Positions 1 to 64,000 of a stretch of 64,000 nt of DNA are shown one piece after another. The stretch covers positions 62,001 through 126,000 of the forward strand of contig NZ_LMEA01000012.1 of the NCBI RefSeq assembly GCF_001425235.1. Reading direction: 5' to 3'. The stretch is from Devosia sp. Root413D1. Lineage in GTDB: Bacteria; Pseudomonadota; Alphaproteobacteria; Rhizobiales; Devosiaceae. The stretch's first letter is position 1. The number at the start of each line of letters is the position of its first letter. A program made the position numbers and the translations under genes. The notes below the pieces were generated by a model. It made no database searches, was not told the origin of the DNA, and worked only from the letters and a program-made list of their open reading frames with translations.

Positions 1-313
1 GGTCACGGATGTAGTAGGTGAAGCTCGCATCATGAGGAACGCCATCGGGGGCGTAATCGTCCTCGTCCCCGTCGCCGTCTTCTCCCTCAGCGCCAACGAC
101 CAGACGTTTTAGCCCGTGGTCGCGCTCCCTCAGGTCATGCACGGCGAGAGGTAGCAGGCGCAGCGCACTCTGTCGCAGACTGTCGTCGTAGGCCTCGTTC
201 AGCTCGTGCTGCATCACGGCGACGGAGATCGCGGCAGCCCCGACCCACAGCAGGGCCATGCCGGCGCTTAGCCCAAGCGCGAGCCGGACGGCGATCGAGG
301 GGCGACGCCTCAT
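1..313 (-). CDS. Two-component sensor histidine kinase, N-terminal part only
   Basis: The gene runs off the left edge; only the first ~104 codons are present. The visible part starts with a short basic stretch and one hydrophobic segment (about residues 8-34), followed by an extracytoplasmic region beginning with acidic and arginine-rich residues, the usual start of a QseC/PmrB-type membrane sensor. Its ATG overlaps the stop codon of the response regulator (ATGA), so the two are translationally coupled and form a pair. No kinase core is in the window, so the assignment rests on the coupling to an OmpR-type regulator and the membrane topology. The acidic loop (EDGDGDEDD) could bind metal, but this is only inference. 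Confidence 0.75.
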   Translation of the reverse strand, partial: MRRRPSIAVRLALGLSAGMALLWVGAAAISVAVMQHELNEAYDDSLRQSALRLLPLAVHDLRERDHGLKRLVVGAEGEDGDGDEDDYAPDGVPHDASFTYYIRD

Positions 314-966
314 TTGAGAACCTGGTAGCCGAGGCCACGGACTGTCTGGACGAACTCACGCCCGAGCTTCTTCCGTAGCCGGCTGACATAGACCTCCACG
401 GCGTTGCTTTCGATCTCGGCGCCGAATGCGTACAGCGAATTCTCGATCTCCGCCCTTGTCACGATTGCGCCCTGCCGCGACAACAGCCGTTCGACCACTG
501 CCCATTCGCGGGCTGTGAGGCTTACGGCGTGCCCATTGGTGCTGGCGGTGCGATGAGCGAGGTCGACCGTAACGCCGGCCGAGATGACCTTGGGGCTCGG
601 ATTGCCTCCATAGCGGCGGGCCACCGCGGCGATTCGGGCGCTCATCTCTGCCAGGTCGAAGGGTTTCACCAGGTAGTCGTCTGCACCCGCATTGAGCCCC
701 TCGACGCGCACTGCCACTTGGTCCTGGGCTGTCGTGATGATCACCGGCACCGCACTTCCGGCTGCCCTCAGCTCGCGCAACAGGTCGAGCCCGCGGCCAT
801 CCGGGAGGCCGAGGTCGAGCAGCACCAGTTCGTATGGGACGCCGGCCAGTGCCAGCCGCGAGTCATCGATCCGCTGCACCCAGTCGACCGCGTGGCCGGC
901 CGACCGCACATGGTCGCGGATCGCCGCACCCAGCACGTCGTCGTCCTCCACCAACAGCACTCTCAC
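310..966 (-). CDS. OmpR/PhoB-family response regulator
   Basis: 218 aa. The N-terminal receiver begins VRVLLVEDDD with the acidic pocket, has the phospho-acceptor in LLDLGLPDG (about residue 51) and the conserved lysine in DDYLVKPFD. The C-terminal winged helix ends with the usual VSRLRKKL...VRGLGYQV pattern. The start is taken at GTG 966 because AAAGGAG lies just before it and the domain begins there; the frame stays open further upstream but the extra residues have no family match. It is coupled to the sensor kinase and divergent from the DUF2271/PepSY/ApbE operon, which makes that operon the likeliest target. QseB/PmrA-type is the closest general description. Confidence 0.93.
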   Translation of the reverse strand: MRVLLVEDDDVLGAAIRDHVRSAGHAVDWVQRIDDSRLALAGVPYELVLLDLGLPDGRGLDLLRELRAAGSAVPVIITTAQDQVAVRVEGLNAGADDYLVKPFDLAEMSARIAAVARRYGGNPSPKVISAGVTVDLAHRTASTNGHAVSLTAREWAVVERLLSRQGAIVTRAEIENSLYAFGAEIESNAVEVYVSRLRKKLGREFVQTVRGLGYQVLK

Positions 967-1044
967 GTCGCTCCGAGCTCCTTTAGCTAGCCCATAGGCC
1001 CTGAACCTTACGCCAGCCTGACGAAGAATCCGGCCTCGCTTCAG

Positions 1045-1056
1045 GCTGACGTCAGC
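1045..1056. promoter_or_regulatory. Palindrome in the divergent promoter region, possible regulator site
   Basis: GCTGACGTCAGC is a perfect 12-bp palindrome in the space between the response-regulator gene and the DUF2271 gene. A related sequence, CAGCCTGACG (1014-1023), lies about 30 bp away. The position between the divergent genes suits a site for the response regulator, but no family consensus is recognised. Confidence 0.35.
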
Positions 1057-1101
1057 TTGGTGTGGTGGAACCTCTGGCATCGACTGAATGGAGATTGGCA
1101 G

Positions 1102-1569
1102 ATGAAGAAACTTGCTGCGATGCTGATGTTGGCCACGGCCCTAGTGGCGCCCGGTTGGGCACTCGCCAAAGACGTGACGATCGAGGCCCAGATGGTCCGC
1201 TATTCGGGCCACGCCGCCTATCTTGCCGTCTACCTCACCGATCCGGCCGGCACGTATCATTCGACGCTCTGGGTTTCCGGCCACAAGACCAAGTACTACG
1301 GCACGTTGCGTGGCTGGGTCCAAGGCGTGTCCCAGGCTGGATCTATCAATCTCGACGGGATCACCGGAGCCAGCGTCGGCGGTGGCGAAACCCTGACCGT
1401 CCATGCCGATCTTGCCGACGCGCTCATCGATGCCGGCTATCAGATTCATGTCGATACGGCAGTCGAAAACGGCGGCGAATACGCCGACGACGCCATGATC
1501 CAGGTGACATCGACACCGGCGACGATCGACGGCAGCGGCTATGTCAGCAAGCTCTCGGTCAGCATGTAG
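1102..1569 (+). CDS. Periplasmic DUF2271 protein with predicted covalent FMN site
   Basis: 155 aa. Residues 1-21 are a Sec signal peptide (MKKLAAMLMLATALVAPGWALA). The rest matches the DUF2271 pattern, a small beta-rich periplasmic domain. It carries DGITGAS (Asp85-Ser91), which fits the Dxx(S/T)GA(S/T) motif that ApbE transferases modify by attaching FMN to the Ser/Thr, here Thr88. The start at ATG 1102 is preceded by GGAG (1090-1093); an upstream in-frame start would add residues before the signal peptide and is rejected. The PepSY-reductase gene begins 9 bp after the stop, with the ApbE gene behind it. Inference: a flavinylated periplasmic electron carrier served by the next two genes. Confidence 0.85.
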   Translation: MKKLAAMLMLATALVAPGWALAKDVTIEAQMVRYSGHAAYLAVYLTDPAGTYHSTLWVSGHKTKYYGTLRGWVQGVSQAGSINLDGITGASVGGGETLTVHADLADALIDAGYQIHVDTAVENGGEYADDAMIQVTSTPATIDGSGYVSKLSVSM

Positions 1570-1578
1570 GTCAGTCCT

Positions 1579-3777
1579 ATGCGCCGCTTTCACGCATGGG
1601 CAGGCCTGGCCGGTCTCGCTCTCGTCGTCTTCATGGCTGTTACCGGCTGTGCGCTGTCAATCCAGCCGCTGCTCGATGCGGCAACGGCTGCTCCTGCGGG
1701 TGGCACGCTGAGCGTTGCCGACGTGGCGGGGCGCGTCGCCGAACAGGTTCCCGGCGTCCAGCGGCTCGTGCGTTCGGCGTCCGGTCAGCTCGTCGCCCAT
1801 GCGTTTGACGGGGCGACCCACAAAGCTGAAATCGTCGATCCGAATAGCGGCGAGGCCATCGGCGCCTATGCCCCTTCCCCATTCTTCATCTTCATCACCG
1901 AGCTCCATCGCTCGCTGTTCCTCGATTGGGCTGGCCACGGCGTGGCGGGCGTGGCCTCGCTCGCCATTCTCATCCTTTCGGCGAGTGGCATCGGATTGCT
2001 GCTGCGCAAGATGGGGGGCTGGCGCCAGCTCTTTGCGGCAGCACGCGGCAGTGGCTCGCAACGGTTGCATACTAACCTCGCCCGCGCCGCAGTCACGGCA
2101 CTGATCCTTACTGCGACGACCGGCATCTACATGTCAGCGGTCTATTTCGAACTTGTGCCAAGCGCGGACTCGGCGTTCACCTTCGCGCCCACCGGTGCCG
2201 GCACGACTCCAGCCCCAATTGCCACGCTGCCGGAGTTGGCGAGCGTTCCCTTGAGCGATCTGCGCGAACTGGTCTTCCCCGCCGCGGACGATCCGAGCGA
2301 CGTCTTTGCCGTCACCACTGGCGCGGGACTGGGCTACGTCGATCAGGCAACGGGCGCGATGCTCTTGTTCACGCCCAACAGCGTCTGGCAGCAGGTCTAC
2401 GAACTCGTCTACACGCTTCACACCGGGCAAGGCGCTTGGATGCTGGCCGTACTCCTTGGCCTAGGCGCTCTGGCGGCCCCCGCGCTAGCCATCACCGGCT
2501 CGACCATCTGGTGGCTGCGTCGGCGTAGCACGCCCCGCCTTACGGGCAACGCATCTGCGCGCGAAGCCGACACCGTCATCCTCGTCGGCAGTGAATCGGG
2601 CAGCACGTGGGGTTTTGCGGCGAACCTCCACGAAGCGCTGAGCGTCTCTGGCCACCGCGTGCACCTCGCCGCCATGAACGACCTCCGCCGCAGCTATCCC
2701 AAGGCCAGCTGCCTGCTTGTGCTCACCGCCACCTATGGCGATGGTGCGGCGCCGGCCTCGGCACGCCAGTTCCTCGCTCGGGTAAAGACGCTGGCCTCGC
2801 GGCCTGCCTTCGCCGCTCTTGGCTTCGGCGATCGGAGCTTCCCTCGGTTCTGCGCCCATGCATCCGAGGTTGAAGCCGCACTCACGGCTCGTGGGCTCAA
2901 GCCCCTCCTCCCGGTCTACGGTGTTGACCGCCAGTCGCCTGCCGATTTCGCGGCCTGGGGTCGCCTCCTCGGCGAGCGGCTCGGTATCGAGCTTCCACTG
3001 TCTCATGTGCCGTCGCGACCACGGACTGACAGCTTCGTGCTTGAGGAGCGTTCACTCTATGGGGTGGAAGTCCAGGCTCCGGTAGCGCTCCTGCGCTTCA
3101 CCATGCCCGAGTTCCGCCCCGGCCTTCCGAAATGGCTCGGCGGGCGGGCGATGCCGCATTTCGAGGCCGGGGACCTTGTGGGCATCCTAGCGCCGGGCAA
3201 CGACGTGCCGCGCTACTACTCCCTTGCCAGTTCCTCGCGCGATGGCGTGCTCGAGATTTGCGTGCGCAAGCAGGCAGGCGGTTTGTGCTCGGAATACCTG
3301 CACGCCATTGCACCTGGTGACACCGTCGAGGCCTTCATCCGCCCCAATCCGGATTTTCGTCCTGACCGGACGCGGCGGCCCCTGATCCTCATCGGCGCCG
3401 GCGCGGGCGTCGCGCCGCTCGCCGGGTTTGTCCGCACAAGCAGGCGCCGTCCCGTCCACCTGTTCTATGGCGCTCGCCATCCGGCTTCCGATTTCCTCTA
3501 CCACCGCGAGTTCCAGGAGGCCCTGGCTGACGGTCGCCTTTCCTCCCTCACCACGGCGTTCTCGCGTGTCCTTGGCGGCGGCTATGTGCAGGACCGCCTG
3601 CTCAACGAAGCCGCTGCCATTCAGGAGCTCGTGAGACGCGGGGCGCAGATCATGGTTTGCGGCGGCCGCGAGATGGCGACTGGGGTGCGCGAGACGATCG
3701 ATACCTGCCTCGAACCCCTCGGGCTCTCCGTCGATGCCCTCAAGCGCAAGGGACGCTACCTCGAAGATGCGTACTGA
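1579..3777 (+). CDS. PepSY membrane protein fused to flavodoxin and NADPH-flavin reductase
   Basis: 732 aa. The N-terminal half is a PepSY/PepSY_TM region with hydrophobic segments near residues 6-30, 119-142, 170-192 and 286-313, and histidines (ELHRSLF, DWAGHG, TLHTGQG) suited to bind heme b. The cytosolic half is a CPR-type diflavin reductase: flavodoxin with GSESGST at ~336, FAD site RYYSLAS at ~544, and an NADPH site GAGAGVAPLAG at ~607 with a terminal VCGGREMA. The family moves electrons from NADPH through FAD and FMN to the membrane. With DUF2271 before it and ApbE after it, the likely path is cytosolic NADPH to heme to the periplasmic flavoprotein. The final acceptor is not shown by the sequence. 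Confidence 0.88.
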   Translation: MRRFHAWAGLAGLALVVFMAVTGCALSIQPLLDAATAAPAGGTLSVADVAGRVAEQVPGVQRLVRSASGQLVAHAFDGATHKAEIVDPNSGEAIGAYAPSPFFIFITELHRSLFLDWAGHGVAGVASLAILILSASGIGLLLRKMGGWRQLFAAARGSGSQRLHTNLARAAVTALILTATTGIYMSAVYFELVPSADSAFTFAPTGAGTTPAPIATLPELASVPLSDLRELVFPAADDPSDVFAVTTGAGLGYVDQATGAMLLFTPNSVWQQVYELVYTLHTGQGAWMLAVLLGLGALAAPALAITGSTIWWLRRRSTPRLTGNASAREADTVILVGSESGSTWGFAANLHEALSVSGHRVHLAAMNDLRRSYPKASCLLVLTATYGDGAAPASARQFLARVKTLASRPAFAALGFGDRSFPRFCAHASEVEAALTARGLKPLLPVYGVDRQSPADFAAWGRLLGERLGIELPLSHVPSRPRTDSFVLEERSLYGVEVQAPVALLRFTMPEFRPGLPKWLGGRAMPHFEAGDLVGILAPGNDVPRYYSLASSSRDGVLEICVRKQAGGLCSEYLHAIAPGDTVEAFIRPNPDFRPDRTRRPLILIGAGAGVAPLAGFVRTSRRRPVHLFYGARHPASDFLYHREFQEALADGRLSSLTTAFSRVLGGGYVQDRLLNEAAAIQELVRRGAQIMVCGGREMATGVRETIDTCLEPLGLSVDALKRKGRYLEDAY

Positions 3778-4699
3778 TCTCGTTCGCCGCGTCATCAGCG
3801 GGCCGACCATGGGAACCCGCTACTCGGCCGTGTTCTTCGCTCCCATAGCGCTCGATCTTTCCGTGCTGCCCGCCGCCCTAGAAGCGGTCGTGGACACGGT
3901 CGACCGCCAGATGTCCACATGGAAGCCGGAATCGGACTTGATGCGGCTCAACCGTGCGGCGGTCGGAAGGTGGGTGGACCTGCCGTACGAGGTTGCCACC
4001 GTTCTGGCAGCGGCGCTGGAGATAGGCCGATTGTCCGACGGTGCCTTCGACATTGGCGTCGGCGATCTGGTTACCGCCTGGGGCTTTGGTGCCGCCGCAG
4101 GCACGACCGATCGCCGCGCTATTGCCGCGCCAGGTGCCGCTCAGCGTTTACCCGCCCACCTCGCCCTGGAGCTCGATGAAGCTGGCCAGCGGGTGCGCAA
4201 GCATGCACAAGTCACCCTGGACCTCTCCGCCATCGCAAAGGGCTACGGGGTCGACGAGCTGGCTCGTGTGCTCGAGCGGTTCGGCGTCACGAGCTACCTT
4301 GTCTCGATCGACGGCGAACTCCGCGCCGGCCAAGGGAAACCGGACGGATCGGCCTGGCGGGTGGCGCTCGAAAGCCCGGAGTTTGGGCACCGCAGAGCCG
4401 CCGGCGTGATCGAAATTGCCGATGTGGCGCTCGCCACATCGGGTGATTACCGTCACTTCGTCGAGCGCGACGGAGTCCGCTTCGGTCACACCATGGACCC
4501 GCGTCGGCGCATCCGCCTCGGCCACGGCCCCGCTTCGGTAACGGTGCGGGCCGCAACCGCGATGCAAGCCGACGCTTGGGCAACCGCCCTGATGGTGCTG
4601 GGCCCCGAGCGCGGTAGCGAAGTCGCCTCGGCTCAGGGTCTTGACGTGCTGTTCGCAGAGCGCGAGGCCGATGCGCGCTCCCTGACGTCGACCGCTTGA
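3767..4699 (+). CDS. apbE: FAD:protein FMN transferase (ApbE family)
   Basis: 310 aa. Characteristic elements are GPTMGTRYS at the N-terminus, LDLSAIAKGYGVD, ATSGDYRHF, FGHTMDPR and the metal-site region AMQADAWATAL. ApbE transfers FMN from FAD to Thr/Ser in a Dxx(S/T)GA(T/S) motif. It overlaps the end of the PepSY-reductase gene by 11 bp, so it is co-translated. Its likely target is the DUF2271 protein two genes upstream. Oddly, no signal peptide or lipobox is visible: the ApbE fold begins about 12 residues after the ATG, and the further upstream in-frame start does not add one either, while the apparent target is periplasmic. The usual DVGGE-type segment reads SIDGELR here. Confidence 0.92.
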   Translation: MRTDLVRRVISGPTMGTRYSAVFFAPIALDLSVLPAALEAVVDTVDRQMSTWKPESDLMRLNRAAVGRWVDLPYEVATVLAAALEIGRLSDGAFDIGVGDLVTAWGFGAAAGTTDRRAIAAPGAAQRLPAHLALELDEAGQRVRKHAQVTLDLSAIAKGYGVDELARVLERFGVTSYLVSIDGELRAGQGKPDGSAWRVALESPEFGHRRAAGVIEIADVALATSGDYRHFVERDGVRFGHTMDPRRRIRLGHGPASVTVRAATAMQADAWATALMVLGPERGSEVASAQGLDVLFAEREADARSLTSTA

Positions 4700-4715
4700 C
4701 GGCGGGACCACCAGG

Positions 4716-5417
4716 CTAGGCGACCGTGCCGAACAACGCGCCTATGGCGGCCGTGATCAGCATCGCCAGCGCGCCCCAGAACACTACGCGGACGGTCGGT
4801 TTCCACGGCGAAGCCCCGCCCGCGCTGGCTCCCACCGCACCCAGGGCGCCCAGGAACACCAGAGACGCGAGCGCGACGATCCAGATCATCCAGTTGCTCG
4901 GCGACACCAGGACCGCCAGCAACGGCAGCGCCGCGCCAACTGCGAAGGTGACGGCGGAGGTAAGCGCCGCTTGCACCGGGCGGGCGGTGGAGACTTCCGA
5001 CAGGCCCAGTTCGTCACGGGCGTGGGCCCCCAGGGCGTCCTTGGCCATGAGCTGCGTGGCAACCTGACTGGCGAGCGCTCCGTCGAGCCCCCGCGCGACG
5101 TAGATGGCGGTCAGTTCGGCATGCTCGGACTCGGGCTCGTTGGCGAGCTCCGATTTCTCCTTGGCAAGGCTGGCTGCCTCCGTATCCGACTGCGAGCTGA
5201 CCGACACGTACTCGCCCGCCGCCATCGACATGGCGCCGGCGACGAGCCCGGCAACGCCCGCCACCAGGATCGCCCCCCGGTCCGCCGACGCCGCTGCCAC
5301 CCCTATCACCAGGCTTGCCGTCGACACGATACCGTCGTTCGCGCCCAGCACGGCGGCACGCAGCCATCCGACCCGGCCGACGTAGTGTTCCTCTGCATGC
5401 GTCTTGAGTCTGGTCAC
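4716..5417 (-). CDS. VIT1/CCC1-family iron/manganese transporter
   Basis: About 233 aa from the GTG at 5417. The family signature VGWLRAAVLGANDGIVSTASLVIGVAAA opens the protein, then MSMAAGEYVSVSSQSD, an acidic cytosolic helix region (EPESEHAELTAIYVARG) and three C-terminal hydrophobic segments. VIT1/CCC1 proteins export Fe2+ or Mn2+ from the cytosol. The GTG at 5417 is chosen because AGGAG lies ~9 bp upstream and the length fits the family; the frame stays open to a GTG at 5498, which would add 27 residues of no recognised kind. It is convergent with apbE. It may relieve metal load, but substrate choice cannot be read from the sequence. Confidence 0.85.
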   Translation of the reverse strand: MTRLKTHAEEHYVGRVGWLRAAVLGANDGIVSTASLVIGVAAASADRGAILVAGVAGLVAGAMSMAAGEYVSVSSQSDTEAASLAKEKSELANEPESEHAELTAIYVARGLDGALASQVATQLMAKDALGAHARDELGLSEVSTARPVQAALTSAVTFAVGAALPLLAVLVSPSNWMIWIVALASLVFLGALGAVGASAGGASPWKPTVRVVFWGALAMLITAAIGALFGTVA

Positions 5418-5507
5418 CGGCGTCGGCTCCTGCGGGGCAAGCTGCCTCTCCTGCGATGGTAGTCGAGCGCTGTTGCTGCCGCCATCCTTGCGGGCCACTC
5501 TGTGTGG

Positions 5508-6659
5508 TCACCGGGATGCGGTGCGCTGCGGAGGAGCCTTACGCCCGGTCGCCATGGTCGCTGCGAAGAGGACCAGCGCAACAGCGGTGACGGAGCCACT
5601 CGCCAGCCTGACATCCCATAGTTCAAAGAGATCGCCCAAGACGCGAACGAGCACGGAAACGTGCAACAACGCCAGAGGCAAATAGAGAGCCGGCCGATAC
5701 CTCACCGCCACGCCAGTAACCGCCGGGAAGATGATCAAGGCGTGGCCGAAAACCATCGACAGTACGAAGCCGATCACGAGAGCATGAAGTGTCAGGTCGT
5801 AGGCAAATGCGGCTCCCGGTATCAGGAGCAACGCCAGGCCGGACACCGCAACCCATAGGTAGCCGGCAAGCATGGCGGCGGCCATGAAGCGGGATTGGCC
5901 ACTCATGCGGATCGTCCTGGTCGCCACATCGTGGCGAGCCAGCCAGAGTGCTGTGCCGAGAAAACCGACCCCCAGCACTCTGCCGCCCAGTTCGTCGTCG
6001 AGCCCCAGGGCGGCACCGATCAAAATGAGCGTCACGACCCCGCTGAATATCCACTTGGACGCGGTGCCGGGCTGCATGATGCGGCTAAGTTCCAGCCGCT
6101 CGGCCCCGATGGTGCACACCAGGAAGCCTAGCCACCAGGCGACGAGCGCCCTCACCTCCACCCCCGACAGCCACAACGAGCATCCGATGAACAGCATCGC
6201 GGCTCCGACCAGCAGCACTGCTGTAAAGAGCGCCGGCTGCCGGAACACGATCCAGATCGATGCCGCGAGGAAGACAGCGGCTGCAACGACTGTCAGCGTG
6301 GCCGCCGCACCCACGGACAAACCCGAAACCATCAGCAGCGCACCAAGGCCGAAGCATGCCGGCGCCGTGTAGGGCCACGCAAGGCCGATTGCCACGGCGC
6401 GCTCCAGCGAAATGAGCGTCCCGAACACCCCACAGACCATGAGCGGTCCGTGCAGGCTCTCGAGACGAGCGAGCTGCGGCAGCGGGACGCCCAATCGAGC
6501 CAAGCCACCGTATAGTGCAAGCACCATCGACGCCGCAGCCAGGCCAAGCAGGGCCGCGCGGAAGCCACCCCTCCGCGCGACCCTGAACCAGCTCGCGAGC
6601 CCCCTAGGCAACGAGCCGATCGATGCGGACCTGCCAGACGTCCGGGCCGTTTTGCTCAT
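5508..6659 (-). CDS. NnrS-like multi-spanning membrane protein
   Basis: Up to 383 aa, almost entirely hydrophobic helices, with a motif region LHALVIGFVLSMVFGHALIIFPAV near residues 285-310 that recalls NnrS-type heme/copper membrane proteins. NnrS-like proteins help cells handle nitric oxide during denitrification; the exact chemistry is unsettled. It is last in a minus-strand set with DUF2249, MIP18-type and NnrU genes, all next to nirK, which supports this role. The ATG at 6659 overlaps the DUF2249 gene by 56 bp and has no clear ribosome site, so translation may start later, for example at a TTG just past the DUF2249 stop. Confidence 0.72.
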   Translation of the reverse strand: MSKTARTSGRSASIGSLPRGLASWFRVARRGGFRAALLGLAAASMVLALYGGLARLGVPLPQLARLESLHGPLMVCGVFGTLISLERAVAIGLAWPYTAPACFGLGALLMVSGLSVGAAATLTVVAAAVFLAASIWIVFRQPALFTAVLLVGAAMLFIGCSLWLSGVEVRALVAWWLGFLVCTIGAERLELSRIMQPGTASKWIFSGVVTLILIGAALGLDDELGGRVLGVGFLGTALWLARHDVATRTIRMSGQSRFMAAAMLAGYLWVAVSGLALLLIPGAAFAYDLTLHALVIGFVLSMVFGHALIIFPAVTGVAVRYRPALYLPLALLHVSVLVRVLGDLFELWDVRLASGSVTAVALVLFAATMATGRKAPPQRTASR

Positions 6660-6855
6660 AGGTCCATTCGAAGATGCCTGGGTATTCCGCGCTGAACTGG
6701 TAGAAGAGCGGCTTCGGGTCGTGGTCGTTCACGATGCGGAAGCACTCACCGCCACCCAGGTTCTCGAAGGTCGAGAAGATGAGCGGGTGGCGCATGCGGG
6801 GCGCTATCTGGCGAACGTCGATAACGGTGTCGGTCGTTTGGCAGTCTGAGCACAT
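6604..6855 (-). CDS. DUF2249 domain protein of the denitrification cluster
   Basis: 83 aa, beginning MCSDCQTTDTVIDVR and containing the DUF2249 core: RHPLIFSTFENL, then FRIVNDHDPKPLFYQF and FEWTYEQNGPDVWQVRI. Small DUF2249 proteins are common beside nirK, nor and nnr genes; their function is not established, though the paired cysteines at the N-terminus suggest a metal or thiol role. Its ATG overlaps the stop of the preceding MIP18-type gene (TGATG), so expression is coupled. The frame is open further upstream but the extra residues read as the antisense of that neighbour's coding sequence. Confidence 0.85.
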   Translation of the reverse strand: MCSDCQTTDTVIDVRQIAPRMRHPLIFSTFENLGGGECFRIVNDHDPKPLFYQFSAEYPGIFEWTYEQNGPDVWQVRIDRLVA

Positions 6856-7199
6856 CAGGTCAGAGTCCTTGTTCGGGGGCGGCCCAGTAGCTCGAAGCCG
6901 CGGCCGGTGATGAGGTCGGGAGTCCAGATCGGGTCCCAGACGAGGTCGATGTCCACCTGGGCAACCGTGGGATAGGTTGAAGCTATCCGCTCGCGCACTT
7001 CTGCGATGACCAGCTCTCCGAGTGGGCATGCCCGGCTCGTCAGCGTGAGCTTCACACAGATCGCGTCGGGGGACCGGCGGGCCTCGATAACCAAGCCCAG
7101 GTCGACAATATTGATGCCGATCTCAGGATCCATGACGCCGCGCAAACTGTCGCAGAGCCCAGGATCCAAGCCGGTTTCGATGGCGCTCATTGTGGTCAC
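6855..7199 (-). CDS. MIP18/DUF59-family protein (metal-sulfur cluster type)
   Basis: 114 aa (a second ATG lies three codons in). The fold signature is clear: LRGVMDPEIGINIVDLGLV, then KLTLTSRACPLGELVIAEV with the conserved cysteine, and a C-terminal DLVWDPIWTPDLIT. Family members (SufT, PaaD) assist Fe-S cluster assembly or delivery. Here it is translationally coupled to a DUF2249 protein and sits in a nitrite-reduction cluster, so a role in maturing or repairing metal centres under nitrosative stress is the natural guess. It does not show the C-terminal zinc part of PaaD. Confidence 0.85.
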   Translation of the reverse strand: MTTMSAIETGLDPGLCDSLRGVMDPEIGINIVDLGLVIEARRSPDAICVKLTLTSRACPLGELVIAEVRERIASTYPTVAQVDIDLVWDPIWTPDLITGRGFELLGRPRTRTLT

Positions 7200-7272
7200 C
7201 CAGATGGACCTGACCTGCTTAGCCAGCCTCCGAGCGACGTTCTTTGCGCCACGTCAAACTAGTCGGCTCCTC

Positions 7273-7965
7273 CTACAGGAGCGGCACGCCAGTAATCAGT
7301 CCGTGGCTAACGACCAAGGTGCCGTACAGCAGCAAGCCTGCGCCGAACCGCAGCCCATCCGTCGGTGCCAATCTTGGGCGCCACCCCTTCGCAAAGCTTG
7401 CTAGCGGGATGTTGGACGTCTTCTTGGAAAGCTGCTGCCAAACCGCGTCACCGAGCGTCTTTCGGTACTGCCGATCGAACATCACCATGCCGCCCGCCGA
7501 CAGGAGCGCAAAAAGCCCGAACATTACGACGTGCGACAGATCGCCATTCGGGAACATGTGCGAAATCGACCAGATCAGCATGGCCCAGAGGAGCGGGTGG
7601 CGGACGAAGCCAGCCACTCCAGGACGATCCGGATCAAAGTCCCGCTTCGGCCCCAGGGAGAGCGGATTGGGCATGGTGAGCGCGAAGACAGCCAAGATCG
7701 ATGCGAGCAGCATGCCGACCGCTGGCACCAGACTCTGCCAGTCCGCCCGTGGCCACACCTCGAGATAGGGCGCATTCGCCGCCGCGCCGATGACCCAGAC
7801 GAGGACCAGGATCGAAACGGCGCTGTACGCGATCAGGTAGACCCGGCGCCCGAGAAGAGCAACGAGGCGGCCACGCAACGCGGGACGCGCCGGTATCGCG
7901 TGCGTCAGGAGAAAGACCGTCATCGCCGTGGCGAGTTCGCCCCAGCCAGCCGGATCACTCAGCAT
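7273..7965 (-). CDS. nnrU: NnrU family membrane protein
   Basis: 230 aa, with about six hydrophobic segments. NnrU/isoprenylcysteine-methyltransferase-like features are visible: RVYLIAYSAVSILVLVWVI, PNPLSLGP, and GFVRHPLLWAMLIWSISHMFPNGD, which is the NnrU hallmark. NnrU is needed for nitrite/NO reductase expression or activity in several alphaproteobacteria, by an unknown mechanism. It is the first of four minus-strand accessory genes and lies downstream of pseudoazurin, separated from it by a hairpin. Confidence 0.88.
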   Translation of the reverse strand: MLSDPAGWGELATAMTVFLLTHAIPARPALRGRLVALLGRRVYLIAYSAVSILVLVWVIGAAANAPYLEVWPRADWQSLVPAVGMLLASILAVFALTMPNPLSLGPKRDFDPDRPGVAGFVRHPLLWAMLIWSISHMFPNGDLSHVVMFGLFALLSAGGMVMFDRQYRKTLGDAVWQQLSKKTSNIPLASFAKGWRPRLAPTDGLRFGAGLLLYGTLVVSHGLITGVPLL

Positions 7966-7987
7966 TGCAGGATCTCGCAGGCGATTG

Positions 7988-8012
7988 GAGGCGGACCACG
8001 TAGGTCCGCCTC
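7988..8012 (-). terminator. Hairpin downstream of pseudoazurin
   Basis: GAGGCGGACC (7988-7997) and GGTCCGCCTC (8003-8012) form a perfect 10-bp stem with a 5-nt loop, 11 bp after the pseudoazurin stop codon on the minus strand. No U-tract follows, so it may act as an mRNA 3'-end stabiliser or partial terminator that separates high pseudoazurin expression from the nnrU set. Confidence 0.6.
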
Positions 8013-8023
8013 GTGAGCGCGTC

Positions 8024-8467
8024 CTAGAGGGCGAGCTGGTCGACGATGGCCGTCATGCGCTCCTGCGCCTTCTTAGGGAGCTTCGCTGCCTTGATGGCCT
8101 CGATATCCACCGCGTCGTCACCGACGACAACCAGGGCCACCATGCCCATGCCGACATGCGGTGCGCATTTGACGCCGTACGCCCCGGGCGTGGTGAAGGT
8201 GACGACGATCTCCTTGCCCATCGCGCCCTTGAAGGTTTCGGCGCCGGCGGGCAGCAGGTCCTTGATCGCTTCGGCGTTGTGCCCCTTGTCAGTGGGGATG
8301 AAGGTGACAGTGTCACCTATCGCCACCTTGGTGAGGGCAGGCTCGAAGACCATCGCACCGGCCTCGCCCTTGTTCAGCATGTGGACTTCGAAGTTTGCGG
8401 CCATCGCCGGAGCGGCGGCGAGGACCAGCAGCGCGGCGGCCGCGGCCAGGGTCTTGAGGGTACGCAT
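8024..8467 (-). CDS. Pseudoazurin, electron donor to NirK
   Basis: 147 aa. Residues 1-23 are a Sec signal peptide ending PAMA. The mature protein has type-1 copper ligands His63, Cys101, His104 and Met109; subtracting the signal these are 40, 78, 81 and 86, exactly the classical pseudoazurin positions. It carries electrons to copper nitrite reductase in the periplasm. The start at ATG 8467 has GGAGA upstream. It is divergent from nirK and shares a region holding two FNR-type boxes; the nearer one is centred 41.5 bp from a transcription start that would leave a ~40-nt leader. Confidence 0.95.
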
Positions 8468-8543
8468 AGTGGTTCTCCAAAAAACGAGGACACGGTCTTC
8501 ATGTCCTTTCGCGGCCATTTCCTCCATTGCCGCCAAGTTCTCT

Positions 8544-8557
8544 TTGACGAAGATCAA
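8544..8557. promoter_or_regulatory. FNR/NnrR-type box, pseudoazurin side
   Basis: TTGACGAAGATCAA matches the FNR/Dnr/NnrR consensus TTGAT-N4-ATCAA at 9 of 10 positions. Its centre lies 83 bp from the pseudoazurin ATG, so a start point at the usual 41.5-bp distance would give a 40-nt leader. The sequence does not tell which CRP/FNR-family protein binds. Confidence 0.7.
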
Positions 8558-8599
8558 ACAGATGACTTCGGCCGCTGTACAAAAGGTCGCACCGGTAAT

Positions 8600-8613
8600 T
8601 TGAGGCGGATCAA
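8600..8613. promoter_or_regulatory. FNR/NnrR-type box, nirK side
   Basis: TTGAGGCGGATCAA matches TTGAT-N4-ATCAA at 9 of 10 positions. It is centred about 81 bp before the nirK ATG. A class-II start point 41.5 bp downstream (about 8648) would follow a CATATT (8634-8639) in the -10 position and leave a ~40-nt leader. Confidence 0.7.
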
Positions 8614-8687
8614 AGAAGAGGGTCAGCGGCGGGCATATTCCACAGTCGAACCGGGCGCACTGGTGCCCGTAAACCGTGGAGACCCAA

Positions 8688-9836
8688 ATGGACGGTCAGG
8701 ACAAAGTAGAAGTATCGCGCCGCACGCTGCTCGGCGCCGCCGCGTTTGCCGGCGTATTCGGTGCAGTGCTTGCTTCGGTGCCGGCCCAGGCCGAGGAAGC
8801 CGGAGTGACGACCGGTCCGGCTCCTGACCTGTCGGCACTTCCGCGCAAACGGGTCGAGTTGCTGAAACCGCCGTTCGTGCATCCGCACGAGCAGATCGCA
8901 ACCGTCGGCCCCCAGGTCGTCGAGTTCCAGTTGGTCATCGAGGAAAAGCAGCTCGTCATCGACGAGTATGGCACAACCGTGCCGGCCATGACCTTCAACG
9001 GCTCGGTCCCCGGTCCGCTGATGGTGGTGCATCAGGATGACTATGTCGAGCTGACGCTGGTCAATCCCGACACCAACACGATGCAGCACAACATCGACTT
9101 CCACGCGGCGACTGGCGCGCTCGGGGGCGGCGGGCTCACGCTGATCAACCCGGGCGAACAGGTGAAGCTGCGCTTCAAGGCCACGCGCCCCGGCGTCTTC
9201 GTCTACCACTGCGCGCCGGGCGGCCCGATGATCCCGTGGCACGTCGTGTCGGGCATGAACGGCGCCATCATGGTGCTGCCGCGTGACGGGCTGAAGGACG
9301 GCGCCGGCAAGCCGCTGAAGTACGACTACGTCTACTATGTCGGTGAGCAGGACTTCTACGTTCCGAAGGACGCCGACGGCAACTTCAAGACCTACGAGTC
9401 GGCCGGCGACGGCTACGCCGACATGCTCGAGGTCATGAAGACCCTGACGCCGACGCACGAAGTGTTCAACGGCGCCGTGGGTGCGTTGACCGGTGAAAAC
9501 GCGATGACCGCCAACGTCGGCGAGACGGTGCTCATCGTTCACTCGCAGGCCAATCGTGACACTCGCCCGCACCTGATCGGCGGACACGGCGACCACGTCT
9601 GGGCTACCGGCAAGTTCAACAACCCACCCCAGATCGACCTCGAGACCTGGCACATCCCGGGGGGCTGTGCTGGCGCTGCGCTCTACACATTCCTTCAGCC
9701 GGGCGTCTACGCTTACGTTAACCACAACCTCATCGAGGCCGTCGAACTCGGCGCCACCGCCCACTTCAAGGTTGGTGGCGAGTGGAACGACGACCTGATG
9801 ACCCAGGTTCAGGCGCCCACACCGATCGACGGCTAA
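8688..9836 (+). CDS. nirK: Copper-containing nitrite reductase
   Basis: 382 aa. It has a Tat-type signal ([11 protein letters not shown]...AQA) and two cupredoxin domains. Copper ligands are visible: His134, His139, His174, Cys175, His185 and Met190, with catalytic Asp137, and the second-domain histidines in [10 protein letters not shown] and [11 protein letters not shown]. It reduces nitrite to nitric oxide in the periplasm. ATG 8688 is chosen because GGAG (8678-8681) lies six bases before it; a GTG at 8676 is in frame but overlaps that site. It is followed by nirV and faces pseudoazurin. No nitric oxide reductase gene is in the window. Confidence 0.97.
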
Positions 9837-9848
9837 GCGTCCGAAACG

Positions 9849-9877
9849 GCGGTGGCTCGACATGCACGGGCCACCGC
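9849..9877 (+). other. Intercistronic hairpin between nirK and nirV
   Basis: GCGGTGGC (9849-9856) pairs perfectly with GCCACCGC (9870-9877) across a 13-nt loop, directly after the nirK stop. It may protect the nirK mRNA end and lower expression of nirV relative to nirK. There is no U-tract. Confidence 0.5.
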
Positions 9878-9895
9878 ATTCTCAAAGGTGCAATC

Positions 9896-10801
9896 ATGAC
9901 GCACACAGTCGCGCACCAAGACAAGACAGCATTGCTGGTGCCTATCGTCCTGCTTGCTGGACTTCTGGCGACGATCGCTATGCAGACCGGGGCCATCCGG
10001 CCTCCAGTCGTCACGACCTCGAGCTTGGCTCCGGTTACCGTGACAATTGCACCCCGCGCCTACAGCTACCGGGCTCCCGGGGAGTTCGTGCGCGGCACCG
10101 CTACAGTCGACGGTCCCCTTGTCACCGTCGACAATCCTGCACCAATCGAGATCATGAAGTATCAAGTCAGCGCGTCGGACTATGACCGGTGCGTTGCCTA
10201 CGGTGCCTGCAAGAAGGCGGAACCGCGCCGCCGAGGCCTGATCGATGTTCCGGTGACAGGCGTGAGCTTCAATGACGCCAATGAATACGCCAAGTGGCTC
10301 AGCGAAAAGACCGGTCAGACCTGGCGCCTGCCGACGATCGGCGAATGGGCATTCGCCGCCGGCAGCAAGGCGCGCGACCACGCACTCGATATCGAAACCA
10401 AGGACCCGGCCGAACGTTGGCTCGCCTTCTACGAGCGGGAAGCCAAGCTCGGCGCGAATGCTCTCGCCACGCCCAGCCCTATCGGGACCTTCGGCGAGAA
10501 TGAGTATGGCGTTGTCGACCTGGCGGAAACTGTGTGGGAGTGGACGGCGACCTGCGGAAGCCGCACGACATTGGGTCAAGCCGACGAAACGCTCACATAT
10601 CTCGACTCGTGCGGCGTGCGCCTCCTGGAAGGCAGGCACCGCACCCCGATGAACGCCTTCGTCCGCGATGCGCAGGGCGGTGGCTGCACCATTGGCGCTC
10701 CTCCCGACAACCTTGGCTTCCGGCTGGTGCGGGAGCGCGAGTGGTGGCGTGCTCCACTCGACTACGCAGTCGGGCTGCTGACCAAAGCAACTAGCAACTG
10801 A
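9896..10801 (+). CDS. nirV: NirV, formylglycine-generating-enzyme-like protein of the nirK cluster
   Basis: 301 aa. One N-terminal hydrophobic segment (TALLVPIVLLAGLLATIAM) anchors it or exports it. The rest is an FGE-sulfatase/SUMF1-type domain: VSFNDANEYAKWLSEKTGQ, TWRLPTIGEWAFAA, YGVVDLAETVWEWT and GFRLVRE. NirV is regularly found next to nirK; its role in NirK function is not settled, and the classical FGE active-site cysteine pair is not obviously conserved although several cysteines occur. The ATG at 9896 follows AAAGGTG. Confidence 0.9.
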   Translation: MTHTVAHQDKTALLVPIVLLAGLLATIAMQTGAIRPPVVTTSSLAPVTVTIAPRAYSYRAPGEFVRGTATVDGPLVTVDNPAPIEIMKYQVSASDYDRCVAYGACKKAEPRRRGLIDVPVTGVSFNDANEYAKWLSEKTGQTWRLPTIGEWAFAAGSKARDHALDIETKDPAERWLAFYEREAKLGANALATPSPIGTFGENEYGVVDLAETVWEWTATCGSRTTLGQADETLTYLDSCGVRLLEGRHRTPMNAFVRDAQGGGCTIGAPPDNLGFRLVREREWWRAPLDYAVGLLTKATSN

Positions 10802-10812
10802 AAGAGCTACCC

Positions 10813-11058
10813 ATGCGTAACCTTCGCGTCGACGACAACATTGCCTGCCGGGTGACTGAAGCCCTCTGGAGCGACCCATTCGTACCGGCCGGCGACATCT
10901 GCGTGCACGTCTTCGATAGCACAGTCATGCTTACCGGAGAGGTTGGCTCTGAGGGGCAACGGATCGCCATCGGCCGGCTCGTCGCGGACCTCATTTGCGT
11001 CGAACGACTGACCAATGCCGTCACGGTCACTGACGTCGTGAACCGTTTCGCTGCCTAG
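10813..11058 (+). CDS. Small BON-domain protein
   Basis: 81 aa without a signal peptide. The BON pattern is seen in VTEALWSDPFVPAGDICVHVFDSTVMLTGEVGS...AIGRLVADLICVERLTNAVTV, which aligns with the usual V.V..G.V.L.G.V......A...A....GV..V.N.L core. BON domains bind phospholipids or act in stress proteins. It starts 11 bp after nirV and is probably its operon partner. Why a cytosolic BON protein belongs to a nitrite reductase cluster is not clear. Confidence 0.82.
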   Translation: MRNLRVDDNIACRVTEALWSDPFVPAGDICVHVFDSTVMLTGEVGSEGQRIAIGRLVADLICVERLTNAVTVTDVVNRFAA

Positions 11059-11258
11059 CGTACCCGTTCCGATGCGGACCAAGGCCTAAGCGAGGCAGTT
11101 CCGGCCGACTGAGCACCGTGTGTTCACCAGACGAAGTCGACTTTCGCCTGCTGGATTATCAGTGCCTCCGGGCCTCATTTGGCCGCCTCCTCGCCGGCAA
11201 CGGGCCTCGGCCTTCTCGATCGTCATCGTTCGGGGTCCAACCTCCTTTGGCGTTCGAT

Positions 11259-12416
11259 CTAGAGCAGAAGGGTCTCTAGGATCATGTCGACCGACTGAAT
11301 GAGGTGTTTCGCCTGCCGAGCAGTCTCGCGGCCATGCGCTTCGGCGCTTAGCTTGTCGTGCAGCGCCTCGACAAAACCAGCAAGGCTCTCCACCATTTCC
11401 GCCGTACTGTCGGAATAGCCGCCCGCCTTGTTCCTAAGAGCGTACCGAACCCTCGCCTTCCGGGTGATCCTCGGCTCACCAAATCCCGGTTGAGAGCGCA
11501 CTGCTTCGTCAGGGGCCAGTGCATGCAATACTTGGACAAGCAGTTCTCGCGCCGAGAATGCTGCCTGCCGCTGATTGTCGGGTCTAGCGCTCAAGAAGGC
11601 CGCGCGGGCGCCGTTTCGCATGTCGACTAGTTGCTGACCAAGAGGAGAAAGAACGGCCTCTAGGTCATCCGTCGCGCCCGCGGCAAGAGCGGCGCGACCC
11701 GCCTCAGTAATAGCAAGCCAGTTCTCCGGATCTGTTACGTCGGTGTAGGTTGGCCTCAACAGGCTGTCGTTCAGGAGTTGATCCATGGAGCGCGCAGCCT
11801 CCGCTCGCTCTATGTCGGTGAACTGAAGTCCCAGTTGTGTTTCTAAAGGCCCGGGTTGGTACGACCGTCCGAGGACGTTTAACCGATGAGCACTTTTGGT
11901 TCGCGCATAGATTTCGAGGATTGCCAGCTTCGTGCCGTGATCGGTCAGTCGGGGCGGGGGCGCTTCGATCGCCTGACCGTTTGCGGCACCGTTTATGCCG
12001 AAAACCCCCGCTGCGAGGTCGGAGCAGGTGTCGTCGATGATCCGCTGCAGATCTAGACCTAGGCCCGCGCGACGATCCGTGGGCTTAGGAAACAAGCTAC
12101 CCGAGCCGTCGTTGTCATCGAAAATCCGGAGCGTCTCGATCACGAACGGGGTAAGGGCCTGCCTCAGTAGATCGGCCCTACCCGCCGCAGCTCGACCCTT
12201 GAGGCCGTAATAGGTCGTCGCTGTCGCTTTCGCGGCAGCGCGGAAGTGCTCAGCGCAGAGTTCTTCAACCTCCTCCTGGTGGGAGCTTCCCCCTAATCGG
12301 CCGAAGCCGAATGCGGCAAGCTTAGCGTCCTCAGCTTTGCGCTTGAGTGTCCGAAGGTGCTCTCGACCCGCGCGCATCGCGGCCGCCCACGCCGGTCCTG
12401 TCACCCCCTCTGTCAT
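11259..12416 (-). CDS. Unknown 385-aa protein, possible defence-associated factor
   Basis: 385 aa with no signal or membrane segment. Residues ~20-190 are helical. The middle (about 195-255) looks like a winged-helix region ending LAITEAGRAALAAG. The C-terminal part (AFSARELLVQVLHALAPDEAV...TRKARVRYALRNKAGGY) resembles the C-terminal helical domain of proteins often found in defence loci, such as predicted pPIWI-associated nucleases or Abi-like proteins, but I cannot prove this without a profile search. It is the leftmost of three minus-strand genes next to the QatABCD operon and lies in the tRNA-Phe island. Confidence 0.7.
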   Translation of the reverse strand: MTEGVTGPAWAAAMRAGREHLRTLKRKAEDAKLAAFGFGRLGGSSHQEEVEELCAEHFRAAAKATATTYYGLKGRAAAGRADLLRQALTPFVIETLRIFDDNDGSGSLFPKPTDRRAGLGLDLQRIIDDTCSDLAAGVFGINGAANGQAIEAPPPRLTDHGTKLAILEIYARTKSAHRLNVLGRSYQPGPLETQLGLQFTDIERAEAARSMDQLLNDSLLRPTYTDVTDPENWLAITEAGRAALAAGATDDLEAVLSPLGQQLVDMRNGARAAFLSARPDNQRQAAFSARELLVQVLHALAPDEAVRSQPGFGEPRITRKARVRYALRNKAGGYSDSTAEMVESLAGFVEALHDKLSAEAHGRETARQAKHLIQSVDMILETLLL

Positions 12417-12583
12417 GCTCGGTTACTCCGGAATAGACGGGGAGACTTTCCAACCAAAACGCGAAAATCAAGCGCTGAAAAACGCAGCGATATCGGGGGG
12501 TCCAGGACCCGCAGAAGGGAGGGCCGGAATACGGTCCCTAAGACGGGGGGAGGGGCTCCCTGAGAGCTCGGCACGCCCGTCGT

Positions 12584-13090
12584 CTAGAGCTTGATCTTTC
12601 GGCGCTCGTTGATCTCGCGACCTTGGTCGGGATCAAGCCACGCCGGCACGGCAGCCATATACCGCGCAATGTATTCGGTGGGTAGGGCATGCTCCCCAGC
12701 CCCAGCCAGAACGAAGTCCTTATACCAGGTGTAGGGTGCGACGTCGGGGCCGACGGCGGTACTGGCCGCGATGTAGGTCACTACCTCTAGGGTTCGACCA
12801 TTCGCGAGGCGTACCGCGACGGTGTGCTGTTCGTATCCTCCGTTCAAACCTTCAGCGGCATCGAGGGCAGGCTTCTCAGGTTCCGGGATCTCGAAGACCA
12901 CACCATAGACGACGTCATGGTGATCACCGGTCGCGAGAGCGTTGCACTTGGCAGAACCGTCCTTGCTGATCTTGTGAAAGCGGAGGGCATACCCCGTCAG
13001 CGTGGCGGCGGAAAGGACGCGGCAACCCGGCACGCGCGCGCGCAGACGTGGCGTACAGAGATTGGAGCCGTATGCGAAATAGTTGATCAT
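12584..13090 (-). CDS. Gamma-glutamylcyclotransferase-like (GGCT/AIG2-like) protein
   Basis: 168 aa from ATG 13090. The GGCT fold is recognised from INYFAYGSNL at the start, VVYGVVFEIPEPEKPALDAAEG with the catalytic glutamate, and TYIAAS...PYTWYKDFVLAGA. Family members cleave gamma-glutamyl bonds to release 5-oxoproline or act on related gamma-glutamylamines. Nothing in the neighbourhood shows a matching pathway; it is placed between an unknown gene and the Qat operon on the island, so a role in defence or a toxin/antitoxin-like function is possible but unproven. Confidence 0.85.
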   Translation of the reverse strand: MINYFAYGSNLCTPRLRARVPGCRVLSAATLTGYALRFHKISKDGSAKCNALATGDHHDVVYGVVFEIPEPEKPALDAAEGLNGGYEQHTVAVRLANGRTLEVVTYIAASTAVGPDVAPYTWYKDFVLAGAGEHALPTEYIARYMAAVPAWLDPDQGREINERRKIKL

Positions 13091-13144
13091 CACCAAATTG
13101 TACCGACCGCGCCGTAGTATTCAAGCACACGGCCTGAGCTAGAC

Positions 13145-13423
13145 TTACGGGGCGGTCTTCCCTTTGCGAGAGAGCAGCACCTCGACTTCCGCGAGCGTCA
13201 CGCCAACGATCTGGCTGCCATCGGCGAGCTTGACAGTATAGCGGGCCGCCCCCTTGCGCCGCCCGCGACTCATCTGCATGCCGCGACCCGCCAGCATCTC
13301 GGTCAGTCGGCGCTCGTTTTCGAGTGTGTCGGCCGCCTCGATTTCCGCGAGCTTGCGAACCGCTAACTGCCGAAGGTCTTCCATCGATCCACTACTCATC
13401 GTCGTACTCGAATCGCATTTCAC
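13145..13423 (-). CDS. Small hypothetical protein, divergent from qatA
   Basis: Up to 92 aa (GTG at 13423); a likelier start is ATG 13399 giving 84 aa. The first half is a charged helix (MEDLRQLAVRKLAEIEAADTLENERRLTEML), followed by a basic RGRRKGAARY segment and a short beta-rich tail (YTVKLADGSQIVGVTLAEVEVLL). No family is recognised. It is divergent from the Qat operon with ~130 bp between them, so a regulator role is possible. Confidence 0.6.
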   Translation of the reverse strand: MKCDSSTTMSSGSMEDLRQLAVRKLAEIEAADTLENERRLTEMLAGRGMQMSRGRRKGAARYTVKLADGSQIVGVTLAEVEVLLSRKGKTAP

Positions 13424-13509
13424 TGAACGATCGATATCTTAGCACGTCCAAGTCAGGCACCCAGCGTCCAAGCAAAGACCGACATCGCACTGCTGCAGTG
13501 AATTATGAC

Positions 13510-13538
13510 TTGCAGGGTCTTCGCGGCTGCGATGTATT
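13510..13538 (+). promoter_or_regulatory. Candidate promoter of the Qat operon
   Basis: TTGCAG (13510-13515) and TGTATT (13533-13538) are 17 bp apart, upstream of the qatA ATG at 13556. A GGGGGA ribosome site follows. The match to sigma-70 consensus is moderate. Confidence 0.35.
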
Positions 13539-13555
13539 AATTTCGGGGGAACGTC

Positions 13556-15466
13556 ATGATCATTGCTGATAACGAGACGGCGGTTGACTATCTCAACTGC
13601 GAGGCGATCTCGAAAACCGTCGTTTCGGTGCTAGCCGACAATCGCAAGCAGGCAATCACCGTGGGCATTCACGGGGACTGGGGTGCCGGCAAGTCGAGCG
13701 TGCTCAAGATGATCGAACGCGACGTCAAGCCCGATGGTGCCGTCGCGTGCATCTGGTTTAACGGCTGGACCTTCCAAGGTTTTGATGACGCCAAGACGGT
13801 GCTGATCGAGGCGATCATCACCGAATTGATGCGCCAGCGTCGAACAATGGCCAAGGTCCAAGATCTCGGCAAAGAGCTTCTGCAGCGGGTCGACTTCCTG
13901 AAGCTCGCGAAGCGCGGTGTGGGGCTTGCCATAAATCTAGCAACGGGCTTGCCGTCGCCCGACCAGATCGGAGCCGCGATAGGAGGCATCAAGGATGTCA
14001 TCGGCAACCTCGGCAAGGCCTCGGCCGAGGACATAGAGGCTCAGCTCACCGAGGCGTCGAGCTATCTGAGAGATGCGAAGGGCATGACGATGCCTGACGC
14101 CGTCGACGACTTTCGAGCCCGCTTCGAGGACCTTCTGAAAGTCGCCAAAGTCGAGCAGTTGATCGTCCTGATCGACGATCTCGACCGCTGTCTGCCGGAA
14201 ACCGCGATCGAGACCCTCGAGGCGATCCGGCTGTTCTTGTTCGTGCCAGGGGCGGCGTTCGTCATCGGGGCGGACGAGGGGATGATCGAGTACGCCGTGC
14301 GTCGTCATTTCCCCGATCTGCCGGCCGCGCCGACTGCCGTGCCCTATGCGCGAAACTATCTTGAAAAACTCATCCAGGTGCCGTTCCGCATCCCTTCGCT
14401 CGGCGTACAGGAGACGCGCACCTACGTCATGCTCCTGCTGGTCGGCTCTATCGTGAAGGACGAAGCCGATCCTGGTTTTCAGAAGCTGCTAGCCAAGGCG
14501 CGCGCAGCGCTGAACTCACCGTGGCTCGCGCAATCACTCACTCAGGCCGACGTGCGGGCGGTCGACGGTAGCAAGCAGAAGGAGCTCGACGAGGCCTTCA
14601 TGCTGGCGACCCAGCTTGGGCCCATCCTGGCTGAAGGCGCCTATGGCAACCCGCGGCAGATCAAGCGTTTTCTCAATGCACTTCTGATCCGAAGGGCGAT
14701 TGCCGAAGCGAGGGGGCTGGAGACCCAAATCAACCAGGCGGCGCTCGGTCGGCTCATGCTGATGGAGCGCTTCCAGCCCGACTTCTACGAGCACATCGCG
14801 CGCAGCGCGATGGCGAGTGGCGATGGGAAGGTGGGGGAACTCGCCGAGCTCGAGGCGGCGGCCGCTCCGAGGCTAGAAACCAAGGGGCGCAAGGTCAAGG
14901 GGGCCAAGGACGACGCTGAGGACTCCAAGTGGTTGGAGCGGGACCAAATACGACTGTGGCTGCAGATCGAGCCCGCTCTCGGGGGAGAGGACCTGCGGCC
15001 CTACGTGTTCGTGGCGCGCGAGCGCAGGCTCACTGGTATCGGGCAGTCGTCGAACGATACGGAGCAACTGATCGGTCTCTTGTCGAATGGCGGTCAGATG
15101 GTCGTCCGTGGCCTGGAGCCGAGGGTCAGGCTGCTAGCCCAAAGCGACGCCAACGTCATTTTTGGAGCGCTGCGCGAGCGCGTGGTGCAGGAGCCGAACC
15201 TGTCGTCCATTCCGGAGGCGATACACGGCCTGCGCGTGGTCGCCAAACATCACGGGCACCTTCAATCCGAACTCGTAGCCCTGCTTGCAACCCTGGACGC
15301 CAAGAAATTGGGCATGTGGGCGGTGTCCGGCTGGAGCGAGTTCATCACCGAGAACGCGGCGCAAAAGCAGTTGACCGAGGTCGTCAGAAGTTGGGCGGGG
15401 CAGGATGCGAACGCGCTCCTCAAGCGAACCGCCGGACAAGCGATCGCTACGGGAAAGGCGAGCTAG
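13556..15466 (+). CDS. qatA: QatA, KAP-family P-loop ATPase of the Qat anti-phage system
   Basis: 636 aa. Walker A is GDWGAGKSS (residues 40-48) and Walker B is IVLIDDLDRC near residue 205, both typical of KAP NTPases. A glycine-rich hydrophobic stretch near 120-145 corresponds to the KAP insertion that can contact membranes. YGNPRQIKRFLNALLIRR near 365 is the sensor/arginine region of the family. In QatABCD it is the ATPase component needed for phage protection. The gene is first of four, with stop and start almost touching throughout (qatB begins at the next base after its stop codon). Confidence 0.93.
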   Translation: MIIADNETAVDYLNCEAISKTVVSVLADNRKQAITVGIHGDWGAGKSSVLKMIERDVKPDGAVACIWFNGWTFQGFDDAKTVLIEAIITELMRQRRTMAKVQDLGKELLQRVDFLKLAKRGVGLAINLATGLPSPDQIGAAIGGIKDVIGNLGKASAEDIEAQLTEASSYLRDAKGMTMPDAVDDFRARFEDLLKVAKVEQLIVLIDDLDRCLPETAIETLEAIRLFLFVPGAAFVIGADEGMIEYAVRRHFPDLPAAPTAVPYARNYLEKLIQVPFRIPSLGVQETRTYVMLLLVGSIVKDEADPGFQKLLAKARAALNSPWLAQSLTQADVRAVDGSKQKELDEAFMLATQLGPILAEGAYGNPRQIKRFLNALLIRRAIAEARGLETQINQAALGRLMLMERFQPDFYEHIARSAMASGDGKVGELAELEAAAAPRLETKGRKVKGAKDDAEDSKWLERDQIRLWLQIEPALGGEDLRPYVFVARERRLTGIGQSSNDTEQLIGLLSNGGQMVVRGLEPRVRLLAQSDANVIFGALRERVVQEPNLSSIPEAIHGLRVVAKHHGHLQSELVALLATLDAKKLGMWAVSGWSEFITENAAQKQLTEVVRSWAGQDANALLKRTAGQAIATGKAS

Positions 15467-16333
15467 ATGGGGACGTCGGGGTCTTCACGCGGCACGGGTA
15501 ACGGCGGCTCACTGATTCCGACGTTCCTTGACGAGCCGTCGAGCAAACCGCTGCCGTCGGAAGTGGCCGCGCCGGGCAGCGACGGCGATGGCAGTAGTGG
15601 CGGCGACGGCGAAAACCCGGAAGCGCCACGCCCAGACATTCCCGCGCAGGCCGAAGACAACCGATTTTCAAGCGCGCGGCGCAATTTCTCGGTGTTTGCC
15701 AGCAGTGGCGGCAGCGACACCGGAGCTCTGCGTCGTGCCGTCAGGGACTACGTGCGCTCAGGGTATGGCACCAGCGGGAACGCGACCCGTGCAATGGGAA
15801 GCTCACGGGCGACGGCCGCAGGTGTCCTTGATGTGTTGCGGAGCTTCACGCGGGACGGCGTCGCACAGACGCTTGCCCGGTTCAATCTATCGGGATTTGC
15901 CGGCAGGCCGGCGACCGAGATCCTCACCGCCCTTACCGACATATTGTGCGAGGACGGCGGCACTATCGACGAAGCCATTGCGCGAGACGCCTGGCTCGAG
16001 GCGGTGGCGTCGGTGGAGGCTGCGGGCATTGTCGATCTCGATAGCATGACGCCAGATCAGCTGAGCGAAGTGTTCCTAGCCTTCATCTCGCACTCGATTC
16101 AATCGAAGTTATTCCAGGAAATCGGCGTCAACGGTTTTCGTGTGGCCGATTTGGATGAGATCCGCGCGTTCGAGAACCAGTTCCGTAGCTACATCGACGG
16201 GCGGGTGCGAGATGCGTTCAGCGGCAACTTGAGTGAGGTTGGCACGATGTCTGATGACCGCATCCGCGCGGTTGTCGAGCAGACCTATCGCGACGCGTGG
16301 GAGGTATTCATCACCTGGGGAGATAGCGCATGA
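15467..16333 (+). CDS. qatB: QatB, Qat anti-phage system partner protein
   Basis: 288 aa. The first ~65 residues are Gly/Ser/Pro-rich and probably flexible, and the protein begins Met-Gly. Residues ~70-288 are helical: a GALRRAVRDYVRSGYGTSGNATRAMGSS region, then TATEILTALTDILC-like helices, and a final IRAVVEQTYRDAWEVF segment, matching the QatB family seen in Qat operons. Its biochemical role is not fully known. Related QueC-like proteins in type IV CBASS attach a deazaguanine to the N-terminal glycine of their partner, so the exposed Met-Gly start makes QatB the likely substrate of QatC; that link is inference. Confidence 0.9.
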   Translation: MGTSGSSRGTGNGGSLIPTFLDEPSSKPLPSEVAAPGSDGDGSSGGDGENPEAPRPDIPAQAEDNRFSSARRNFSVFASSGGSDTGALRRAVRDYVRSGYGTSGNATRAMGSSRATAAGVLDVLRSFTRDGVAQTLARFNLSGFAGRPATEILTALTDILCEDGGTIDEAIARDAWLEAVASVEAAGIVDLDSMTPDQLSEVFLAFISHSIQSKLFQEIGVNGFRVADLDEIRAFENQFRSYIDGRVRDAFSGNLSEVGTMSDDRIRAVVEQTYRDAWEVFITWGDSA

Positions 16334-17691
16334 GGCACCATAGCATCGTCGTCGCGCTCGGCGCCTCGGGTCGCCTCAACAAGAACGAACTTCACGACCA
16401 GTCATCTCAGCTCACCGAACTGCAACTGCTCGACAGCAAGGGCCGCCTGGATGGTGGTCTCGGAATGATACTCCATGAGCTCGGTGACCGGCATGTGGTG
16501 CCAAGCGAGATTGGCGTCGATCTGTTGTTGCTTGCAGCCGGCGTGACAGCTGCCGACACCCGGATTTCTCGGTCGTCGGAGGCGCAGGACAGTTGGACGC
16601 GGGAGGTCGATCTTTACGTGCCTGTCTCCGATCCGGGTTTGTGGTCGAAGCAGAAGCTGCATGTCGAGCGGATGCTGCGTTTCTTGAGCGGCGATCGGTG
16701 GCGCGTCTATTTTCGCGACCGGCCTGCCGTCGCTAAGATCCTCGCCAAGACGCCCCCCGAACTGATGAAGCCCGACTTCGATTGCGTGTCCCTATTTTCC
16801 GGGGGCATGGACAGCTTCGTCGGCGCGATCGACCTGCTGGCTTCGGGCAAGAAGCCACTCTTCATAAGCCACTACTGGGACATCAGCACCAGCTCGCAGA
16901 ACATCTGCGCGACACGCATCGGAGCGGTCTATGGCGACCTAGGGCCGCGCCATGTGCGTGCGCGTCTCGGCTTCGCCAACGGGATCGTCGATGGGGTCGA
17001 TCAGGAGACCACGACGCGCGCTCGCTCGTTCCTGTTCATCGCCCTTGCGGCACTGGCGGCGAGCGGGCTCGATGATGTCGGGCTCATTGTCCCCGAGAAC
17101 GGCCTCATCGCGCTCAACGTACCGCTTGATCCTTTGCGGCTCGGGGCGTGGAGCACGCGAACGACGCATCCGTTCTATCTCGCGCGGTGGCAGGAGCTCC
17201 TCGGCGAGTTGGGGATCAAGGCGACGGTAGCTAATCCGTACCGTTTCAAGACCAAAGGCCAGATGCTCAAGGAATGCGCGAACCAGAAGCTGGTGAGGGA
17301 TTTCGCCTACGAGACCATCTCCTGTTCATCGATCGCCAAAGCGAGGTGGCGAGGCAGGGCACCAGGTCATTGCGGTCACTGCACCCCGTGCCTGATCCGT
17401 CGGGCCGCGATGCTCGAAGCCTTCGGCGGCGACCAGACGACCTACACGCTCGCGGACTTGCGCGCGCAACCACTGAACGCGCGGGCACGCCAGAACGAGC
17501 ACATCCGGTCCTTTCAGCTGATGGGTGCACGCCTCCATACCGAAGGCGACATCGAGAAGCTGCTCGTCCACAAGCCGGGACCTCTGACCGACTATTCTAG
17601 TGCCGAGCAGGCGGACTATGCGACAGTGTTCCGCGACGGTATCAAGGAGGTTGGACGGCTCCTGGTCGGCGTTGTAGTTAGGCCCGGATGA
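16330..17691 (+). CDS. qatC: QatC, QueC-like PP-loop ATPase of the Qat system
   Basis: 453 aa, about twice the length of housekeeping QueC. The PP-loop SGGMDSF lies near residue 157 after a family-specific N-terminal region (~150 aa). The zinc-type cysteines of QueC are present in CGHCTPC near residue 347 with an upstream cysteine. QueC makes preQ0 from CDG; QatC proteins are thought to use related chemistry for protein modification. It overlaps qatB (ATGA) and qatD by four bases each. The absence of queD/queE/queF in the window argues against a queuosine biosynthesis role. Confidence 0.93.
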   Translation: MRHHSIVVALGASGRLNKNELHDQSSQLTELQLLDSKGRLDGGLGMILHELGDRHVVPSEIGVDLLLLAAGVTAADTRISRSSEAQDSWTREVDLYVPVSDPGLWSKQKLHVERMLRFLSGDRWRVYFRDRPAVAKILAKTPPELMKPDFDCVSLFSGGMDSFVGAIDLLASGKKPLFISHYWDISTSSQNICATRIGAVYGDLGPRHVRARLGFANGIVDGVDQETTTRARSFLFIALAALAASGLDDVGLIVPENGLIALNVPLDPLRLGAWSTRTTHPFYLARWQELLGELGIKATVANPYRFKTKGQMLKECANQKLVRDFAYETISCSSIAKARWRGRAPGHCGHCTPCLIRRAAMLEAFGGDQTTYTLADLRAQPLNARARQNEHIRSFQLMGARLHTEGDIEKLLVHKPGPLTDYSSAEQADYATVFRDGIKEVGRLLVGVVVRPG

Positions 17692-18452
17692 AAACTAGCG
17701 ACACCATCGCCGGGTACGACTTCCATTGCCACGTCGACCTGCAAAAGAATGCCCCCGCGTATATCGCCGAGTGCGAAACGCGGCGCGTCTTTACGCTGGC
17801 CGTAACCACGACGCCGAAGGCTTGGCCGCAGAACAAGAAGCTGATGAACGGGAGCCGGTATGTGCGCCCGGCGATCGGCCTTCACCCCGAACTTGCCGGC
17901 GATCGATATCGCGAGCTCGATCTGGTCAAACTCTGCATGAAGGAGACGTCCTTCGTCGGGGAAGTGGGCCTCGATGGAAGCCCTGAGCATATGGCCTCGT
18001 TCGAGGTGCAGCGCCGGGTGTACGGAGCGATTCTCGACGAAGCCCAGACACTTGGCGGCAAGGTCATCACGACCCACAGCCGGCGTGCGGCAACGGAAGT
18101 AATCGACCTCATTAAGGCCCGCACCACGCCCGACAGAGTCCTGAACATCCTGCACTGGTTTTCGGGTAGCAAGGGCGAACTGATCGCGGGTATCGCGACA
18201 GGCTGCATGTTCTCGATCAACCCGGGTATGGTGAGGAGCAAGAGCGGCCGAGAGCTGGTCGGCGCGATCCCAATCGACCGGCTGCTCACCGAGACGGACT
18301 CGCCATTCGGAATATGGGAAGATCGACCAGCTCGGGCCGAAGACGTCATGGGGCTCGTTGCCGCCATCGCAGAAATCAGGGGTACCGGCGCTGCGAGAGT
18401 GGCTGACGCGGTGAGGGAAAATGCGCAACGCGTCTTTGGTTTCGCAAGGTAG
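17688..18452 (+). CDS. qatD: QatD, TatD-like metal-dependent nuclease of the Qat system
   Basis: 254 aa. TatD metal ligands are visible: DFHCHVD (residues ~11-17), GEVGLDG (~91), THSRRAATE (~125), ILHWFSG (~150) and TETDSPF (~202). TatD proteins are Mg2+-dependent DNases with a TIM-barrel fold. Here it is the last gene of the Qat operon, overlapping qatC by four bases. It starts MKTSDTIAGYDFHCH, slightly shorter than E. coli TatD, with all catalytic residues kept, so it is probably active. Confidence 0.93.
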   Translation: MKTSDTIAGYDFHCHVDLQKNAPAYIAECETRRVFTLAVTTTPKAWPQNKKLMNGSRYVRPAIGLHPELAGDRYRELDLVKLCMKETSFVGEVGLDGSPEHMASFEVQRRVYGAILDEAQTLGGKVITTHSRRAATEVIDLIKARTTPDRVLNILHWFSGSKGELIAGIATGCMFSINPGMVRSKSGRELVGAIPIDRLLTETDSPFGIWEDRPARAEDVMGLVAAIAEIRGTGAARVADAVRENAQRVFGFAR

Positions 18453-18538
18453 GGGCCGCGGTAGTTGCAAAGGCGGGCTCCGAGAATGGCGACGGGAGTC
18501 CGATGGAAACAGGCCGCGGTGCCTGAGCCCTCGGACCT

Positions 18539-19034
18539 TCAATCTTTCGATTCCTTGAGACTTGGCGGACCGGGGGTCGTCGACATATGGACCATCCAGT
18601 AGGTCGCTTGCTCTTGCGTCCGTCGAGCGTCCTCTGAGTTCCGCGATCCCGGTTGCAGACCCCTGCAATGCCACGGACGTGTCTCCGCCTGCCAAAGCCT
18701 CGCAAGTTCTTGGAGCACGCCATCGACCGCCGACTGGACCGCGTAATTTCGGCACAGAGTTCGTGGCTGAAGTCCCGGTCGCGTTCGCCCCTCCGCGCGA
18801 GTTCCTCCTCAAGCTCCTGATGATCGTCGGCGCGAGCTTTCCCCGAGCGCCGCTCCAACAGGCGGTTGATGGCGACACTGCGATCCGACCGGTCCCGCGC
18901 AAGCGATTGTTGCACGCCTCGTCCGCCGACTGCTTGCGCGCGACGGCATCAGCGATGACTCGCTCGGCGAGCAAGGGCTTTTCGGTAAAGAGAGCATGGG
19001 TGAGGAGCGGGGCGAAATTGGCGATGTCGTACAT
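18539..19034 (-). pseudogene. Broken gene at the end of the island's minus-strand module
   Basis: From ATG 19034 the reading frame starts well (MYDIANFAPLLTHALF...KQSADEA), but coding character then appears to move to a second frame near 18915 (ARDRSDRSVAINRLLERRSGK, helical and charged) and to a third frame near 18742 (AVQSAVDGVLQELARLWQAE) that ends at TGA 18541-18539. Read together these give one helical protein of about 160 residues; no single frame does. The first frame continues far into the antisense of qatD, which is not credible coding. Either two frameshifts inactivated it or there are sequencing errors. No family is recognised. Confidence 0.5.
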
Positions 19035-19064
19035 GATGGCGGGTCCTTGTTTGGACCCACCATC
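19035..19064 (-). other. Hairpin directly upstream of a start codon
   Basis: On the minus strand a 12-bp stem (19053-19064 with 19035-19046, one G-U pair) with a 6-nt loop ends one base before ATG 19034. It could be a terminator of the previous gene or could hide the ribosome site of the following frame. Confidence 0.5.
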
Positions 19065-19088
19065 ACCGCGCGGGGTCGGGCGTGGGAA

Positions 19089-19248
19089 CTATCGGAAACG
19101 ATCAGTTTCCGCGTTTCTCGCCCGGCAGCGTTCCTTCGGCGCCATGGCGCGGATGCGGTTCACGCGCCAGACGCCAGACGGCTTGACCGCAACGTTGCGC
19201 GTCTTGCAGCGCTCGCGGGCGGTGGTCTCACACACATGCCAGAGATTC
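19089..19248 (-). CDS. Small basic hypothetical protein
   Basis: About 53 aa, beginning MNLWHVCETTARERCKTRN and ending RCRARNAETDRFR, with tryptophans and cysteines and a high arginine content. It overlaps the end of the preceding gene by ~20 bp in another frame. The overlap style is the same as elsewhere in this module. No family recognised; it could be a short DNA/RNA-binding protein or not expressed. Confidence 0.4.
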
Positions 19249-19536
19249 ATCGCCTCTTGGGGGCCGGCCGATCCAGAGCCAGTCATCTTTGAGGTCGTAG
19301 GTGGCAGGGTGGGGCGGCCAGACTTCGACCGCCAGCCATTCGTCCCCCTCCGGGCGTCGGCCGGGCCACCCGTTGGGGGCGTCGGCCGGAGCCACCATAC
19401 CCAGGGCGCGGCGCAGAAACGCCGCGACCTCGGCTGCCTCGTCAGCGGCCCCGGCAGTCTTGCCAGCAGCCCTAGCGGTCTCATCGGCGACGCGTTCAGC
19501 CCAGCGCAGCAGGCCGGTGAGTTCGGTGTCGTACAT
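19228..19536 (-). CDS. Hypothetical protein of the island module
   Basis: 102 aa. A helical N-terminal half (LLRWAERVADETARAAGKTAGAADEAAEVAAFLRRALGM) is followed by a tryptophan-rich C-terminal half (DEWLAVEVWPPH, DDWLWIGRPPRGDE). Its ATG overlaps the TGA of the larger gene upstream (TGATG), so it is translationally coupled. No known domain is recognised. The make-up suits a small accessory protein of a mobile element. Confidence 0.6.
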   Translation of the reverse strand: MYDTELTGLLRWAERVADETARAAGKTAGAADEAAEVAAFLRRALGMVAPADAPNGWPGRRPEGDEWLAVEVWPPHPATYDLKDDWLWIGRPPRGDESLACV

Positions 19537-20579
19537 CAGCCCCTCCGCCTCGTTCGGGGCTGAAGTTCCTCGATGATGTTCTTCACATCGGCGAGCACCG
19601 TCCCGAAATGCCGGACGCGTGCGGCCACGGTTCCCACAGGACCGGAGGCCGCGGTCCGCTTCGGCTTAGCACGGGGGGTATGGCGGGGCGGGGCCATGAG
19701 GCCCCCGTCCTCATCCGAACATGCGTTCCCGCTATTATGTTCTTCTTTCTTACTCGGTACGCGAGTTCGGATGGCCCCCACGAGACCGTCGGGGGCCGGT
19801 ACTTTGCCGGACCTCACCTGACGCTGCGCGGTATCGACTTTCACGCCCAGCCGCTTCGCATATTTCGCCCACACAGCCCGGTTGTGGTCCTGCACCGCCC
19901 GATGTTCATCTAGGGGGAGCGCTCCCCCTACTCGACGGCGTGCCATTGCCGCGGCCGCCTTTCGGGCCTTGAGGATGTCCCTGAATTCTGTCTCGGTGAG
20001 CGGGGTCCCGTCATCGTTGAAGGCGGGTGCCAGTTGAACGGGCTGCTTCTTGCCGTCCAGAATGCGCGCGGGAGCCTGGCGATAGGCGTCCCAGTGACCA
20101 AGGGTCAGCCCGCAGCTCTTCCCATGTTCGTAGTTGGTGCGTGGCAGTTTCGACCGCGGGCGACGCCGCAGCTCGTCAACAACGGCTGCGGGTACCCCCG
20201 GCAGGTACCGTGCCGTCTCCTCGGCAGCGAAGGTCCGCCGCTCATCTTCGCCGCGAAGTTCCTCGTGGCAATCTGCCGCCCAGAGCAAGGGGGCATACAC
20301 CGCCGCCGCGAACTGAGTGGCGATGGCGGGCTCGGCGCGGCCTTGTACGCCATGAGCGTAGTCCAGGGCGCCGAGCGCGGATGCAAGGCGCTGATCAGCC
20401 ATCGCAGCGTTTGCCTCAGCACGTCGGGCCGTGGAGAGAGCAAGGGCGGCCTCTTCTTGTTTCCGGCTGGCCTCTCGGGCGGCTCCATCCAGAGCGGCCT
20501 CGGCCTCATCCAGGTGGGCGTTCTGTTCGAGCTCGACCTCGCGCCTACGCTGCCGAAGGGTCGACAGCTTACCCGGCAT
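19536..20579 (-). CDS. Coiled-coil hypothetical protein of the island module
   Basis: 347 aa. Residues ~5-75 form an alanine- and glutamate-rich coiled coil (RRREVELEQNAHLDEAEAALDGA and on). The middle part contains LPRTNYEHGKSCGLTLGHWDAYRQAPARILDGK and ETEFRDILKARKAAAAMARRR. Near residue 240 RAVWAKYAKRLGVKVDTAQRQVRSGKVPAPDG looks like a short helix-turn-helix. The tail is basic. The start overlaps the previous gene by 11 bp and the stop overlaps the next gene. It may be a DNA-binding or partition-like protein of the element; no family was recognised. Confidence 0.7.
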   Translation of the reverse strand: MPGKLSTLRQRRREVELEQNAHLDEAEAALDGAAREASRKQEEAALALSTARRAEANAAMADQRLASALGALDYAHGVQGRAEPAIATQFAAAVYAPLLWAADCHEELRGEDERRTFAAEETARYLPGVPAAVVDELRRRPRSKLPRTNYEHGKSCGLTLGHWDAYRQAPARILDGKKQPVQLAPAFNDDGTPLTETEFRDILKARKAAAAMARRRVGGALPLDEHRAVQDHNRAVWAKYAKRLGVKVDTAQRQVRSGKVPAPDGLVGAIRTRVPSKKEEHNSGNACSDEDGGLMAPPRHTPRAKPKRTAASGPVGTVAARVRHFGTVLADVKNIIEELQPRTRRRG

Positions 20580-20922
20580 GTTGCCGCTCCTTTGCGATCT
20601 CGATCAAACGAGCGAGGGTGTCGGCATACTCGGCGATTTCCAACCGAGCAGCGTCCCTTGGTACCTGCGAAAGGTGGAGATCACGAGCCCTGCGCATCAC
20701 CGCGCTCTCGGCACCACCGGGGCGCCGACCGGTGGCGATTTCCAGAGCGACCTGGGCCACCGCCCGCATATTTGTCGCAGCTGGGAAGGGCACGACGTTT
20801 GACGTGACCCAAGGCTCGCGACGATACCGTTCGGCGGGATGATTGGGGCCGCGATGGTCGGGCGCCAGTTGCTCCGGATCAAGGCGGACAAGCGCCTCGA
20901 TCCGTGTCGATACCTTCAACAT
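20569..20922 (-). CDS. Hypothetical protein of the island module
   Basis: 117 aa, start supported by a GGGGGG run six bases before ATG 20922. The sequence has a short N-terminal region, a hydrophobic-helical middle (MRAVAQVALEIATGRRPGGAESAVMRRARDLHL) and a C-terminal helix (ARLEIAEYADTLARLIEIAKER). No known domain. It lies between a tiny ORF and the coiled-coil gene, overlapping the latter by 11 bp. Confidence 0.6.
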   Translation of the reverse strand: MLKVSTRIEALVRLDPEQLAPDHRGPNHPAERYRREPWVTSNVVPFPAATNMRAVAQVALEIATGRRPGGAESAVMRRARDLHLSQVPRDAARLEIAEYADTLARLIEIAKERQHAG

Positions 20923-20933
20923 GGCGACCCCCC

Positions 20934-21011
20934 TTATGCCGACAGGGAGGTGCTGGCGCGCCCCTTGAGACGGGCGGCGAGATCGGCCCAGAAAACCTTC
21001 GACCTTGCCAT
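20934..21011 (-). CDS. Possible 25-aa peptide coupled to the excisionase-like gene
   Basis: MARSKVFWADLAARLKGRAS and five more residues. Its ATG overlaps the TGA of the HTH gene (TGATG) and it ends 11 bp before the next gene. A short amphipathic peptide or only a coupling leader; expression cannot be judged from sequence. Confidence 0.35.
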   Translation of the reverse strand: MARSKVFWADLAARLKGRASTSLSA

Positions 21012-21289
21012 CACTTTGCGTCCTGCTCGAAGTGGTCCTGCAACTTCCGGCGGCTGACGACCCACTGGCCGCCGATCTTGCGGGCGGGGATCTGACCCCC
21101 TTCTAGCATGTGGAAAGTCGCCCGGGGGGTCTTGCCGATGAGGCGTGCGATTTCGCGCGCGCCCCAGGCAAGGTCGAGGATGTCGTTGACAGCCAACGTA
21201 GCGCCATCCTCTGAATGCTCCCCGACCTGATCGATCGTTTCGGGCAGCAGCGATGCCATCGGCCGCTCGTTGTTTCTCTGGAAATTCAT
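21011..21289 (-). CDS. Excisionase-like helix-turn-helix protein
   Basis: 92 aa from ATG 21289, preceded by GAGGTGA. The C-terminal half is a MerR/excisionase-type winged helix: WGAREIARLIGKTPRATFHMLEGGQIPARKIGGQWVVSRRKLQDHF. Such proteins direct integrase toward excision or repress phage-like promoters. It is the first gene of the minus-strand module and divergent from an Arc-type regulator plus integrase, so it is probably the recombination directionality factor or module regulator of this island. In-frame GTG upstream would add eight residues inside the operator region and is less likely. Confidence 0.8.
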   Translation of the reverse strand: MNFQRNNERPMASLLPETIDQVGEHSEDGATLAVNDILDLAWGAREIARLIGKTPRATFHMLEGGQIPARKIGGQWVVSRRKLQDHFEQDAK

Positions 21290-21306
21290 CCTCACCTCGC
21301 GTATAG

Positions 21307-21388
21307 GACACACCGTGTGTCATCGGCACTGTGTGTCATTGGTGCGGCATATACGTCAACCACTTTGTGTGTCATTGGTGTGGCATGT
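21307..21388. promoter_or_regulatory. Repeat-rich control region between divergent regulators
   Basis: The space between the excisionase-like gene and the Arc-type gene holds GACACACCGTGTGTC (21307-21321), a palindrome, and GTGTGTCAT three times (21315, 21331 and 21367). The last two are part of a longer near-identical repeat of 22 bp (21331-21352 and 21367-21388) that runs over the Arc-type start codon. This looks like an operator array for one or both regulators, with autoregulation of the Arc-type gene. Confidence 0.65.
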
Positions 21389-21786
21389 CACGAGAAGATT
21401 TGCATTTCCGGCTTCGCATCCCCGAGGCACTCAAAAATCGCATCGAGGCTGCGGCGCTAGCGAGCAGGCGCAGCATGACCGCGGAGATCATCGCTCGACT
21501 GGAACAATCGGTTGAGATTGACGATCTGCACGAAAAACCTGGGGAACAGGCGGTGCTGTTGGCACCTTTGCTCCAGGCGGTGGACGAGCAACTACGCCAG
21601 AGGTTCGAGCCCTACATATCCTCGCTGAACAAAGCTCTGGAGGTCGCGCTGGACCCGAGCGTCACCAACGAGCAGCGAGCCGAAATGCGCGCGGGACTGG
21701 CAGAGGCCAATAGCAAGACACCGCAGCGATCAAGGAAATCAACAAAGGCGGGTGCCGCGGCCGCCTCGAAGGGCGGGCGGCCGTGA
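21385..21786 (+). CDS. Arc-type ribbon-helix-helix DNA-binding protein
   Basis: 133 aa from ATG 21385. The start LHFRLRIPEALKNRIEAAALASRRSMTAEIIARLEQS is a classic Arc-family ribbon-helix-helix (beta strand then two helices). A helical middle follows, then a basic Lys/Ala-rich tail. It lies just before the integrase gene and overlaps it by four bases (GTGA), suggesting control of integrase. No strong ribosome site is seen before the ATG because the operator-like repeat fills that place. In-frame upstream ATGs fall in the repeat region and are not preferred. Confidence 0.85.
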   Translation: MSREDLHFRLRIPEALKNRIEAAALASRRSMTAEIIARLEQSVEIDDLHEKPGEQAVLLAPLLQAVDEQLRQRFEPYISSLNKALEVALDPSVTNEQRAEMRAGLAEANSKTPQRSRKSTKAGAAAASKGGRP

Positions 21787-23012
21787 GCGTCCGCAAGCGC
21801 AAATGGACGTCCAAAGGCGTCGAGCATGAAGCTTGGGTCGTCGACTATGTCGACGGCGCAGGCGCCAGACGACTGAAAACCTTCTCGAAGAAGAAGGAGG
21901 CGGACGCCTTTAGCGCCGCGTCCAAGGTCGAGATACGCGACGGCGTGCACGTAGCCGACAGCGCGAGCGTCGCCGTCAAGGAAGCGGGACGACTCTGGTT
22001 GTCGACGGTGGGCAAGGCCGGGCGAGAGCAATCGACGCTAGACCAGTATCGGCAGCACCTCGAATTGCACATTGTCCCGTTCATCGGCGACACCAAGTTG
22101 AACGCCCTCACCCTGCCAGCCGTTCGCGCCTTCGAGGACGGGTTGCGGGACGACGGCCGCTCTGCAGCCATGGTCCGCAAGGTTCTCGTCAGCTTGGGTT
22201 CACTGCTCGCGGACGCCCAGGAACGCGGCCTCGTCGCCCGCAACGTCGTGAGAGAGCGAGGGAGGCGGCGCAAGGCAGATGCGCGGCAGGAGCAACGCGC
22301 CAAGGGCCGCTTGCGTGCCGGGATCGACTTCCCCCTGCCCTCGGAGATCAAGGCCCTGGTGGCGCATCTGGCGGGCCGCTGGCGCCCATTGCTGCTAACC
22401 GCGATCTTCACCGGGCTGCGCGCGTCTGAGCTTCGAGGCCTCACATGGTCCGCACTCGACCTTGAGGGGAAGGTACTCAAGGTTCACCAGAGAGCGGACA
22501 GGTATAACGCGATCGGTCGCCCGAAATCGGCCGCCGGCGATCGCGAGGTGCCTATGCCTCCGATCGTCGCCAACGCGCTCAAGGAATGGCGCCTCGCGTG
22601 TCCCCGCGCCGACACCGGCAAGAAAGACGCGGACGGCCAGCCGATCAAGGAGCTGCGCCTGGCGTTTCCCAATACCATCGGCAAAGTTGAGAGCCTCGCC
22701 AACATCATCAATCGAGGGCTGATCCCCACGCAACTCGCGGCGGGCATCGCGCACGATATCGGGAAGGTCGACGAGGATGGTCAACCCGTTCTCGTCGCCA
22801 AGTACACGGGGATGCATTCGCTCCGGCACTTCTATGCCTCGTGGTGCATCAACCGGCGGGCAGACGGGGGGCTTGAGCTCCCGGCCAAGGTCGTGCAAGA
22901 GCGCCTCGGGCATTCGACAATCGCGATGACAATGGATGTGTACGGGCACCTTTTCCCTCGAGGTGATGACGGACAGGAGTTGGCAGCTGCCGAGGCGGCG
23001 TTGCTTGCATGA
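21783..23012 (+). CDS. Tyrosine-type site-specific integrase
   Basis: 409 aa, GTG start. It has an N-terminal arm-binding part, a SAM-like core-binding domain (~70-170), and a catalytic domain with the Arg in TGLRASELRGL, the HSLRHF box, the LGHS box and the nucleophile Tyr in MTMDVYGHLF. This is the P4/lambda-like integrase class that uses tRNA 3' ends. It sits about 1 kb from the tRNA-Phe 3' fragment at 24000-24049, which is very likely its attachment site. It is coupled by overlap to the Arc-type gene before it and to the DUF2971 gene after it. Confidence 0.95.
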   Translation: MSVRKRKWTSKGVEHEAWVVDYVDGAGARRLKTFSKKKEADAFSAASKVEIRDGVHVADSASVAVKEAGRLWLSTVGKAGREQSTLDQYRQHLELHIVPFIGDTKLNALTLPAVRAFEDGLRDDGRSAAMVRKVLVSLGSLLADAQERGLVARNVVRERGRRRKADARQEQRAKGRLRAGIDFPLPSEIKALVAHLAGRWRPLLLTAIFTGLRASELRGLTWSALDLEGKVLKVHQRADRYNAIGRPKSAAGDREVPMPPIVANALKEWRLACPRADTGKKDADGQPIKELRLAFPNTIGKVESLANIINRGLIPTQLAAGIAHDIGKVDEDGQPVLVAKYTGMHSLRHFYASWCINRRADGGLELPAKVVQERLGHSTIAMTMDVYGHLFPRGDDGQELAAAEAALLA

Positions 23013-23935
23013 CCACGCCCGAGGTTGACCTCTCGAAGCTTGTTCCCAAGGACGTTGAGCGGTTCAAGCTGTTCTTTGGATCGTTGACCGCGAGAAGGCA
23101 GCCAACGCCGGAGACGCTTTGGCACTACACTTCCGGGGCTGGCCTCGTGAACATCGTGCGTAGCGGGATGCTCTACGCGACCCAAATAAGCTGCCTCAAC
23201 GACAGTAGGGAATATGTGCACCTGGCGAGCATCGTGGCGGCCGAGCTAGCGGAGCGGCTACGTGGGACTGCTGACGCGGGCCTGAGGCAACTTTACGGGC
23301 ACCTAGCATCCAACCTCACAACCGCCACGGACGTCGCAGCGGCGAACGTGTTCGTTGCCTGCCTGAGCAACGCTCGCGACGATCTGGGCCAATGGCGAGG
23401 CTATGGGGCTGGCGAATGCGGCTTCGCAATAGAGTTGGTAACCGAAGACGTCCTGACCGCGTTGGAAGCCCGCGGCGGCCCCAGCCCTTTACTCCGGGTG
23501 GAGTACGAGGAAGAGGAGCAGAAGGCGCTCGCTCGCGTGTTGCTCGACAACGTGGCGGACCTCTTCAAGCAAGGTCCCCAACGCCCCGAATATGAGCCGC
23601 TTTGGACCACGGTCCTCGGGCAAGGCTACTCCGATCTAGCTATGATCGTGCATGCGAAAGTGAAACACCCAAGCTTCCGTGCTGAGCAAGAGTACCGGAT
23701 TTTTACTCGCCTCCTTCCAGACGAGCACGAGCGTATGGAGTTCACCGGGAAGCGAACTTTGCTGTCCCGGCACATACCAGTTCGGCTCGGCGAGCGGTTG
23801 CCCATCCGGTCGATAATGGTAGGGCCGAGCGGCAACCAAGCATCAAGCCGCCTGAGCGCCGGTGACCTTCTCAAAAAGTATGACTACGGTGAGCCGCCGA
23901 TCCACCTAAGCGGCGTGCCCTATCGCGAAGTCTAG
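23009..23935 (+). CDS. DUF2971 protein, coupled to the integrase
   Basis: 308 aa. DUF2971 features are visible: LWHYTSGAGLVNIVRSGMLYATQISCLNDSREY near the start, FVACLSNARDDLGQWRGYGAGECGFAIEL, a HPSFRAEQEYRI box, and SIMVGPSG near the end. DUF2971 proteins often occur in defence islands and on mobile elements, but no activity is known. Its ATG overlaps the integrase stop (ATGA), so it is co-translated with integrase, and it is the last gene before the att site. A cargo or accessory defence function is inference. Confidence 0.88.
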   Translation: MTTPEVDLSKLVPKDVERFKLFFGSLTARRQPTPETLWHYTSGAGLVNIVRSGMLYATQISCLNDSREYVHLASIVAAELAERLRGTADAGLRQLYGHLASNLTTATDVAAANVFVACLSNARDDLGQWRGYGAGECGFAIELVTEDVLTALEARGGPSPLLRVEYEEEEQKALARVLLDNVADLFKQGPQRPEYEPLWTTVLGQGYSDLAMIVHAKVKHPSFRAEQEYRIFTRLLPDEHERMEFTGKRTLLSRHIPVRLGERLPIRSIMVGPSGNQASSRLSAGDLLKKYDYGEPPIHLSGVPYREV

Positions 23936-23999
23936 GACTCGGCGACGCGACACCAACGCAACATGACGGTCACAAGCCCCGCAAATCCGGCCATCTCGG

Positions 24000-24049
24000 G
24001 CGGATTGAAAATCCGCGTGTCACTGGTTCGATTCCGGTCCCGGGCACCA
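24000..24049 (+). other. tRNA-Phe 3' fragment, probable attachment site of the island
   Basis: The sequence runs from an anticodon arm (GCGGA, loop TTGAAAA with anticodon GAA, TCCGC) through a T-arm (ACTGG, TTCGATT, CCGGT) to CCCGGGC, discriminator A and CCA. This is the 3' part of an alphaproteobacterial tRNA-Phe. The 5' half (acceptor strand, D-arm) is missing from the sequence just upstream, so it is not a functional tRNA. It lies beside a tyrosine integrase gene, as expected of an att site made by integration in a tRNA 3' end. Confidence 0.85.
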
Positions 24050-24094
24050 CTTTCCTCCAAAGACAACATCGACGTATCACGCCGAGCCCACGGC

Positions 24095-26422
24095 TCAGCG
24101 TGGAGAGATGGCGTAGCGCGTTGCCGTTTTGCCGCTCCAGGCGAGGCGGCGCCTGCCCGCTGCGGCGCCAGTAACGAGTCGTACGGCCACAGGTCCCGAC
24201 GGATCGGTTACGGCAACCTCGCCATCGGGCAGGTCGACGACGATCTCGCCATCACGCCCGGCCAGCATGGCTGCCGACGTCAGCCTGCCGTCCTGCCACG
24301 AAACGCTCGCCTGGTGCCCGCCGCGACAGCGGATGTTGGTGATGGCGCCACCCGTCCAGCTTGGCGGCAGCGTCTTCATCAGGCTGATGGCGCCTTCGTG
24401 GCTTTGCACCACCAGTTCGGTGAGCCCGGCCACGGCACCGAAATTGCCGTCGATCTGGAACACGTTGCCCTCCGGCCAGCCGTCATGCGGGTGGAGGACG
24501 AGCAGAGCGCGTGAGGTCAGATGATCGAGCAGCCCGCCGATCGAGCGTTCGGCCAGCGCCCGGTCGCGCAGCCGTGCGGCGAGGCAGAGCACCCAGGCCT
24601 GGCTCCAGCCGGTATAGCCGGTGCCGTTGTCGAGGCGGAGCGCCAAGGCGCGGCGCACCGCCTCGAAGGCCTCCGGTGTGCCGGTCTCGGTGATGCGGAT
24701 GCCGGGATAGAGGCCGTAGAGGTGGGAGAGATGGCGATGCCCCAACTCGTGTGGGGTCTTGTCGTCGTCCCACTCGAGCAGGTTGCCGGCCGCGCCTATC
24801 ACCGGCAGGCGCAGGCGGCCGAGCGCCGCGTGCGCCCGCACTGCAAGTGGATCGGTGGGGTCGGCGAGCCCGACGAAATTCTCGAGCGTCTCGCGGATCA
24901 GTTCCTGATCCATCGCCGTGCCCGCGGTAATGGCGACCTTGGCGTCGCCGACGACGAAGCTGTGCTCGGGCGAGGTCGAGGGGCTGGCCACGAGACCATC
25001 GGCGCCGTCGTCGACCAGCATGTCGAGGGCGAACTCGGTCGCGGCGCGGAACACCGGCAGCGCCGTCTCCGCCGCAAATCCCTCGGCCGCACCGCCGTGG
25101 TCGATATGGTGCTGCAGGTGCGCCGCCATCCAGTAGAGGCCGGCCGGCCAGTTCGACCATTGCGGGATGCCGGGCACCGGCGCGGTGAAGCGCCAGAGAT
25201 CGGCATTGTGATGAGCCGTCGCCCCGGCCGCGCCGTAGTAGCGGCGCGCGGTGACGGCGCCGGCTTCGGCAAGCTCGCGAGTGAGCTTGAACATCGGGGT
25301 GTGGAGGTCAGCGAGCCCCGTCGCCTCGGCCGGCCAGTAGTTCATCTGGGTGTTGATGTTGATGGTGTAGTTGCTCGACCAGGCGGGGCGCACATCGACG
25401 TTCCAGATGCCCTGCAGGTTGCTCGCTTCGGTGCCGGGGCGCGAGCTCGAGATCATCAGGTAGCGGCCGAAATGGAACAGCAGCTCGGCCCGTTCCGCCA
25501 CGGGACCAGAGGCGCTGAGGTCGAGGTCGACGCGATCGAAGAAGCGCCGATAATCGTCGCGGTGGCGCTGCCGGAGCTCGTTTGTACCGATCTCGAGGGC
25601 CGCCGCGACACGCGCCCGGGCCTCCAACACAAGAGCGGTGAAATCCGTGCTGGGGCGCTGATCGTGGCCGCGATAGCCCGAGGCGGCCGAGGCGATGAGG
25701 CGCAAGCCGCCGGTGTCGCTGTCGCGCTCAACTGCGGCGACGACGGCATAGCCCATGCCAGTGGCGACGGTGTCATCGGCCGCAGGCGCAGCCGCGTCGT
25801 AACGGATCGGCTCCTCACTCAGCACGTAGTTGGGAGCGACATGCGCAGCCACCCTTGCGGTGGCCACCAGCCACCTGATGCCATGCTCCTCGGACAGCGA
25901 GATGTGCGTGTCGGGGTGTGGCGAAACGAACGCCATGCCCACCCTGTCGAGCGTCAGCACTCCCTGCCCCGTGGCAGTCGCCACCAGCACAGCATCGGGA
26001 TTGGAGACGAAGCTCTGGAGCCGGACCGCGCCATAGCTGGTGTGGGCCGTGGCCTCGGCCAGATCGAGGCGGCGGGTGTAGCCGCCGGGCTCGGCATCGG
26101 CATCGGCATAGGTAAGTTCGATGGCGCCGAGCGGCTGGTAGGATTGGGTCCAGGTCTTGCCCTGCAGCGCCCGCCCCAACTCGTCGGCCCGAAGATAGTC
26201 GCGGCGGCGGATCGCCTCGCGCAGTTCGGGTATCAGGTGAGCTGGGCCCTCGTCGGCTGCAGGCTGCAGCGGCCCGCCGGACCAGACCGTATCGAGGTTG
26301 AGGGCGAACCGTTCGGTGCCGACGCCGCCGCCGAGCGTCGCCCCGAGCCAGCCATTGCCGATGAGGAAGCTGTCGATGAACCCGGCCGCGGGGGTATCGA
26401 GGTCAAGGCAATAGCGGGGCAT
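24095..26422 (-). CDS. GH95-type glycoside hydrolase (alpha-fucosidase family)
   Basis: 775 aa without a signal peptide. GH95 landmarks: FLIGNGWLGATLGGGVGTERFALNLDTVWSGGP at the N-terminus, NLQGIWNVDVRPAWSSNYTININTQMNYWPAEATGL in the middle, HHNADLWR, and ELGHRHLSHLYGLYPG; the (alpha/alpha)6 barrel lies between an N-terminal beta domain and a C-terminal beta domain. GH95 enzymes remove alpha-1,2-L-fucose or alpha-L-galactose. Being cytosolic, it should act on imported oligosaccharides. It is last in an operon with a LacI regulator, GHL6-type hydrolase and a CUT1 importer. Fucose versus L-galactose cannot be told here. Confidence 0.9.
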   Translation of the reverse strand: MPRYCLDLDTPAAGFIDSFLIGNGWLGATLGGGVGTERFALNLDTVWSGGPLQPAADEGPAHLIPELREAIRRRDYLRADELGRALQGKTWTQSYQPLGAIELTYADADAEPGGYTRRLDLAEATAHTSYGAVRLQSFVSNPDAVLVATATGQGVLTLDRVGMAFVSPHPDTHISLSEEHGIRWLVATARVAAHVAPNYVLSEEPIRYDAAAPAADDTVATGMGYAVVAAVERDSDTGGLRLIASAASGYRGHDQRPSTDFTALVLEARARVAAALEIGTNELRQRHRDDYRRFFDRVDLDLSASGPVAERAELLFHFGRYLMISSSRPGTEASNLQGIWNVDVRPAWSSNYTININTQMNYWPAEATGLADLHTPMFKLTRELAEAGAVTARRYYGAAGATAHHNADLWRFTAPVPGIPQWSNWPAGLYWMAAHLQHHIDHGGAAEGFAAETALPVFRAATEFALDMLVDDGADGLVASPSTSPEHSFVVGDAKVAITAGTAMDQELIRETLENFVGLADPTDPLAVRAHAALGRLRLPVIGAAGNLLEWDDDKTPHELGHRHLSHLYGLYPGIRITETGTPEAFEAVRRALALRLDNGTGYTGWSQAWVLCLAARLRDRALAERSIGGLLDHLTSRALLVLHPHDGWPEGNVFQIDGNFGAVAGLTELVVQSHEGAISLMKTLPPSWTGGAITNIRCRGGHQASVSWQDGRLTSAAMLAGRDGEIVVDLPDGEVAVTDPSGPVAVRLVTGAAAGRRRLAWSGKTATRYAISPR

Positions 26423-26454
26423 GGTCGGGTCCTCGGAAGCGCGAAGGGGCTGGA

Positions 26455-27513
26455 TCAGCGGGGGCGCTGGGCGTCTGGCAGGCGGCGGGTCGAGCCGCGC
26501 AGGATAATGTCGCAGTTGAGCGTGATGGTGTGCGGCGCGTGGCTGAGGCCGCGATCCGACAGGCGCGAGGCCATGATGGAGGTGATGGTCTCGGCAATCT
26601 TGGCCACCGGCTGGGCCACCGCGGTAATGCCGGTTTCATGCAGCTGGAACAGCGGCACGTCGTCGAAGCTGACCAGCGAGATGTCGTCGGGAACCCGCAA
26701 GCCGTGCTCCCGAAGCAGTCGCAGCGCGCCGACCGCCATGTTGTAGTTGCAGCAATAGAGTGCGGTGGGCGGTTCGGGGAGCGAGAGCAGGCGCAGCATG
26801 CCGGAATAGGCTTCGGTCTCGTACCAATGCGAGTCGAGCACATAGTCGGGGTTGATCTCGATGCCGCGGCCAAGCAGCGCCTGGCGATAGCCCTCGAAAC
26901 GTTCACCGCCGGTCCAGTCGCCGATATTGCCGGTCAGCACAGCAATGCGGGTGTGACCGATATCGAGCAGGTGGGTGACAGCGCGAAAACTCGCGGCGCG
27001 GTTTTCGACCAGCACCCGATCCACGGGCAGGCCCGGCCAGCCATTGTCGTAAAAGATCACCGGCGTGCCGTTGCCGATGAGCTCGAGGATGCGCTCATCG
27101 ACGTCGTTGCGGCCATCCATGATCAGGCAATCGACCCGATGGGTGACGAAGAAATCGAGCGCATCGCCAATCGATGCCGGGTTGGCATCATGGCAATAGG
27201 TGAGCAGTGCCCGGCCTACCCTGCGCATCGCCCGGCTCAGATGCTCGAGCACCGGCGCGTGGAACTCCGACAGCGAGGGCACCATGAAGCCGACCGTGTT
27301 GGTGAGGTCGGCCTTCATGGCGGCGGCAATGGCGTTGCGGCGATAGCCGAGTTCGCCAATCGCCTGTTCGATCTGCTCGCGGTTGCCGCGGCGCACCGGG
27401 TGGCCGTTGAGGTAGCGTGACACGGTACCGATAGCGACGCCGGCGCGGTCGGCGACCTCGACGATGGTGGCGTGGCGCCGCCGGCCGCTCTCGGTGTCGT
27501 CGGTGTCGCTCAA
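26455..27513 (-). CDS. LacI-family transcriptional regulator
   Basis: 352 aa. HTH: IVEVADRAGVAIGTVSRYLNGH (residues ~17-38), followed by the hinge region and a periplasmic-binding-protein-like effector domain (TNTVGFMVPS, VDCLIMDG, GERFEGYRQALLGRG, VPDDISLVSFDDVPLFQL). The start appears to be TTG 27513, which overlaps the stop of the preceding hydrolase gene and follows GAGGGA. No ATG lies before the HTH. It is embedded inside the operon between two hydrolase genes, so it probably represses this fucoside-type operon and itself. Confidence 0.93.
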   Translation of the reverse strand: MSDTDDTESGRRRHATIVEVADRAGVAIGTVSRYLNGHPVRRGNREQIEQAIGELGYRRNAIAAAMKADLTNTVGFMVPSLSEFHAPVLEHLSRAMRRVGRALLTYCHDANPASIGDALDFFVTHRVDCLIMDGRNDVDERILELIGNGTPVIFYDNGWPGLPVDRVLVENRAASFRAVTHLLDIGHTRIAVLTGNIGDWTGGERFEGYRQALLGRGIEINPDYVLDSHWYETEAYSGMLRLLSLPEPPTALYCCNYNMAVGALRLLREHGLRVPDDISLVSFDDVPLFQLHETGITAVAQPVAKIAETITSIMASRLSDRGLSHAPHTITLNCDIILRGSTRRLPDAQRPR

Positions 27514-29543
27514 ACCGTTCCCTCAAAGACCAGCGCGGCGTGGATGCGAAGGCTCGGGAGCCGCACTTCCACGCGATCGCCACCATTGGTGAACGGCACG
27601 TCTTCCCCCGTCAGAGCGTCATAGACGCGGGCTGGCGTACGCGGCAAGCGCACCGAGGCCGTCACCGGCCCAAGCGTCGGAATATCCTCGATCATTTCCA
27701 TGACGCGGGTATGGCCTTCGCCGGCCGGCACCGCCTTGCCGCGGATCTGCGGCGCGCCATAGAGCAGGTGGAGGACATGGCGCTGCTGCGCCGCCTGCTG
27801 CGTCAGCGTCGCCCGGCCGGACGACGGCAGGTCGGTGACGATGGCGCGGCTGGGCAGCAGCCGGTCGATCAGCCCGCGCACCAGGTACTTGTAAAGCGGC
27901 TGACCCATGGCGTGGTACATCTGAAAGATCGGGTAGGCGATGTAGCCGATGCCGTCCTTCACGGTCACCGCCGCCCCCAGCGCAGCCGCCGCCGGATTAT
28001 CCGGGGCGTGCTGGTGCGAGCTGAAATGCTTGTAGCTGCGGTTGAAGTAGGAGGGGCCAATCTCGGCCAGCACCTCGGCGCCCTCAGCGGTGATCGCCTC
28101 CCCGACCCCGTACATGACGAAGGGCGAGGCAGTGAGGCCGGCATCGAGGCCGGGTGCGGCGCGGACATAGGACGGCTCGAATGCCACCTGACCGGCGCTG
28201 CGGATGCCGGCGTCGACGGCAAAACTGCCATCGGGGTTGATCGCCGACCTGCCGGACAGGATCAGCTTGCCGCCATTGTCGGTATAGCCCTTGAGCGCGG
28301 CCGCGAGCCCGGCATCAACCGGGATCTCGTCGGGCAGGATGATCAGCTTGTAGTTCTCGAACGGCGTTGCCGGGTCGATCACGTCGAAGGGGAGCTTCAA
28401 CTCCTGCAGCATCTGCGCCGCGCCGTCGTCGCTCAGGTTGTTGCGCGCCCCGACCGGGTGGAAATACTCGGCGGTGAGGATCGCCACGTCCGAGACCTGC
28501 CGGGCGCCCTCGAGATAGGGCTCGAGCTTTTCGATCCGCGCATAGGCCGGGCCGATCGAGGCGTAAGTGTCCGGGTTGATCGAGCCATCCGGGTGCAACT
28601 GATCGCCGACGAGGCACTTGACCCCGAGCGCCACCATCTGCGCCGCCTCAAATTCCAGCGCATCGGGGTGCTTGAAGCCGCCGAACTCGCCCCACGAGGT
28701 GTGGAACTTGCCGGTATGGGCCACCATGTCGAGGCCGAGCGTTGCCGCATAACGGGCGCTCGAGGGGAAGTGGTCGTAGCCCCAGCCGCCGGTGGGCAGG
28801 CTTTCGAGCTCGAGATGGGTGTAGGTGGAAAAGCGCTGCGGGCCCTGCTTGTGGATGTGGCCGCAATTGTAGAAGACGCGCAGCCCGGGGAATTCGGCGT
28901 TGAGCGCCGCGCTGGTCTCGGCGCGAAACCGCTCGTTGACGGCCTCATCGTTCTTCAATCGGTCCGCCGGGTTCTCGGGATCGAGCCCCTGCTCGACCAT
29001 GCTGGCGAGGCACTCGGCACAGACGCAATCGGGGGTGAGCACGATGTCGAAGAAGAGGCCCGGCGTTTCGTAGTTGCGGGCCACTTCGCGCGCCTGCTCG
29101 AGCAGCTCGGCGCGATAGGCCGGGTGGTTGAGGCAGAGCGTGTGCCAGCCGGCGGTCAGTTGGTCGGGGTCGAAGCGGTTGGGAGTGGCGCTGCGCACCC
29201 GCCATTCGGGGTGGATGCGGGCGTTGCGCTCATCCCACTGCACCGAGATATAGATCGGCGCTTCGATATCGGCGGCGGTCAGCGCCTTCACCATGTCGCC
29301 CATCAGGTCGGGCCGCATGAGGTTGGGGTGCGGCGCGCCGACCTTGGTGGGGTAGTACGACCAGCCATGGTGGCACTTGGCGAAGATGGTGATCGAGTTG
29401 ACATGCGCCGCCTTGAGCGTCGCCACGAAATCCTCGGGGTCGAAGGCCGAGCCGATCCCCGGAATGTGCTCGGAGGTGTGGAAATCGAGGTGGATCTGGC
29501 GGTAGCGGAGCGGCTTGTTGGTCGACGGCTTGTTGGCGGGCAT
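27510..29543 (-). CDS. GHL6-type hydrolase with beta-galactosidase trimerisation-like domain
   Basis: 677 aa, no signal peptide. The first ~350 residues are a TIM barrel of the hypothetical glycosyl hydrolase 6 type: IHLDFHTSEHIPGIG, HVNSITIFAKCHHGWSYYPT, ETPGLFFDIVLTPDCVCAECL. A flavodoxin-like trimerisation domain follows (KLIILPDEIPVDAGLAAALKGYTDNGGKLILSG) and a small beta domain ends it. GH151 alpha-fucosidases share this build, and the neighbouring GH95 gene points the same way, but the substrate is inference. Start ATG 29543 with AAGGA upstream, overlapping the end region of the permease gene. Confidence 0.8.
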   Translation of the reverse strand: MPANKPSTNKPLRYRQIHLDFHTSEHIPGIGSAFDPEDFVATLKAAHVNSITIFAKCHHGWSYYPTKVGAPHPNLMRPDLMGDMVKALTAADIEAPIYISVQWDERNARIHPEWRVRSATPNRFDPDQLTAGWHTLCLNHPAYRAELLEQAREVARNYETPGLFFDIVLTPDCVCAECLASMVEQGLDPENPADRLKNDEAVNERFRAETSAALNAEFPGLRVFYNCGHIHKQGPQRFSTYTHLELESLPTGGWGYDHFPSSARYAATLGLDMVAHTGKFHTSWGEFGGFKHPDALEFEAAQMVALGVKCLVGDQLHPDGSINPDTYASIGPAYARIEKLEPYLEGARQVSDVAILTAEYFHPVGARNNLSDDGAAQMLQELKLPFDVIDPATPFENYKLIILPDEIPVDAGLAAALKGYTDNGGKLILSGRSAINPDGSFAVDAGIRSAGQVAFEPSYVRAAPGLDAGLTASPFVMYGVGEAITAEGAEVLAEIGPSYFNRSYKHFSSHQHAPDNPAAAALGAAVTVKDGIGYIAYPIFQMYHAMGQPLYKYLVRGLIDRLLPSRAIVTDLPSSGRATLTQQAAQQRHVLHLLYGAPQIRGKAVPAGEGHTRVMEMIEDIPTLGPVTASVRLPRTPARVYDALTGEDVPFTNGGDRVEVRLPSLRIHAALVFEGTV

Positions 29544-29545
29544 GA

Positions 29546-30367
29546 CTAATCCTTGGCGCCGGTGCGGGTTTCAGCCCCGGCGGCGAATTGACGTTGGAAG
29601 ATGAGGAAGACAACCAACGGAACCACGGTGGTGACGATGGCCGCCACCGATTGCAGGTCCCAGTTGAGTTCATAGGTGCCGTTGACGCGGGCGAGGATCA
29701 CCGGCAGCGGCACGTTGGTCCTGAGATAGAGCAAGGGCAGCAGCAGGGCGTTCCAGGTCCACAGGAATTGCAGGATGCCGGTGGCGAACACCGAGCTCAG
29801 GCTGTTGGGCAGGACGATGTACCAGAAGGTCTGCAGCGGCCCGGCGCCATCGATGCGCGAAGCCTCGACCACCTCGGTCGGGAAATCCTCGAGGAAGTTC
29901 TTCACGAGGAAGATCGACCAGGCAAAGCTCAGCCCGATGTAAGGGATGAGCACGGCGAGGAAATTGTCGATCAGCCCCAGTTCGCGCCACAGCTGGAACA
30001 GCGGGATGATCACCACCTGCTGGGGCAGGACGAAGGCGTTGATGATGATGATCAGCAGCAGGCGGCGGAACGGGAACTTGAGAAAGTGGAACGCGTAAGC
30101 GGCGGCGGGCGTCAGCAGCATGGTCCCGACGGTGGCGAGCACCGCGAGGATGGCCGTGGTGACGAAGGCCGGAGCGAGCGGATAGGCCTCCCACACCCGC
30201 TGCCAGGCGCTGAGCGTAAGGGTGAAGCTGTCGATACGCCACCAGCCGCGCGACGTCTCGGCCAGGGGACGGATCGAGGTCATCACGATGCCGATGATCG
30301 GGATGATCCAGATGAAGCCGAAGACACCAAGCACGATGGTGGGCCAGCGGGGGGCGCGTCCGATCAT
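29546..30367 (-). CDS. CUT1 sugar ABC importer, MalG-type permease
   Basis: 273 aa with six transmembrane segments and the EAA loop VVEASRIDGAGPLQTFWYIVLP. The ATG at 30367 overlaps the TGA of the MalF-type gene. Longer upstream readings exist in frame but run antisense through the partner gene's codons and lack a membrane start. Part of the SBP-MalF-MalG set with GH95 and GHL6 hydrolases; no ATPase gene is in this operon. Confidence 0.95.
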   Translation of the reverse strand: MIGRAPRWPTIVLGVFGFIWIIPIIGIVMTSIRPLAETSRGWWRIDSFTLTLSAWQRVWEAYPLAPAFVTTAILAVLATVGTMLLTPAAAYAFHFLKFPFRRLLLIIIINAFVLPQQVVIIPLFQLWRELGLIDNFLAVLIPYIGLSFAWSIFLVKNFLEDFPTEVVEASRIDGAGPLQTFWYIVLPNSLSSVFATGILQFLWTWNALLLPLLYLRTNVPLPVILARVNGTYELNWDLQSVAAIVTTVVPLVVFLIFQRQFAAGAETRTGAKD

Positions 30368-31326
30368 CTTGCACCTGCCGTTCGCTGGATGATGGCGGGA
30401 ATGGAAACGACGAGCACGGCGACCAGCAGCACCACGGTCGCCGCGGCGCCGTAGCCGAGTTTGAACTGGGTCATCGACTCCCGGTACATGAAATAGCCCA
30501 CCGTTTCGGTGCTGCGCACCGGACCACCGCCGGTGAGGATGTAGATGATGTCGAAGGCCCGGAGCGCGCCGAGCAGGTTGATGAACACGGCGACCCGTAC
30601 GCCAGGCAGCGACAGCGGCATCATGATGTTGCGCATCACCTGCCAGTGGTTGGCGCCATCGATATAGGCCGCCTCGAACAGGGTCTTGGGGATCGACTGC
30701 ACCGAGGCGAAGCAGAGCATCAGCGGCAGGCCGACGCCGCCCCAGGATGCGGCGATGATCAGCACCCAGAGCGCGGTGCGCGGGTCGCCCAGCCAGGGCT
30801 GCGCGAAGCCGGGTTGGAACAAGCCGATCACCGCATTGAGCAGACCACCGGCGTCGGGGCGCAGGATGCCGATCCACATGTAGCCGGCCACCGCCTCGGA
30901 AATTCCGAACGCGGCAAAAATCATCACCCGGAAGGGCAGCGTCTGGCGCGGCGCGAAGGCGCTCACCATGGCCAGCATCCAGCCCAGCCCCACCGAGATG
31001 ATGGTGGTCGAGATGGTGAAGGTCAGGGTGGTCAAGAGCGTGTTGCGGAACGCCGGATCGGTGAACAGCTTCACGTAGTTGCCCACACCGATGAATTTCG
31101 GTTTGGCGAGGCCCTTGATGTCGAAGAAGCTGAGCCGGATCGTATCGATCAGCGGGAACACTACCGCGATCCCGAACAGGATCAGCACCGGGGTGATCAG
31201 CAGCCAGGCTGCCGGCCAGTCCCTGACCCTCCGCTTCGCGGCAAGCAGATTGCTCTGCTCGCCGCGAAGCCGGGAGGGAACGCCGGGACGCGAGCCCGCC
31301 GTCTGGGGGGCTACGGAGTCCTGCAT
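30364..31326 (-). CDS. CUT1 sugar ABC importer, MalF-type permease
   Basis: 320 aa. After a ~38-residue cytosolic tail the first membrane helix is WLLITPVLILFGIAVVFPLIDTI; the EAA loop FEAAYIDGANHWQVMRNIMMP lies near residue 225. It begins one base after the stop of the binding-protein gene. Probable substrates are fucosylated or related oligosaccharides given the linked hydrolases. Confidence 0.95.
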   Translation of the reverse strand: MQDSVAPQTAGSRPGVPSRLRGEQSNLLAAKRRVRDWPAAWLLITPVLILFGIAVVFPLIDTIRLSFFDIKGLAKPKFIGVGNYVKLFTDPAFRNTLLTTLTFTISTTIISVGLGWMLAMVSAFAPRQTLPFRVMIFAAFGISEAVAGYMWIGILRPDAGGLLNAVIGLFQPGFAQPWLGDPRTALWVLIIAASWGGVGLPLMLCFASVQSIPKTLFEAAYIDGANHWQVMRNIMMPLSLPGVRVAVFINLLGALRAFDIIYILTGGGPVRSTETVGYFMYRESMTQFKLGYGAAATVVLLVAVLVVSIPAIIQRTAGAR

Positions 31327-31327
31327 A

Positions 31328-32623
31328 TCAATAGAGTTCCATCGCTTTGGCCTCGATCGCCGCGGTCACCGCGTCGATCGTCGCATCGGACGGATCCTGC
31401 AGGAACTTCTGCAGCTGCACGCGATACTCGTCGACGAGGTCGCCGGGGAGCAGGTCGCCGAGCACGAATTGCACCTTGGACTGCGCGACGGCTGCGGTCG
31501 CGATCTGCTGCACCGGACCGAGCAGGGACGGGTAGGCGTTCTTGCTGGGCGAGGCATAGCCGTAGGAGGCGAGGATATCGGCAGCGTCCTTGCTGACCAT
31601 ATAGACGGCGAAGGCGTCGGCCGCCGCCGGATTGGCGCCATTGGCGGTGACCGCCACTTCCTTGGCATCGACGCTCGAGGTGTCGTCATGGCCGAGGCCG
31701 AGCGAGGGGAACTGGAAGATCGAGTAGTCGACGCCTTCGTTGAGCTTGTAGTCGTTGCGGGCCCGGGCGTTCATCCACATGCCGATCATCAGGTAGTTGG
31801 AGGCATCGGCAGTAAAGATCTGGTCGGCCGAGTAGTCCCAGTCACCGGCGAACATCTGCTCCGGCGTGCCGCAGCAGCCAGCCTTGAGCAGCTCGGCATA
31901 CTTCTTGAGCGTCGTCTTGACGATATCGTCGGTCCAGCCGATCTCGTGGGCGGCAAGTTTCGAAGCCGCCTCGACGCCACCGGTGCGCAGCAGCAGCGTT
32001 TCGAACCACTCGCCATGCGCCCAGTATTTGGCGGGCATGGCGATCGGCGCGGCAAAGCCGGCAGCCTTGAGCTTGTCGATCGAAGCGAGGAACTCTTCCC
32101 AGGTCTTGGGAGGCTCGACGCCGGCCTTTTCGAGGTGGGCCTTCTTGTACCAGATGGCCGAGCGATCGCCGTAGGTGTAGTTCACCCCATAGGTGACGCC
32201 AGCAGTAGAGCCGAGATCCTTCCAGGATTGGTCGAGCACGGCGTCGAGTCCGGCCGAGGCCCAGAGATCGTCGATCGGACGCAGGATGCCGGCATCGACC
32301 AGCTCGGCGCGGAAGGCCGGCCAGGTGTTGATGATGATATCGACCTTTTCGCCGCCGAGCAGAGCCGTGCGCATGGGACCGCGCATGTCGCCCTGCCCCG
32401 TCACCACCAGTTCGCGGACGGCGACGCCGGGGTTCTTGGCGGTGAAATCGGCTTCGAGCTTCTGCCACATCTCGGCGTCGGTGCCGCCCTGCCACTGCAG
32501 GATGACGAGCTCGCCGCTCAGTTCCTGCGCCAGCACCGGCATTGCCGCCAAGACGATGGCGAGGCTTGCCCCGGCCAGTACGGCGCGACGGCGGATTTTG
32601 GACGTGAGTTTATGCATGGTCAT
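31328..32623 (-). CDS. CUT1 sugar ABC importer, substrate-binding protein
   Basis: 431 aa. Signal: basic MTMHKLTSKIRRR then a hydrophobic core ending VLAQ. The mature part has family-1 extracytoplasmic binding-protein features: LVILQWQGGTDAEMWQKLEADFTAKNPGV, YTYGDRSAIWYKKAHLEKAGVEPPKTWEEF, and a C-terminal LPGDLVDEYRVQLQKFL. A CC pair (GCCGTPEQ) sits near residue 255. Start ATG 32623 after an AGGAGG tract. First gene of the operon that runs down to the GH95 gene; a possible LacI-type operator lies about 50 bp upstream. Confidence 0.95.
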   Translation of the reverse strand: MTMHKLTSKIRRRAVLAGASLAIVLAAMPVLAQELSGELVILQWQGGTDAEMWQKLEADFTAKNPGVAVRELVVTGQGDMRGPMRTALLGGEKVDIIINTWPAFRAELVDAGILRPIDDLWASAGLDAVLDQSWKDLGSTAGVTYGVNYTYGDRSAIWYKKAHLEKAGVEPPKTWEEFLASIDKLKAAGFAAPIAMPAKYWAHGEWFETLLLRTGGVEAASKLAAHEIGWTDDIVKTTLKKYAELLKAGCCGTPEQMFAGDWDYSADQIFTADASNYLMIGMWMNARARNDYKLNEGVDYSIFQFPSLGLGHDDTSSVDAKEVAVTANGANPAAADAFAVYMVSKDAADILASYGYASPSKNAYPSLLGPVQQIATAAVAQSKVQFVLGDLLPGDLVDEYRVQLQKFLQDPSDATIDAVTAAIEAKAMELY

Positions 32624-32674
32624 TGGTTCCTCCTCCTTGATTGCCGGCCTTGGGCCGTTCCTCCATCAAGTAAG

Positions 32675-32688
32675 TTGAAACGTTATCA
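32675..32688. promoter_or_regulatory. Candidate LacI-type operator before the fucoside-type operon
   Basis: TTGAAACGTTATCA is an imperfect palindrome with a central CG (TTGAAAC against TGATAAC), the general shape of LacI-family sites, and lies just upstream of the binding-protein gene. The likely binder is the LacI protein inside this operon. Confidence 0.4.
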
Positions 32689-32792
32689 TCTAAGTTGCAT
32701 GTCACAAGCCGGTGAGGACGCCCACAGCTGAAAAATCCTTCTAACATGTCAGTGCCGCGACCCCGGTTGGCAGCACCAAACGGGTATCGCCC

Positions 32793-32812
32793 CGCGGGTC
32801 CCATGACCCGCG
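32793..32812 (-). terminator. Hairpin downstream of the alcohol dehydrogenase gene
   Basis: CGCGGGTC (32793-32800) and GACCCGCG (32805-32812) form a perfect 8-bp stem with loop CCAT, 36 bp after the dehydrogenase stop on the minus strand. No U-tract follows. Confidence 0.5.
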
Positions 32813-32848
32813 AGGTTCTGCAGACCGCAGTCGCACAGCGACCGGCGG

Positions 32849-33868
32849 CTAGGCGGCGATCTCGATCACCGCCTTGATAAGTCCACGCTTCTGCGTGGCC
32901 CAGAGCGCAATGTCGCGCGCCGCATCAGTCAGCGTCGTGCGATGCGTGATGAGCTTATCGATGGGGACGCGACCGGACGCGATCGCGGCGATCACCCGCT
33001 GAAAATCTTCCGACGTGGCGTTGCGACTACCCAGCAGCGACATCTCCTTGCGATGAAAATCGGGGTCCTCGAAGCTGATCGGGCTCTTCACCACGCTCAC
33101 CAGGACATAGGTTCCGCCATGCGCGACGAAATCGAAGCCGTTCTGCATCGAGCGGGCGTTGCCGGTCGCATCGAACACGATGTCGAAACCGTCTCCCCCG
33201 GTCTGTGCGGCGGCGGCCTCCCTGGCCCCGTCGCCCGCCGCGATCGTTTGAGCCCCGACGATCGCCTCGGCGGCCGCGAGTCGCTCCGGATCGAGGTCCA
33301 TCATGGTGACCTCGGCGCCTGAGAGGCTGGAGAAAAGCCCCACGCCAAGACCGATGGGGCCCGCGCCGATCACCAGCGCACGCTGTCCTGCCCGCGGGTT
33401 CGAACGGCGGACCGCATGCGCCCCAATGGCGAGGAACTCGACTGTTGCGCAGGCATCGACGCTCAGCCCTGCCGCCTTGACCAGGTTCGACGCGGGCAGG
33501 CTGAGCAATGAGGCCATGCCGCCGTCGCGATGCACGCCGAGCACGGCGATCCGCACGCAGCAATTCGGTTTGCCGGCGCGGCAGGCGATGCAGCTGCCGC
33601 AGGAAATGTAGGGGTTGACCACGCAGATCTCACCAGAAGCGAAACCCGATCCGGCCGGCGCTTCCAGCACCTCAACCGCGAGCTCATGGCCCATGACGCG
33701 CGGGTATTCGAGGAAAGGGTGCTTGCCCTCGTAGATGTGGTAGTCGGTGCCGCAGATCCCCACCCGGAGCGGGCGCACCAGCGCCTCGCCTTCGCCGCGG
33801 TGTGGGGTCGGCCGGGTCTCGAGCTCGAGCATTCCGGGCTGGCGGCAGACAAGCGCATGCATATTCAA
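32849..33868 (-). CDS. Zinc-binding medium-chain alcohol dehydrogenase (sugar-acid type)
   Basis: 339 aa. Catalytic zinc residues are in VGICGTDYHIYEG and RVMGHELAVEV; the structural zinc cysteines are in SCGSCIACRAGKPNCC. The coenzyme fold has GAGPIGLGVG followed by MMDLDPERL, whose aspartate favours NAD+. The closest general group is the L-galactonate/sorbitol dehydrogenase type. It is the last gene of the ribose-type importer operon and may oxidise the imported polyol, sugar or sugar acid. The neighbouring GH95 operon could supply L-galactose or L-fucose derivatives, but this is only context. Confidence 0.9.
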   Translation of the reverse strand: MNMHALVCRQPGMLELETRPTPHRGEGEALVRPLRVGICGTDYHIYEGKHPFLEYPRVMGHELAVEVLEAPAGSGFASGEICVVNPYISCGSCIACRAGKPNCCVRIAVLGVHRDGGMASLLSLPASNLVKAAGLSVDACATVEFLAIGAHAVRRSNPRAGQRALVIGAGPIGLGVGLFSSLSGAEVTMMDLDPERLAAAEAIVGAQTIAAGDGAREAAAAQTGGDGFDIVFDATGNARSMQNGFDFVAHGGTYVLVSVVKSPISFEDPDFHRKEMSLLGSRNATSEDFQRVIAAIASGRVPIDKLITHRTTLTDAARDIALWATQKRGLIKAVIEIAA

Positions 33869-33902
33869 ACTGCTTTCGACTGAAGGTGGTGGAAGAAAAG
33901 AT

Positions 33903-33944
33903 GCGAGAGCCGGGTCCCGGGGAGACCGAGGGCCCGGCTCTCGC
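33903..33944 (-). terminator. Hairpin after the binding-protein gene
   Basis: GCGAGAGCCGGG (33903-33914) and CCCGGCTCTCGC (33933-33944) form a perfect 12-bp stem, 6 bp after the binding-protein stop. It probably stabilises that mRNA end and reduces read-through to the dehydrogenase gene. Confidence 0.65.
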
Positions 33945-33950
33945 GGCGCG

Positions 33951-34868
33951 TCACTGGAACTGGGACATGGTGTCCTTGGTCACCAGTGCGGCGCCCGAGT
34001 CGATGAGGAGTGGGACCTCATCGCCGCGGATGGCCTTGACCAAAGCATCGACGCCGAGCTCGGCCATCTTCGCCGGGAATTGCGCGACGGTCGCGTCTTC
34101 GATGCCCGCGGTCAGGGCTTCCGCTTCGCCGCAGCAGAAATCGAAGCCCACCAGGACGATCGCGTCGCTTGCGATGCCGGCGTTCTTGATGGCCTGCGCG
34201 GCTCCTGCGGCTGGAGGGCCGCAAGCAGCATAGATCGCCTTCAGATCAGGATTGGCGGTGAGCAGATCCTGGGCGACGTTGATCCCGAGTTCCTCGGTGC
34301 AGTTGGTGCCGGCACGCCCGACCACCTTGACCTCTACTCCCTTGAGGCCCTCGAGCATGCCATTGACGCGATCATCGAGCGCCGGAACGCCAGGGACGCC
34401 TTCGAGAATGCCGAGCGTATCGCCGGCCTTGAGCACCGACTTGAGGTACTGGCCGGCGATCACGCCGGCGGCATAGTTGTCGGTGGTGGCGAGCGAGGTT
34501 CGCCCCTTCCAGTCGGGGATGTTGTTGTCCATCAGGACGATCTTCACGCCCTGGGAAATCGCCTTGTCGAGCGCCGGCGCCACGGTCGGATCGACCGGGG
34601 TCAGGGCAATCCCCTGCACACCCTGGGTGACCATCGACTCGATCTGGGCGATCTGGCCCTCGATATCGGTGGCCGAGGTGCCTTGACCGTAGATGATCTC
34701 GACACCCGGATTGGCCGCGGCGTAGGCCTTGGCCGCATCTTCCATGGTGGCGAAGAACGGCACCGGGAACTTGGTGATGAACCCGAGCTTCACGTTGTCC
34801 TGCGCCATGGCAGGCCCGGCAATCGCCGCAGCGAGCGCCAGCCCTCCCAGCAGTCGTTTGAGCTTCAT
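33951..34868 (-). CDS. CUT2 (ribose-type) ABC importer, substrate-binding protein
   Basis: 305 aa with a signal ending GPAMAQ. RbsB-type fold: LGFITKFPVPFFATMEDAAKAYA, TSATDIEGQIAQIESMVTQGVQGIALTPVDPT, GILEGVPGVPALDDRVNGMLEGLKG. Unusually for a periplasmic binding protein it has several cysteines (NCTEEL, AACGPPAAG, FDFCCGEAEAL), which could form disulfides. GGGAGG lies before the ATG. It is preceded by a long palindromic element and followed by a stable hairpin, both likely to raise its mRNA level over the permease and ATPase. Confidence 0.94.
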   Translation of the reverse strand: MKLKRLLGGLALAAAIAGPAMAQDNVKLGFITKFPVPFFATMEDAAKAYAAANPGVEIIYGQGTSATDIEGQIAQIESMVTQGVQGIALTPVDPTVAPALDKAISQGVKIVLMDNNIPDWKGRTSLATTDNYAAGVIAGQYLKSVLKAGDTLGILEGVPGVPALDDRVNGMLEGLKGVEVKVVGRAGTNCTEELGINVAQDLLTANPDLKAIYAACGPPAAGAAQAIKNAGIASDAIVLVGFDFCCGEAEALTAGIEDATVAQFPAKMAELGVDALVKAIRGDEVPLLIDSGAALVTKDTMSQFQ

Positions 34869-34957
34869 AGTTTCCTCCCATTCCGACCGCGTTGGCGGTC
34901 GCTCTCCTCGATCCCCCTCGGAATCGATCCCCCGAGCGCCTGCACCGGCGCCCTGGA

Positions 34958-35060
34958 GCGCTTTCAGGAAAAGTTGCAGACTTTTCCGGTTCGAAAGCGC
35001 GCCACAATCAATGACTTAGATCCTTTCACCGTTTCACTTGAACGGTGAAAGGATCTAAGT
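34958..35060. repeat. Rhizobial-type palindromic element (two stem-loops)
   Basis: Two palindromes lie side by side. The first pairs GCGCTTTC/GAAAGCGC (34958-34965, 34993-35000) and inside it GGAAAAGT/ACTTTTCC (34967-34974, 34980-34987). The second is a perfect 20-bp stem, ACTTAGATCCTTTCACCGTT (35014-35033) with its complement at 35041-35060 around a 7-nt loop. The make-up resembles the short palindromic repeats scattered in rhizobial genomes (RPE-like). Its right arm includes the ATPase stop codon. Confidence 0.75.
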
Positions 35061-35840
35061 CTCTGCCCCGACGATGAGCGAGACCAGTTCGTGTTGATTT
35101 GCCTTGCTTGGCCTGAGCTCGCCGACCTTGCGCCCCTGCCGCAGCACCACGGCGCGGTCGGCCAGTTCGACGACATGTTCCATGTTGTGGGTGATGAGGA
35201 TCACCGCGTTGCCCTCGTCGCGCAGCTGCGCGATGAGGTCGAGGACCTTGCGCGCCTCGCGCAGCCCGAGCGCCGCGGTCGGCTCGTCCAGCATCACCAC
35301 CTTGCGGGCGAACACGGTTGCCCGCGCCACCGCGATCGCCTGGCGCTGCCCACCCGACATCAGCGCCACCGGTGCGTCGAAGCGGGGCAACCGGACCTTC
35401 AGCCGGTCAATCACCGCCGCCGCCTCCCGGTCCATCGCCCGGCGCCTCAGCAGCCGCATGCCGCGTGGCAGCCAGGAGGGGAAAGACAGCTCTCGCCCGC
35501 AGTAAAAGTTCTGCGCCGGGGTCAGGTTGTCGAACAGCGCCAGGTCCTGGTAGACCGTCTCGATGCCAGCGCCGCGGGCGGCCGCCGGGTTGTGGATGGC
35601 GGTCCGCTGGCCATCGAGCAGGATTTCGCCGCCATCCAGGCCGTGGACGCCGCTGATGCATTTGACCAGCGTCGATTTGCCGGCGCCATTATCGCCAAGC
35701 AACGCCAGCACCTCGCCGCGATACGCCTCGAGGCTCACCCCCTTTAAGGCGTGCACGGCGCCGAAGCGCTTTTCGGCATTGTTGACGGCCAGAACCGGCG
35801 AGGCGGAAAGGACCGTCGAGGCGGACGCGGCGGCGGTCAT
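35055..35840 (-). CDS. CUT2 ABC importer, single-domain ATPase
   Basis: 261 aa from ATG 35840. Walker A LGDNGAGKST, signature LMSGGQRQAIAVARA, Walker B KVVMLDEPTAALG. It has one nucleotide-binding domain (FrcA-like) rather than the double RbsA form, so a dimer is needed. The first ~15 residues are a non-conserved extension. It overlaps the permease stop by four bases; the stop lies in the arm of the palindromic element. The longer in-frame upstream reading is antisense-like and rejected. Confidence 0.95.
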   Translation of the reverse strand: MTAAASASTVLSASPVLAVNNAEKRFGAVHALKGVSLEAYRGEVLALLGDNGAGKSTLVKCISGVHGLDGGEILLDGQRTAIHNPAAARGAGIETVYQDLALFDNLTPAQNFYCGRELSFPSWLPRGMRLLRRRAMDREAAAVIDRLKVRLPRFDAPVALMSGGQRQAIAVARATVFARKVVMLDEPTAALGLREARKVLDLIAQLRDEGNAVILITHNMEHVVELADRAVVLRQGRKVGELRPSKANQHELVSLIVGAET

Positions 35841-36883
35841 GACGCCCTCCCCGACTGCATGACGCGCACCCGCGCTTCCAGATGGTTGCGCAACACGTCC
35901 GCCTCGACGGCCAGTACGATGATCGCCCCGATGGCAATCATCTGAAAGAACACATCGACATTGAGCAGGTTGAGGGCGTTGCGGATGACCCCAATCATCA
36001 CCGCGCCGACCAGGGCATGCCCGATATGGCCGCGCCCGCCGAGGAAACTGGCGCCACCGATGATCACCGCCGCGATGGTGTCGAGCTCGAGCAGGTTCCC
36101 GTAAAGCGGTGAGGCGGCTTCGGTGCGCCCGGCCAGGACGATGGCGCCGACGCCGGCACAGAGGCCCGAGATGACGTAGACCGAGACCAGCACCCACTTG
36201 ACCGGGATGCCCATCTGCACCGCTGCCTCGGGCTTGCCGCCGACGGCATAGATCCAACGCCCCCACACCATGGCGCGGGCCATCAGCAGGACCAGCGCCG
36301 CGACGCCGAACACCACGAAGAACGAGTTGGGAATGCCCAATGTCGAACCGCCGCCGAAGAACGCGATCTCGATCGGCATGCCGCGCATCGTGGTGTGCCC
36401 GACGGCGAGCTCCAGCGCCAGGCCGCGGGCGATACTGAGCGTTGCGAGCGTGATGATGAAGGGGTGTGGCAGCCGGCCGAAGACATAGACAATGCCGTTG
36501 ACCGCGCCCACCAAGCCGCCGGCAACAAGCATCGCGGCCATCACCAGCGGGCCGGAATCGGCGAGGCGGTAGACCAGTCCACCGATCACCGTCGCCAGCG
36601 CCAGGTTGGCGCCGACCGAAAGATCGATGCCGCGGGTCAGGATCACCAGGTGCTGGCCGATCGCCACAATGGCGATCACCGCGGTCTGCGCCAGGATGTT
36701 GCCGAGATTGACCGGCTTGAGGAAGTTGGGCGTCGCAAGACTGATGCCGACCACGAGCAGGATGAGGATCAGCAGCGGACCGATGCCGAGCAGCTTCAAC
36801 GCGACGCCAAGCGCCGCGCCGTCGGCGAGCGGCCGGGTACGTACCTCAGCTGGCTCCGCATCTGGTCTTTGTTTCACCAGCAC
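35837..36883 (-). CDS. CUT2 ABC importer, RbsC-type permease
   Basis: 348 aa, about ten membrane segments. RbsC features: ILVVGISLATPNFLKPVNLGNILAQ, HLVILTRGIDLSVGANLALATVIGG, RGLALELAVG, YAVGGKPEAAVQMGIPVK, LLELDTIAAVIIGGASFLGGRG. GTG start, with a GGGAGGGG ribosome site; a second GTG two codons later is equally possible. First gene of the minus-strand operon and divergent from a GntR gene. The sugar is unknown. Confidence 0.95.
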   Translation of the reverse strand: MLVKQRPDAEPAEVRTRPLADGAALGVALKLLGIGPLLILILLVVGISLATPNFLKPVNLGNILAQTAVIAIVAIGQHLVILTRGIDLSVGANLALATVIGGLVYRLADSGPLVMAAMLVAGGLVGAVNGIVYVFGRLPHPFIITLATLSIARGLALELAVGHTTMRGMPIEIAFFGGGSTLGIPNSFFVVFGVAALVLLMARAMVWGRWIYAVGGKPEAAVQMGIPVKWVLVSVYVISGLCAGVGAIVLAGRTEAASPLYGNLLELDTIAAVIIGGASFLGGRGHIGHALVGAVMIGVIRNALNLLNVDVFFQMIAIGAIIVLAVEADVLRNHLEARVRVMQSGRAS

Positions 36884-36983
36884 ACGCCCCTCCCCTCGTG
36901 TTTCTTATGTACAAAAAACTTCTATTTGCGAGCCTCGTCAAATTGTTTTTTATCAGTTACAGAACAGATTGATGGAGGGCGAT

Positions 36984-37886
36984 GTGAAGACGGATACGCT
37001 GTTCAAACGGGCCTTCAACGACGCCCTGCTGTTGACCTCGCGGCTGCGCGACGGTGATCCGATACCGTCTGAGACCACCCTGGCGGCCGAGCTGGGCGTC
37101 AGCCGCACCACGGTGCGCAAGATCCTCCAGACGCTCACCGAGCAGGGCGTGGTGGCCGGTGCAGGACGGTCGCGCTTTGCGCGTGCCTCAGCCGGCGAGG
37201 TGCAGCCCTTCCCTGAAGCCGAGACGGTTCCGACCTCGGTGCAAGTCGAGAAACAGTTCATGGAATGGATGCTGCGCGGCGATGCCAAAGCCGGGGCCCT
37301 GATCAACGAGCTCGACCTGGCGCGTCAGTTCAAGGTTGCGACCACGGTGATCCGCGAGTTTCTGAACAGCTTCCAGCGCTTCGGGCTGATTGAGCGGCGG
37401 CCGAGCGGTGGCTGGGTGTTGCAGGGCTTCACCCATAGCTTCGCACTGGAGCTGTTCGAGATCCGCGAGATGTTCGAACTGCGGTCAGCCCGGGAGTTCA
37501 GCAGCCTGCCGGGGACCTCGCCGCTGTGGCACGAACTGCGCCGGTTGCGGCAGGAGCATATCGAACTGCTGAGCGAGATCGAGACCCGCTTCCAGGACTT
37601 TTCCGACCTCGACAGCCGCTTTCACCGGCTAGTGAACACGGCGGTGCCGAACCGCTTCATCGACGGCTTCTTCGACATCATCACGCTGATTTTCCACTAC
37701 CACTACCAGTGGAACAAGAAGGACGAGCGGGAGCGCAACGAGGTGGCGATCCGCGAGCACCTTGCCTACATCGATGCGCTGCTGAGCCGATCGCGGAGCG
37801 CGGTCGCCACCGCCTGCCGCAGGCACCTGGCATCGGCCAGGCAAACGCTGATCCGCTCGACTTCGGATACCGGAAGCGTGGCGTAG
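36984..37886 (+). CDS. GntR-family regulator with two winged-helix units
   Basis: 300 aa from GTG 36984, which has GGAGGG six bases upstream; an ATG at 36972 is in frame but lies on that ribosome site. There is a first GntR-like winged helix at ~25-60 (IPSETTLAAELGVSRTTVRKILQTLTEQGVV) and a second at ~105-145 (INELDLARQFKVATTVIREFLNSFQRFGLIERR), then an FCD-type all-helical effector domain (EIREMFELRSAREF...FHRLVNTAVPNRFIDGFFDIITLIFHYHY). Two DNA-binding units in one chain are unusual for the FadR/FCD class. It diverges from the CUT2 importer operon and probably controls it. Confidence 0.9.
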   Translation: MKTDTLFKRAFNDALLLTSRLRDGDPIPSETTLAAELGVSRTTVRKILQTLTEQGVVAGAGRSRFARASAGEVQPFPEAETVPTSVQVEKQFMEWMLRGDAKAGALINELDLARQFKVATTVIREFLNSFQRFGLIERRPSGGWVLQGFTHSFALELFEIREMFELRSAREFSSLPGTSPLWHELRRLRQEHIELLSEIETRFQDFSDLDSRFHRLVNTAVPNRFIDGFFDIITLIFHYHYQWNKKDERERNEVAIREHLAYIDALLSRSRSAVATACRRHLASARQTLIRSTSDTGSVA

Positions 37887-37917
37887 CACCGGGAACCCCT
37901 GTGGCCGCCCCCGCCGG

Positions 37918-38306
37918 CTAGCGCGAAGGCCAATCCTCCACTGGCCTGAGACGGGCCATCAGCACCACATCAACAGGCACGGCAGACTTCAGGCGCGCTT
38001 TCAGAACTGCCTGCCAAGGCCGGCGCCGCGCCACTGCGCCATGACTCCCATACCCAGTTCGCCCAGGTGACTCTCGTGCTCGCCGCGTCCGCGGACGATG
38101 TCGCACCAACCCACAATGCTCCCCTGGTCGCTGAGCGCGACGAATTGCGGGTTTCGGGTCTGGATATTGCCGCGAACGAAGCTCGCGACATCGTCCAGTG
38201 GTGGCGCCTGGCTGCCCCTCAGAAAGCTGCTTTCCCGCGCCACGGCGTCAAGCGTCGCGTGAAAGCCTGGAATGTCCGCTTCGGTGATTGGCCTGACCCG
38301 CGTCAT
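37918..38306 (-). pseudogene. GNAT acetyltransferase, broken after motif A
   Basis: The frame from ATG 38306 reads MTRVRPITEADIPGFHATLDAVARE...VGWCDIVRGRGEHESHLGELGMGVMAQWRGAGLGRQF and stops near 38001, just after the acetyl-CoA binding motif GMGVMAQWRGAGLG. A further stretch in another frame (AVLKARLKSAVPVDVVLMARLRP) continues to 37918. A GNAT protein should run another ~70 residues with the C-terminal Tyr region. So the gene is truncated or frameshifted and probably not functional. Confidence 0.65.
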
Positions 38307-38438
38307 CTGGTCTCCGGTCTCACGGGCACCCCGGCCCGCTGCCAGACTCTCCCGTGATTTAAGCTACTCGGCAGCCGGCAAGGCGCAACACGACGGTGAA
38401 CTCGCCGCGTTCACCTGCCACGCCCTGGGGACAACCCT

Positions 38439-39281
38439 TCAGCCTTTGACGGCGCCGCCGGTCAGCCCCGAGATCACGTAGCGTTGCGCCAACAGGAAGA
38501 AGGCGATGGCGGGGAGGATCGAGAGGGTGAGGAACGCCAGGATGCGCGGCCAGTCCGAACCATATTGGCCTTGGAACTGCATGATCCCCAGCGGCCAAGT
38601 ATAGTTGGCGTCGGAGTTGAGCACGATCAGCGGCAACAGGAAGCTGTTCCAACTGCCGACAAAATTGAACACCCCGACCGTAGCGATGATCGGCAGGCAG
38701 AGCGGTAGCGTCACATACCAGTAGATGCGGATATAGCCGCAGTTGTCCATGCGCGCCGCGTCGATCAGCTCCTTGGGCAGTTCCTTGAAGAAGTTATAGA
38801 ACAGCAGCACCGAGAACGAGATGGAGAACGCCACCTGCGCGATGATGATGCCCACGTGGCTGTCGAGCAGCCCCAGGTCACGCATCTTGATGAACAGCGG
38901 CAGGATAGCGGTAGCCGACGGAAACAGCAGCCCCAGCATCAGGTAGCTCATCAGGAACCGGCTGCCGAAGAACTTGATATGGGCGAAGGCGAAGGCGGTC
39001 ATCGAAGCGAGCAGGGTCGACAGCACCACCGAGCCCAGCGCGACGAGCAGCGAGTTGAGCAACGAGGGCACATAGCGCGGCCCGCCAATGATCTCGGCGA
39101 AGCGCGCCGGATCCCAGCTCTGCGGCAACCCGAACGGATTGACGCGCAGCTCGCCGATCTCTTTGAAGCCGCCGAGGGCGGTGGTGTAGAACGGCACGAT
39201 CACGAAGGCGGCGACCACCAGCAGCGTGATCCACTGAAAGGCCGAAATGGCCGGACGACGTTTCCTCGATGCCGTGGCCAT
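38439..39281 (-). CDS. CUT1 sugar ABC importer, MalG-type permease
   Basis: 280 aa. Six membrane helices, EAA loop LIDAARMDNCGYIRIYWYVTLP near residue 190, and the typical ending AQRYVISGLTGGAVKG. Its ATG overlaps the stop of the MalF-type gene (TGATG). Member of a three-gene importer without an ATPase; substrate unknown. The ROK regulator and ThuA gene nearby suggest a disaccharide or glucoside. Confidence 0.95.
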   Translation of the reverse strand: MATASRKRRPAISAFQWITLLVVAAFVIVPFYTTALGGFKEIGELRVNPFGLPQSWDPARFAEIIGGPRYVPSLLNSLLVALGSVVLSTLLASMTAFAFAHIKFFGSRFLMSYLMLGLLFPSATAILPLFIKMRDLGLLDSHVGIIIAQVAFSISFSVLLFYNFFKELPKELIDAARMDNCGYIRIYWYVTLPLCLPIIATVGVFNFVGSWNSFLLPLIVLNSDANYTWPLGIMQFQGQYGSDWPRILAFLTLSILPAIAFFLLAQRYVISGLTGGAVKG

Positions 39282-40213
39282 CAGTTCTGCTCCACCCTGA
39301 AGAGAATACGCCGATAGGCGAGCGCCACGATTACGCAGGCGATGAACAGCAGCACGCTCACCGCGCCGCCAAAGCCCAGTTTCATGCGCAGGATGCCGAA
39401 CTGGTAGAGGAAGGTCACGATGGTGTGGCTCGAATGCGAGGGGCCGCCATTGGTGAGCGGGATGATGATGTCGAACAACTGCAGCGCGCCGGTGATGGCG
39501 AAGAACACCGACACCACGATGGCCGAGCGGATCATCGGGATCTTGATGTGGCGCACGATCTGCCACTTCTTGACGCCATCGAGCCGCGCCGCCTCGACCA
39601 CCTCGTTGGGGATCGACTGCAAGCCGGCGATGAAGATCATCATGTGAAAGCCGAAGTACTTCCAGGTGATGACCAGCATGATGGCCGGGATCACCCAGAA
39701 CTTGTCGGCCAGGACGAACGGCATCTTGGTGCCGAGCGCGTCGCCGAGGATCGGCAAGAGCCCGTAATTGCCGTCATAGACGAACTTCCAGATCAGCCCC
39801 GCTGCCACCTCGGCCAGCATGAAGGGCAAAAAGAAGATCGTCCGCAAAATGTTGATGCTGACCGAGCGCTCGGACAGGGCAATGGCGCACCACATGGCGA
39901 GCGGCAGCTGGATCAGCAGCGAGACGGCCACCACGATCAGGCTGTTGCGCACCGCGGTGCCGAAATTGCGATGGTTGATCACGTCGGCATAGTTTTCGAA
40001 GCCGACGAAATTGGTGATCGGCCCGTAGCCGTTCCACTCAAAGAACGAAAAGGTTCCCGCATCGACCATCGGCAAGACGACGAACACGGTGAACAGGATC
40101 AGCGATGGTGGCAGGAAAATCAGCAGCGGAACCAGGCTCTTGCGATCCATGTAGCGGCGCCGGCGGACGGCGACACCTGTCCCCGCGGCGACTCCGGTCG
40201 TAATGCTTGCCAT
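39281..40213 (-). CDS. CUT1 sugar ABC importer, MalF-type permease
   Basis: 310 aa from ATG 40213. After a basic cytosolic start (RRRRYMDRK) the first helix is VPLLIFLPPSLILFTVFVVLP. EAA loop: VVEAARLDGVKKWQIVRHIKIP. A strong intercistronic hairpin separates it from the binding-protein gene. In-frame readings upstream of 40213 pass through that hairpin and are not used. Confidence 0.95.
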   Translation of the reverse strand: MASITTGVAAGTGVAVRRRRYMDRKSLVPLLIFLPPSLILFTVFVVLPMVDAGTFSFFEWNGYGPITNFVGFENYADVINHRNFGTAVRNSLIVVAVSLLIQLPLAMWCAIALSERSVSINILRTIFFLPFMLAEVAAGLIWKFVYDGNYGLLPILGDALGTKMPFVLADKFWVIPAIMLVITWKYFGFHMMIFIAGLQSIPNEVVEAARLDGVKKWQIVRHIKIPMIRSAIVVSVFFAITGALQLFDIIIPLTNGGPSHSSHTIVTFLYQFGILRMKLGFGGAVSVLLFIACVIVALAYRRILFRVEQN

Positions 40214-40239
40214 ACTCGCTTCCCTTCGAGGCAGATGCG

Positions 40240-40268
40240 GTCGGCGGGGCAATCGTTGCCCCGCCGAC
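40240..40268 (-). other. Strong intercistronic hairpin after the binding-protein gene
   Basis: GTCGGCGGGGCAA (40240-40252) and TTGCCCCGCCGAC (40256-40268) make a perfect 13-bp stem with a 3-nt loop between the binding-protein stop and the MalF-type start. It likely stabilises the binding-protein mRNA and reduces downstream expression. Confidence 0.75.
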
Positions 40269-40283
40269 CTCAAGGCCAACGCC

Positions 40284-41543
40284 TTAATTGGCCGCGTCGT
40301 CCACGGCTTCCTTGACCTGCTGGGCGGCGTCCTCGGCGCTGATCGCGTTGGCGGCGAGATCCGCCGACACATCGTTCACCACGCCACCGACCGCCGGCCC
40401 GAGGGCCTGGTCGAAGAACAGCGCATGCCAGTGGGCCTTGTTGATATCCTGCGCTACCAGCACCTTGAACGGGTTGGTCATGCCGTCGGCCGCCCCGCTG
40501 ACGATCGGGATGTAGTAGCCGGCATTGGCGAAGCGGGACTGCACCGGCTTGGCGTTGTACCACTCGATGAACTTGACCGCGTCGTCGGAGGCGTTCTTGG
40601 AGAACAGGTAGCCAGACAGGCCGCCCAGCGTATCGGTCGGGTCGCCCTTGCCCCCATCAATGGTCGGGAACGGCAGGATGCCGAGCTGGTCATCCGGGAT
40701 ACCCTGCTTAGTCGCCGAGTTGTCCTTCATGGCGCCGTAGTCCCAGTCGCCCATCAGGTGCATCGCAGCCTTGCCGTCGCCGAAATAGCCCGAGGCATCG
40801 CCATAGGTGGCGGCCTGGAAGCCCTCCTGCCACGGATCGAGTTGAGCCAGCTGCAGGAAGAACTGACCGGCCTTGACGAAGTCCTCGCCGGCAAAGCCGT
40901 CGCCCTCGCCGCGCGCCGCGGCGTTGAAGCCGTCCTGCCCCGCCAGGCGCACCACCAGCTTGCTCCACCAGAAGTGAGCCGGCCACTTGTCCTTGCCACC
41001 CATCGCCAGCGGGGTGATGCCGGCATCCTTGAACTTCTGCACGGCAGCGAGGAACCCGTCCCAGGTCTTGAGGCTCTCGGGGTCGACGCCGGCCTGGGTG
41101 AACAGTGCCTTGTTGTACCACAGCACCACTTCGGCCACGTCGCGGGCGATACCGTAGATATGGCCGTCAGGCGCGGTGAAGGCCGCAACGCCTGCCGTAC
41201 CCTGGGCATCCTTGGCCTCCTGAGACAGGACGCCCTCGATCGGCCGCAGCACGCCGGCCTTGGCCTGCTCGTAGAACACCCCACCGCCCCATGAGTGGAA
41301 CACATCGGGCGCATCGGCAGACTGCAGCAGCGTGGTCAGCTTGGCCTTGAACGCCTCGTTCTCGAGGAACGGCAGCTCGATCTTCACGCCCGGATTGGCG
41401 GCCTCGTACTCTGCCACCGCCTCAGTCATCAGCTTCACCTCGTCCGGGATGGACGCGATGTTCAGATACTTCACCACTGTTTGAGCCTGCACCGGCGCGA
41501 GCGCCATCAGGCCGAGCATTGCGGCAAGCGCAATTCGCTTCAT
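40284..41543 (-). CDS. CUT1 sugar ABC importer, substrate-binding protein
   Basis: 419 aa from ATG 41543 with a signal MKRIALAAMLGLMALAPVQAQ. Mature part: NIASIPDEVKLMTEAVAEYEAANPGVKIELPF, DAPDVFHSWGGGVFYEQAKAGVLRP, EVVLWYNKALFTQAGVDPESLKTWDGF, GDWDYGAMKD. GGAGGA precedes the ATG. Divergent from the ROK regulator with ~296 bp between them. No lipobox, so it is a soluble periplasmic receptor. Confidence 0.95.
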   Translation of the reverse strand: MKRIALAAMLGLMALAPVQAQTVVKYLNIASIPDEVKLMTEAVAEYEAANPGVKIELPFLENEAFKAKLTTLLQSADAPDVFHSWGGGVFYEQAKAGVLRPIEGVLSQEAKDAQGTAGVAAFTAPDGHIYGIARDVAEVVLWYNKALFTQAGVDPESLKTWDGFLAAVQKFKDAGITPLAMGGKDKWPAHFWWSKLVVRLAGQDGFNAAARGEGDGFAGEDFVKAGQFFLQLAQLDPWQEGFQAATYGDASGYFGDGKAAMHLMGDWDYGAMKDNSATKQGIPDDQLGILPFPTIDGGKGDPTDTLGGLSGYLFSKNASDDAVKFIEWYNAKPVQSRFANAGYYIPIVSGAADGMTNPFKVLVAQDINKAHWHALFFDQALGPAVGGVVNDVSADLAANAISAEDAAQQVKEAVDDAAN

Positions 41544-41839
41544 GGGTTTCCTCCTCCTTTGGGCAGCCGGGGGGCGCTCTCTGGCGCAGTCGGCCGCAGC
41601 GGCAGACGCGGTCCCTACCGCAATCACCACTTGCTACTTTCTAAGCATCCCTTATTAAAGGAAGCAAGAGGCACGTACCTCAGCTCTGCAGAAACAGCTC
41701 AATCTGCGGATAGACGCTTGAGGACCGCCTGTTTTTCGGTACTCTGCCGCTGAGTGCCGGGTTTTCGACGATCGTGCCATTCAGCGCCTTTTGTACGGGT
41801 TGCAAAGCAATTGACTGACCAGATGCCCGGGGCGAGTTC
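41544..41839. other. Divergent intergenic region, no gene seen
   Basis: About 296 bp between the binding-protein gene and the ROK regulator gene. It should hold both promoters. Only a weak quasi-palindrome (CCTTATTAAAGG, 41650-41661) was noticed; no convincing gene, RNA or operator could be assigned. Confidence 0.5.
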
Positions 41840-43048
41840 GTGGCCGTAAAGATCGCTGATCCGCTGCTGATGCGGGAAATCAACAAGTACCATGTGCTGG
41901 AGACGATCCGGTGCCATGGCCAGATTTCGCGGGTCGAGATCTCCGAACGCACCCTGCTCAGCGGCACTACGGTATCGGCGATCACCGGCGCGCTGATCGA
42001 GGAGGGGCTGATCGAGGCCATCCACACCACGCCGACCAACGAGACCCTACGCGGCCGCCCACGGGTGCTGCTCGGGCTGGTGCGTGACGCGGCCTTTGTC
42101 ATCGGCGTGCGTATTTCCCAGGCGCTGACCACCGCAACCCTGATCGATTTCCGCGGTGAGACGGTCGCCTCGGTGCAACTGCCGGTGCGGCTGGCCCGCC
42201 AGCCCGCCGAGGTGATCGTCGACCTGATCGAGGACGCCATGGAGGAGTGCATCGGCAAGTCGGGGGTGGATCGCAGCCGTATCAAGGGCATCGGCATCGG
42301 CATCCCCGGTATCGTCGACCCCCGCTCCGGCCGCAGCTACGCCAGCTCGGTGTTCGGCGAGCGGGAAATCCCCATCGGGACGCTCTTGGGCGAGCGCACC
42401 GGCCTGCCGGTGAAACTCGAAAAGCCGGCAAACCTCCTCGCCTTGGCCGAGAGCTGGTTCGGCTACGCCCAGAGCGTCCGCAGCTTCGGCGTCATGGTGC
42501 TGGACCAGACGGCGAGCCTCGGGCTGTGGCTCGAGGACGACCTGCAGCGCGGCTCCAGCAAGCTGGGACCGGCCTTCGGCCACACCAAGGTCGGCAATGA
42601 GGGGATGCCGTGCGAATGCGGCCAGCGTGATTGCCTCAACGCCTATGTGGGCGATGTCGCCATGCGCCGGCTGGCGCGACAGGAGCTGGGCGAGGCGCTG
42701 GACGCCGCCGCCTCGTACGACCTGCTCGACCACCTCGCAGGGCTTGCCCAGGCGGGCGATGCAAGGGGGCAGCGCCTCATCGAGCGGCAGGCCGAAAAGC
42801 TCGGCATCGGGCTCTCCCACATCATCAACTTGGTCAACCCGGCCAAGATCATCGTCGCGGTGGAGTCGCAGCGCTATGGCGAAGCCATTGCGCCGATGGT
42901 GCGCGCCACGGCGCAGGCCAACAGCTTTCTCACTCACTTCAATTCCACCGAGCTGATCTTCCACACCCTGGATGACCAGCTCTGGGCCCGGGGAGCCGCA
43001 GCACTGATGCTGCGCGACATCTACAGCGCCCCGTGGAACGCAGCATAA
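41840..43048 (+). CDS. ROK-family transcriptional regulator
   Basis: 402 aa, GTG start. N-terminal winged helix: MREINKYHVLETIRCHGQISRVEISERTLLSGTTVSAITGALIEEGLI. The ROK domain follows, with IKGIGIGIPGIVDPRSG and the zinc motif GHTKVGNEGMPCECGQRDC. The sugar-kinase catalytic aspartate, usually in an ENDAN-type box, is replaced: the segment reads LEKPANLLALAE. So this is a regulator that senses sugar without kinase activity. It leads an operon with thuA-like and MalK-type genes and is divergent from the CUT1 importer, its probable target. Confidence 0.92.
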   Translation: MAVKIADPLLMREINKYHVLETIRCHGQISRVEISERTLLSGTTVSAITGALIEEGLIEAIHTTPTNETLRGRPRVLLGLVRDAAFVIGVRISQALTTATLIDFRGETVASVQLPVRLARQPAEVIVDLIEDAMEECIGKSGVDRSRIKGIGIGIPGIVDPRSGRSYASSVFGEREIPIGTLLGERTGLPVKLEKPANLLALAESWFGYAQSVRSFGVMVLDQTASLGLWLEDDLQRGSSKLGPAFGHTKVGNEGMPCECGQRDCLNAYVGDVAMRRLARQELGEALDAAASYDLLDHLAGLAQAGDARGQRLIERQAEKLGIGLSHIINLVNPAKIIVAVESQRYGEAIAPMVRATAQANSFLTHFNSTELIFHTLDDQLWARGAAALMLRDIYSAPWNAA

Positions 43049-43065
43049 CTGGAGGAAACATTTCG

Positions 43066-43710
43066 ATGAGCAAGTCAGCCCTGATCGTGTGGGGAGGCTG
43101 GGATGGCCATACGCCGGAGCAGAGCGCGCGCCTCGTCGGCGGCATGCTCGAGAGCCATGGCTTCGCGGTCACCCTCGAGAACACCACCGAGGCGTTTGCC
43201 GATGACGGCCTTAGCCAGTTCGACCTGATCGTGCCGGTCATCACGATGTCGCGGATCGAGCGCGAGGAACTGACGAACCTCCTCGCCGCGGTGCGCGGCG
43301 GCACCGGCCTTGCCGGGTTTCACGGGCTGATGTGCGACAGCTTCCGCAACGAGCCGGACTATCAGTTCATGACCGGCGGCCAGTGGGTGGCCCACCCCGG
43401 CAACATCATCGACTACACGATCAACGTCACGCGCGGCGATGACCCGATCATGGCCGGGATCGGCGATTTTCCCTACCGGTCGGAGCAGTACTACATGCAC
43501 TTCGACCCCAGCGTGGAGGTGCTTGCCACCACCACCTTCTCGGGTGAGCAGTTCGAGGAGATCGACGGAGTGGTGATGCCGGTGGTGTGGAAGCGCCGCT
43601 TTGGCAAGGGCCGGGTGTTCTATTCGTCGCTCGGCCATGTGGTGGGAGAATTCGAGGTGCCGCAGATGCGCACCATCTTCGAGCGCGGCGCCCTCTGGGC
43701 AGCGCGTTAG
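43066..43710 (+). CDS. ThuA-like protein
   Basis: 214 aa, with GGAGG before ATG 43066. ThuA/class-I glutamine amidotransferase-like fold: ALIVWGGWDGHTPEQSARLVGGMLESHGF at the start, DLIVPVITMSRIEREEL, GGTGLAGFHGLMCDSFRNEPDYQFMTGGQWVAHPGN and a C-terminal GKGRVFYSSLGHVVGEFE. ThuA takes part in trehalose and trehalulose-type disaccharide use in rhizobia; the reaction is related to keto-disaccharide processing. It lies between the ROK gene and the MalK-type ATPase on the same strand. Confidence 0.9.
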   Translation: MSKSALIVWGGWDGHTPEQSARLVGGMLESHGFAVTLENTTEAFADDGLSQFDLIVPVITMSRIEREELTNLLAAVRGGTGLAGFHGLMCDSFRNEPDYQFMTGGQWVAHPGNIIDYTINVTRGDDPIMAGIGDFPYRSEQYYMHFDPSVEVLATTTFSGEQFEEIDGVVMPVVWKRRFGKGRVFYSSLGHVVGEFEVPQMRTIFERGALWAAR

Positions 43711-43731
43711 CAGGCAAGCAGGGAGGGAACC

Positions 43732-44820
<1,089 letters not shown>

Positions 44821-44909
44821 CGCCTCGCGACCGACCTGACGGCGGTGTCAGGCTGGTCTAGACTGCGCATGCTGCGTCAGCATCGGGCGCGGTCCGCAAC
44901 GAGGTATCG

Positions 44910-45824
44910 ATGTCGCTCTCCTCTCTCGACGTCATGGGGCAACTGACCGCCATCAGGGCCTTCGATGCGGCGGCGAGGCTGGGAAGCTTCAAGCGGGCTG
45001 CAGCTGAACTCGGGGTCACCGAGGGCGCCGTCAGCCGGCTCATCCGCCAGCTCGAGCGGCGAGCCAAGGTGGAACTGTTCATTCGCGCCGGTCGCCGGAT
45101 CGGCCTCAGCGACGCCGGGCGGGCGTTTGCCGATGATGTCGGTCCGGCTTTCGAGCGGTTGCGCCAGGCTTCGGCGCGGCTCGGCCGGCAGCATGTCGAA
45201 CGACCGCTGGTCATCGCGGCGCCCGCCACCACGACGCTGCGCTGGCTCATCCCCCGCCAGGCTGGGCTCGAAGCGGCGCTCGGCGGCAGCATCAAGCTGG
45301 TCAGCTGGGATCGCCCGCCCGATATCTCCGACCCATCAGTGTCGCTCTGGCTGTCGGTCGGCGAGCACAGTGCGGGCAGCGACGCCAGCTATGTCGACAT
45401 CATGCCCGAGAGCTTTGCGCTGGTCGTCGCCGGCGAGCGTCTGACCCGGCAGCCGGATGCACGCGCGGCATTGGCGGGCTTGCCCAGGCTCGTATCGCGC
45501 ACCCGCCCGGCAATCTGGCAGGACTGGCTGCGCGAGGGTGGAACGGACGCGCCCTACACCGGGATGCACGAGTTCGAGCGGATGTACTTTACCCTGCAGG
45601 CAGCCGAGGCCGGGGTCGGCAGCACCATTGCGCCGCTGGAGATCATCGGCGAGGCGCTGGCGGACGGCCGTCTGGTTGCCCCGTTCGGGCGCATCTTGCG
45701 CAAAGGCAGCTACCATCTCGCCTTGCCGCCGCGGGACCGTCGGCATCCGGCGACCGCGGCGGCGGTGAAGTGGTTTCGCCGGCAGGGTCAGTCGGGCGCC
45801 GCGGGCTTGCCGGCATGCGCTTGA
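44910..45824 (+). CDS. LysR-family regulator (GcvA-like)
   Basis: 304 aa. HTH: LTAIRAFDAAARLGSFKRAAAELGVTEGAVSRLIRQLERR, then a GcvA-type effector domain (PLVIAAPATTTLRWLIPR, VSLWLSVGEH, FTLQAAEAGVGSTIAPLEIIGEALADGRLVAPFG). Start ATG with GAGG upstream. It lies between the MalK gene and the nucleoside hydrolase on the same strand; it may control the latter. No LysR box was identified. Confidence 0.92.
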   Translation: MSLSSLDVMGQLTAIRAFDAAARLGSFKRAAAELGVTEGAVSRLIRQLERRAKVELFIRAGRRIGLSDAGRAFADDVGPAFERLRQASARLGRQHVERPLVIAAPATTTLRWLIPRQAGLEAALGGSIKLVSWDRPPDISDPSVSLWLSVGEHSAGSDASYVDIMPESFALVVAGERLTRQPDARAALAGLPRLVSRTRPAIWQDWLREGGTDAPYTGMHEFERMYFTLQAAEAGVGSTIAPLEIIGEALADGRLVAPFGRILRKGSYHLALPPRDRRHPATAAAVKWFRRQGQSGAAGLPACA

Positions 45825-45940
45825 GTTTTTCGCCGTAACGAAGACGAAAAGTCGTTTGTCGCGGCACCGTTCGTCCCCTTCTCTCTCCGATCGAAGCGCG
45901 TCCCGCCTGGGACCATGCGTCAACCTGGAACGGAGCAGAA

Positions 45941-46885
45941 ATGGGCAGGCCGATTTTCATCGATACCGACACCGCGTCCGACGACGCCGTGGCCCTGATG
46001 CTGGCATTCAGATTCCGCGGTCCGGATGTCAAAGCGCTGGGCGTGGTGGCGGGCAATTGCCCGCTGGAACAGGCGACCATCAACGCGCTGTTCATCCGCG
46101 AACTCTGCGGCATGGACCTGCCGGTGCATCAGGGCGCCGACCGGCCATTGCAGCGGCCGCTCGAGACCGCGCAGTTCGTGCACGGCGAGGACGGCATGGG
46201 CGATGTCGGACTGGTGCCGACGCAGCTCGCCGACGCGCCATGGGCGCCGAGCCCGGGCCACGCCGGCGACGCGCTGATCGCGCTGGCTGAAAGCCATGAA
46301 GACGGGATCGAACTGATCACGCTTGGCCCACTCATTAACATCGCCATCGCGCTCGGCAAGGCGCCGTGGCTGGCGGGCCGGATCAGCCGCTGCTTCATCA
46401 TGGGCGGCGCCTCGGACTATTACGGCAACATCACCCCGGTTTCGGAGTACAATATCTGGGCCGACCCAGAAGCCGCCGAGGCGGTGTTCGCCTCGGGCAT
46501 GCCGATCACCATGATCGGCTGGGACATCTCGCGCAAATATGCGGTGATCGACGACCAGGAGGCGGCCAGCCTCCGGCAGATCGGCACGCCCACCGCCATT
46601 GTCGCGGTCGATTGCCAGGCTACCCTGCGGCGGTTCTGCCAGGAGGTCTCGCGGCTTGCCGGCTTTGACCTGCCCGACCCCATCGCGGTTGCGGTGGCCC
46701 TCGATGAGCAGGTGGTAGTCGAGAGCTTCGACGCCGCGGTCTTCGTCTCGACCGAGGACGGATTGACCCGCGGCCAGACCATCCTCGACGACCGCGCCAT
46801 GACCGACCGGCCGGCCAATGTGCGGGTCATCAGCAAGGCCGGCCGCGAGCGTTTCATGGCCGTGCTGCGCGAGGGGCTGGCCTGA
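45941..46885 (+). CDS. Inosine/uridine-preferring nucleoside hydrolase
   Basis: 314 aa. Ca2+-binding motif IDTDTASDDAVALML at residues ~7-20, with the family patterns GVVAGNCPLEQATINALFI, HGEDGMGD and LITLGPLINIAIAL, and EYNIWADPEAAEAVF with the C-terminal active-site His/Asp region. The enzyme splits ribonucleosides into base and ribose in the cytosol. GGAGC precedes the ATG. It is convergent with a CUT2 importer whose substrate could be a nucleoside or ribose-like compound, although the isomerase/dehydrogenase genes of that operon suggest another sugar. Confidence 0.93.
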   Translation: MGRPIFIDTDTASDDAVALMLAFRFRGPDVKALGVVAGNCPLEQATINALFIRELCGMDLPVHQGADRPLQRPLETAQFVHGEDGMGDVGLVPTQLADAPWAPSPGHAGDALIALAESHEDGIELITLGPLINIAIALGKAPWLAGRISRCFIMGGASDYYGNITPVSEYNIWADPEAAEAVFASGMPITMIGWDISRKYAVIDDQEAASLRQIGTPTAIVAVDCQATLRRFCQEVSRLAGFDLPDPIAVAVALDEQVVVESFDAAVFVSTEDGLTRGQTILDDRAMTDRPANVRVISKAGRERFMAVLREGLA

Positions 46886-46913
46886 GCGGAGAGGCTTCGG
46901 TCTGCCGGTGTGA

Positions 46914-46941
46914 AAGCACCGCTCCAACAGGAGCGGTGCTT
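46914..46941. terminator. Bidirectional terminator between convergent genes
   Basis: AAGCACCGCTCC (46914-46925) and GGAGCGGTGCTT (46930-46941) form a perfect 12-bp stem with loop AACA between the nucleoside hydrolase and the CUT2 permease stop codons. The end reads CTT on one side and CTT on the other strand, a good two-way terminator shape. Confidence 0.75.
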
Positions 46942-46947
46942 GAGAGG

Positions 46948-48003
46948 TTACCGATAGCGGACCTGGTTCCAGCGGTGCCCGAGCAGCGACAGGATGATGA
47001 TCAGCCCGTAGAAGAACTGCACATAGAAGCCGGAGAGACCCGCTCCCACGACGCCCGACTGAATGAAGGACACCGTGAAGCTGCCGATGGCGCTGCCGAT
47101 GATCGTGCCGATGCCGCCCCATGGCGCCGTGCCGCCGACGAATACCGAGGCGAGCGCTGGAAGCAGATAGCCATCACCGGAGGTCGGCCACCAGGTGTAG
47201 TTGATCATCACGGCGGCAACACCCGCGAGCGCTGCGCCAAGGCCGACGAAGGCGAAGGTCTTGAGCCGCACCAGCTTGATGTTGATGCCCATCTGCTGCG
47301 CCGCGTCGGGATTGTCGCCGACCATGTGCACATGCACGCCGAAGCGGTGCCGGTTGTAGATGAACGAGCAGATCGCCACGAACAACATGGCCCAGAGCAC
47401 CTGCACCGGAATGCCGAAGAACTGGCCGCCGAAAATCTGGAAGGTCAGGGTCTTGGGCAGGCCCACCAGGGCGATCGACTTGCCCTCGGTGTTGATCTGG
47501 ATCAGCCCGCGCAGCATGAAGTTCATGCCCAGTGTGGCAATGAGCGACGAGAGGTTGGCATAGACCACGAGCCAGCCGACGCAGAGCCCGAGGACGAGGC
47601 CGGTCAGCACCGCTGCGATGATGCCGAGAAACGGATCGTACCCCGCCTGCACCACCAGCGCGAAGACCCACCCGGCCATGCCGATGGTCGCCGGAAAGGA
47701 GAGGTCGATTTCGCCCACGGTCACCACGTAGACCAGCGGCACCACGACGAAGAGCACGACCGGCAGGCCGATGAGCACGGCGCGATACATGTTCCACTGC
47801 GAGAACACTTCCGGGTTGCCCACGAAGAAGCAGGCCAGCATCACCACCAGCACGACGAACGAACCGACGGCCGGGCGATGGTCGCGAAGGAAGCGGCGAA
47901 GTCTGGAGCGGTCGGCGTGCTTGCCTTCGGCAACGCGGCGGACGGTATCCGCGTCGAGGGCTTTGGCCGGCGACTGACCGTCACGATTGGCTGTATCGGT
48001 CAT
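46948..48003 (-). CDS. CUT2 ABC importer, RbsC-type permease
   Basis: 351 aa with about ten membrane segments after a 45-residue cytosolic tail. Family features: VYVVTVGEIDLSFPATIGMAGW, NLSSLIATLGMNFMLRGLIQ, VHMVGDNPDAAQQMGINIK, LLPALASVFVGGTAPWGGIG. GGAGGG lies before the ATG, and the ATG overlaps the ATPase stop. Last gene of the LacI-controlled operon that begins at the Gfo/Idh gene. Confidence 0.95.
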   Translation of the reverse strand: MTDTANRDGQSPAKALDADTVRRVAEGKHADRSRLRRFLRDHRPAVGSFVVLVVMLACFFVGNPEVFSQWNMYRAVLIGLPVVLFVVVPLVYVVTVGEIDLSFPATIGMAGWVFALVVQAGYDPFLGIIAAVLTGLVLGLCVGWLVVYANLSSLIATLGMNFMLRGLIQINTEGKSIALVGLPKTLTFQIFGGQFFGIPVQVLWAMLFVAICSFIYNRHRFGVHVHMVGDNPDAAQQMGINIKLVRLKTFAFVGLGAALAGVAAVMINYTWWPTSGDGYLLPALASVFVGGTAPWGGIGTIIGSAIGSFTVSFIQSGVVGAGLSGFYVQFFYGLIIILSLLGHRWNQVRYR

Positions 48004-48782
48004 ACTGTCCCTCCTGTGGACTGAACGCCGGCGCCGCCGGGATGGGCGAGTTCTTCCATGAAACGGACCAGGGCTTCCGCCGAGCCGAGTTCAGCTTTGG
48101 TGGCCTGCAGCGCCACGCGCCCCCGATCGAGCACGACAAAGCGATCGGAGATATCGAACACGTGGTGGATGTTGTGGCCGATGAACAGGATCGAGCGTCC
48201 TGCCGCTCGCGCCTGCCGGACGAAATGGAAAACCTTGGCCGTCTCGGTGAGTGAGAGCGCCGTCGTCGGCTCGTCGAGGATGATCAGGTCGCTTTGGTTG
48301 TACATCGCCCGGGCGATGGCGACGCCCTGGCGCTCGCCGCCGGACAGCTGCCCAACAATGGAACTGGGGCCGAAGACCTTGGAGGTGAAGCCGATCTCGC
48401 GCATCAGCCGTTCGGCCTCTTCGCGCTGCTTGCGGACTTTCAGAAAGCCAAGCGGGCCCACCAGTTCGCGGCCCATGAAGATGTTCCAGATAATGGTCTG
48501 CTGCACAGCCAGCGCTCGGTCCTGGAACACCGTCTCGATGCCCGCCTCGCGCGAGCGTCCCGCGTTCCAGTTCGAAACCGGCTCGCCGCGGACCAGAATC
48601 TCGCCGGTTGTCGGCCGAACCGCACCGGCGAGAATCTTGATGAGTGTGGACTTACCGGCGCCATTGTCGCCGACGAGGCCAACCACCTCGCCCTGGTCGA
48701 CATGAAGGTCGACGCCGCCAAGGGCGTAAACCTGCCCATAGGACTTCTTGATGTCCTTGAGCTCGATAATACGATTTTGCAC
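48000..48782 (-). CDS. CUT2 ABC importer, single-domain ATPase
   Basis: 260 aa, GTG start with GAGGG upstream. Walker A VGDNGAGKST, signature LSGGERQGVAIARA, Walker B DLIILDEPTTALS, H-loop ILFIGHNIHHVFDI. Like the other CUT2 ATPase in this window it has one nucleotide-binding domain. Overlaps the permease gene by four bases. Confidence 0.95.
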   Translation of the reverse strand: MQNRIIELKDIKKSYGQVYALGGVDLHVDQGEVVGLVGDNGAGKSTLIKILAGAVRPTTGEILVRGEPVSNWNAGRSREAGIETVFQDRALAVQQTIIWNIFMGRELVGPLGFLKVRKQREEAERLMREIGFTSKVFGPSSIVGQLSGGERQGVAIARAMYNQSDLIILDEPTTALSLTETAKVFHFVRQARAAGRSILFIGHNIHHVFDISDRFVVLDRGRVALQATKAELGSAEALVRFMEELAHPGGAGVQSTGGTV

Positions 48783-48809
48783 GATGCCCTCGCTGCAAGT
48801 GGATAGGCC

Positions 48810-48833
48810 GGGGCCCGGCTGGAGCCGGACCCC
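48810..48833 (-). other. Intercistronic hairpin after the binding-protein gene
   Basis: GGGGCCCGGCT (48810-48820) and AGCCGGACCCC (48823-48833) form an 11-bp stem with one mismatch between the binding-protein stop and the ATPase start. Same position as in the other importer operons. Confidence 0.55.
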
Positions 48834-48848
48834 TGCCGCCGGAAACTC

Positions 48849-49850
48849 TTAGCGAAGACCTTCCTTGGCCAAGTCCGCAACCGCTCCGTAATTCTCGGGC
48901 GTAACGAAGCCGGCGCCGGTATCGACGTTGATCGCGCCGAGGCCGTAGACGACCTGCTGGCAGAGCGACAGGATCGGCATGTAGCCCTGCAGGAACGGCT
49001 GCTGATCGGAGGTCAGCTGGACCCAGCCATCCTTGAATGCCTCGACGATCTGCGGGCTGGTGTCGAAGCCGATGTTGATGATGTCGCCGGCGTTCTTGCC
49101 GGCCGCCTGCATATAGGTCGCGGCATTGCCGAGGGGCTGGCCGCCCGGATAGGCGATCAGCTTGACGTCCGGATTGGCGGTAATGGCGGCGGTGATCACC
49201 GGAATACCGGTGTTCGGGTCGGTGCCGAGTTCCTGCGGCGACTGCAGCTTGACCACTTTGAGGCCGGCGGCCTCGAAGGCCTCGAGCGTTCCCAGTTCGC
49301 GTTCGGCGCGCTCGATCTGCGACCAGTCGCTCATGACGATGGCAACATCGCCGGCCTTGAGGCCGAAGCGGCGGATGGCTTCCTCGCCCAGGGCCTTGCC
49401 CTGCGGCTTCTGCTGCGCGCCGACATAGCCGCCGCCGAACTTGGCGGTGACCTCGTCGACCGGCACGTTCTGGTACATCATCTTGATGCCTGCGGCCGAG
49501 GCCTCCTCGGCAAGCGGCATGATCGCGGCATTGCCGGGGTGACCCATCATGGCAATGCCGTTCGGAGCAGCGCCGATGGCCTCACGCAGCTGCTGGATCA
49601 TCTTTTCAGAGCTCCAGCCCGAGAACACATAGTCGACCTGAGCGCCCGTATCCTTGGCTGCCTGGACGGCGCCGTTGTAGACGATCGAGGCAAAGGCATC
49701 TCCCTCGGCGCCACCCGCGAAGAACCGGATCTTGACGTCGCTGCACCAGTTGTCGCGCAGCGTTTCGGCCATGGCGACGCTGGTCAGGCTGGCGATGGTG
49801 ACAGTTGCAAAGGCAGCAGCCGTCAGTGCCTTCAGAGCAATCCTAGTCAT
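48849..49850 (-). CDS. CUT2 ABC importer, substrate-binding protein
   Basis: 333 aa from ATG 49850, with GGAGG eight bases upstream. Signal ends SVAMAE. RbsB-type fold: KIRFFAGGAEGDAFASIVYNGAVQAAKDTGAQVDYVFSGWSSEKMIQQLREAIGAAPNGIAMMGHPGN, GDVAIVMSDWSQIERAEREL, IINIGFDTSPQIVEAFKDGWVQLTSDQQPFLQGYMPI. These are typical of sugar receptors of the CUT2 class; an aromatic-poor pocket cannot be mapped further by eye. Fourth element in the operon with the Gfo/Idh and isomerase genes. Confidence 0.95.
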   Translation of the reverse strand: MTRIALKALTAAAFATVTIASLTSVAMAETLRDNWCSDVKIRFFAGGAEGDAFASIVYNGAVQAAKDTGAQVDYVFSGWSSEKMIQQLREAIGAAPNGIAMMGHPGNAAIMPLAEEASAAGIKMMYQNVPVDEVTAKFGGGYVGAQQKPQGKALGEEAIRRFGLKAGDVAIVMSDWSQIERAERELGTLEAFEAAGLKVVKLQSPQELGTDPNTGIPVITAAITANPDVKLIAYPGGQPLGNAATYMQAAGKNAGDIINIGFDTSPQIVEAFKDGWVQLTSDQQPFLQGYMPILSLCQQVVYGLGAINVDTGAGFVTPENYGAVADLAKEGLR

Positions 49851-49914
49851 AGTCACGTCCTCCCTTTCGTGCTTTGCACGGGTTGCGTGCCGGCTCCCCC
49901 GCCGGCACCAGTCA

Positions 49915-50856
49915 TCAGCTGGCGCGTCGAAGCGAGGGGTCTCCGCCCTCGTAGTTCGCCGCCAGATTCACGAAGTCTCCGCCGCGAGCCTGCTTGAGAT
50001 ATTCGAGCGCCCGGACCTGGCCGGTCATTTCGAGTGCGTTGCGATAGACCGGGTCGTGCCAGCCCTCGATGTCGATGGAGCCAGACCAGCCGGCGAGACG
50101 CAGTTCGGAGATGATGTCGGTCCAGTTGCTGTCGCCGAAGCCCGGCGTGCGCATGAACACGAACTTCTGCTTGCCGAAGATGCCGTGCTCTTTGATCACG
50201 TCCCAGCGGACGGTCGCGTCCTTGCCGTGAACATGGAAGAACTTGTGCGCCCACTTGCGGATCTGCGGCAGCGGATCGATCAGGTAGACCAGCTGGTGGC
50301 AGGGCTCCCATTCGAGCCCGATATTGTCGTCCGGTGTCTCGTTGAAGATCAGCTCCCAGGCGTCGGGATTGTGGGCGATGTTCCAGTCGCCGGTCTGCCA
50401 GTTGCCATCCATGGCGCAGTTCTCGAAGGCGATCCTGACGCCCTTGTCGGCAGCGCGTTTCGCCAGTTCCGACCAGACCTTCTTGTATTGCGGCAGGCTG
50501 TCGGTCAGCGGTTTGCCCCTGATACGGCCGGTAAAGCCGGCAACCGTGGTGGCGCCGAAGTGATGGGCGTTGTCGATACAGGCCTTCCAGCCCTCCAGCG
50601 TCTGGCGGTCCATCTCCTGGTCTTCCAGCGGATTGCCGAACATGCCGAGGGTGGAGATGGTGATGTCGCGGTTGCCGATAGCATCGAGGCAGCGCTTGCC
50701 GAGCTCGGCGAGGTCCTGTCCGTTGGTGGTCTGCCAGAAGAACGGCTCGAAGCTCTCGAAGCCGAGGTCGGCGATCTCGGCGATGCGCGGCGCGGCGGTG
50801 CCGGCGGTCGCGCTGACCATGGTGCCGATGCGAATGGTTTTGGTGGGATTGGTCAT
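49915..50856 (-). CDS. Sugar phosphate isomerase/epimerase-type TIM-barrel protein
   Basis: 313 aa. Xylose-isomerase-like barrel: IRIGTMVSATAGTAAPRIAEIADLGFESFEPFF, ISTLGMFGNPLEDQE, VRIAFENCAMDGNW, IGLEWEPCHQLVYLIDPLPQIRKW, FFHVHGKDA, WSGSIDIEGWHDPVY. The glutamates and histidines of the metal site (AFENCA, EWEPCH, HVHGKD, DIEGWH) are visible. Such enzymes work with Gfo/Idh/MocA dehydrogenases in inositol and keto-sugar catabolism. It overlaps the dehydrogenase stop by four bases. Confidence 0.92.
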   Translation of the reverse strand: MTNPTKTIRIGTMVSATAGTAAPRIAEIADLGFESFEPFFWQTTNGQDLAELGKRCLDAIGNRDITISTLGMFGNPLEDQEMDRQTLEGWKACIDNAHHFGATTVAGFTGRIRGKPLTDSLPQYKKVWSELAKRAADKGVRIAFENCAMDGNWQTGDWNIAHNPDAWELIFNETPDDNIGLEWEPCHQLVYLIDPLPQIRKWAHKFFHVHGKDATVRWDVIKEHGIFGKQKFVFMRTPGFGDSNWTDIISELRLAGWSGSIDIEGWHDPVYRNALEMTGQVRALEYLKQARGGDFVNLAANYEGGDPSLRRAS

Positions 50857-51893
50857 CTAGGGGTCTCGATAATAATACGCTGGCGGGTTTTGGCGCTCTC
50901 GATGGCGGCGAACACCATGGCGAGGCTGTTGACGTTGTCGCTGCCGACAGTTTCCGGCGGCGTGCCGGTGTCGATGGCGCGGAGGAAATCGGCAATGACG
51001 CTGGCATGGCCGTGGGTCTGGCTGTCCTCGGCCGGCTCCGGCACGGCGAGCTCCGCCAGTGGCCGGTGAAAGCCGTCCTCGCCTGCCACGACATGCGCCT
51101 CGAACCGGTCGGCGCCATCCCAGAGCAGCGTGCCGCGGGTGCCGATGATCCGCCACCGGCTTTCCCAGCTGGTGTTGGCGCCTTCGGCGGCCCACGACCC
51201 ACGGTAGGTGAAGGTCGCGTCCCCCTCGAGTTCGAAGATGGCGTTGGCGGCGGCGCCGTGCTGGTACCACGAGCCGCGCGGGTTGCTTTCGAGGCAATAA
51301 ACGGCCAGGGCATCCCGGCCCGCCATGAAGCGGGCGGCGTCAAAGGTGTGGATGGCCATGTCGAGCAGCAGCACGTTCTGCATGGCATCGCGGAAGCCGC
51401 CGAAATGCGCGCCGATGAAGAAATCCGCGTGCAGCGCCGTCAGCTCGCCGAGGGCGCCGCTGTCGATCAACCGGCGGATGCGCCGCACGCCGGCAATGTA
51501 GCGACGGTTCTGCACCACCGCGTGGATTCGGCCGGCCTTGGCGGCGCGGGCGACGAGGTCGCGGGCGTCGTCGAGGCTGGCGGCCATCGGCTTTTCCGAC
51601 AGCACGTGGCAGCCATGCGCGAGCGCCGTGGCGACCACGTCATGCCGGGCGCCGGGGATCACCACGTCGAACAGCAGGTCCGGCCGGGTACCGTTGAGCA
51701 GAGCCTGGAGATCGCTTTCGACCGCCGCCTTGCCGAGGCCGAACTCCGCCGCGAGGCGATGCGCCGCGTCGGGGTTGATGTCGTTGAGGCCGACAATGGT
51801 GATGCGGTCTCGGAGCGCCGGCGTTTCGGCGATGGCCTTGAGCCAGCCTTTCGACATAGCTCCGCACCCGGCCAGAACGGCGCGAAATGACAC
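50853..51893 (-). CDS. Gfo/Idh/MocA-family oxidoreductase
   Basis: 346 aa, GTG start with a GGGGAGGGG site. Rossmann start VLAGCGAMSKGWLKAIAET, then VVIPGARHDVVATALAHGCHVLSEKPMAASLDDA, where EKP holds the catalytic lysine, and a C-terminal beta-sheet domain (HADFFIGAHFGGFRDAMQNVLLLDMAIHTFDAARFMAG). The family oxidises or reduces sugars and inositols with NAD(P). First gene of the operon and divergent from a LacI regulator with two clear operators in between. Confidence 0.93.
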   Translation of the reverse strand: MSFRAVLAGCGAMSKGWLKAIAETPALRDRITIVGLNDINPDAAHRLAAEFGLGKAAVESDLQALLNGTRPDLLFDVVIPGARHDVVATALAHGCHVLSEKPMAASLDDARDLVARAAKAGRIHAVVQNRRYIAGVRRIRRLIDSGALGELTALHADFFIGAHFGGFRDAMQNVLLLDMAIHTFDAARFMAGRDALAVYCLESNPRGSWYQHGAAANAIFELEGDATFTYRGSWAAEGANTSWESRWRIIGTRGTLLWDGADRFEAHVVAGEDGFHRPLAELAVPEPAEDSQTHGHASVIADFLRAIDTGTPPETVGSDNVNSLAMVFAAIESAKTRQRIIIETPR

Positions 51894-51951
51894 GTGATTG
51901 CCCCTCCCCAGGGAATCCGCCGACGCCTTGTCTCGGCGTGCGCGGCGGCTT

Positions 51952-51967
51952 CGTAAACGTTTACGAC
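51952..51967. promoter_or_regulatory. LacI-type operator 1
   Basis: TCGTAAACGTTTACGA is a perfect 16-bp palindrome with a central CG, the standard LacI/GalR-family operator shape. It lies ~58 bp upstream of the Gfo/Idh gene start and is the nearer site to that gene. Confidence 0.85.
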
Positions 51968-52004
51968 GCTATATTCGCCGGCATTTCTGTGTCAAGAGAA
52001 TTGC

Positions 52005-52018
52005 GTAAACGTTTTCGG
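52005..52018. promoter_or_regulatory. LacI-type operator 2
   Basis: CGTAAACGTTTTCG differs by one base from the core of operator 1. It is ~33 bp before the LacI gene start and its centre is 52 bp (about five helical turns) from operator 1. Confidence 0.8.
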
Positions 52019-52050
52019 AAGCCTCCGGCGCGCTGGGAAAATCTAGTATT

Positions 52051-53085
52051 ATGAAGGGCATACGCCGCCTTGCCGAACATCTGAACATTTCGATCGGTAC
52101 GGTCTCCCGTGCCTTGAACGGACGTCCCGACGTCAATGAGGCAACCCGCCGCCGGGTGCTCGATGCAGCAACCGAACTCGGCTATGTGCCCAACCAGGCC
52201 GGACGCACGTTGCGCCAGGGCACGACCAATGCCGTCGGGTTCATGATGGAGTCCGGCGCCGACACCTCGGGGAACCCGGACAACTTCTTTTTCGGCGTCT
52301 TCGACGGCGTGCAGGCGGTGTTGAGCCGGCACCAGCTGGATCTGGTGGTGCTCCCCTGCGCCACCGACGAAGACCCCACCGAGTATCTGCGCCGCATGAT
52401 CGCGCGCCGGCTGGTCGATGCGCTGATCATCTCGGCGACGCATCGAAAGGATCCGCGTGTCGAGCTTCTGAACAAGGCGCACGTCCCGTTCATCGCGCTC
52501 GGCCGGACGGGCACCCCCAGCGACCATCCCTGGATCGACCTCGATTTCGAAGGCGTGGCGAACCGCGCCGTGGACCGGCTGGTCGCCAAGGGCCATCGCA
52601 GCATCGCCGTTGCCGTCCCGAGCAGCGATATCAATCTCGGCGTCATTTTCCTGCAGGCTTACAAGGACGCCCTGGCCAGGCACGGCATCGCCTTCGAGCA
52701 GAGCCTCGTGATCTACACCTCGTCATCGGAACAGGGCGGGTACCAGGCGGCGCATCAGCTGATCAGCATGGCGCAGCGACCGACGGCCATCCTGCTGGTC
52801 TACGAGCTGATGGCGATCGGCTTCTACCGGGGCCTCAGGGATGCGGGGCTGAACCCGGGCCAGGACGTGGCGGTTATCGCCTTCCGGGAATCGCCGCTGT
52901 CCCGGTTTCTGTCGCCGGCGCTTACCTGTTTCAGGCTGTCGCTGCGCGACGTGGGGATTGCCTTGGGGGAATCGCTGCTGGCCTCGATGCCGGCCTATGC
53001 CGACATCTATCCGCAGGGCATCGTGCATCGGGTCTGGCCGATGGAACTGGTTGAAGGCGACAGCGACAACGCGCGCAACGGTTGA
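52051..53085 (+). CDS. LacI-family regulator of the divergent CUT2 operon
   Basis: 344 aa. HTH: MKGIRRLAEHLNISIGTVSRALNGRPDVNEATRRRVLDAATELGYVPNQAGRTL (residues 1-54), then the effector domain with TNAVGFMMESG, ALIISATHRKDPRVELL, and QDVAVIAFRESPLSRFLSPALTCFRLSL. Divergent from Gfo/Idh, isomerase and CUT2 importer genes with two palindromic operators between them, so it should repress this operon and itself. Confidence 0.95.
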   Translation: MKGIRRLAEHLNISIGTVSRALNGRPDVNEATRRRVLDAATELGYVPNQAGRTLRQGTTNAVGFMMESGADTSGNPDNFFFGVFDGVQAVLSRHQLDLVVLPCATDEDPTEYLRRMIARRLVDALIISATHRKDPRVELLNKAHVPFIALGRTGTPSDHPWIDLDFEGVANRAVDRLVAKGHRSIAVAVPSSDINLGVIFLQAYKDALARHGIAFEQSLVIYTSSSEQGGYQAAHQLISMAQRPTAILLVYELMAIGFYRGLRDAGLNPGQDVAVIAFRESPLSRFLSPALTCFRLSLRDVGIALGESLLASMPAYADIYPQGIVHRVWPMELVEGDSDNARNG

Positions 53086-53114
53086 GCGGGCCGGGTTGCG
53101 GCCCGGGCGCCCGC

Positions 53115-53939
53115 TCAGCCCTTCACTGCCCCCTGCAACAGCGCCGCCACGAACTGGCGCTGGAAGATCAGGAAGATCGCGATGGTCGGCGCAAGGATCA
53201 GCAGCGCACCGGCGCAAAGCAGCGGCACATCGGTGCCCCACTGCCCCTGGAAGGCGCCGAGCGCCCCCGCCATGGTGCGCTGCAGCGGATCCTGCACCAG
53301 CACAACGGGTAAGAGGAACTGGTTCCAGGTCCACAGGAACTGCAGGATGGCGAGCGACATGATTGCCGGCCGCGCCAATGGCACGTGCACCAGCCAGAAC
53401 TGCTTCCACTCGCTGGCCCCGTCGATCTCGGCCGCCTCGGACAGCTCCTTGGGCGTGTTCACGAAATGTGTACGCATCCAGTAGACGCCGAACGGCATGT
53501 AGAGCCCGATCAGCGGCAGGATGATCGCGAAGCGGGTGTTGAGCAGCCCGAGCGCCTTGATCTCGTAGTAGAGCGGGGTGATCACCGCCTCGAACGGCAG
53601 CGTCAGCCCGAGCACGAACACCAGGTAGAACCAGCGCCCGCGGCCCTTGTCGAACTTGGCGAGGCCATAGCCCGCCATGGTGGCGAACAGCACGCTGAGC
53701 GGCACCGTGCCGATGACGATCAACAGGCTCGAGAGCAGCAGCTGATCCATCTTCGCCACCTCGAAGGCCTTGGCGAAGTTCACCCATTGCGGATTTTCCG
53801 GCCAGGCGAGGCCCGGCGGGTAGCTGCCCGATGGCGCCAGCGCCGCGCTGAACATCGAGAGGAACGGCAGCAGCGTCAGCAGCATCAGCACGATGATGAG
53901 CAGGCGCGCCAAGGCCGCGTCGAGCGTAAGACCCTTCAT
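53115..53939 (-). CDS. CUT1 sugar ABC importer, MalG-type permease
   Basis: 274 aa from ATG 53939, overlapping the MalF-type stop (ATGA). First helix LARLLIIVLMLLTLLPFLSMF; EAA loop LSEAAEIDGASEWKQFWLVHVP; ends FQRQFVAALLQGAVKG. Last gene of the CUT1 operon that begins at 56184. No ATPase in this set. Confidence 0.95.
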   Translation of the reverse strand: MKGLTLDAALARLLIIVLMLLTLLPFLSMFSAALAPSGSYPPGLAWPENPQWVNFAKAFEVAKMDQLLLSSLLIVIGTVPLSVLFATMAGYGLAKFDKGRGRWFYLVFVLGLTLPFEAVITPLYYEIKALGLLNTRFAIILPLIGLYMPFGVYWMRTHFVNTPKELSEAAEIDGASEWKQFWLVHVPLARPAIMSLAILQFLWTWNQFLLPVVLVQDPLQRTMAGALGAFQGQWGTDVPLLCAGALLILAPTIAIFLIFQRQFVAALLQGAVKG

Positions 53940-54877
53940 CGCCGGACCCTCGTCAGCCACTGGATCGGCAGCACGCAGACCAGCACCAGCACCATCAGGA
54001 AAATGGCGAGCGCCGAGGCGAGGCCGACCTGCCGGTGCGCGAAGGCCAGCCGGTAGATTTCGAGCCCCGGGACCGTGGTCTGGATGCCCGGTCCGCCGCC
54101 GGTGGCGATGTAGACGATGTCGAAGCTGGCCAGCGCCGCAATCACCGTGACGGTGACGCAGACGCCGAGCTCCTGCCGCAGCCCGGGCAGCGTGATGTAG
54201 ATGAACTCGTCCCAGGGGCCGGCGCCATCGAGCCGGGCCGCCTCATAGAGGCTGGGGTCGATCTTGGTGATGCCGGTGACCAGCAGCATGGTGCAGAGGC
54301 CCAGCAGCACCCAGGCGCCGATAATGCCCACCGCCGGCAGGGCGAAGGTGAAATCCCCCAGCCAGCCGCGCGCCAGGGCCTCGAGCCCGATGCCGCGCAG
54401 CGCCTGGTTGACTAGCCCGGTATTGGCAAACATCCAGCTCCAGGCGATGCCGGCCGCGACCAGCGGGATCACCTGCGGCAGGAACAGGATGGTGCGGGTG
54501 GCAGTGCCGAATGGTCCGCCCAGATGCTCGCGGATCGCCGCGGCGACCGCGAGACCCAGCACAACCGGGATCAGGGTGAACCAGGCGGCGAGGAGGAAGG
54601 CGTTACCGATCACCTGCAGCAGGTCGGCGTCGGTCAGCACGATCAGGTAGTTGTTGAGCCCGACGAACCGCATCTTGCCGATGCCGTCCCAGCGCTGCAG
54701 CGAATAGAACACCGACATCGCGAGCGGCACCAGCACGAAAGCCGCGTACATGATGAAGGCGGGCGCCGCGAACAGCAGCGCCGCAATGGCAGTGCGGCGG
54801 CCGATGCCGGCGCGTCTTCGCGACTTGGCCGGGGCAGCCGCTGCGGCCCCGGCGATCTGGTTGGTTCTATCAATCAA
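53936..54877 (-). CDS. CUT1 sugar ABC importer, MalF-type permease
   Basis: 313 aa. Alanine-rich cytosolic start (GAAAAAPAKSRRRAG), first helix IAALLFAAPAFIMYAAFVLVPLAM, EAA loop LYEAARLDGAGPWDEFIYITLP near residue 220. It begins 3 bp after the binding-protein stop. Confidence 0.95.
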   Translation of the reverse strand: MIDRTNQIAGAAAAAPAKSRRRAGIGRRTAIAALLFAAPAFIMYAAFVLVPLAMSVFYSLQRWDGIGKMRFVGLNNYLIVLTDADLLQVIGNAFLLAAWFTLIPVVLGLAVAAAIREHLGGPFGTATRTILFLPQVIPLVAAGIAWSWMFANTGLVNQALRGIGLEALARGWLGDFTFALPAVGIIGAWVLLGLCTMLLVTGITKIDPSLYEAARLDGAGPWDEFIYITLPGLRQELGVCVTVTVIAALASFDIVYIATGGGPGIQTTVPGLEIYRLAFAHRQVGLASALAIFLMVLVLVCVLPIQWLTRVRR

Positions 54878-54879
54878 GG

Positions 54880-56184
54880 TCAGCGCGACAGTTCTTTTTC
54901 GTATTCGGCCTGCACGGCTTCGATCAGCCCCTTGCCGGTCTGCACGCCGCCGACCAGCTTCTGCAGTTCGGGGGTCCAGCCGGCGGCGAAGATAGCGCCG
55001 GTGGCATTGGCGATGAAGTCCATCGCGCCGTTCTCGGTGGCGACCACGTTGCCGGCGGCGAGCGTTGCCTCGGTCACCGAGCCAGGGGTCACTGCCGGAA
55101 TGGGCAGATCAGCCGGGCCGCCGGGGTTGGAACCGCCGACTTCGACGTTGATCTGGCGCGCCTGTTCGTTGGTCGCCACCCAGTTGAGGAAGAAGGCGGC
55201 GCAATCCTGGTGCGCGGCCTTGGCGCCGATGCCGAAAGTCAGCGGCGCCGACATAGCGGCGTGGCGGCCGCCAGCTTCGGCCGGCGGCATCAGGAAGAAG
55301 CCGAACTTGCCGGCGAAGTTCTTGTCGAGATTGCCCGACTCCCAGTCGCCATTGAACATGAACAGGCCTTCGCCGCCGGTGAAGCGGCTCATCATCTGGA
55401 AGTACTCGATGGCGTTGGTGTCGGCGGCGAAATAGCCTGACTTCACCCAGTTCTCGAGGTGCTCGGCCGCCTTGAGGTTGGCCTCGGTGTTGATGGTGGC
55501 GCCGTCCTTCTGGAAGATCCAGTCGTTGACCGGCTCGGGCGGGCCGTAAGAGCCCATCAGGTCCTGCAGCGGGAAGGCAAGCCCGCCGGTGCCCTTGTTG
55601 AACTGCATGATCGGCACGAGGCCGGCATCCTTGGCCTTCTGCAGCAGCGCATCGAGTTCGGCCAGCGTCTTGGGCGGCTCGGTCATGCCGACCTTGGCAG
55701 CGAGCTCCTTGTTGTAGAACACGCCGGTCATCGAATAGTTGAGCCCCATGGCCCAGAGCGAGCCGGCGCCGCGCGGGCGGCCGCCCTCCTCGACACGCAA
55801 CTGGATCAGCTGGCTCGGCGGAAATTTGTCCCAGCCGAATTCAGTGAAGTAGCCATCGAGATTGGCCAGCAGTTCGTTGGCAACGAGGTCGCTCATCGAG
55901 GGCAGCCGGATCAGGTCGGGCGCATTGTCCTCGGAGAGGATGCGCGGCGAGTTCTCCATCATGTTGGCGAACTGATCTTCCTTGATGTCGAAGGTCACGT
56001 TCGGGAACTGCCTGGTGAACTCCTCGGCCAGCTTGCTGGGCAGCGGGAAGCCGGTCTCGAAATAGGCGTTCATCACCACCGGGTCGGCGCCGCAGCTCGG
56101 CGCCGCCATGGCAGTGCCCGTGAGCGCGGCGGCGGTAAGGGCCGCAAGGCCAGTGGCAGTTACGGATTTCAGCTTCATGGTCAT
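54880..56184 (-). CDS. CUT1 sugar ABC importer, substrate-binding protein
   Basis: 434 aa; two ATGs two codons apart both have workable GGAG spacing. Signal ends TGTAMA. Mature part: NAYFETGFPLPSKLAEEFTRQFPNVTFDIKEDQFANMMENSPRILS, GVFYNKELAAKVGMTEPPKTLAELDALL, GLFMFNGDWESGNLDKNF. A perfect 18-bp operator (56238-56255) lies about 55 bp upstream, the same as in front of the GH32-like gene, so the two transcripts share a LacI regulator. Confidence 0.95.
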   Translation of the reverse strand: MTMKLKSVTATGLAALTAAALTGTAMAAPSCGADPVVMNAYFETGFPLPSKLAEEFTRQFPNVTFDIKEDQFANMMENSPRILSEDNAPDLIRLPSMSDLVANELLANLDGYFTEFGWDKFPPSQLIQLRVEEGGRPRGAGSLWAMGLNYSMTGVFYNKELAAKVGMTEPPKTLAELDALLQKAKDAGLVPIMQFNKGTGGLAFPLQDLMGSYGPPEPVNDWIFQKDGATINTEANLKAAEHLENWVKSGYFAADTNAIEYFQMMSRFTGGEGLFMFNGDWESGNLDKNFAGKFGFFLMPPAEAGGRHAAMSAPLTFGIGAKAAHQDCAAFFLNWVATNEQARQINVEVGGSNPGGPADLPIPAVTPGSVTEATLAAGNVVATENGAMDFIANATGAIFAAGWTPELQKLVGGVQTGKGLIEAVQAEYEKELSR

Positions 56185-56237
56185 TCCTCCTCCAAGGATG
56201 CGTCCGGCTTTCGCGTTGCTCAGCTGGCGCTTCTATT

Positions 56238-56255
56238 TGCTAAATGGATTTAGCA
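56238..56255. promoter_or_regulatory. Operator copy 1 of the 58.5-kb LacI regulator
   Basis: TGCTAAATGGATTTAGCA, a perfect 8-bp inverted repeat with a GG centre, upstream of the binding-protein gene. An identical 18-bp site is at 58428-58445. Confidence 0.85.
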
Positions 56256-56273
56256 CGAGGTTCACGGCTCTCG

Positions 56274-57443
56274 TCAAGAGGCTCCGAGCAGCTGGCGCAG
56301 CGCGTCGACCAGCGCCGTGCCGCGGGTGTCGCCCGGCCCGCGCATCCAGTTGGTGATGAAAGCGAATCCAACGCGGTGCCGGGGATCGGCGAAGGCCACC
56401 TGCCCCCCCGCCCCGTCATGCCCGAAGCTTTCGGCGGTGAGGAACCGTCGTGCTTCAGAATCGAGCTGAAACCCCATGCCCCAGCGCGGATAGGGCGGCT
56501 CGGCGGGAAATACCGGGGCGCCCTCGGTCACCGTCGCGGTGGCCCGCTGCAGCACCTCGGCGGAAGCCAGCCGCACGCCGCGGGTTTCGGTGACTGCCGC
56601 CGACCAGATGGTTGCGAGGCCCTTGGCGGTGGCAATGCCGCCGGCGCCGGGAATCTCGGCCTGCTGCACGCGCCGATCGTTGAAACCGCCATCGCTGGTG
56701 ACCAGCGCCGCGGGCAGCGCCCGTCCGAGGGTCATGGCGCGATAGGGCCAGTTGACCTCGCCCGCCACGGCCTTGCTGGCGTCCATCTCCCACAGCGCCG
56801 CGAGCTCGGACGCCACCTGCAGATGCGCGACATTGCCGCGCGAGCGCGGCAGGCCGATCCAGGCTTCAGCGCCGAGCGGCGCGATCGTCTCGCGGAAATA
56901 GGCGCCGGGCGACTGCCCCGTCACCCGCCGCACCAGCTCGCCGGCCAGCCAGCCATGGGTCAGCGCATGGTAGGCATAGCCACCGCCCGGCGGCCAGAGC
57001 GGCGCCTGCGCCGCCAGTTTCGAGGTGGCGGCATGCCAATCGAGAATGTCTGCGAGTTCGAAATCCTCGCGCGGAGCCGAGAGTCCGGCGCGATGGCTCA
57101 GCGCCTCGGCCACCGTCACGGCGCCCTTGCCAGCGGCAGCAAATTCCGGCCAGTAGCGTGCCACCGGAGCATCGTAGTCGAGGCGCCCCGCTTCGACGAG
57201 GCGCGCCACCAGCAGCGACATCAGGCCCTTGGTGCAGGAGAACACCACCGAGGCGGTGTCCTCGTCCCAGCGCCGTCCGTCGCGTTCGTCGGCGATTCCG
57301 CCATAGAGGTTCACCACCACTTCGCCATCGACCAGGATAGCAAGTGCCGCGCCCATGCTCGGCGCCCCGTCGAACGCCGCTTCGAAAACACTGCGGATCG
57401 GCTCGTACCCCGCCGCCACCGTCCCCTGAATCGGAGCGCTCAT
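56274..57443 (-). CDS. Serine hydrolase of the beta-lactamase (class C-like) family
   Basis: 389 aa from ATG 57443, overlapping the stop of the GH32-like gene (ATGA). No signal peptide. Motifs: SCTKGLMSLLVARLVEAGRLDYDAPV with the Ser-x-x-Lys nucleophile, YAYHALTHGWLAGELVRR in the Tyr position, and a C-terminal GHDGAGGQVAFADP loop. The family includes esterases and peptidases as well as lactamases. Placed in a sugar operon and cytosolic, it is likelier an esterase that removes acyl groups from an imported sugar than an antibiotic enzyme. The longer in-frame reading upstream is antisense-like. Confidence 0.88.
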   Translation of the reverse strand: MSAPIQGTVAAGYEPIRSVFEAAFDGAPSMGAALAILVDGEVVVNLYGGIADERDGRRWDEDTASVVFSCTKGLMSLLVARLVEAGRLDYDAPVARYWPEFAAAGKGAVTVAEALSHRAGLSAPREDFELADILDWHAATSKLAAQAPLWPPGGGYAYHALTHGWLAGELVRRVTGQSPGAYFRETIAPLGAEAWIGLPRSRGNVAHLQVASELAALWEMDASKAVAGEVNWPYRAMTLGRALPAALVTSDGGFNDRRVQQAEIPGAGGIATAKGLATIWSAAVTETRGVRLASAEVLQRATATVTEGAPVFPAEPPYPRWGMGFQLDSEARRFLTAESFGHDGAGGQVAFADPRHRVGFAFITNWMRGPGDTRGTALVDALRQLLGAS

Positions 57444-58408
57444 GGCTGTGCCTCCAGTTCGAGCCTCGGCATGCCGTCGGCGTGCCGGCCGAGCTTGATC
57501 GGCAGCGGATCGGAGATCGAGCCGGCAAAGACGCCGCCCGACTGCACATTGTTGAAGGCGAGCAGCACGGCACGGCCGGCGCGATCGGTGGTGATCCGTC
57601 CGGCATAGAGCGCCTCGGGCGCCAAGAGGCTCGCCCGCTCGATCGGATAGGGGCCGAGCACGTCCGGGATGGCCACTGACCACACGCCGCCCTGCTGCCC
57701 GGCCAGGCGGCCCGACAGCCGGGGACTGTCGCAGCAGAAGATCAGGTGCAGCGTGCCCTTGACCGTAACGATCTGCGGCACCTCGAGATGGGCGAAACCG
57801 CCATTGATGGCACTGAGCGGTGGCTGGGCCTGCCAGCTCTGCATATCCTCGGAGACGGCGTGCCCGATCACCCCGCGCTCCATGTCGGCGCCGTGATTGG
57901 CCCGGGCGGTGATCAGCATGTGCCACTGCCCGGCCGCGTCGGCGAACACCCAGGGGTCTCGCCAGGCCTCCTCGGGCCAGCTCGACGTGCCGAGCGTTTC
58001 GTAATGCTCGGGGTCGGCGACACTGATCGGGCCGGGGAGCTTCCGCCAGTTGTAGAGATCTTCGGAAACCGCCATGCCGACGGTCTCGACATTGGCGTTG
58101 CTGGCCGGCGAGAGAAAGCGCGAGCCGGTATAGTAGAGCCGCCACAACCTGTCGGGGCCGCGCACCACGCTGCCGGTCCAGGTGGCGGTATCGTCGAAGC
58201 TGCCCGCCGGGCCGGTCTCGAGAATCTGGCCGTGGTTCTGCCAGTTGAGCAAATCGGTCGAGGTGGCGTGGCCGATCCGGGCGTTACGATGCCTGAGGTC
58301 GGGGTTTCCCAAGGCGTGCGGCGCGTGCAGGTAGAACAGGTGATAGTCAGTACCATCGTCAGCCAGCCAGAAATCCCAGACCCAATGGTCGGGCAGTGAA
58401 AAAGCCAT
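57440..58408 (-). CDS. GH32/GH43-clan glycoside hydrolase (five-bladed propeller)
   Basis: 322 aa from ATG 58408, no signal peptide. N-terminal WVWDFWLADDGTDYHLFYLHAPHALGNPDLRHRNARIGHA carries the Asp nucleophile region, EEAWRDPWVFADAAGQWHM the RDP motif, and FAHLEVPQIV the acid-base glutamate, the triad of GH32/GH68 enzymes. Likely splits beta-fructosides or related sugars in the cytosol. First gene of a two-gene operon with the beta-lactamase-like hydrolase; a perfect LacI-type operator lies 20 bp upstream. Confidence 0.85.
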   Translation of the reverse strand: MAFSLPDHWVWDFWLADDGTDYHLFYLHAPHALGNPDLRHRNARIGHATSTDLLNWQNHGQILETGPAGSFDDTATWTGSVVRGPDRLWRLYYTGSRFLSPASNANVETVGMAVSEDLYNWRKLPGPISVADPEHYETLGTSSWPEEAWRDPWVFADAAGQWHMLITARANHGADMERGVIGHAVSEDMQSWQAQPPLSAINGGFAHLEVPQIVTVKGTLHLIFCCDSPRLSGRLAGQQGGVWSVAIPDVLGPYPIERASLLAPEALYAGRITTDRAGRAVLLAFNNVQSGGVFAGSISDPLPIKLGRHADGMPRLELEAQP

Positions 58409-58427
58409 CGCCTTCAACCTCGCTAAT

Positions 58428-58445
58428 TGCTAAATGGATTTAGCA
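58428..58445. promoter_or_regulatory. Operator copy 2 of the 58.5-kb LacI regulator
   Basis: TGCTAAATGGATTTAGCA, identical to 56238-56255, lying between the GH32-like gene and the divergent LacI gene. Position allows control of both. Confidence 0.88.
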
Positions 58446-58491
58446 GGCGGGGTGAGCGACGCCAAGTTGGCAAATCGCGTCTGCCCCTTCT

Positions 58492-59541
58492 ATGAAGAAG
58501 CGTCCAAGCGAAACTGGAGCGATGGCGGGATTGACCAAGAAGCGCGTAACCCTCGCCGATGTTGCAAGGCTCGCCGGCCTCTCCTCGGCCGCCGCTTCGA
58601 TGATCCTGACCGGCCGCCCGGACACGAGGCTCTCGGCCGAGGCGCACCGCCGCGTGCATGAAGCGGCAGCGCAACTGGGCTACCGTCCCAATCTCGCGGC
58701 GCAGGCGCTGCGCACCGACAAGACCCGGACGATTGCCTTCATCTCCGACTATGTCGCCACCACGCGCTATGCCAACGGCCTGATCCGAGGGGCGCTCGCC
58801 GCGGCGCAGGAGGCCGGCCATGTGCTGCTGCTGCTCGAAACCGGCGGCGAGCCCGATCGCGAAGTGCAGGCGATCGAGGCCGCCCTCGACCGGCAGGTCG
58901 ACGGCATCATCTTCGCCGCCATGCGAGCCCGCGAGATCTTTGTGCCGACCCTGCCGGCGGCAACCCCGGTGGTCATGCTGAACGGCACCAGCACGCGGTT
59001 TCCGCTTTCGGTCCTGCCGGACGAGCTGACCGGCGGTCACAGCTCGGTGGACCTGCTGTACGCAGCAGGCCATCGTGACGGCATCGCCCTCGTTGGCCAC
59101 AACAAGATCGCCGAGCAGGGGCTGTTCCGCTCGGAGACGGTGGGGCGGCGCATCGCGGGAATTCACGCCGCGATGCGCGAGCACGGCCTTGATTTCGCAG
59201 TGGAAGAGAGTTGCTGGGAATGGGAGCCCCATCATGGCTTCGAGCTGGCCCGCAAGGTGCTGGCGCAACGGCCTGAGATAACGGCCCTGCTCTGCCTCAA
59301 CGACCGGCTCGCCTTCGGCGCCTACCAGGCACTGGCCGAGGCCGGGCGTTCCGTCCCAGGTGATATCGCCATCGTCGGCTTCGACAATGACGAGATCGCG
59401 GGCTACCTGCGTCCCGGGCTGACCACCATTGCGCTGCCGCATGAGGAGATGGGCAGGGCCTCCGTCAGGCTGCTGCTGTCGCCCGACGCCAGCGGCGAGC
59501 ACCTGATCTCGATGCCGGTGGTGGTTCGCGCTTCGATCTGA
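58492..59541 (+). CDS. LacI-family regulator of the GH32-like/CUT1 genes
   Basis: 349 aa. HTH: VTLADVARLAGLSSAAASMILTGRPDTRLSAEAHRRVHEAAAQLGYRPNLAAQAL (residues ~19-72), then TRTIAFISDYVATTRYANGLIRGAL, VDGIIFAAMRAREIFVP and AIVGFDNDEIAGYLRPGLTTIALP. A second in-frame ATG at 58522 could also be the start. The recognition helix (SSAAASMI) departs from the usual T-V-S-R pattern, in line with the AT-rich TGCTAAAT half-site instead of a CG-centred operator. Confidence 0.94.
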   Translation: MKKRPSETGAMAGLTKKRVTLADVARLAGLSSAAASMILTGRPDTRLSAEAHRRVHEAAAQLGYRPNLAAQALRTDKTRTIAFISDYVATTRYANGLIRGALAAAQEAGHVLLLLETGGEPDREVQAIEAALDRQVDGIIFAAMRAREIFVPTLPAATPVVMLNGTSTRFPLSVLPDELTGGHSSVDLLYAAGHRDGIALVGHNKIAEQGLFRSETVGRRIAGIHAAMREHGLDFAVEESCWEWEPHHGFELARKVLAQRPEITALLCLNDRLAFGAYQALAEAGRSVPGDIAIVGFDNDEIAGYLRPGLTTIALPHEEMGRASVRLLLSPDASGEHLISMPVVVRASI

Positions 59542-59644
59542 TCGCTCGGTCTTTTCGCAGCTTGAAATACCACTGACGGCGGAACATGGTCGGCTTCGAG
59601 GGCGCGCCGGCGCCTCGGGGAACTGCCGATGCGACCAAGCCGCC

Positions 59645-60346
59645 ATGAGTGACTACCAAGCCAAGCCACCTCTGGGGATTGACGCTGCAGGCGCATCCGA
59701 GGAAGGCGCAACGGTCTACGAGCTGATCCGCGACGACATCATTTCGGGCCGCCTGAAAGCCAATGAGCGACTGGTGGTCGCCGACCTCGCCAGTCGTCAC
59801 CGATCATCGTCCAACCCGGTGCGCGAGGCGCTGCAATTGCTGCGCGGCCAGGGGTTCGTCACCTTCGTGCCCAATCGCGGCGCGCGGGTACGAGCGATCG
59901 ACCAGGACTTTGTGCGCGACATTTACGAGATCGGGGTGGCGCTCGAACCCCGCTTCGTCAGGTGGTTCGTCGGCATGGCCACCCCAACGGACATCGCCGG
60001 GCTCGAGAGCCTGCAGCAGGCGATGGAAGCCAACGACTTCGCCGATCCGGTGCTACACAGCGATCTCGACACGCAGTTCCACACCCTGATGTACGAGCGC
60101 CACTACAATCGGCTCGCGACGGAAATCTGGTGGAAGAACCGCGAGGTGCTGCGCGCCGTGACCCGCGATTACAACTTCACGCTGGCCCGCCGCTCGCAGC
60201 TGATGCGTGAGCACCGCCAGCTGATCAAGCTGATCAGGCAGGGCGACGCCGACGGCGCCGCCGCGCTGATCGAGCAACATGTCGAGGGAGCCGGCCGGCA
60301 CGTGCTCGAGCAGTTGCGCGCCTCGACTGCGGCCCGGGCGGGATAG
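59645..60346 (+). CDS. GntR-family regulator (FCD class)
   Basis: 233 aa. Winged helix: ATVYELIRDDIISGRLKANERLVVADLASRHRSSSNPVREALQLLRGQGFVTFVPNRGARV (residues ~20-80), then an FCD helical domain with DSDLDTQFHTLMYERHYN and the metal-type histidines HTLMY, REHRQLIK, IEQHVEG. Convergent with the Opp-type importer operon, its probable target. The ATG has only a weak ribosome site. Confidence 0.92.
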   Translation: MSDYQAKPPLGIDAAGASEEGATVYELIRDDIISGRLKANERLVVADLASRHRSSSNPVREALQLLRGQGFVTFVPNRGARVRAIDQDFVRDIYEIGVALEPRFVRWFVGMATPTDIAGLESLQQAMEANDFADPVLHSDLDTQFHTLMYERHYNRLATEIWWKNREVLRAVTRDYNFTLARRSQLMREHRQLIKLIRQGDADGAAALIEQHVEGAGRHVLEQLRASTAARAG

Positions 60347-60367
60347 GCGCCAAACTCGCGGTGCCAG

Positions 60368-61279
60368 CTACACCCGAACCCGCCGTCCGTCCTCGCGGTC
60401 TTCCAGCCGGCTGGCATCGGCGCGGGCGAGCCGCTCGTTGCTCAGCTGCAGCAGATCGTTGGCCGGCGACAACTTGCCGGCGCCGGCGTCATCGGCAGAG
60501 AGCACCGAGGCCTTGAGCAACTGCGAGTACGGGTGTTCCGGGGCATCGAGCACGGTTCGCGCCGGCCCCATCTCCACCACCCTGCCCTTCTGCATGATGA
60601 TCAGCCGATCCGAGATGTAATAGGCGGTCGCAAGGTCGTGGGTGATGTAGATGACCGAGACGCCGAAATCGTCACGCAGCGCCTTCAAGAGATTGACGAT
60701 CGCCATGCGCAGCGACGCATCGACCATCGACACCGGCTCGTCGGCAATCAGCAGCGGCGGGTTGGGGATCAGCGCCCGGGCGATCGCGACGCGCTGCAAC
60801 TGCCCGCCCGACAACTCGTGTGGGAAGCGGCCGGCGATCTCGGCGAGGCTCAGGCCCACTTTCTGCAGCGCCCCATCCATGGCGGCCTCGATCGCCGCCT
60901 TGTCGCGCGCCCCGAGATAGCGCCGCGCCGTCGACTGCAGGTAGCGGTCGACCCGCTTCAACGGGTTGAACGCCTCGAACGGGTTCTGGAACACCGGCTG
61001 CACATTGGCCATGAACTTCAGCCGATCGGCTTTGTTCTCATGGTGCACCGGCTCGCCGCGGAACAGGATGCGGCCGCTGCTCGGCCGCTCGAGCCCCAGG
61101 ATCATGCGCGCCAGCGTGGTCTTGCCCGAGCCGCTCTCACCGATGATGGTGAAGATCTCGGGCTTATCGGCGGCGATGGCGAAACTGACCTGGTCGACGG
61201 CGCGAACCTCCTGCCGGCCGAGGATGCCCCCCATCTGGAAGCGCTTGGATACGTCGGCAACTTCGAGCAGCGAACTCAT
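60368..61279 (-). CDS. Opp/Dpp-type ABC importer, second ATPase (OppF-like)
   Basis: 303 aa from ATG 61279, overlapping the OppD-like stop. Walker A IGESGSGKTT, signature LSGGQLQRVAIARA, Walker B LLIADEPVSMVDA, H-loop IYITHDLATAYYISDR, and the usual C-terminal PEHPYSQLLKASV. Its Opp C-terminal extension lacks the Fe-S-type cysteines of OppD. The in-frame reading further upstream is antisense of the neighbour. Confidence 0.94.
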   Translation of the reverse strand: MSSLLEVADVSKRFQMGGILGRQEVRAVDQVSFAIAADKPEIFTIIGESGSGKTTLARMILGLERPSSGRILFRGEPVHHENKADRLKFMANVQPVFQNPFEAFNPLKRVDRYLQSTARRYLGARDKAAIEAAMDGALQKVGLSLAEIAGRFPHELSGGQLQRVAIARALIPNPPLLIADEPVSMVDASLRMAIVNLLKALRDDFGVSVIYITHDLATAYYISDRLIIMQKGRVVEMGPARTVLDAPEHPYSQLLKASVLSADDAGAGKLSPANDLLQLSNERLARADASRLEDREDGRRVRV

Positions 61280-62304
61280 GCGGCTACTCCTGCGCGGCTG
61301 TGACCCGGCACCAGCGGCTCGACGTCGTTGGCGCGCCAGCAGGCGCTGCGGTGGTCGGTGCCGACCGCGACCAGCGGCGGCACTTCGGTCTTGCACTTGT
61401 CGATGGCGAGCGGACAGCGGGGGTGGAAGCGGCACCCGGCCGGTGGCGCGGCGAGGCTGGGCGGCCGCCCCTCGAGCGCCGGCCGCTGCGTCGTATCGCC
61501 GATGCGCGGCAGACTGGCGACGAGATGCGCTGAATAGGGGTGCTTGGGCGCAGTGAACAAGGTGCGGGTCGGCGCCTCCTCGACCAGACGGCCGGCATAG
61601 ATGATGCCAATGCGATCGGCGATATTGGCATGCACGCTCATGTCGTGGGTGACGAAGACGATCGAAGCGCCCATCTCGGTCTGCAGGTTCTTGATCAGCG
61701 ACAGCACATCCTTCTGCACCACCACATCGAGCGCCGTGGTCGGCTCGTCGGCGATGATGAAATCGGGCTTGCACACGGTGGCGAGGCCGATGGTGACGCG
61801 CTGGCGCATGCCGCCGGAGAGTTCATGCGGATAGGCATTGAGCACGGTTGGCGAGAGCTTCAAATGCCCAAGGTGCTCGACCACGCGCTGGCGGAAGGCG
61901 CTGCCCGAGAGCCCTAGCGGCCGGGCCGCGAAATCCTCGAAGATGCGGCCGATGCGACGCACCGGGTTCAGCGTGCTCATCGAGCCCTGCATGATGTAGC
62001 TGAGGTGCCGCCAGCGGATGGCATCGATCTCGGCCGGTGTCGCCACCGTGACGTCGGTCGGCGGCCCGCCGAAATCGTAAGTGGCGCTGCCCGAGACCAC
62101 CCGCAGCGGCGGGCGGATGGCGGCGGCCAGCACCTTGATGAAGCTGGTCTTGCCCGATGAGCTCTCGCCGGCGATGCCGTAGACCTCGCGGCGCTTCACC
62201 TTCATGGTGATGCCGTCGACGGCGCGGACCTCGCGGTTCACGCCGAAATAGCTCATCTGGTAGTAGGCCTTGAGCGCCTCGACTTCGAGAATGTTGTCGC
62301 CCAT
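61276..62304 (-). CDS. Opp/Dpp-type ABC importer, first ATPase (OppD-like)
   Basis: 342 aa. Walker A AGESSSGKTS (two extra serines where Gly is usual in GESGSGKS, still functional-looking), signature LSGGMRQRVTIGLA, Walker B FIIADEPTTALDV, H-loop VFVTHDMSVHANIADR, and C-terminal CRFHPRCPLAIDKC, whose cysteines may bind an Fe-S cluster as in OppD/DppD. Peptide or oligosaccharide substrates are both possible for this family; the many sugar genes nearby favour oligosaccharides. Confidence 0.94.
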   Translation of the reverse strand: MGDNILEVEALKAYYQMSYFGVNREVRAVDGITMKVKRREVYGIAGESSSGKTSFIKVLAAAIRPPLRVVSGSATYDFGGPPTDVTVATPAEIDAIRWRHLSYIMQGSMSTLNPVRRIGRIFEDFAARPLGLSGSAFRQRVVEHLGHLKLSPTVLNAYPHELSGGMRQRVTIGLATVCKPDFIIADEPTTALDVVVQKDVLSLIKNLQTEMGASIVFVTHDMSVHANIADRIGIIYAGRLVEEAPTRTLFTAPKHPYSAHLVASLPRIGDTTQRPALEGRPPSLAAPPAGCRFHPRCPLAIDKCKTEVPPLVAVGTDHRSACWRANDVEPLVPGHSRAGVAA

Positions 62305-62308
62305 GGCG

Positions 62309-63166
62309 TCAGGCTCCCATGCGGCGCAGCCGGCTGCGCGGATCGATATACTCGTTCATGCTGACGGCGAGCAGGAACAGGCCGACAAAGGTGATGACGA
62401 TCAGGATCACCGGGATCACCACCCACCACCAGACGCCCACCACCATCGCCGAGTGCGAGTTGGCCCAGTAGAGCACCGTGCCGATGGTCGGGTTGTTGAT
62501 GTTGGTGAAGCCCAGCACCGCCAGGGTCACCTCCATGCCGATCGACCACAGCATGTTGTTCATGAAGGTCGAGAAGACGATCGGCATCACGTAAGGCAGG
62601 TGTTCCTCGAGCAGCACCTTGCGGGTGCTCATGCCGGCGAACACCGCGTGGCGGGTGAACTCGCGATGCTTCAGCCCCAAGGCCACCGAGCGGATCAGCC
62701 GCGCATCGAACGGCCAGCCGAAGCAGGCCATGATCAGCGCCATCGTGAAGCTGTCCATGTGGTTGCGCAGCACGAAATAGAACAGCACCAGGATCGGGAA
62801 GATCGGCACGGCAACGAAGATGTCATTGATGAACATCAGCACCCGGTCGACCCAGCCGCCGAGGTAACCGGCCGCGAGCCCTACCGCGATCGAGATGATG
62901 CGGCTCAGCACCGCCACGGTGATGCCGAACAGCAGGCTGTTCTTGAACGCCGCCGAGAGCTGCCAGAACATATCCTGGCCGCGCGAATTGGTGCCGAACC
63001 AGTATTGCGCCGAGGGCGGCTGGTCGGGAATGGCGAGGTAGATCTGGGTGGGATCGACGGGCGAGAAGAAGCTGAGGGCCGCAAAGATCGCCACGATGCC
63101 GACGAGGATCAGCCCGATGGTGAATTCGGCATTGTAGCGGATGAGGTCGCGAAGGACGGCAAACAT
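62309..63166 (-). CDS. Opp/Dpp-type ABC importer, permease (OppC-like)
   Basis: 285 aa. N-terminal region RYNAEFTIGLILVGIVAIFAALSFF, then SAQYWFGTNSRGQDMFWQLSAAFKNSLLFGITVAVLSRIISIAVGLAAGYLGGWVD, which is characteristic of OppC, and the EAA-like region ARLIRSVALGLKHREFTRHAVFAGMSTRKVLLEEHLPYVMP. Downstream it abuts OppD. Confidence 0.94.
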   Translation of the reverse strand: MFAVLRDLIRYNAEFTIGLILVGIVAIFAALSFFSPVDPTQIYLAIPDQPPSAQYWFGTNSRGQDMFWQLSAAFKNSLLFGITVAVLSRIISIAVGLAAGYLGGWVDRVLMFINDIFVAVPIFPILVLFYFVLRNHMDSFTMALIMACFGWPFDARLIRSVALGLKHREFTRHAVFAGMSTRKVLLEEHLPYVMPIVFSTFMNNMLWSIGMEVTLAVLGFTNINNPTIGTVLYWANSHSAMVVGVWWWVVIPVILIVITFVGLFLLAVSMNEYIDPRSRLRRMGA

Positions 63167-63172
63167 CTGGAT

Positions 63173-64000
63173 TTACTCCGCCCGAACGCGCGGATCGAGC
63201 AGCGGGTGCAGCAAGTCCACGATGAAGATGGCGAGGGCGACTGCGGCGATCGAGATGGTGCAGACCGCCAGCACGGTCGAGTAATCGCCGGCATTGACCG
63301 CATCGACGAGCAGCGAGCCCATCCCCGGATAGTTGAACACCTGCTCGGTGATGACGGTGCCGGAGAACACCCCGCCAATGACCATGGCGAGCGCCGTCAC
63401 CTGCGGCACCAGGGCGTTGCGGATCACGTAGTCACCGACAATGGTGTCGCGTCGCACACCGGCGAGTTCGGCGTAGGTCACGTAGTCCTCGGTGACGATG
63501 TTAGAGACCAGCGCCCGCATGCCGATGAACCAGCCGCCAAGGCCAACCAGGACAAGCGACAGGGCCGGCAGCAGCGAGTGCTGCAGCACCGACAGGATGA
63601 AAGGCAGCGTCCAGCCCGGCCGCACATCCATGGCGAAACCGCCGGAGATCGGCAGCACGGGCCACAGGTAGCCGAAGACGATCAGGATGATGAAGGCGAC
63701 GATGTAATAGGGGATCGGCTGCAGCCCCATGGTGACGATGCCGAAGGCCTTGAGCAGGCGGCTGTTCTGGAAATAGCCGGCGAGCCCACCGGCGAGGTTG
63801 CCGACGACAAAGGTGATGGCGGTCGAGGTGAGCAACAGCCCCAGGGTCCAGGGGAGCGCCCTGAGCACCAGTTCCATTGCAGGCGTCGGAAACGCCATCA
63901 ACGACGCGCCGAGGTCGCCGCGCAGCAACCGGCTCCAGAAGTTGACATATTGAGTGAGCACCGGCTGGTCGGTGCCGAACATCTCGGTCAGCGCCAGGCG
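63173..64000 (-). CDS. Opp/Dpp-type ABC importer, permease (OppB-like), 5' end missing
   Basis: About 275 codons are seen and the frame continues past the window edge, so the N-terminal part is missing (only ~20-40 residues by comparison with the family). Features: FGTDQPVLTQYVNFWSRLLRGDLGASLMAF, PWTLGLLLTSTAITFVVGNLAGGLAGYF, and the conserved permease region VLVGLGGWFIGMRALVSNIVTEDYVTYAELAGVRRDTIVGDYVIRNALVPQ. Ends seven bases before the OppC-like start. Confidence 0.92.
   Translation of the reverse strand, partial: RLALTEMFGTDQPVLTQYVNFWSRLLRGDLGASLMAFPTPAMELVLRALPWTLGLLLTSTAITFVVGNLAGGLAGYFQNSRLLKAFGIVTMGLQPIPYYIVAFIILIVFGYLWPVLPISGGFAMDVRPGWTLPFILSVLQHSLLPALSLVLVGLGGWFIGMRALVSNIVTEDYVTYAELAGVRRDTIVGDYVIRNALVPQVTALAMVIGGVFSGTVITEQVFNYPGMGSLLVDAVNAGDYSTVLAVCTISIAAVALAIFIVDLLHPLLDPRVRAE

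Follow-up and report, generated by a model that had tools for sequence, protein, structure and literature searches.

Which small molecule can QatC use when its host apparently cannot produce the one proposed for it? QatC has been proposed to attach 7-carboxy-7-deazaguanine (CDG), or something similar, to the N-terminal glycine of QatB, a carboxydeazaguanylation proposal that is repeated in PMC13329287. The moiety added to QatB is presented as an open question in the structural paper (PMC13279940), which also already raised a distinct QatC substrate. The window analysed here, i.e., a 64,000-nucleotide stretch of the Devosia sp. Root413D1 genome, carries at positions 13556–18452 what its sequence identifies as a complete qatABCD anti-phage operon, a further example of a known defence system. 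The new point is therefore the host and not the defence system, since this intact Qat resides in a genome without detectable queD, queE or queC. A limited literature search yielded no published comparison of Qat with QueD/QueE.

Table 1. Predicted features in and around the qatABCD operon (positions within the window)
Feature	Position	Strand	Support
nirK	region 8610-9863	+	gene in that region
Predicted pPIWI-associating nuclease domain gene, outside Qat	11259..12416	-	PF18165 100.4 bits (cut-off 26.3); PADLOC Aga_Nuclease 1.7e-6
qatA, KAP-family P-loop NTPase, 636 aa	13556..15466	+	NF041923 778.9 bits (cut-off 600); PADLOC QatA 1.1e-233; PF07693 148.5 bits
qatB, presumed modification substrate, 288 aa	15467..16333	+	NF041924 173.6 bits (cut-off 100); PADLOC 3.4e-83
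qatC, QueC-like ATP-using enzyme, 453 aa	16330..17691	+	NF041925 501.3 bits (cut-off 280); PADLOC 1.7e-174
qatD, TatD-family metal-dependent nuclease, 254 aa	17688..18452	+	NF041926 286.3 bits (cut-off 230); PADLOC 3.8e-83
Arc-like DNA-binding protein, directly upstream of integrase, 4-base overlap	21331..21786	+	PF03869 34.9 bits (cut-off 20.4)
Tyrosine integrase near island right end	21783..23012	+	PF00589 50.9 bits (cut-off 27.1); phrog_1 integrase 1.3e-56
Right repeat, 3′ part of tRNA-Phe gene, 52 bp	24000..24051	+	identical to intact tRNA-Phe gene 60,664 bp leftward, outside window

The products of all four genes exceeded the NCBIfam equivalog cut-offs and matched the PADLOC Qat profiles (Table 1), far beyond chance. 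The initial annotation had proposed four Qat components with intact motifs, which was confirmed by the coordinates, the NCBIfam and PADLOC scores and the key QatB and QatC residues; the outcome it had named as refuting, i.e., Qat profiles missing QatB or QatC, was checked and both proteins matched their profiles. Specifically, QatA displays the motifs GDWGAGKSS and LIVLIDDLDR, with PF07693 above its cut-off. QatB starts with MGTSGSSRG, bears the conserved proline and aromatic residue in its tail (Pro18 and Phe20), and matched the solved chains 9vll_A (5e-46) and 9zee_A (3.6e-37). QatC contains D64, SGGMDS (residues 157–162, within SGGMDSF), T276/T278 and C332/C348/C351/C354 (C-x15-CGHCTPC), and aligned over residues 1–452, N- and C-terminal extensions included, with solved QatC (9vlk_A, 7.1e-138; 9zee_B, 1.9e-136). 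As to canonical QueC, QatC gave no TIGR00364 match at E ≤ 0.001 and scored 20.1 bits with PF06508 (cut-off 22). Finally, QatD exceeded the PF01026 cut-off, has 3gg7_A as a solved relative (3e-51), and shows HxH, GEVGLDG, THSRR, LHW and TETD stretches, which we take to be the sites of the TatD metal ligands.

The genes had also been described as overlapping by a few bases, which holds for qatB/qatC and qatC/qatD (4 bases each) but not for qatA/qatB, where a TAG is directly followed by an ATG with zero overlap. A single shared promoter region, as earlier suggested, is unproven, with a sigma-70-type promoter scan of positions 13100–18800 returning 0 sites versus 1.0 in shuffled sequence. That the operon would be a decayed remnant is very improbable: nothing was found in favour of such a degraded leftover, each of the four frames spans the full family length uninterrupted, their junctions abut or overlap by 4 bases, and the checked motifs are intact.

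The earlier proposal that the operon lies on an integrative element was supported by a perfect 52-bp direct repeat at tRNA-Phe and a nearby integrase. The two repeat copies lie 60,664 bp apart and bracket qatABCD; the left one is located 36,664 bp beyond the window, at an intact tRNA-Phe gene found by ARAGORN, and the window itself held one match to the repeat where none would be expected by chance. These data support a putative location of qatABCD within a tRNA-Phe genomic island, between the ends of an integrative element. Among nine same-genus stretches downstream of tRNA-Phe (L193–L199, L201 and L202), no clean empty site was found, as none clearly ran on into the right flank of the present island; in L196 the match extended past the repeat by 14 bases, which is not enough for a decision. 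Moreover, L198 (genome G001) showed 65–73% identity to the left part of the island (contig ~26.9–27.6 kb and 32.0–33.4 kb) at 7–11 kb downstream of its own tRNA-Phe. Because of this island-like sequence near another tRNA-Phe, part of the 60.7 kb may predate the element, and transfer of the whole 60.7 kb as a single unit is putative.

The solved qatABCD systems (PDB 9vlk, 9vll, 9zee and 9zef) share with the present one the four genes, their order, the QatB start and the QatC active-site residues, but differ from it in that the present host is without detectable queD, queE or queC. The threonine pair T278/T280 of Pseudomonas aeruginosa QatC corresponds to T276/T278 here. Of the QatC charge-patch residues named in PMC13279940, R407 is conserved (as R401), with R410, H413 and R414 replaced by T, D and I; on the QatB side, the residues N175, E179, D181 and E182 of the same paper are replaced by E, S, E and A. 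These QatB–QatC charge-patch changes were considered as special to this copy, which was rejected since the positions vary widely in other aligned rows. The best QatC among 114 plasmid records with a match (70% identical) came from the Roseibium aggregatum plasmid NZ_CP045635.1, whose QatB starts with MGTSGSSRGTG if the start is set at L011:4138 (annotated at 4411); unlike the present copy, this Qat is plasmid-borne and adjoins two AAA ATPase genes.

The host's ability to make CDG was examined in its own genome (100% complete, 14 contigs). Profile searches found no PTPS/QueD (the same search being positive in 9 of 14 control genomes), no QueE and no QueC (three weak matches being NAD synthase, ArgG and MnmA), and TGT was present (499 bits). 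The host thus appears, as judged from its gene content, unable to make the small molecule proposed for Qat. Absence of PTPS alone is no proof of this, because QueE occurs in two genomes, G103 and G112, in which PTPS gave no match.

A further 48 Qat genomes were analysed, from 50 chosen (mostly isolates) among 80 loci kept of 178 confirmed relatives. With a QueE profile built from five seeds, none from Bacillota, matches of at least 42 bits were called QueE and those of at most 31 bits other radical-SAM enzymes. QueE was found in 34 of the 48, whereas seven were without QueD, QueE and QueC, and another seven, with partial sets (QueC or PTPS without QueE), were set aside as ambiguous: G064, G073, G098 and G102 have QueC above the cut-off with neither QueE nor PTPS found, G066 has QueC and PTPS with QueE not found, and G080 and G087 have PTPS with neither QueE nor QueC. 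The partial sets speak for QueE or QueD enzymes that escape the profiles, so that the hosts would make CDG after all. This is improbable, as a search of eight stretches surrounding queC or PTPS genes in the ambiguous genomes gave no QueE, the present genome is without QueD, QueE and QueC together, yet with TGT found, and both QueD and QueE were found in 101 of 385 genomes sampled from the host's class (QueD in 133, QueE in 119).

In this class sample, the QatC profile matched 30 genomes at E ≤ 0.001, 17 of which were regarded as noise, with scores below 25 bits. Stand-alone QatC-like genes were considered as Qat and dropped when QatA, QatB and QatD were missing from the stretch (G450, G303, G208 and G205), reducing the carriers from 12 to 8; long QatC-like ORFs without QatA, QatB or QatD also occur among the relatives (G020, G026 and G050, two loci). 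QueE was counted at 50 bits or more, with at most seven candidates scored per genome; G451 was counted because its match was cut by a contig end beside a PTPS gene, and G401 (40.7 bits) was excluded. QueE was present in 3 of the 8 Qat carriers versus 116 of the 377 other genomes (Fisher p = 0.71; 4 of 9 carriers if G245 is included, which has QueE and was left out with its 65.8-bit QatC match at a contig end), and QueD in 2 of 8 versus 131 of 377 (p = 0.72). Qat is not associated with QueE in this sample, in which a modest association would be missed with eight carriers.

The lack of an excess of QueE or QueD among Qat carriers argues against CDG being the true co-substrate of QatC, a reading under which Qat in CDG-less hosts would be idle, or supplied through cross-feeding or by phages with queD and queE. 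Moreover, CDG-less hosts recur across the QatC tree with the same active site. All 13 QatC rows whose hosts showed no detected CDG synthesis (G173, G403, G448 and G360 being classed without a QueC test, and G011 without a QueD test) keep D64, S157/D161/S162, T276, T278 and the four cysteines, and the paired QatB proteins have a [M/V/L]GTS start. These rows are scattered over the tree of 57 rows and require 10 changes, nine of which are imposed by well-supported branches, against a mean of 11.8 in shuffles. The CDG-able label, in contrast, was somewhat clustered (13 changes versus a shuffled mean of 16.7, with 14 of 500 shuffles reaching so low a value), which favours a CDG co-substrate. Against it stands the low dN/dS between two CDG-less hosts (G011 and G403; QatC 0.076, QatB 0.065), although dS (1.4–1.5) is near saturation and this is the sole CDG-less pair with finite dS, a second pair being saturated.

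A reason to consider CDG comes from type IV CBASS, where Cap9, likewise a QueC-fold enzyme, conjugates CDG to the N-terminal glycine of its partner protein (PMC13279940; PMC11996544), and the MGTS start of QatB is alike. The operon also lies between integrative repeats and can therefore reach hosts regardless of their metabolism. According to PMC13279940, the Tyr/Asp pair with which Cap9 and QueC read CDG is Thr/Thr in QatC, and QatBC crystals grown with CDG and ATP contained ATP only. The present QatC has Thr276/Thr278 at the positions given there, so that the CDG-reading residues retained by Cap9 are replaced. While a Cap9 host would, judging from the reaction, need both QueD and QueE, neither was found here, and CBASS profiles, CD-NTase included, had no match among the 18 proteins scanned (17 from the window). 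On balance, CDG as the true co-substrate seems unlikely, albeit the most serious of the alternatives.

We therefore favour, with some confidence, a complete qatABCD operon in a tRNA-Phe island whose QatC would use a common metabolite other than host-made CDG. The substrate in this host is probably not host-made CDG because the CDG genes were not found, and we infer from the sequence both that this copy is functional and that its substrate differs from CDG. A mobile operon can also sit idle in a host without its substrate, which counts against a non-CDG reading. For the Qat family as a whole, independence from 7-deazaguanine is slightly favoured, QatC having repurposed the QueC scaffold for another common small molecule or solely for activating the QatB N-terminus with ATP.

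Others have shown the QatBC complex and that the glycine, both threonines and the ATP loop are required. QatC would modify the N-terminal glycine of QatB with a small molecule, in general most likely another, common metabolite, upon which QatB would act against the phage. The KAP NTPase QatA and the TatD nuclease QatD would widen the phage range. The emphasis initially placed on the nuclease is dated, since QatB and QatC suffice for protection against some phages, with QatA and QatD affecting the range (PMC13279940).

Genomes with an intact Qat and no detectable CDG pathway amount to natural deletion mutants in which the leading idea is put to the test. Should Qat work in such hosts, CDG is not the substrate, the Thr/Thr pair would be explained, and candidate substrates can be sought among the metabolites common to all bacteria. 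If Qat is idle in them, its spread by mobile elements would be blind to the host's ability to use it. If the Qat family indeed operates without 7-deazaguanine, it would modify a protein N-terminus in a distinct way that does not depend on the queuosine pathway.

The initial annotation described a complete four-gene Qat operon, and a Qat profile search that included QatB and QatC indeed matched all four window proteins, each scoring over its NCBI equivalog cut-off and reaching E-values of 1e-233 to 4e-83 against the PADLOC Qat models. The window QatC matched solved QatC sequences over nearly its full length (7.1e-138 for 9vlk and 1.9e-136 for 9zee), and the window QatB matched two solved QatB sequences (5e-46 and 3.6e-37). 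The family elements that were checked were present as well, i.e., the MGTS start of QatB, and the SGGMDS motif, Thr276/Thr278 and four cysteines of QatC. The tight gene overlap was borne out at qatB/qatC and qatC/qatD (4 bases each), but qatA and qatB merely abut. No sigma-70-like promoter was revealed by a simple scan, which carries little weight. In sequence, it represents a textbook example of Qat.

Features of the Qat operon and surrounding island (window coordinates unless indicated)
Feature	Position	Strand	Remark
PF18165 protein	11259-12416	-	slightly upstream of qatA
qatA, qatB, qatC, qatD	13556-18452	+	Qat operon
tyrosine integrase	21783-23012		just inside right repeat
DUF2971 protein	23009-23935	+	between integrase and right repeat
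tRNA-Phe gene, 3' part (right repeat)	24000-24051		52-bp perfect repeat common to intact tRNA-Phe
island interval	contig 25388-86051		stretches L160, L161 and L162 plus window 1-24051

ARAGORN found no tRNA genes in the window; an intact tRNA-Phe gene is located further left on the same contig, with the two perfect repeat copies 60,664 bp apart. In the same-genus comparison, left-side similarity stopped where the tRNA gene ends, past which the sequences differed, and no clean empty site was found among the genomes compared. The repeat, the integrase and this comparison together make the interval an island with element ends, so that the proposed integrative element stands as far as its ends are concerned, but movement of the whole interval at once remains putative. 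Besides Qat, which sits at the integrase end, the cargo between the repeats comprises fixL-like, fixJ, ccoN, ccoO, ccoP, hemN, ubiU and nirK genes, an unusual mix of a low-oxygen respiration set with an anti-phage operon. Sequence resembling fixLJ occurs downstream of the tRNA-Phe gene in one relative. In the same-genus genome G001 (stretch L198), sequence 65-73% identical to the island's left part is situated ca. 7-11 kb downstream of the tRNA-Phe gene, and may reflect either a repeated entry point at tRNA-Phe or part of a region older than the element. The PF18165 protein carries a predicted pPIWI-associating nuclease domain, but the scanned ORFs next to it included no recognisable Argonaute-like gene. 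The DUF2971 frame overlaps that of the integrase by 4 bases, and its product weakly matched PADLOC candidate PDC-S31 (3e-4).

The structural report PMC13279940 describes a 1:1 QatB-QatC complex that alone suffices for protection against some phages, with the QatB N-terminal MGTS (a G2D mutant was dead) and the ATP loop and two threonines of QatC all being essential. Its proposal, drawn from the analogous Cap9 enzyme of type IV CBASS, is that QatC may conjugate a deazaguanine to the QatB N-terminal glycine. The pair reading 7-carboxy-7-deazaguanine (CDG) is Tyr/Asp in the Cap9-type enzyme, whereas it is Thr/Thr in QatC; CDG was absent from QatBC crystals grown with it, in vitro rebuilding of activity failed, and the authors of the report regard the reaction as not settled and the substrate as possibly distinct. 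They also remark that QatB starts are often misannotated, which fits the qatB of a Roseibium aggregatum plasmid (L011:4138-5004, NZ_CP045635.1), where a start at 4138 instead of the annotated 4411 restores the MGTS N-terminus. QatC-like proteins were also encoded in long ORFs (459-683 aa) of eight other stretches (L150, L151, L152, L153 and L155-L158); no QatA, QatB or QatD was found near these, the STRTTHP stretch was missing, and they apparently constitute a branch of their own among QueC-like proteins.

According to PMC13329287, QueD and QueE synthesise CDG, which QueC then consumes. The host genome is 100% complete and comprises 5.85 Mb in 14 contigs; profile searches of it yielded no match for QueD (PTPS profile) or QueE, and no QueC, its three weak matches being NAD synthase, argininosuccinate synthase and MnmA. 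Since the tRNA enzyme TGT is nevertheless present, the host probably relies on salvage of a queuosine precursor, without making CDG itself. Another Devosia genome (G011) likewise carries full Qat, with QueE and QueC not found.

In an even sample of 385 alphaproteobacterial genomes, all four Qat genes occurred in eight. QueE was found in 3/8 carriers vs. 116/377 others (Fisher p 0.71), and QueD in 2/8 vs. 131/377 (p 0.72); were host CDG required by Qat, QueE would be expected in nearly all eight. Among 48 further Qat genomes from many phyla (from 50 of 80 loci, two of the 50 dropping out), QueE was found in 34, CDG status was ambiguous in seven, and QueD, QueE and QueC were all missing in another seven (G067, G077, G085, G095, G100, G107 and G108). 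Three of the latter (G077, G107 and G108) are uncultured or metagenome records of unstated completeness; the remaining four come from isolates, including three Bacillota, for which the QueE profile has no seed, but QueD and QueC were missing there too. In G064, G073, G098 and G102, QueC scored over its cut-off, yet QueD and QueE were not found, and a QueE search around the queC genes gave none, making the supply of QueC puzzling.

Qat copies in CDG-less hosts might be idle passengers, the main rival explanation, which we consider rather unlikely. Thirteen operons lack detected host CDG synthesis, i.e., the above seven, that of the window, G011, G173, G403, G448 and G360. The catalytic residues checked were intact in 13/13, and every QatB started with MGTS, VGTS or LGTS, the latter two presumably from GTG or TTG start codons. 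On a QatC tree of 57 rows, these 13 require 10 label changes (nine forced by well-supported branches) vs. a shuffled mean of 11.8, a value reached or undercut in 55/500 shuffles. Some clustering was seen for the CDG-able label, which covers 37 rows (13 changes vs. a shuffled mean of 16.7; 14/500 as low). Between G011 and G403, CDG-less hosts of different families, dN/dS was 0.076 for QatC and 0.065 for QatB (dS 1.4-1.5), values that are not marks of dead genes, although selection in other hosts before arrival could have preserved both copies.

No published comparison of Qat with CDG genes was found in the literature searched, which did not extend to two other QatBC structure papers. Intact Qat with the usual active site is present in hosts in which CDG synthesis was not detected, about as often as two unrelated traits would coincide. 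The simplest reading, held with moderate confidence, is that the QatC substrate is not host-made CDG.
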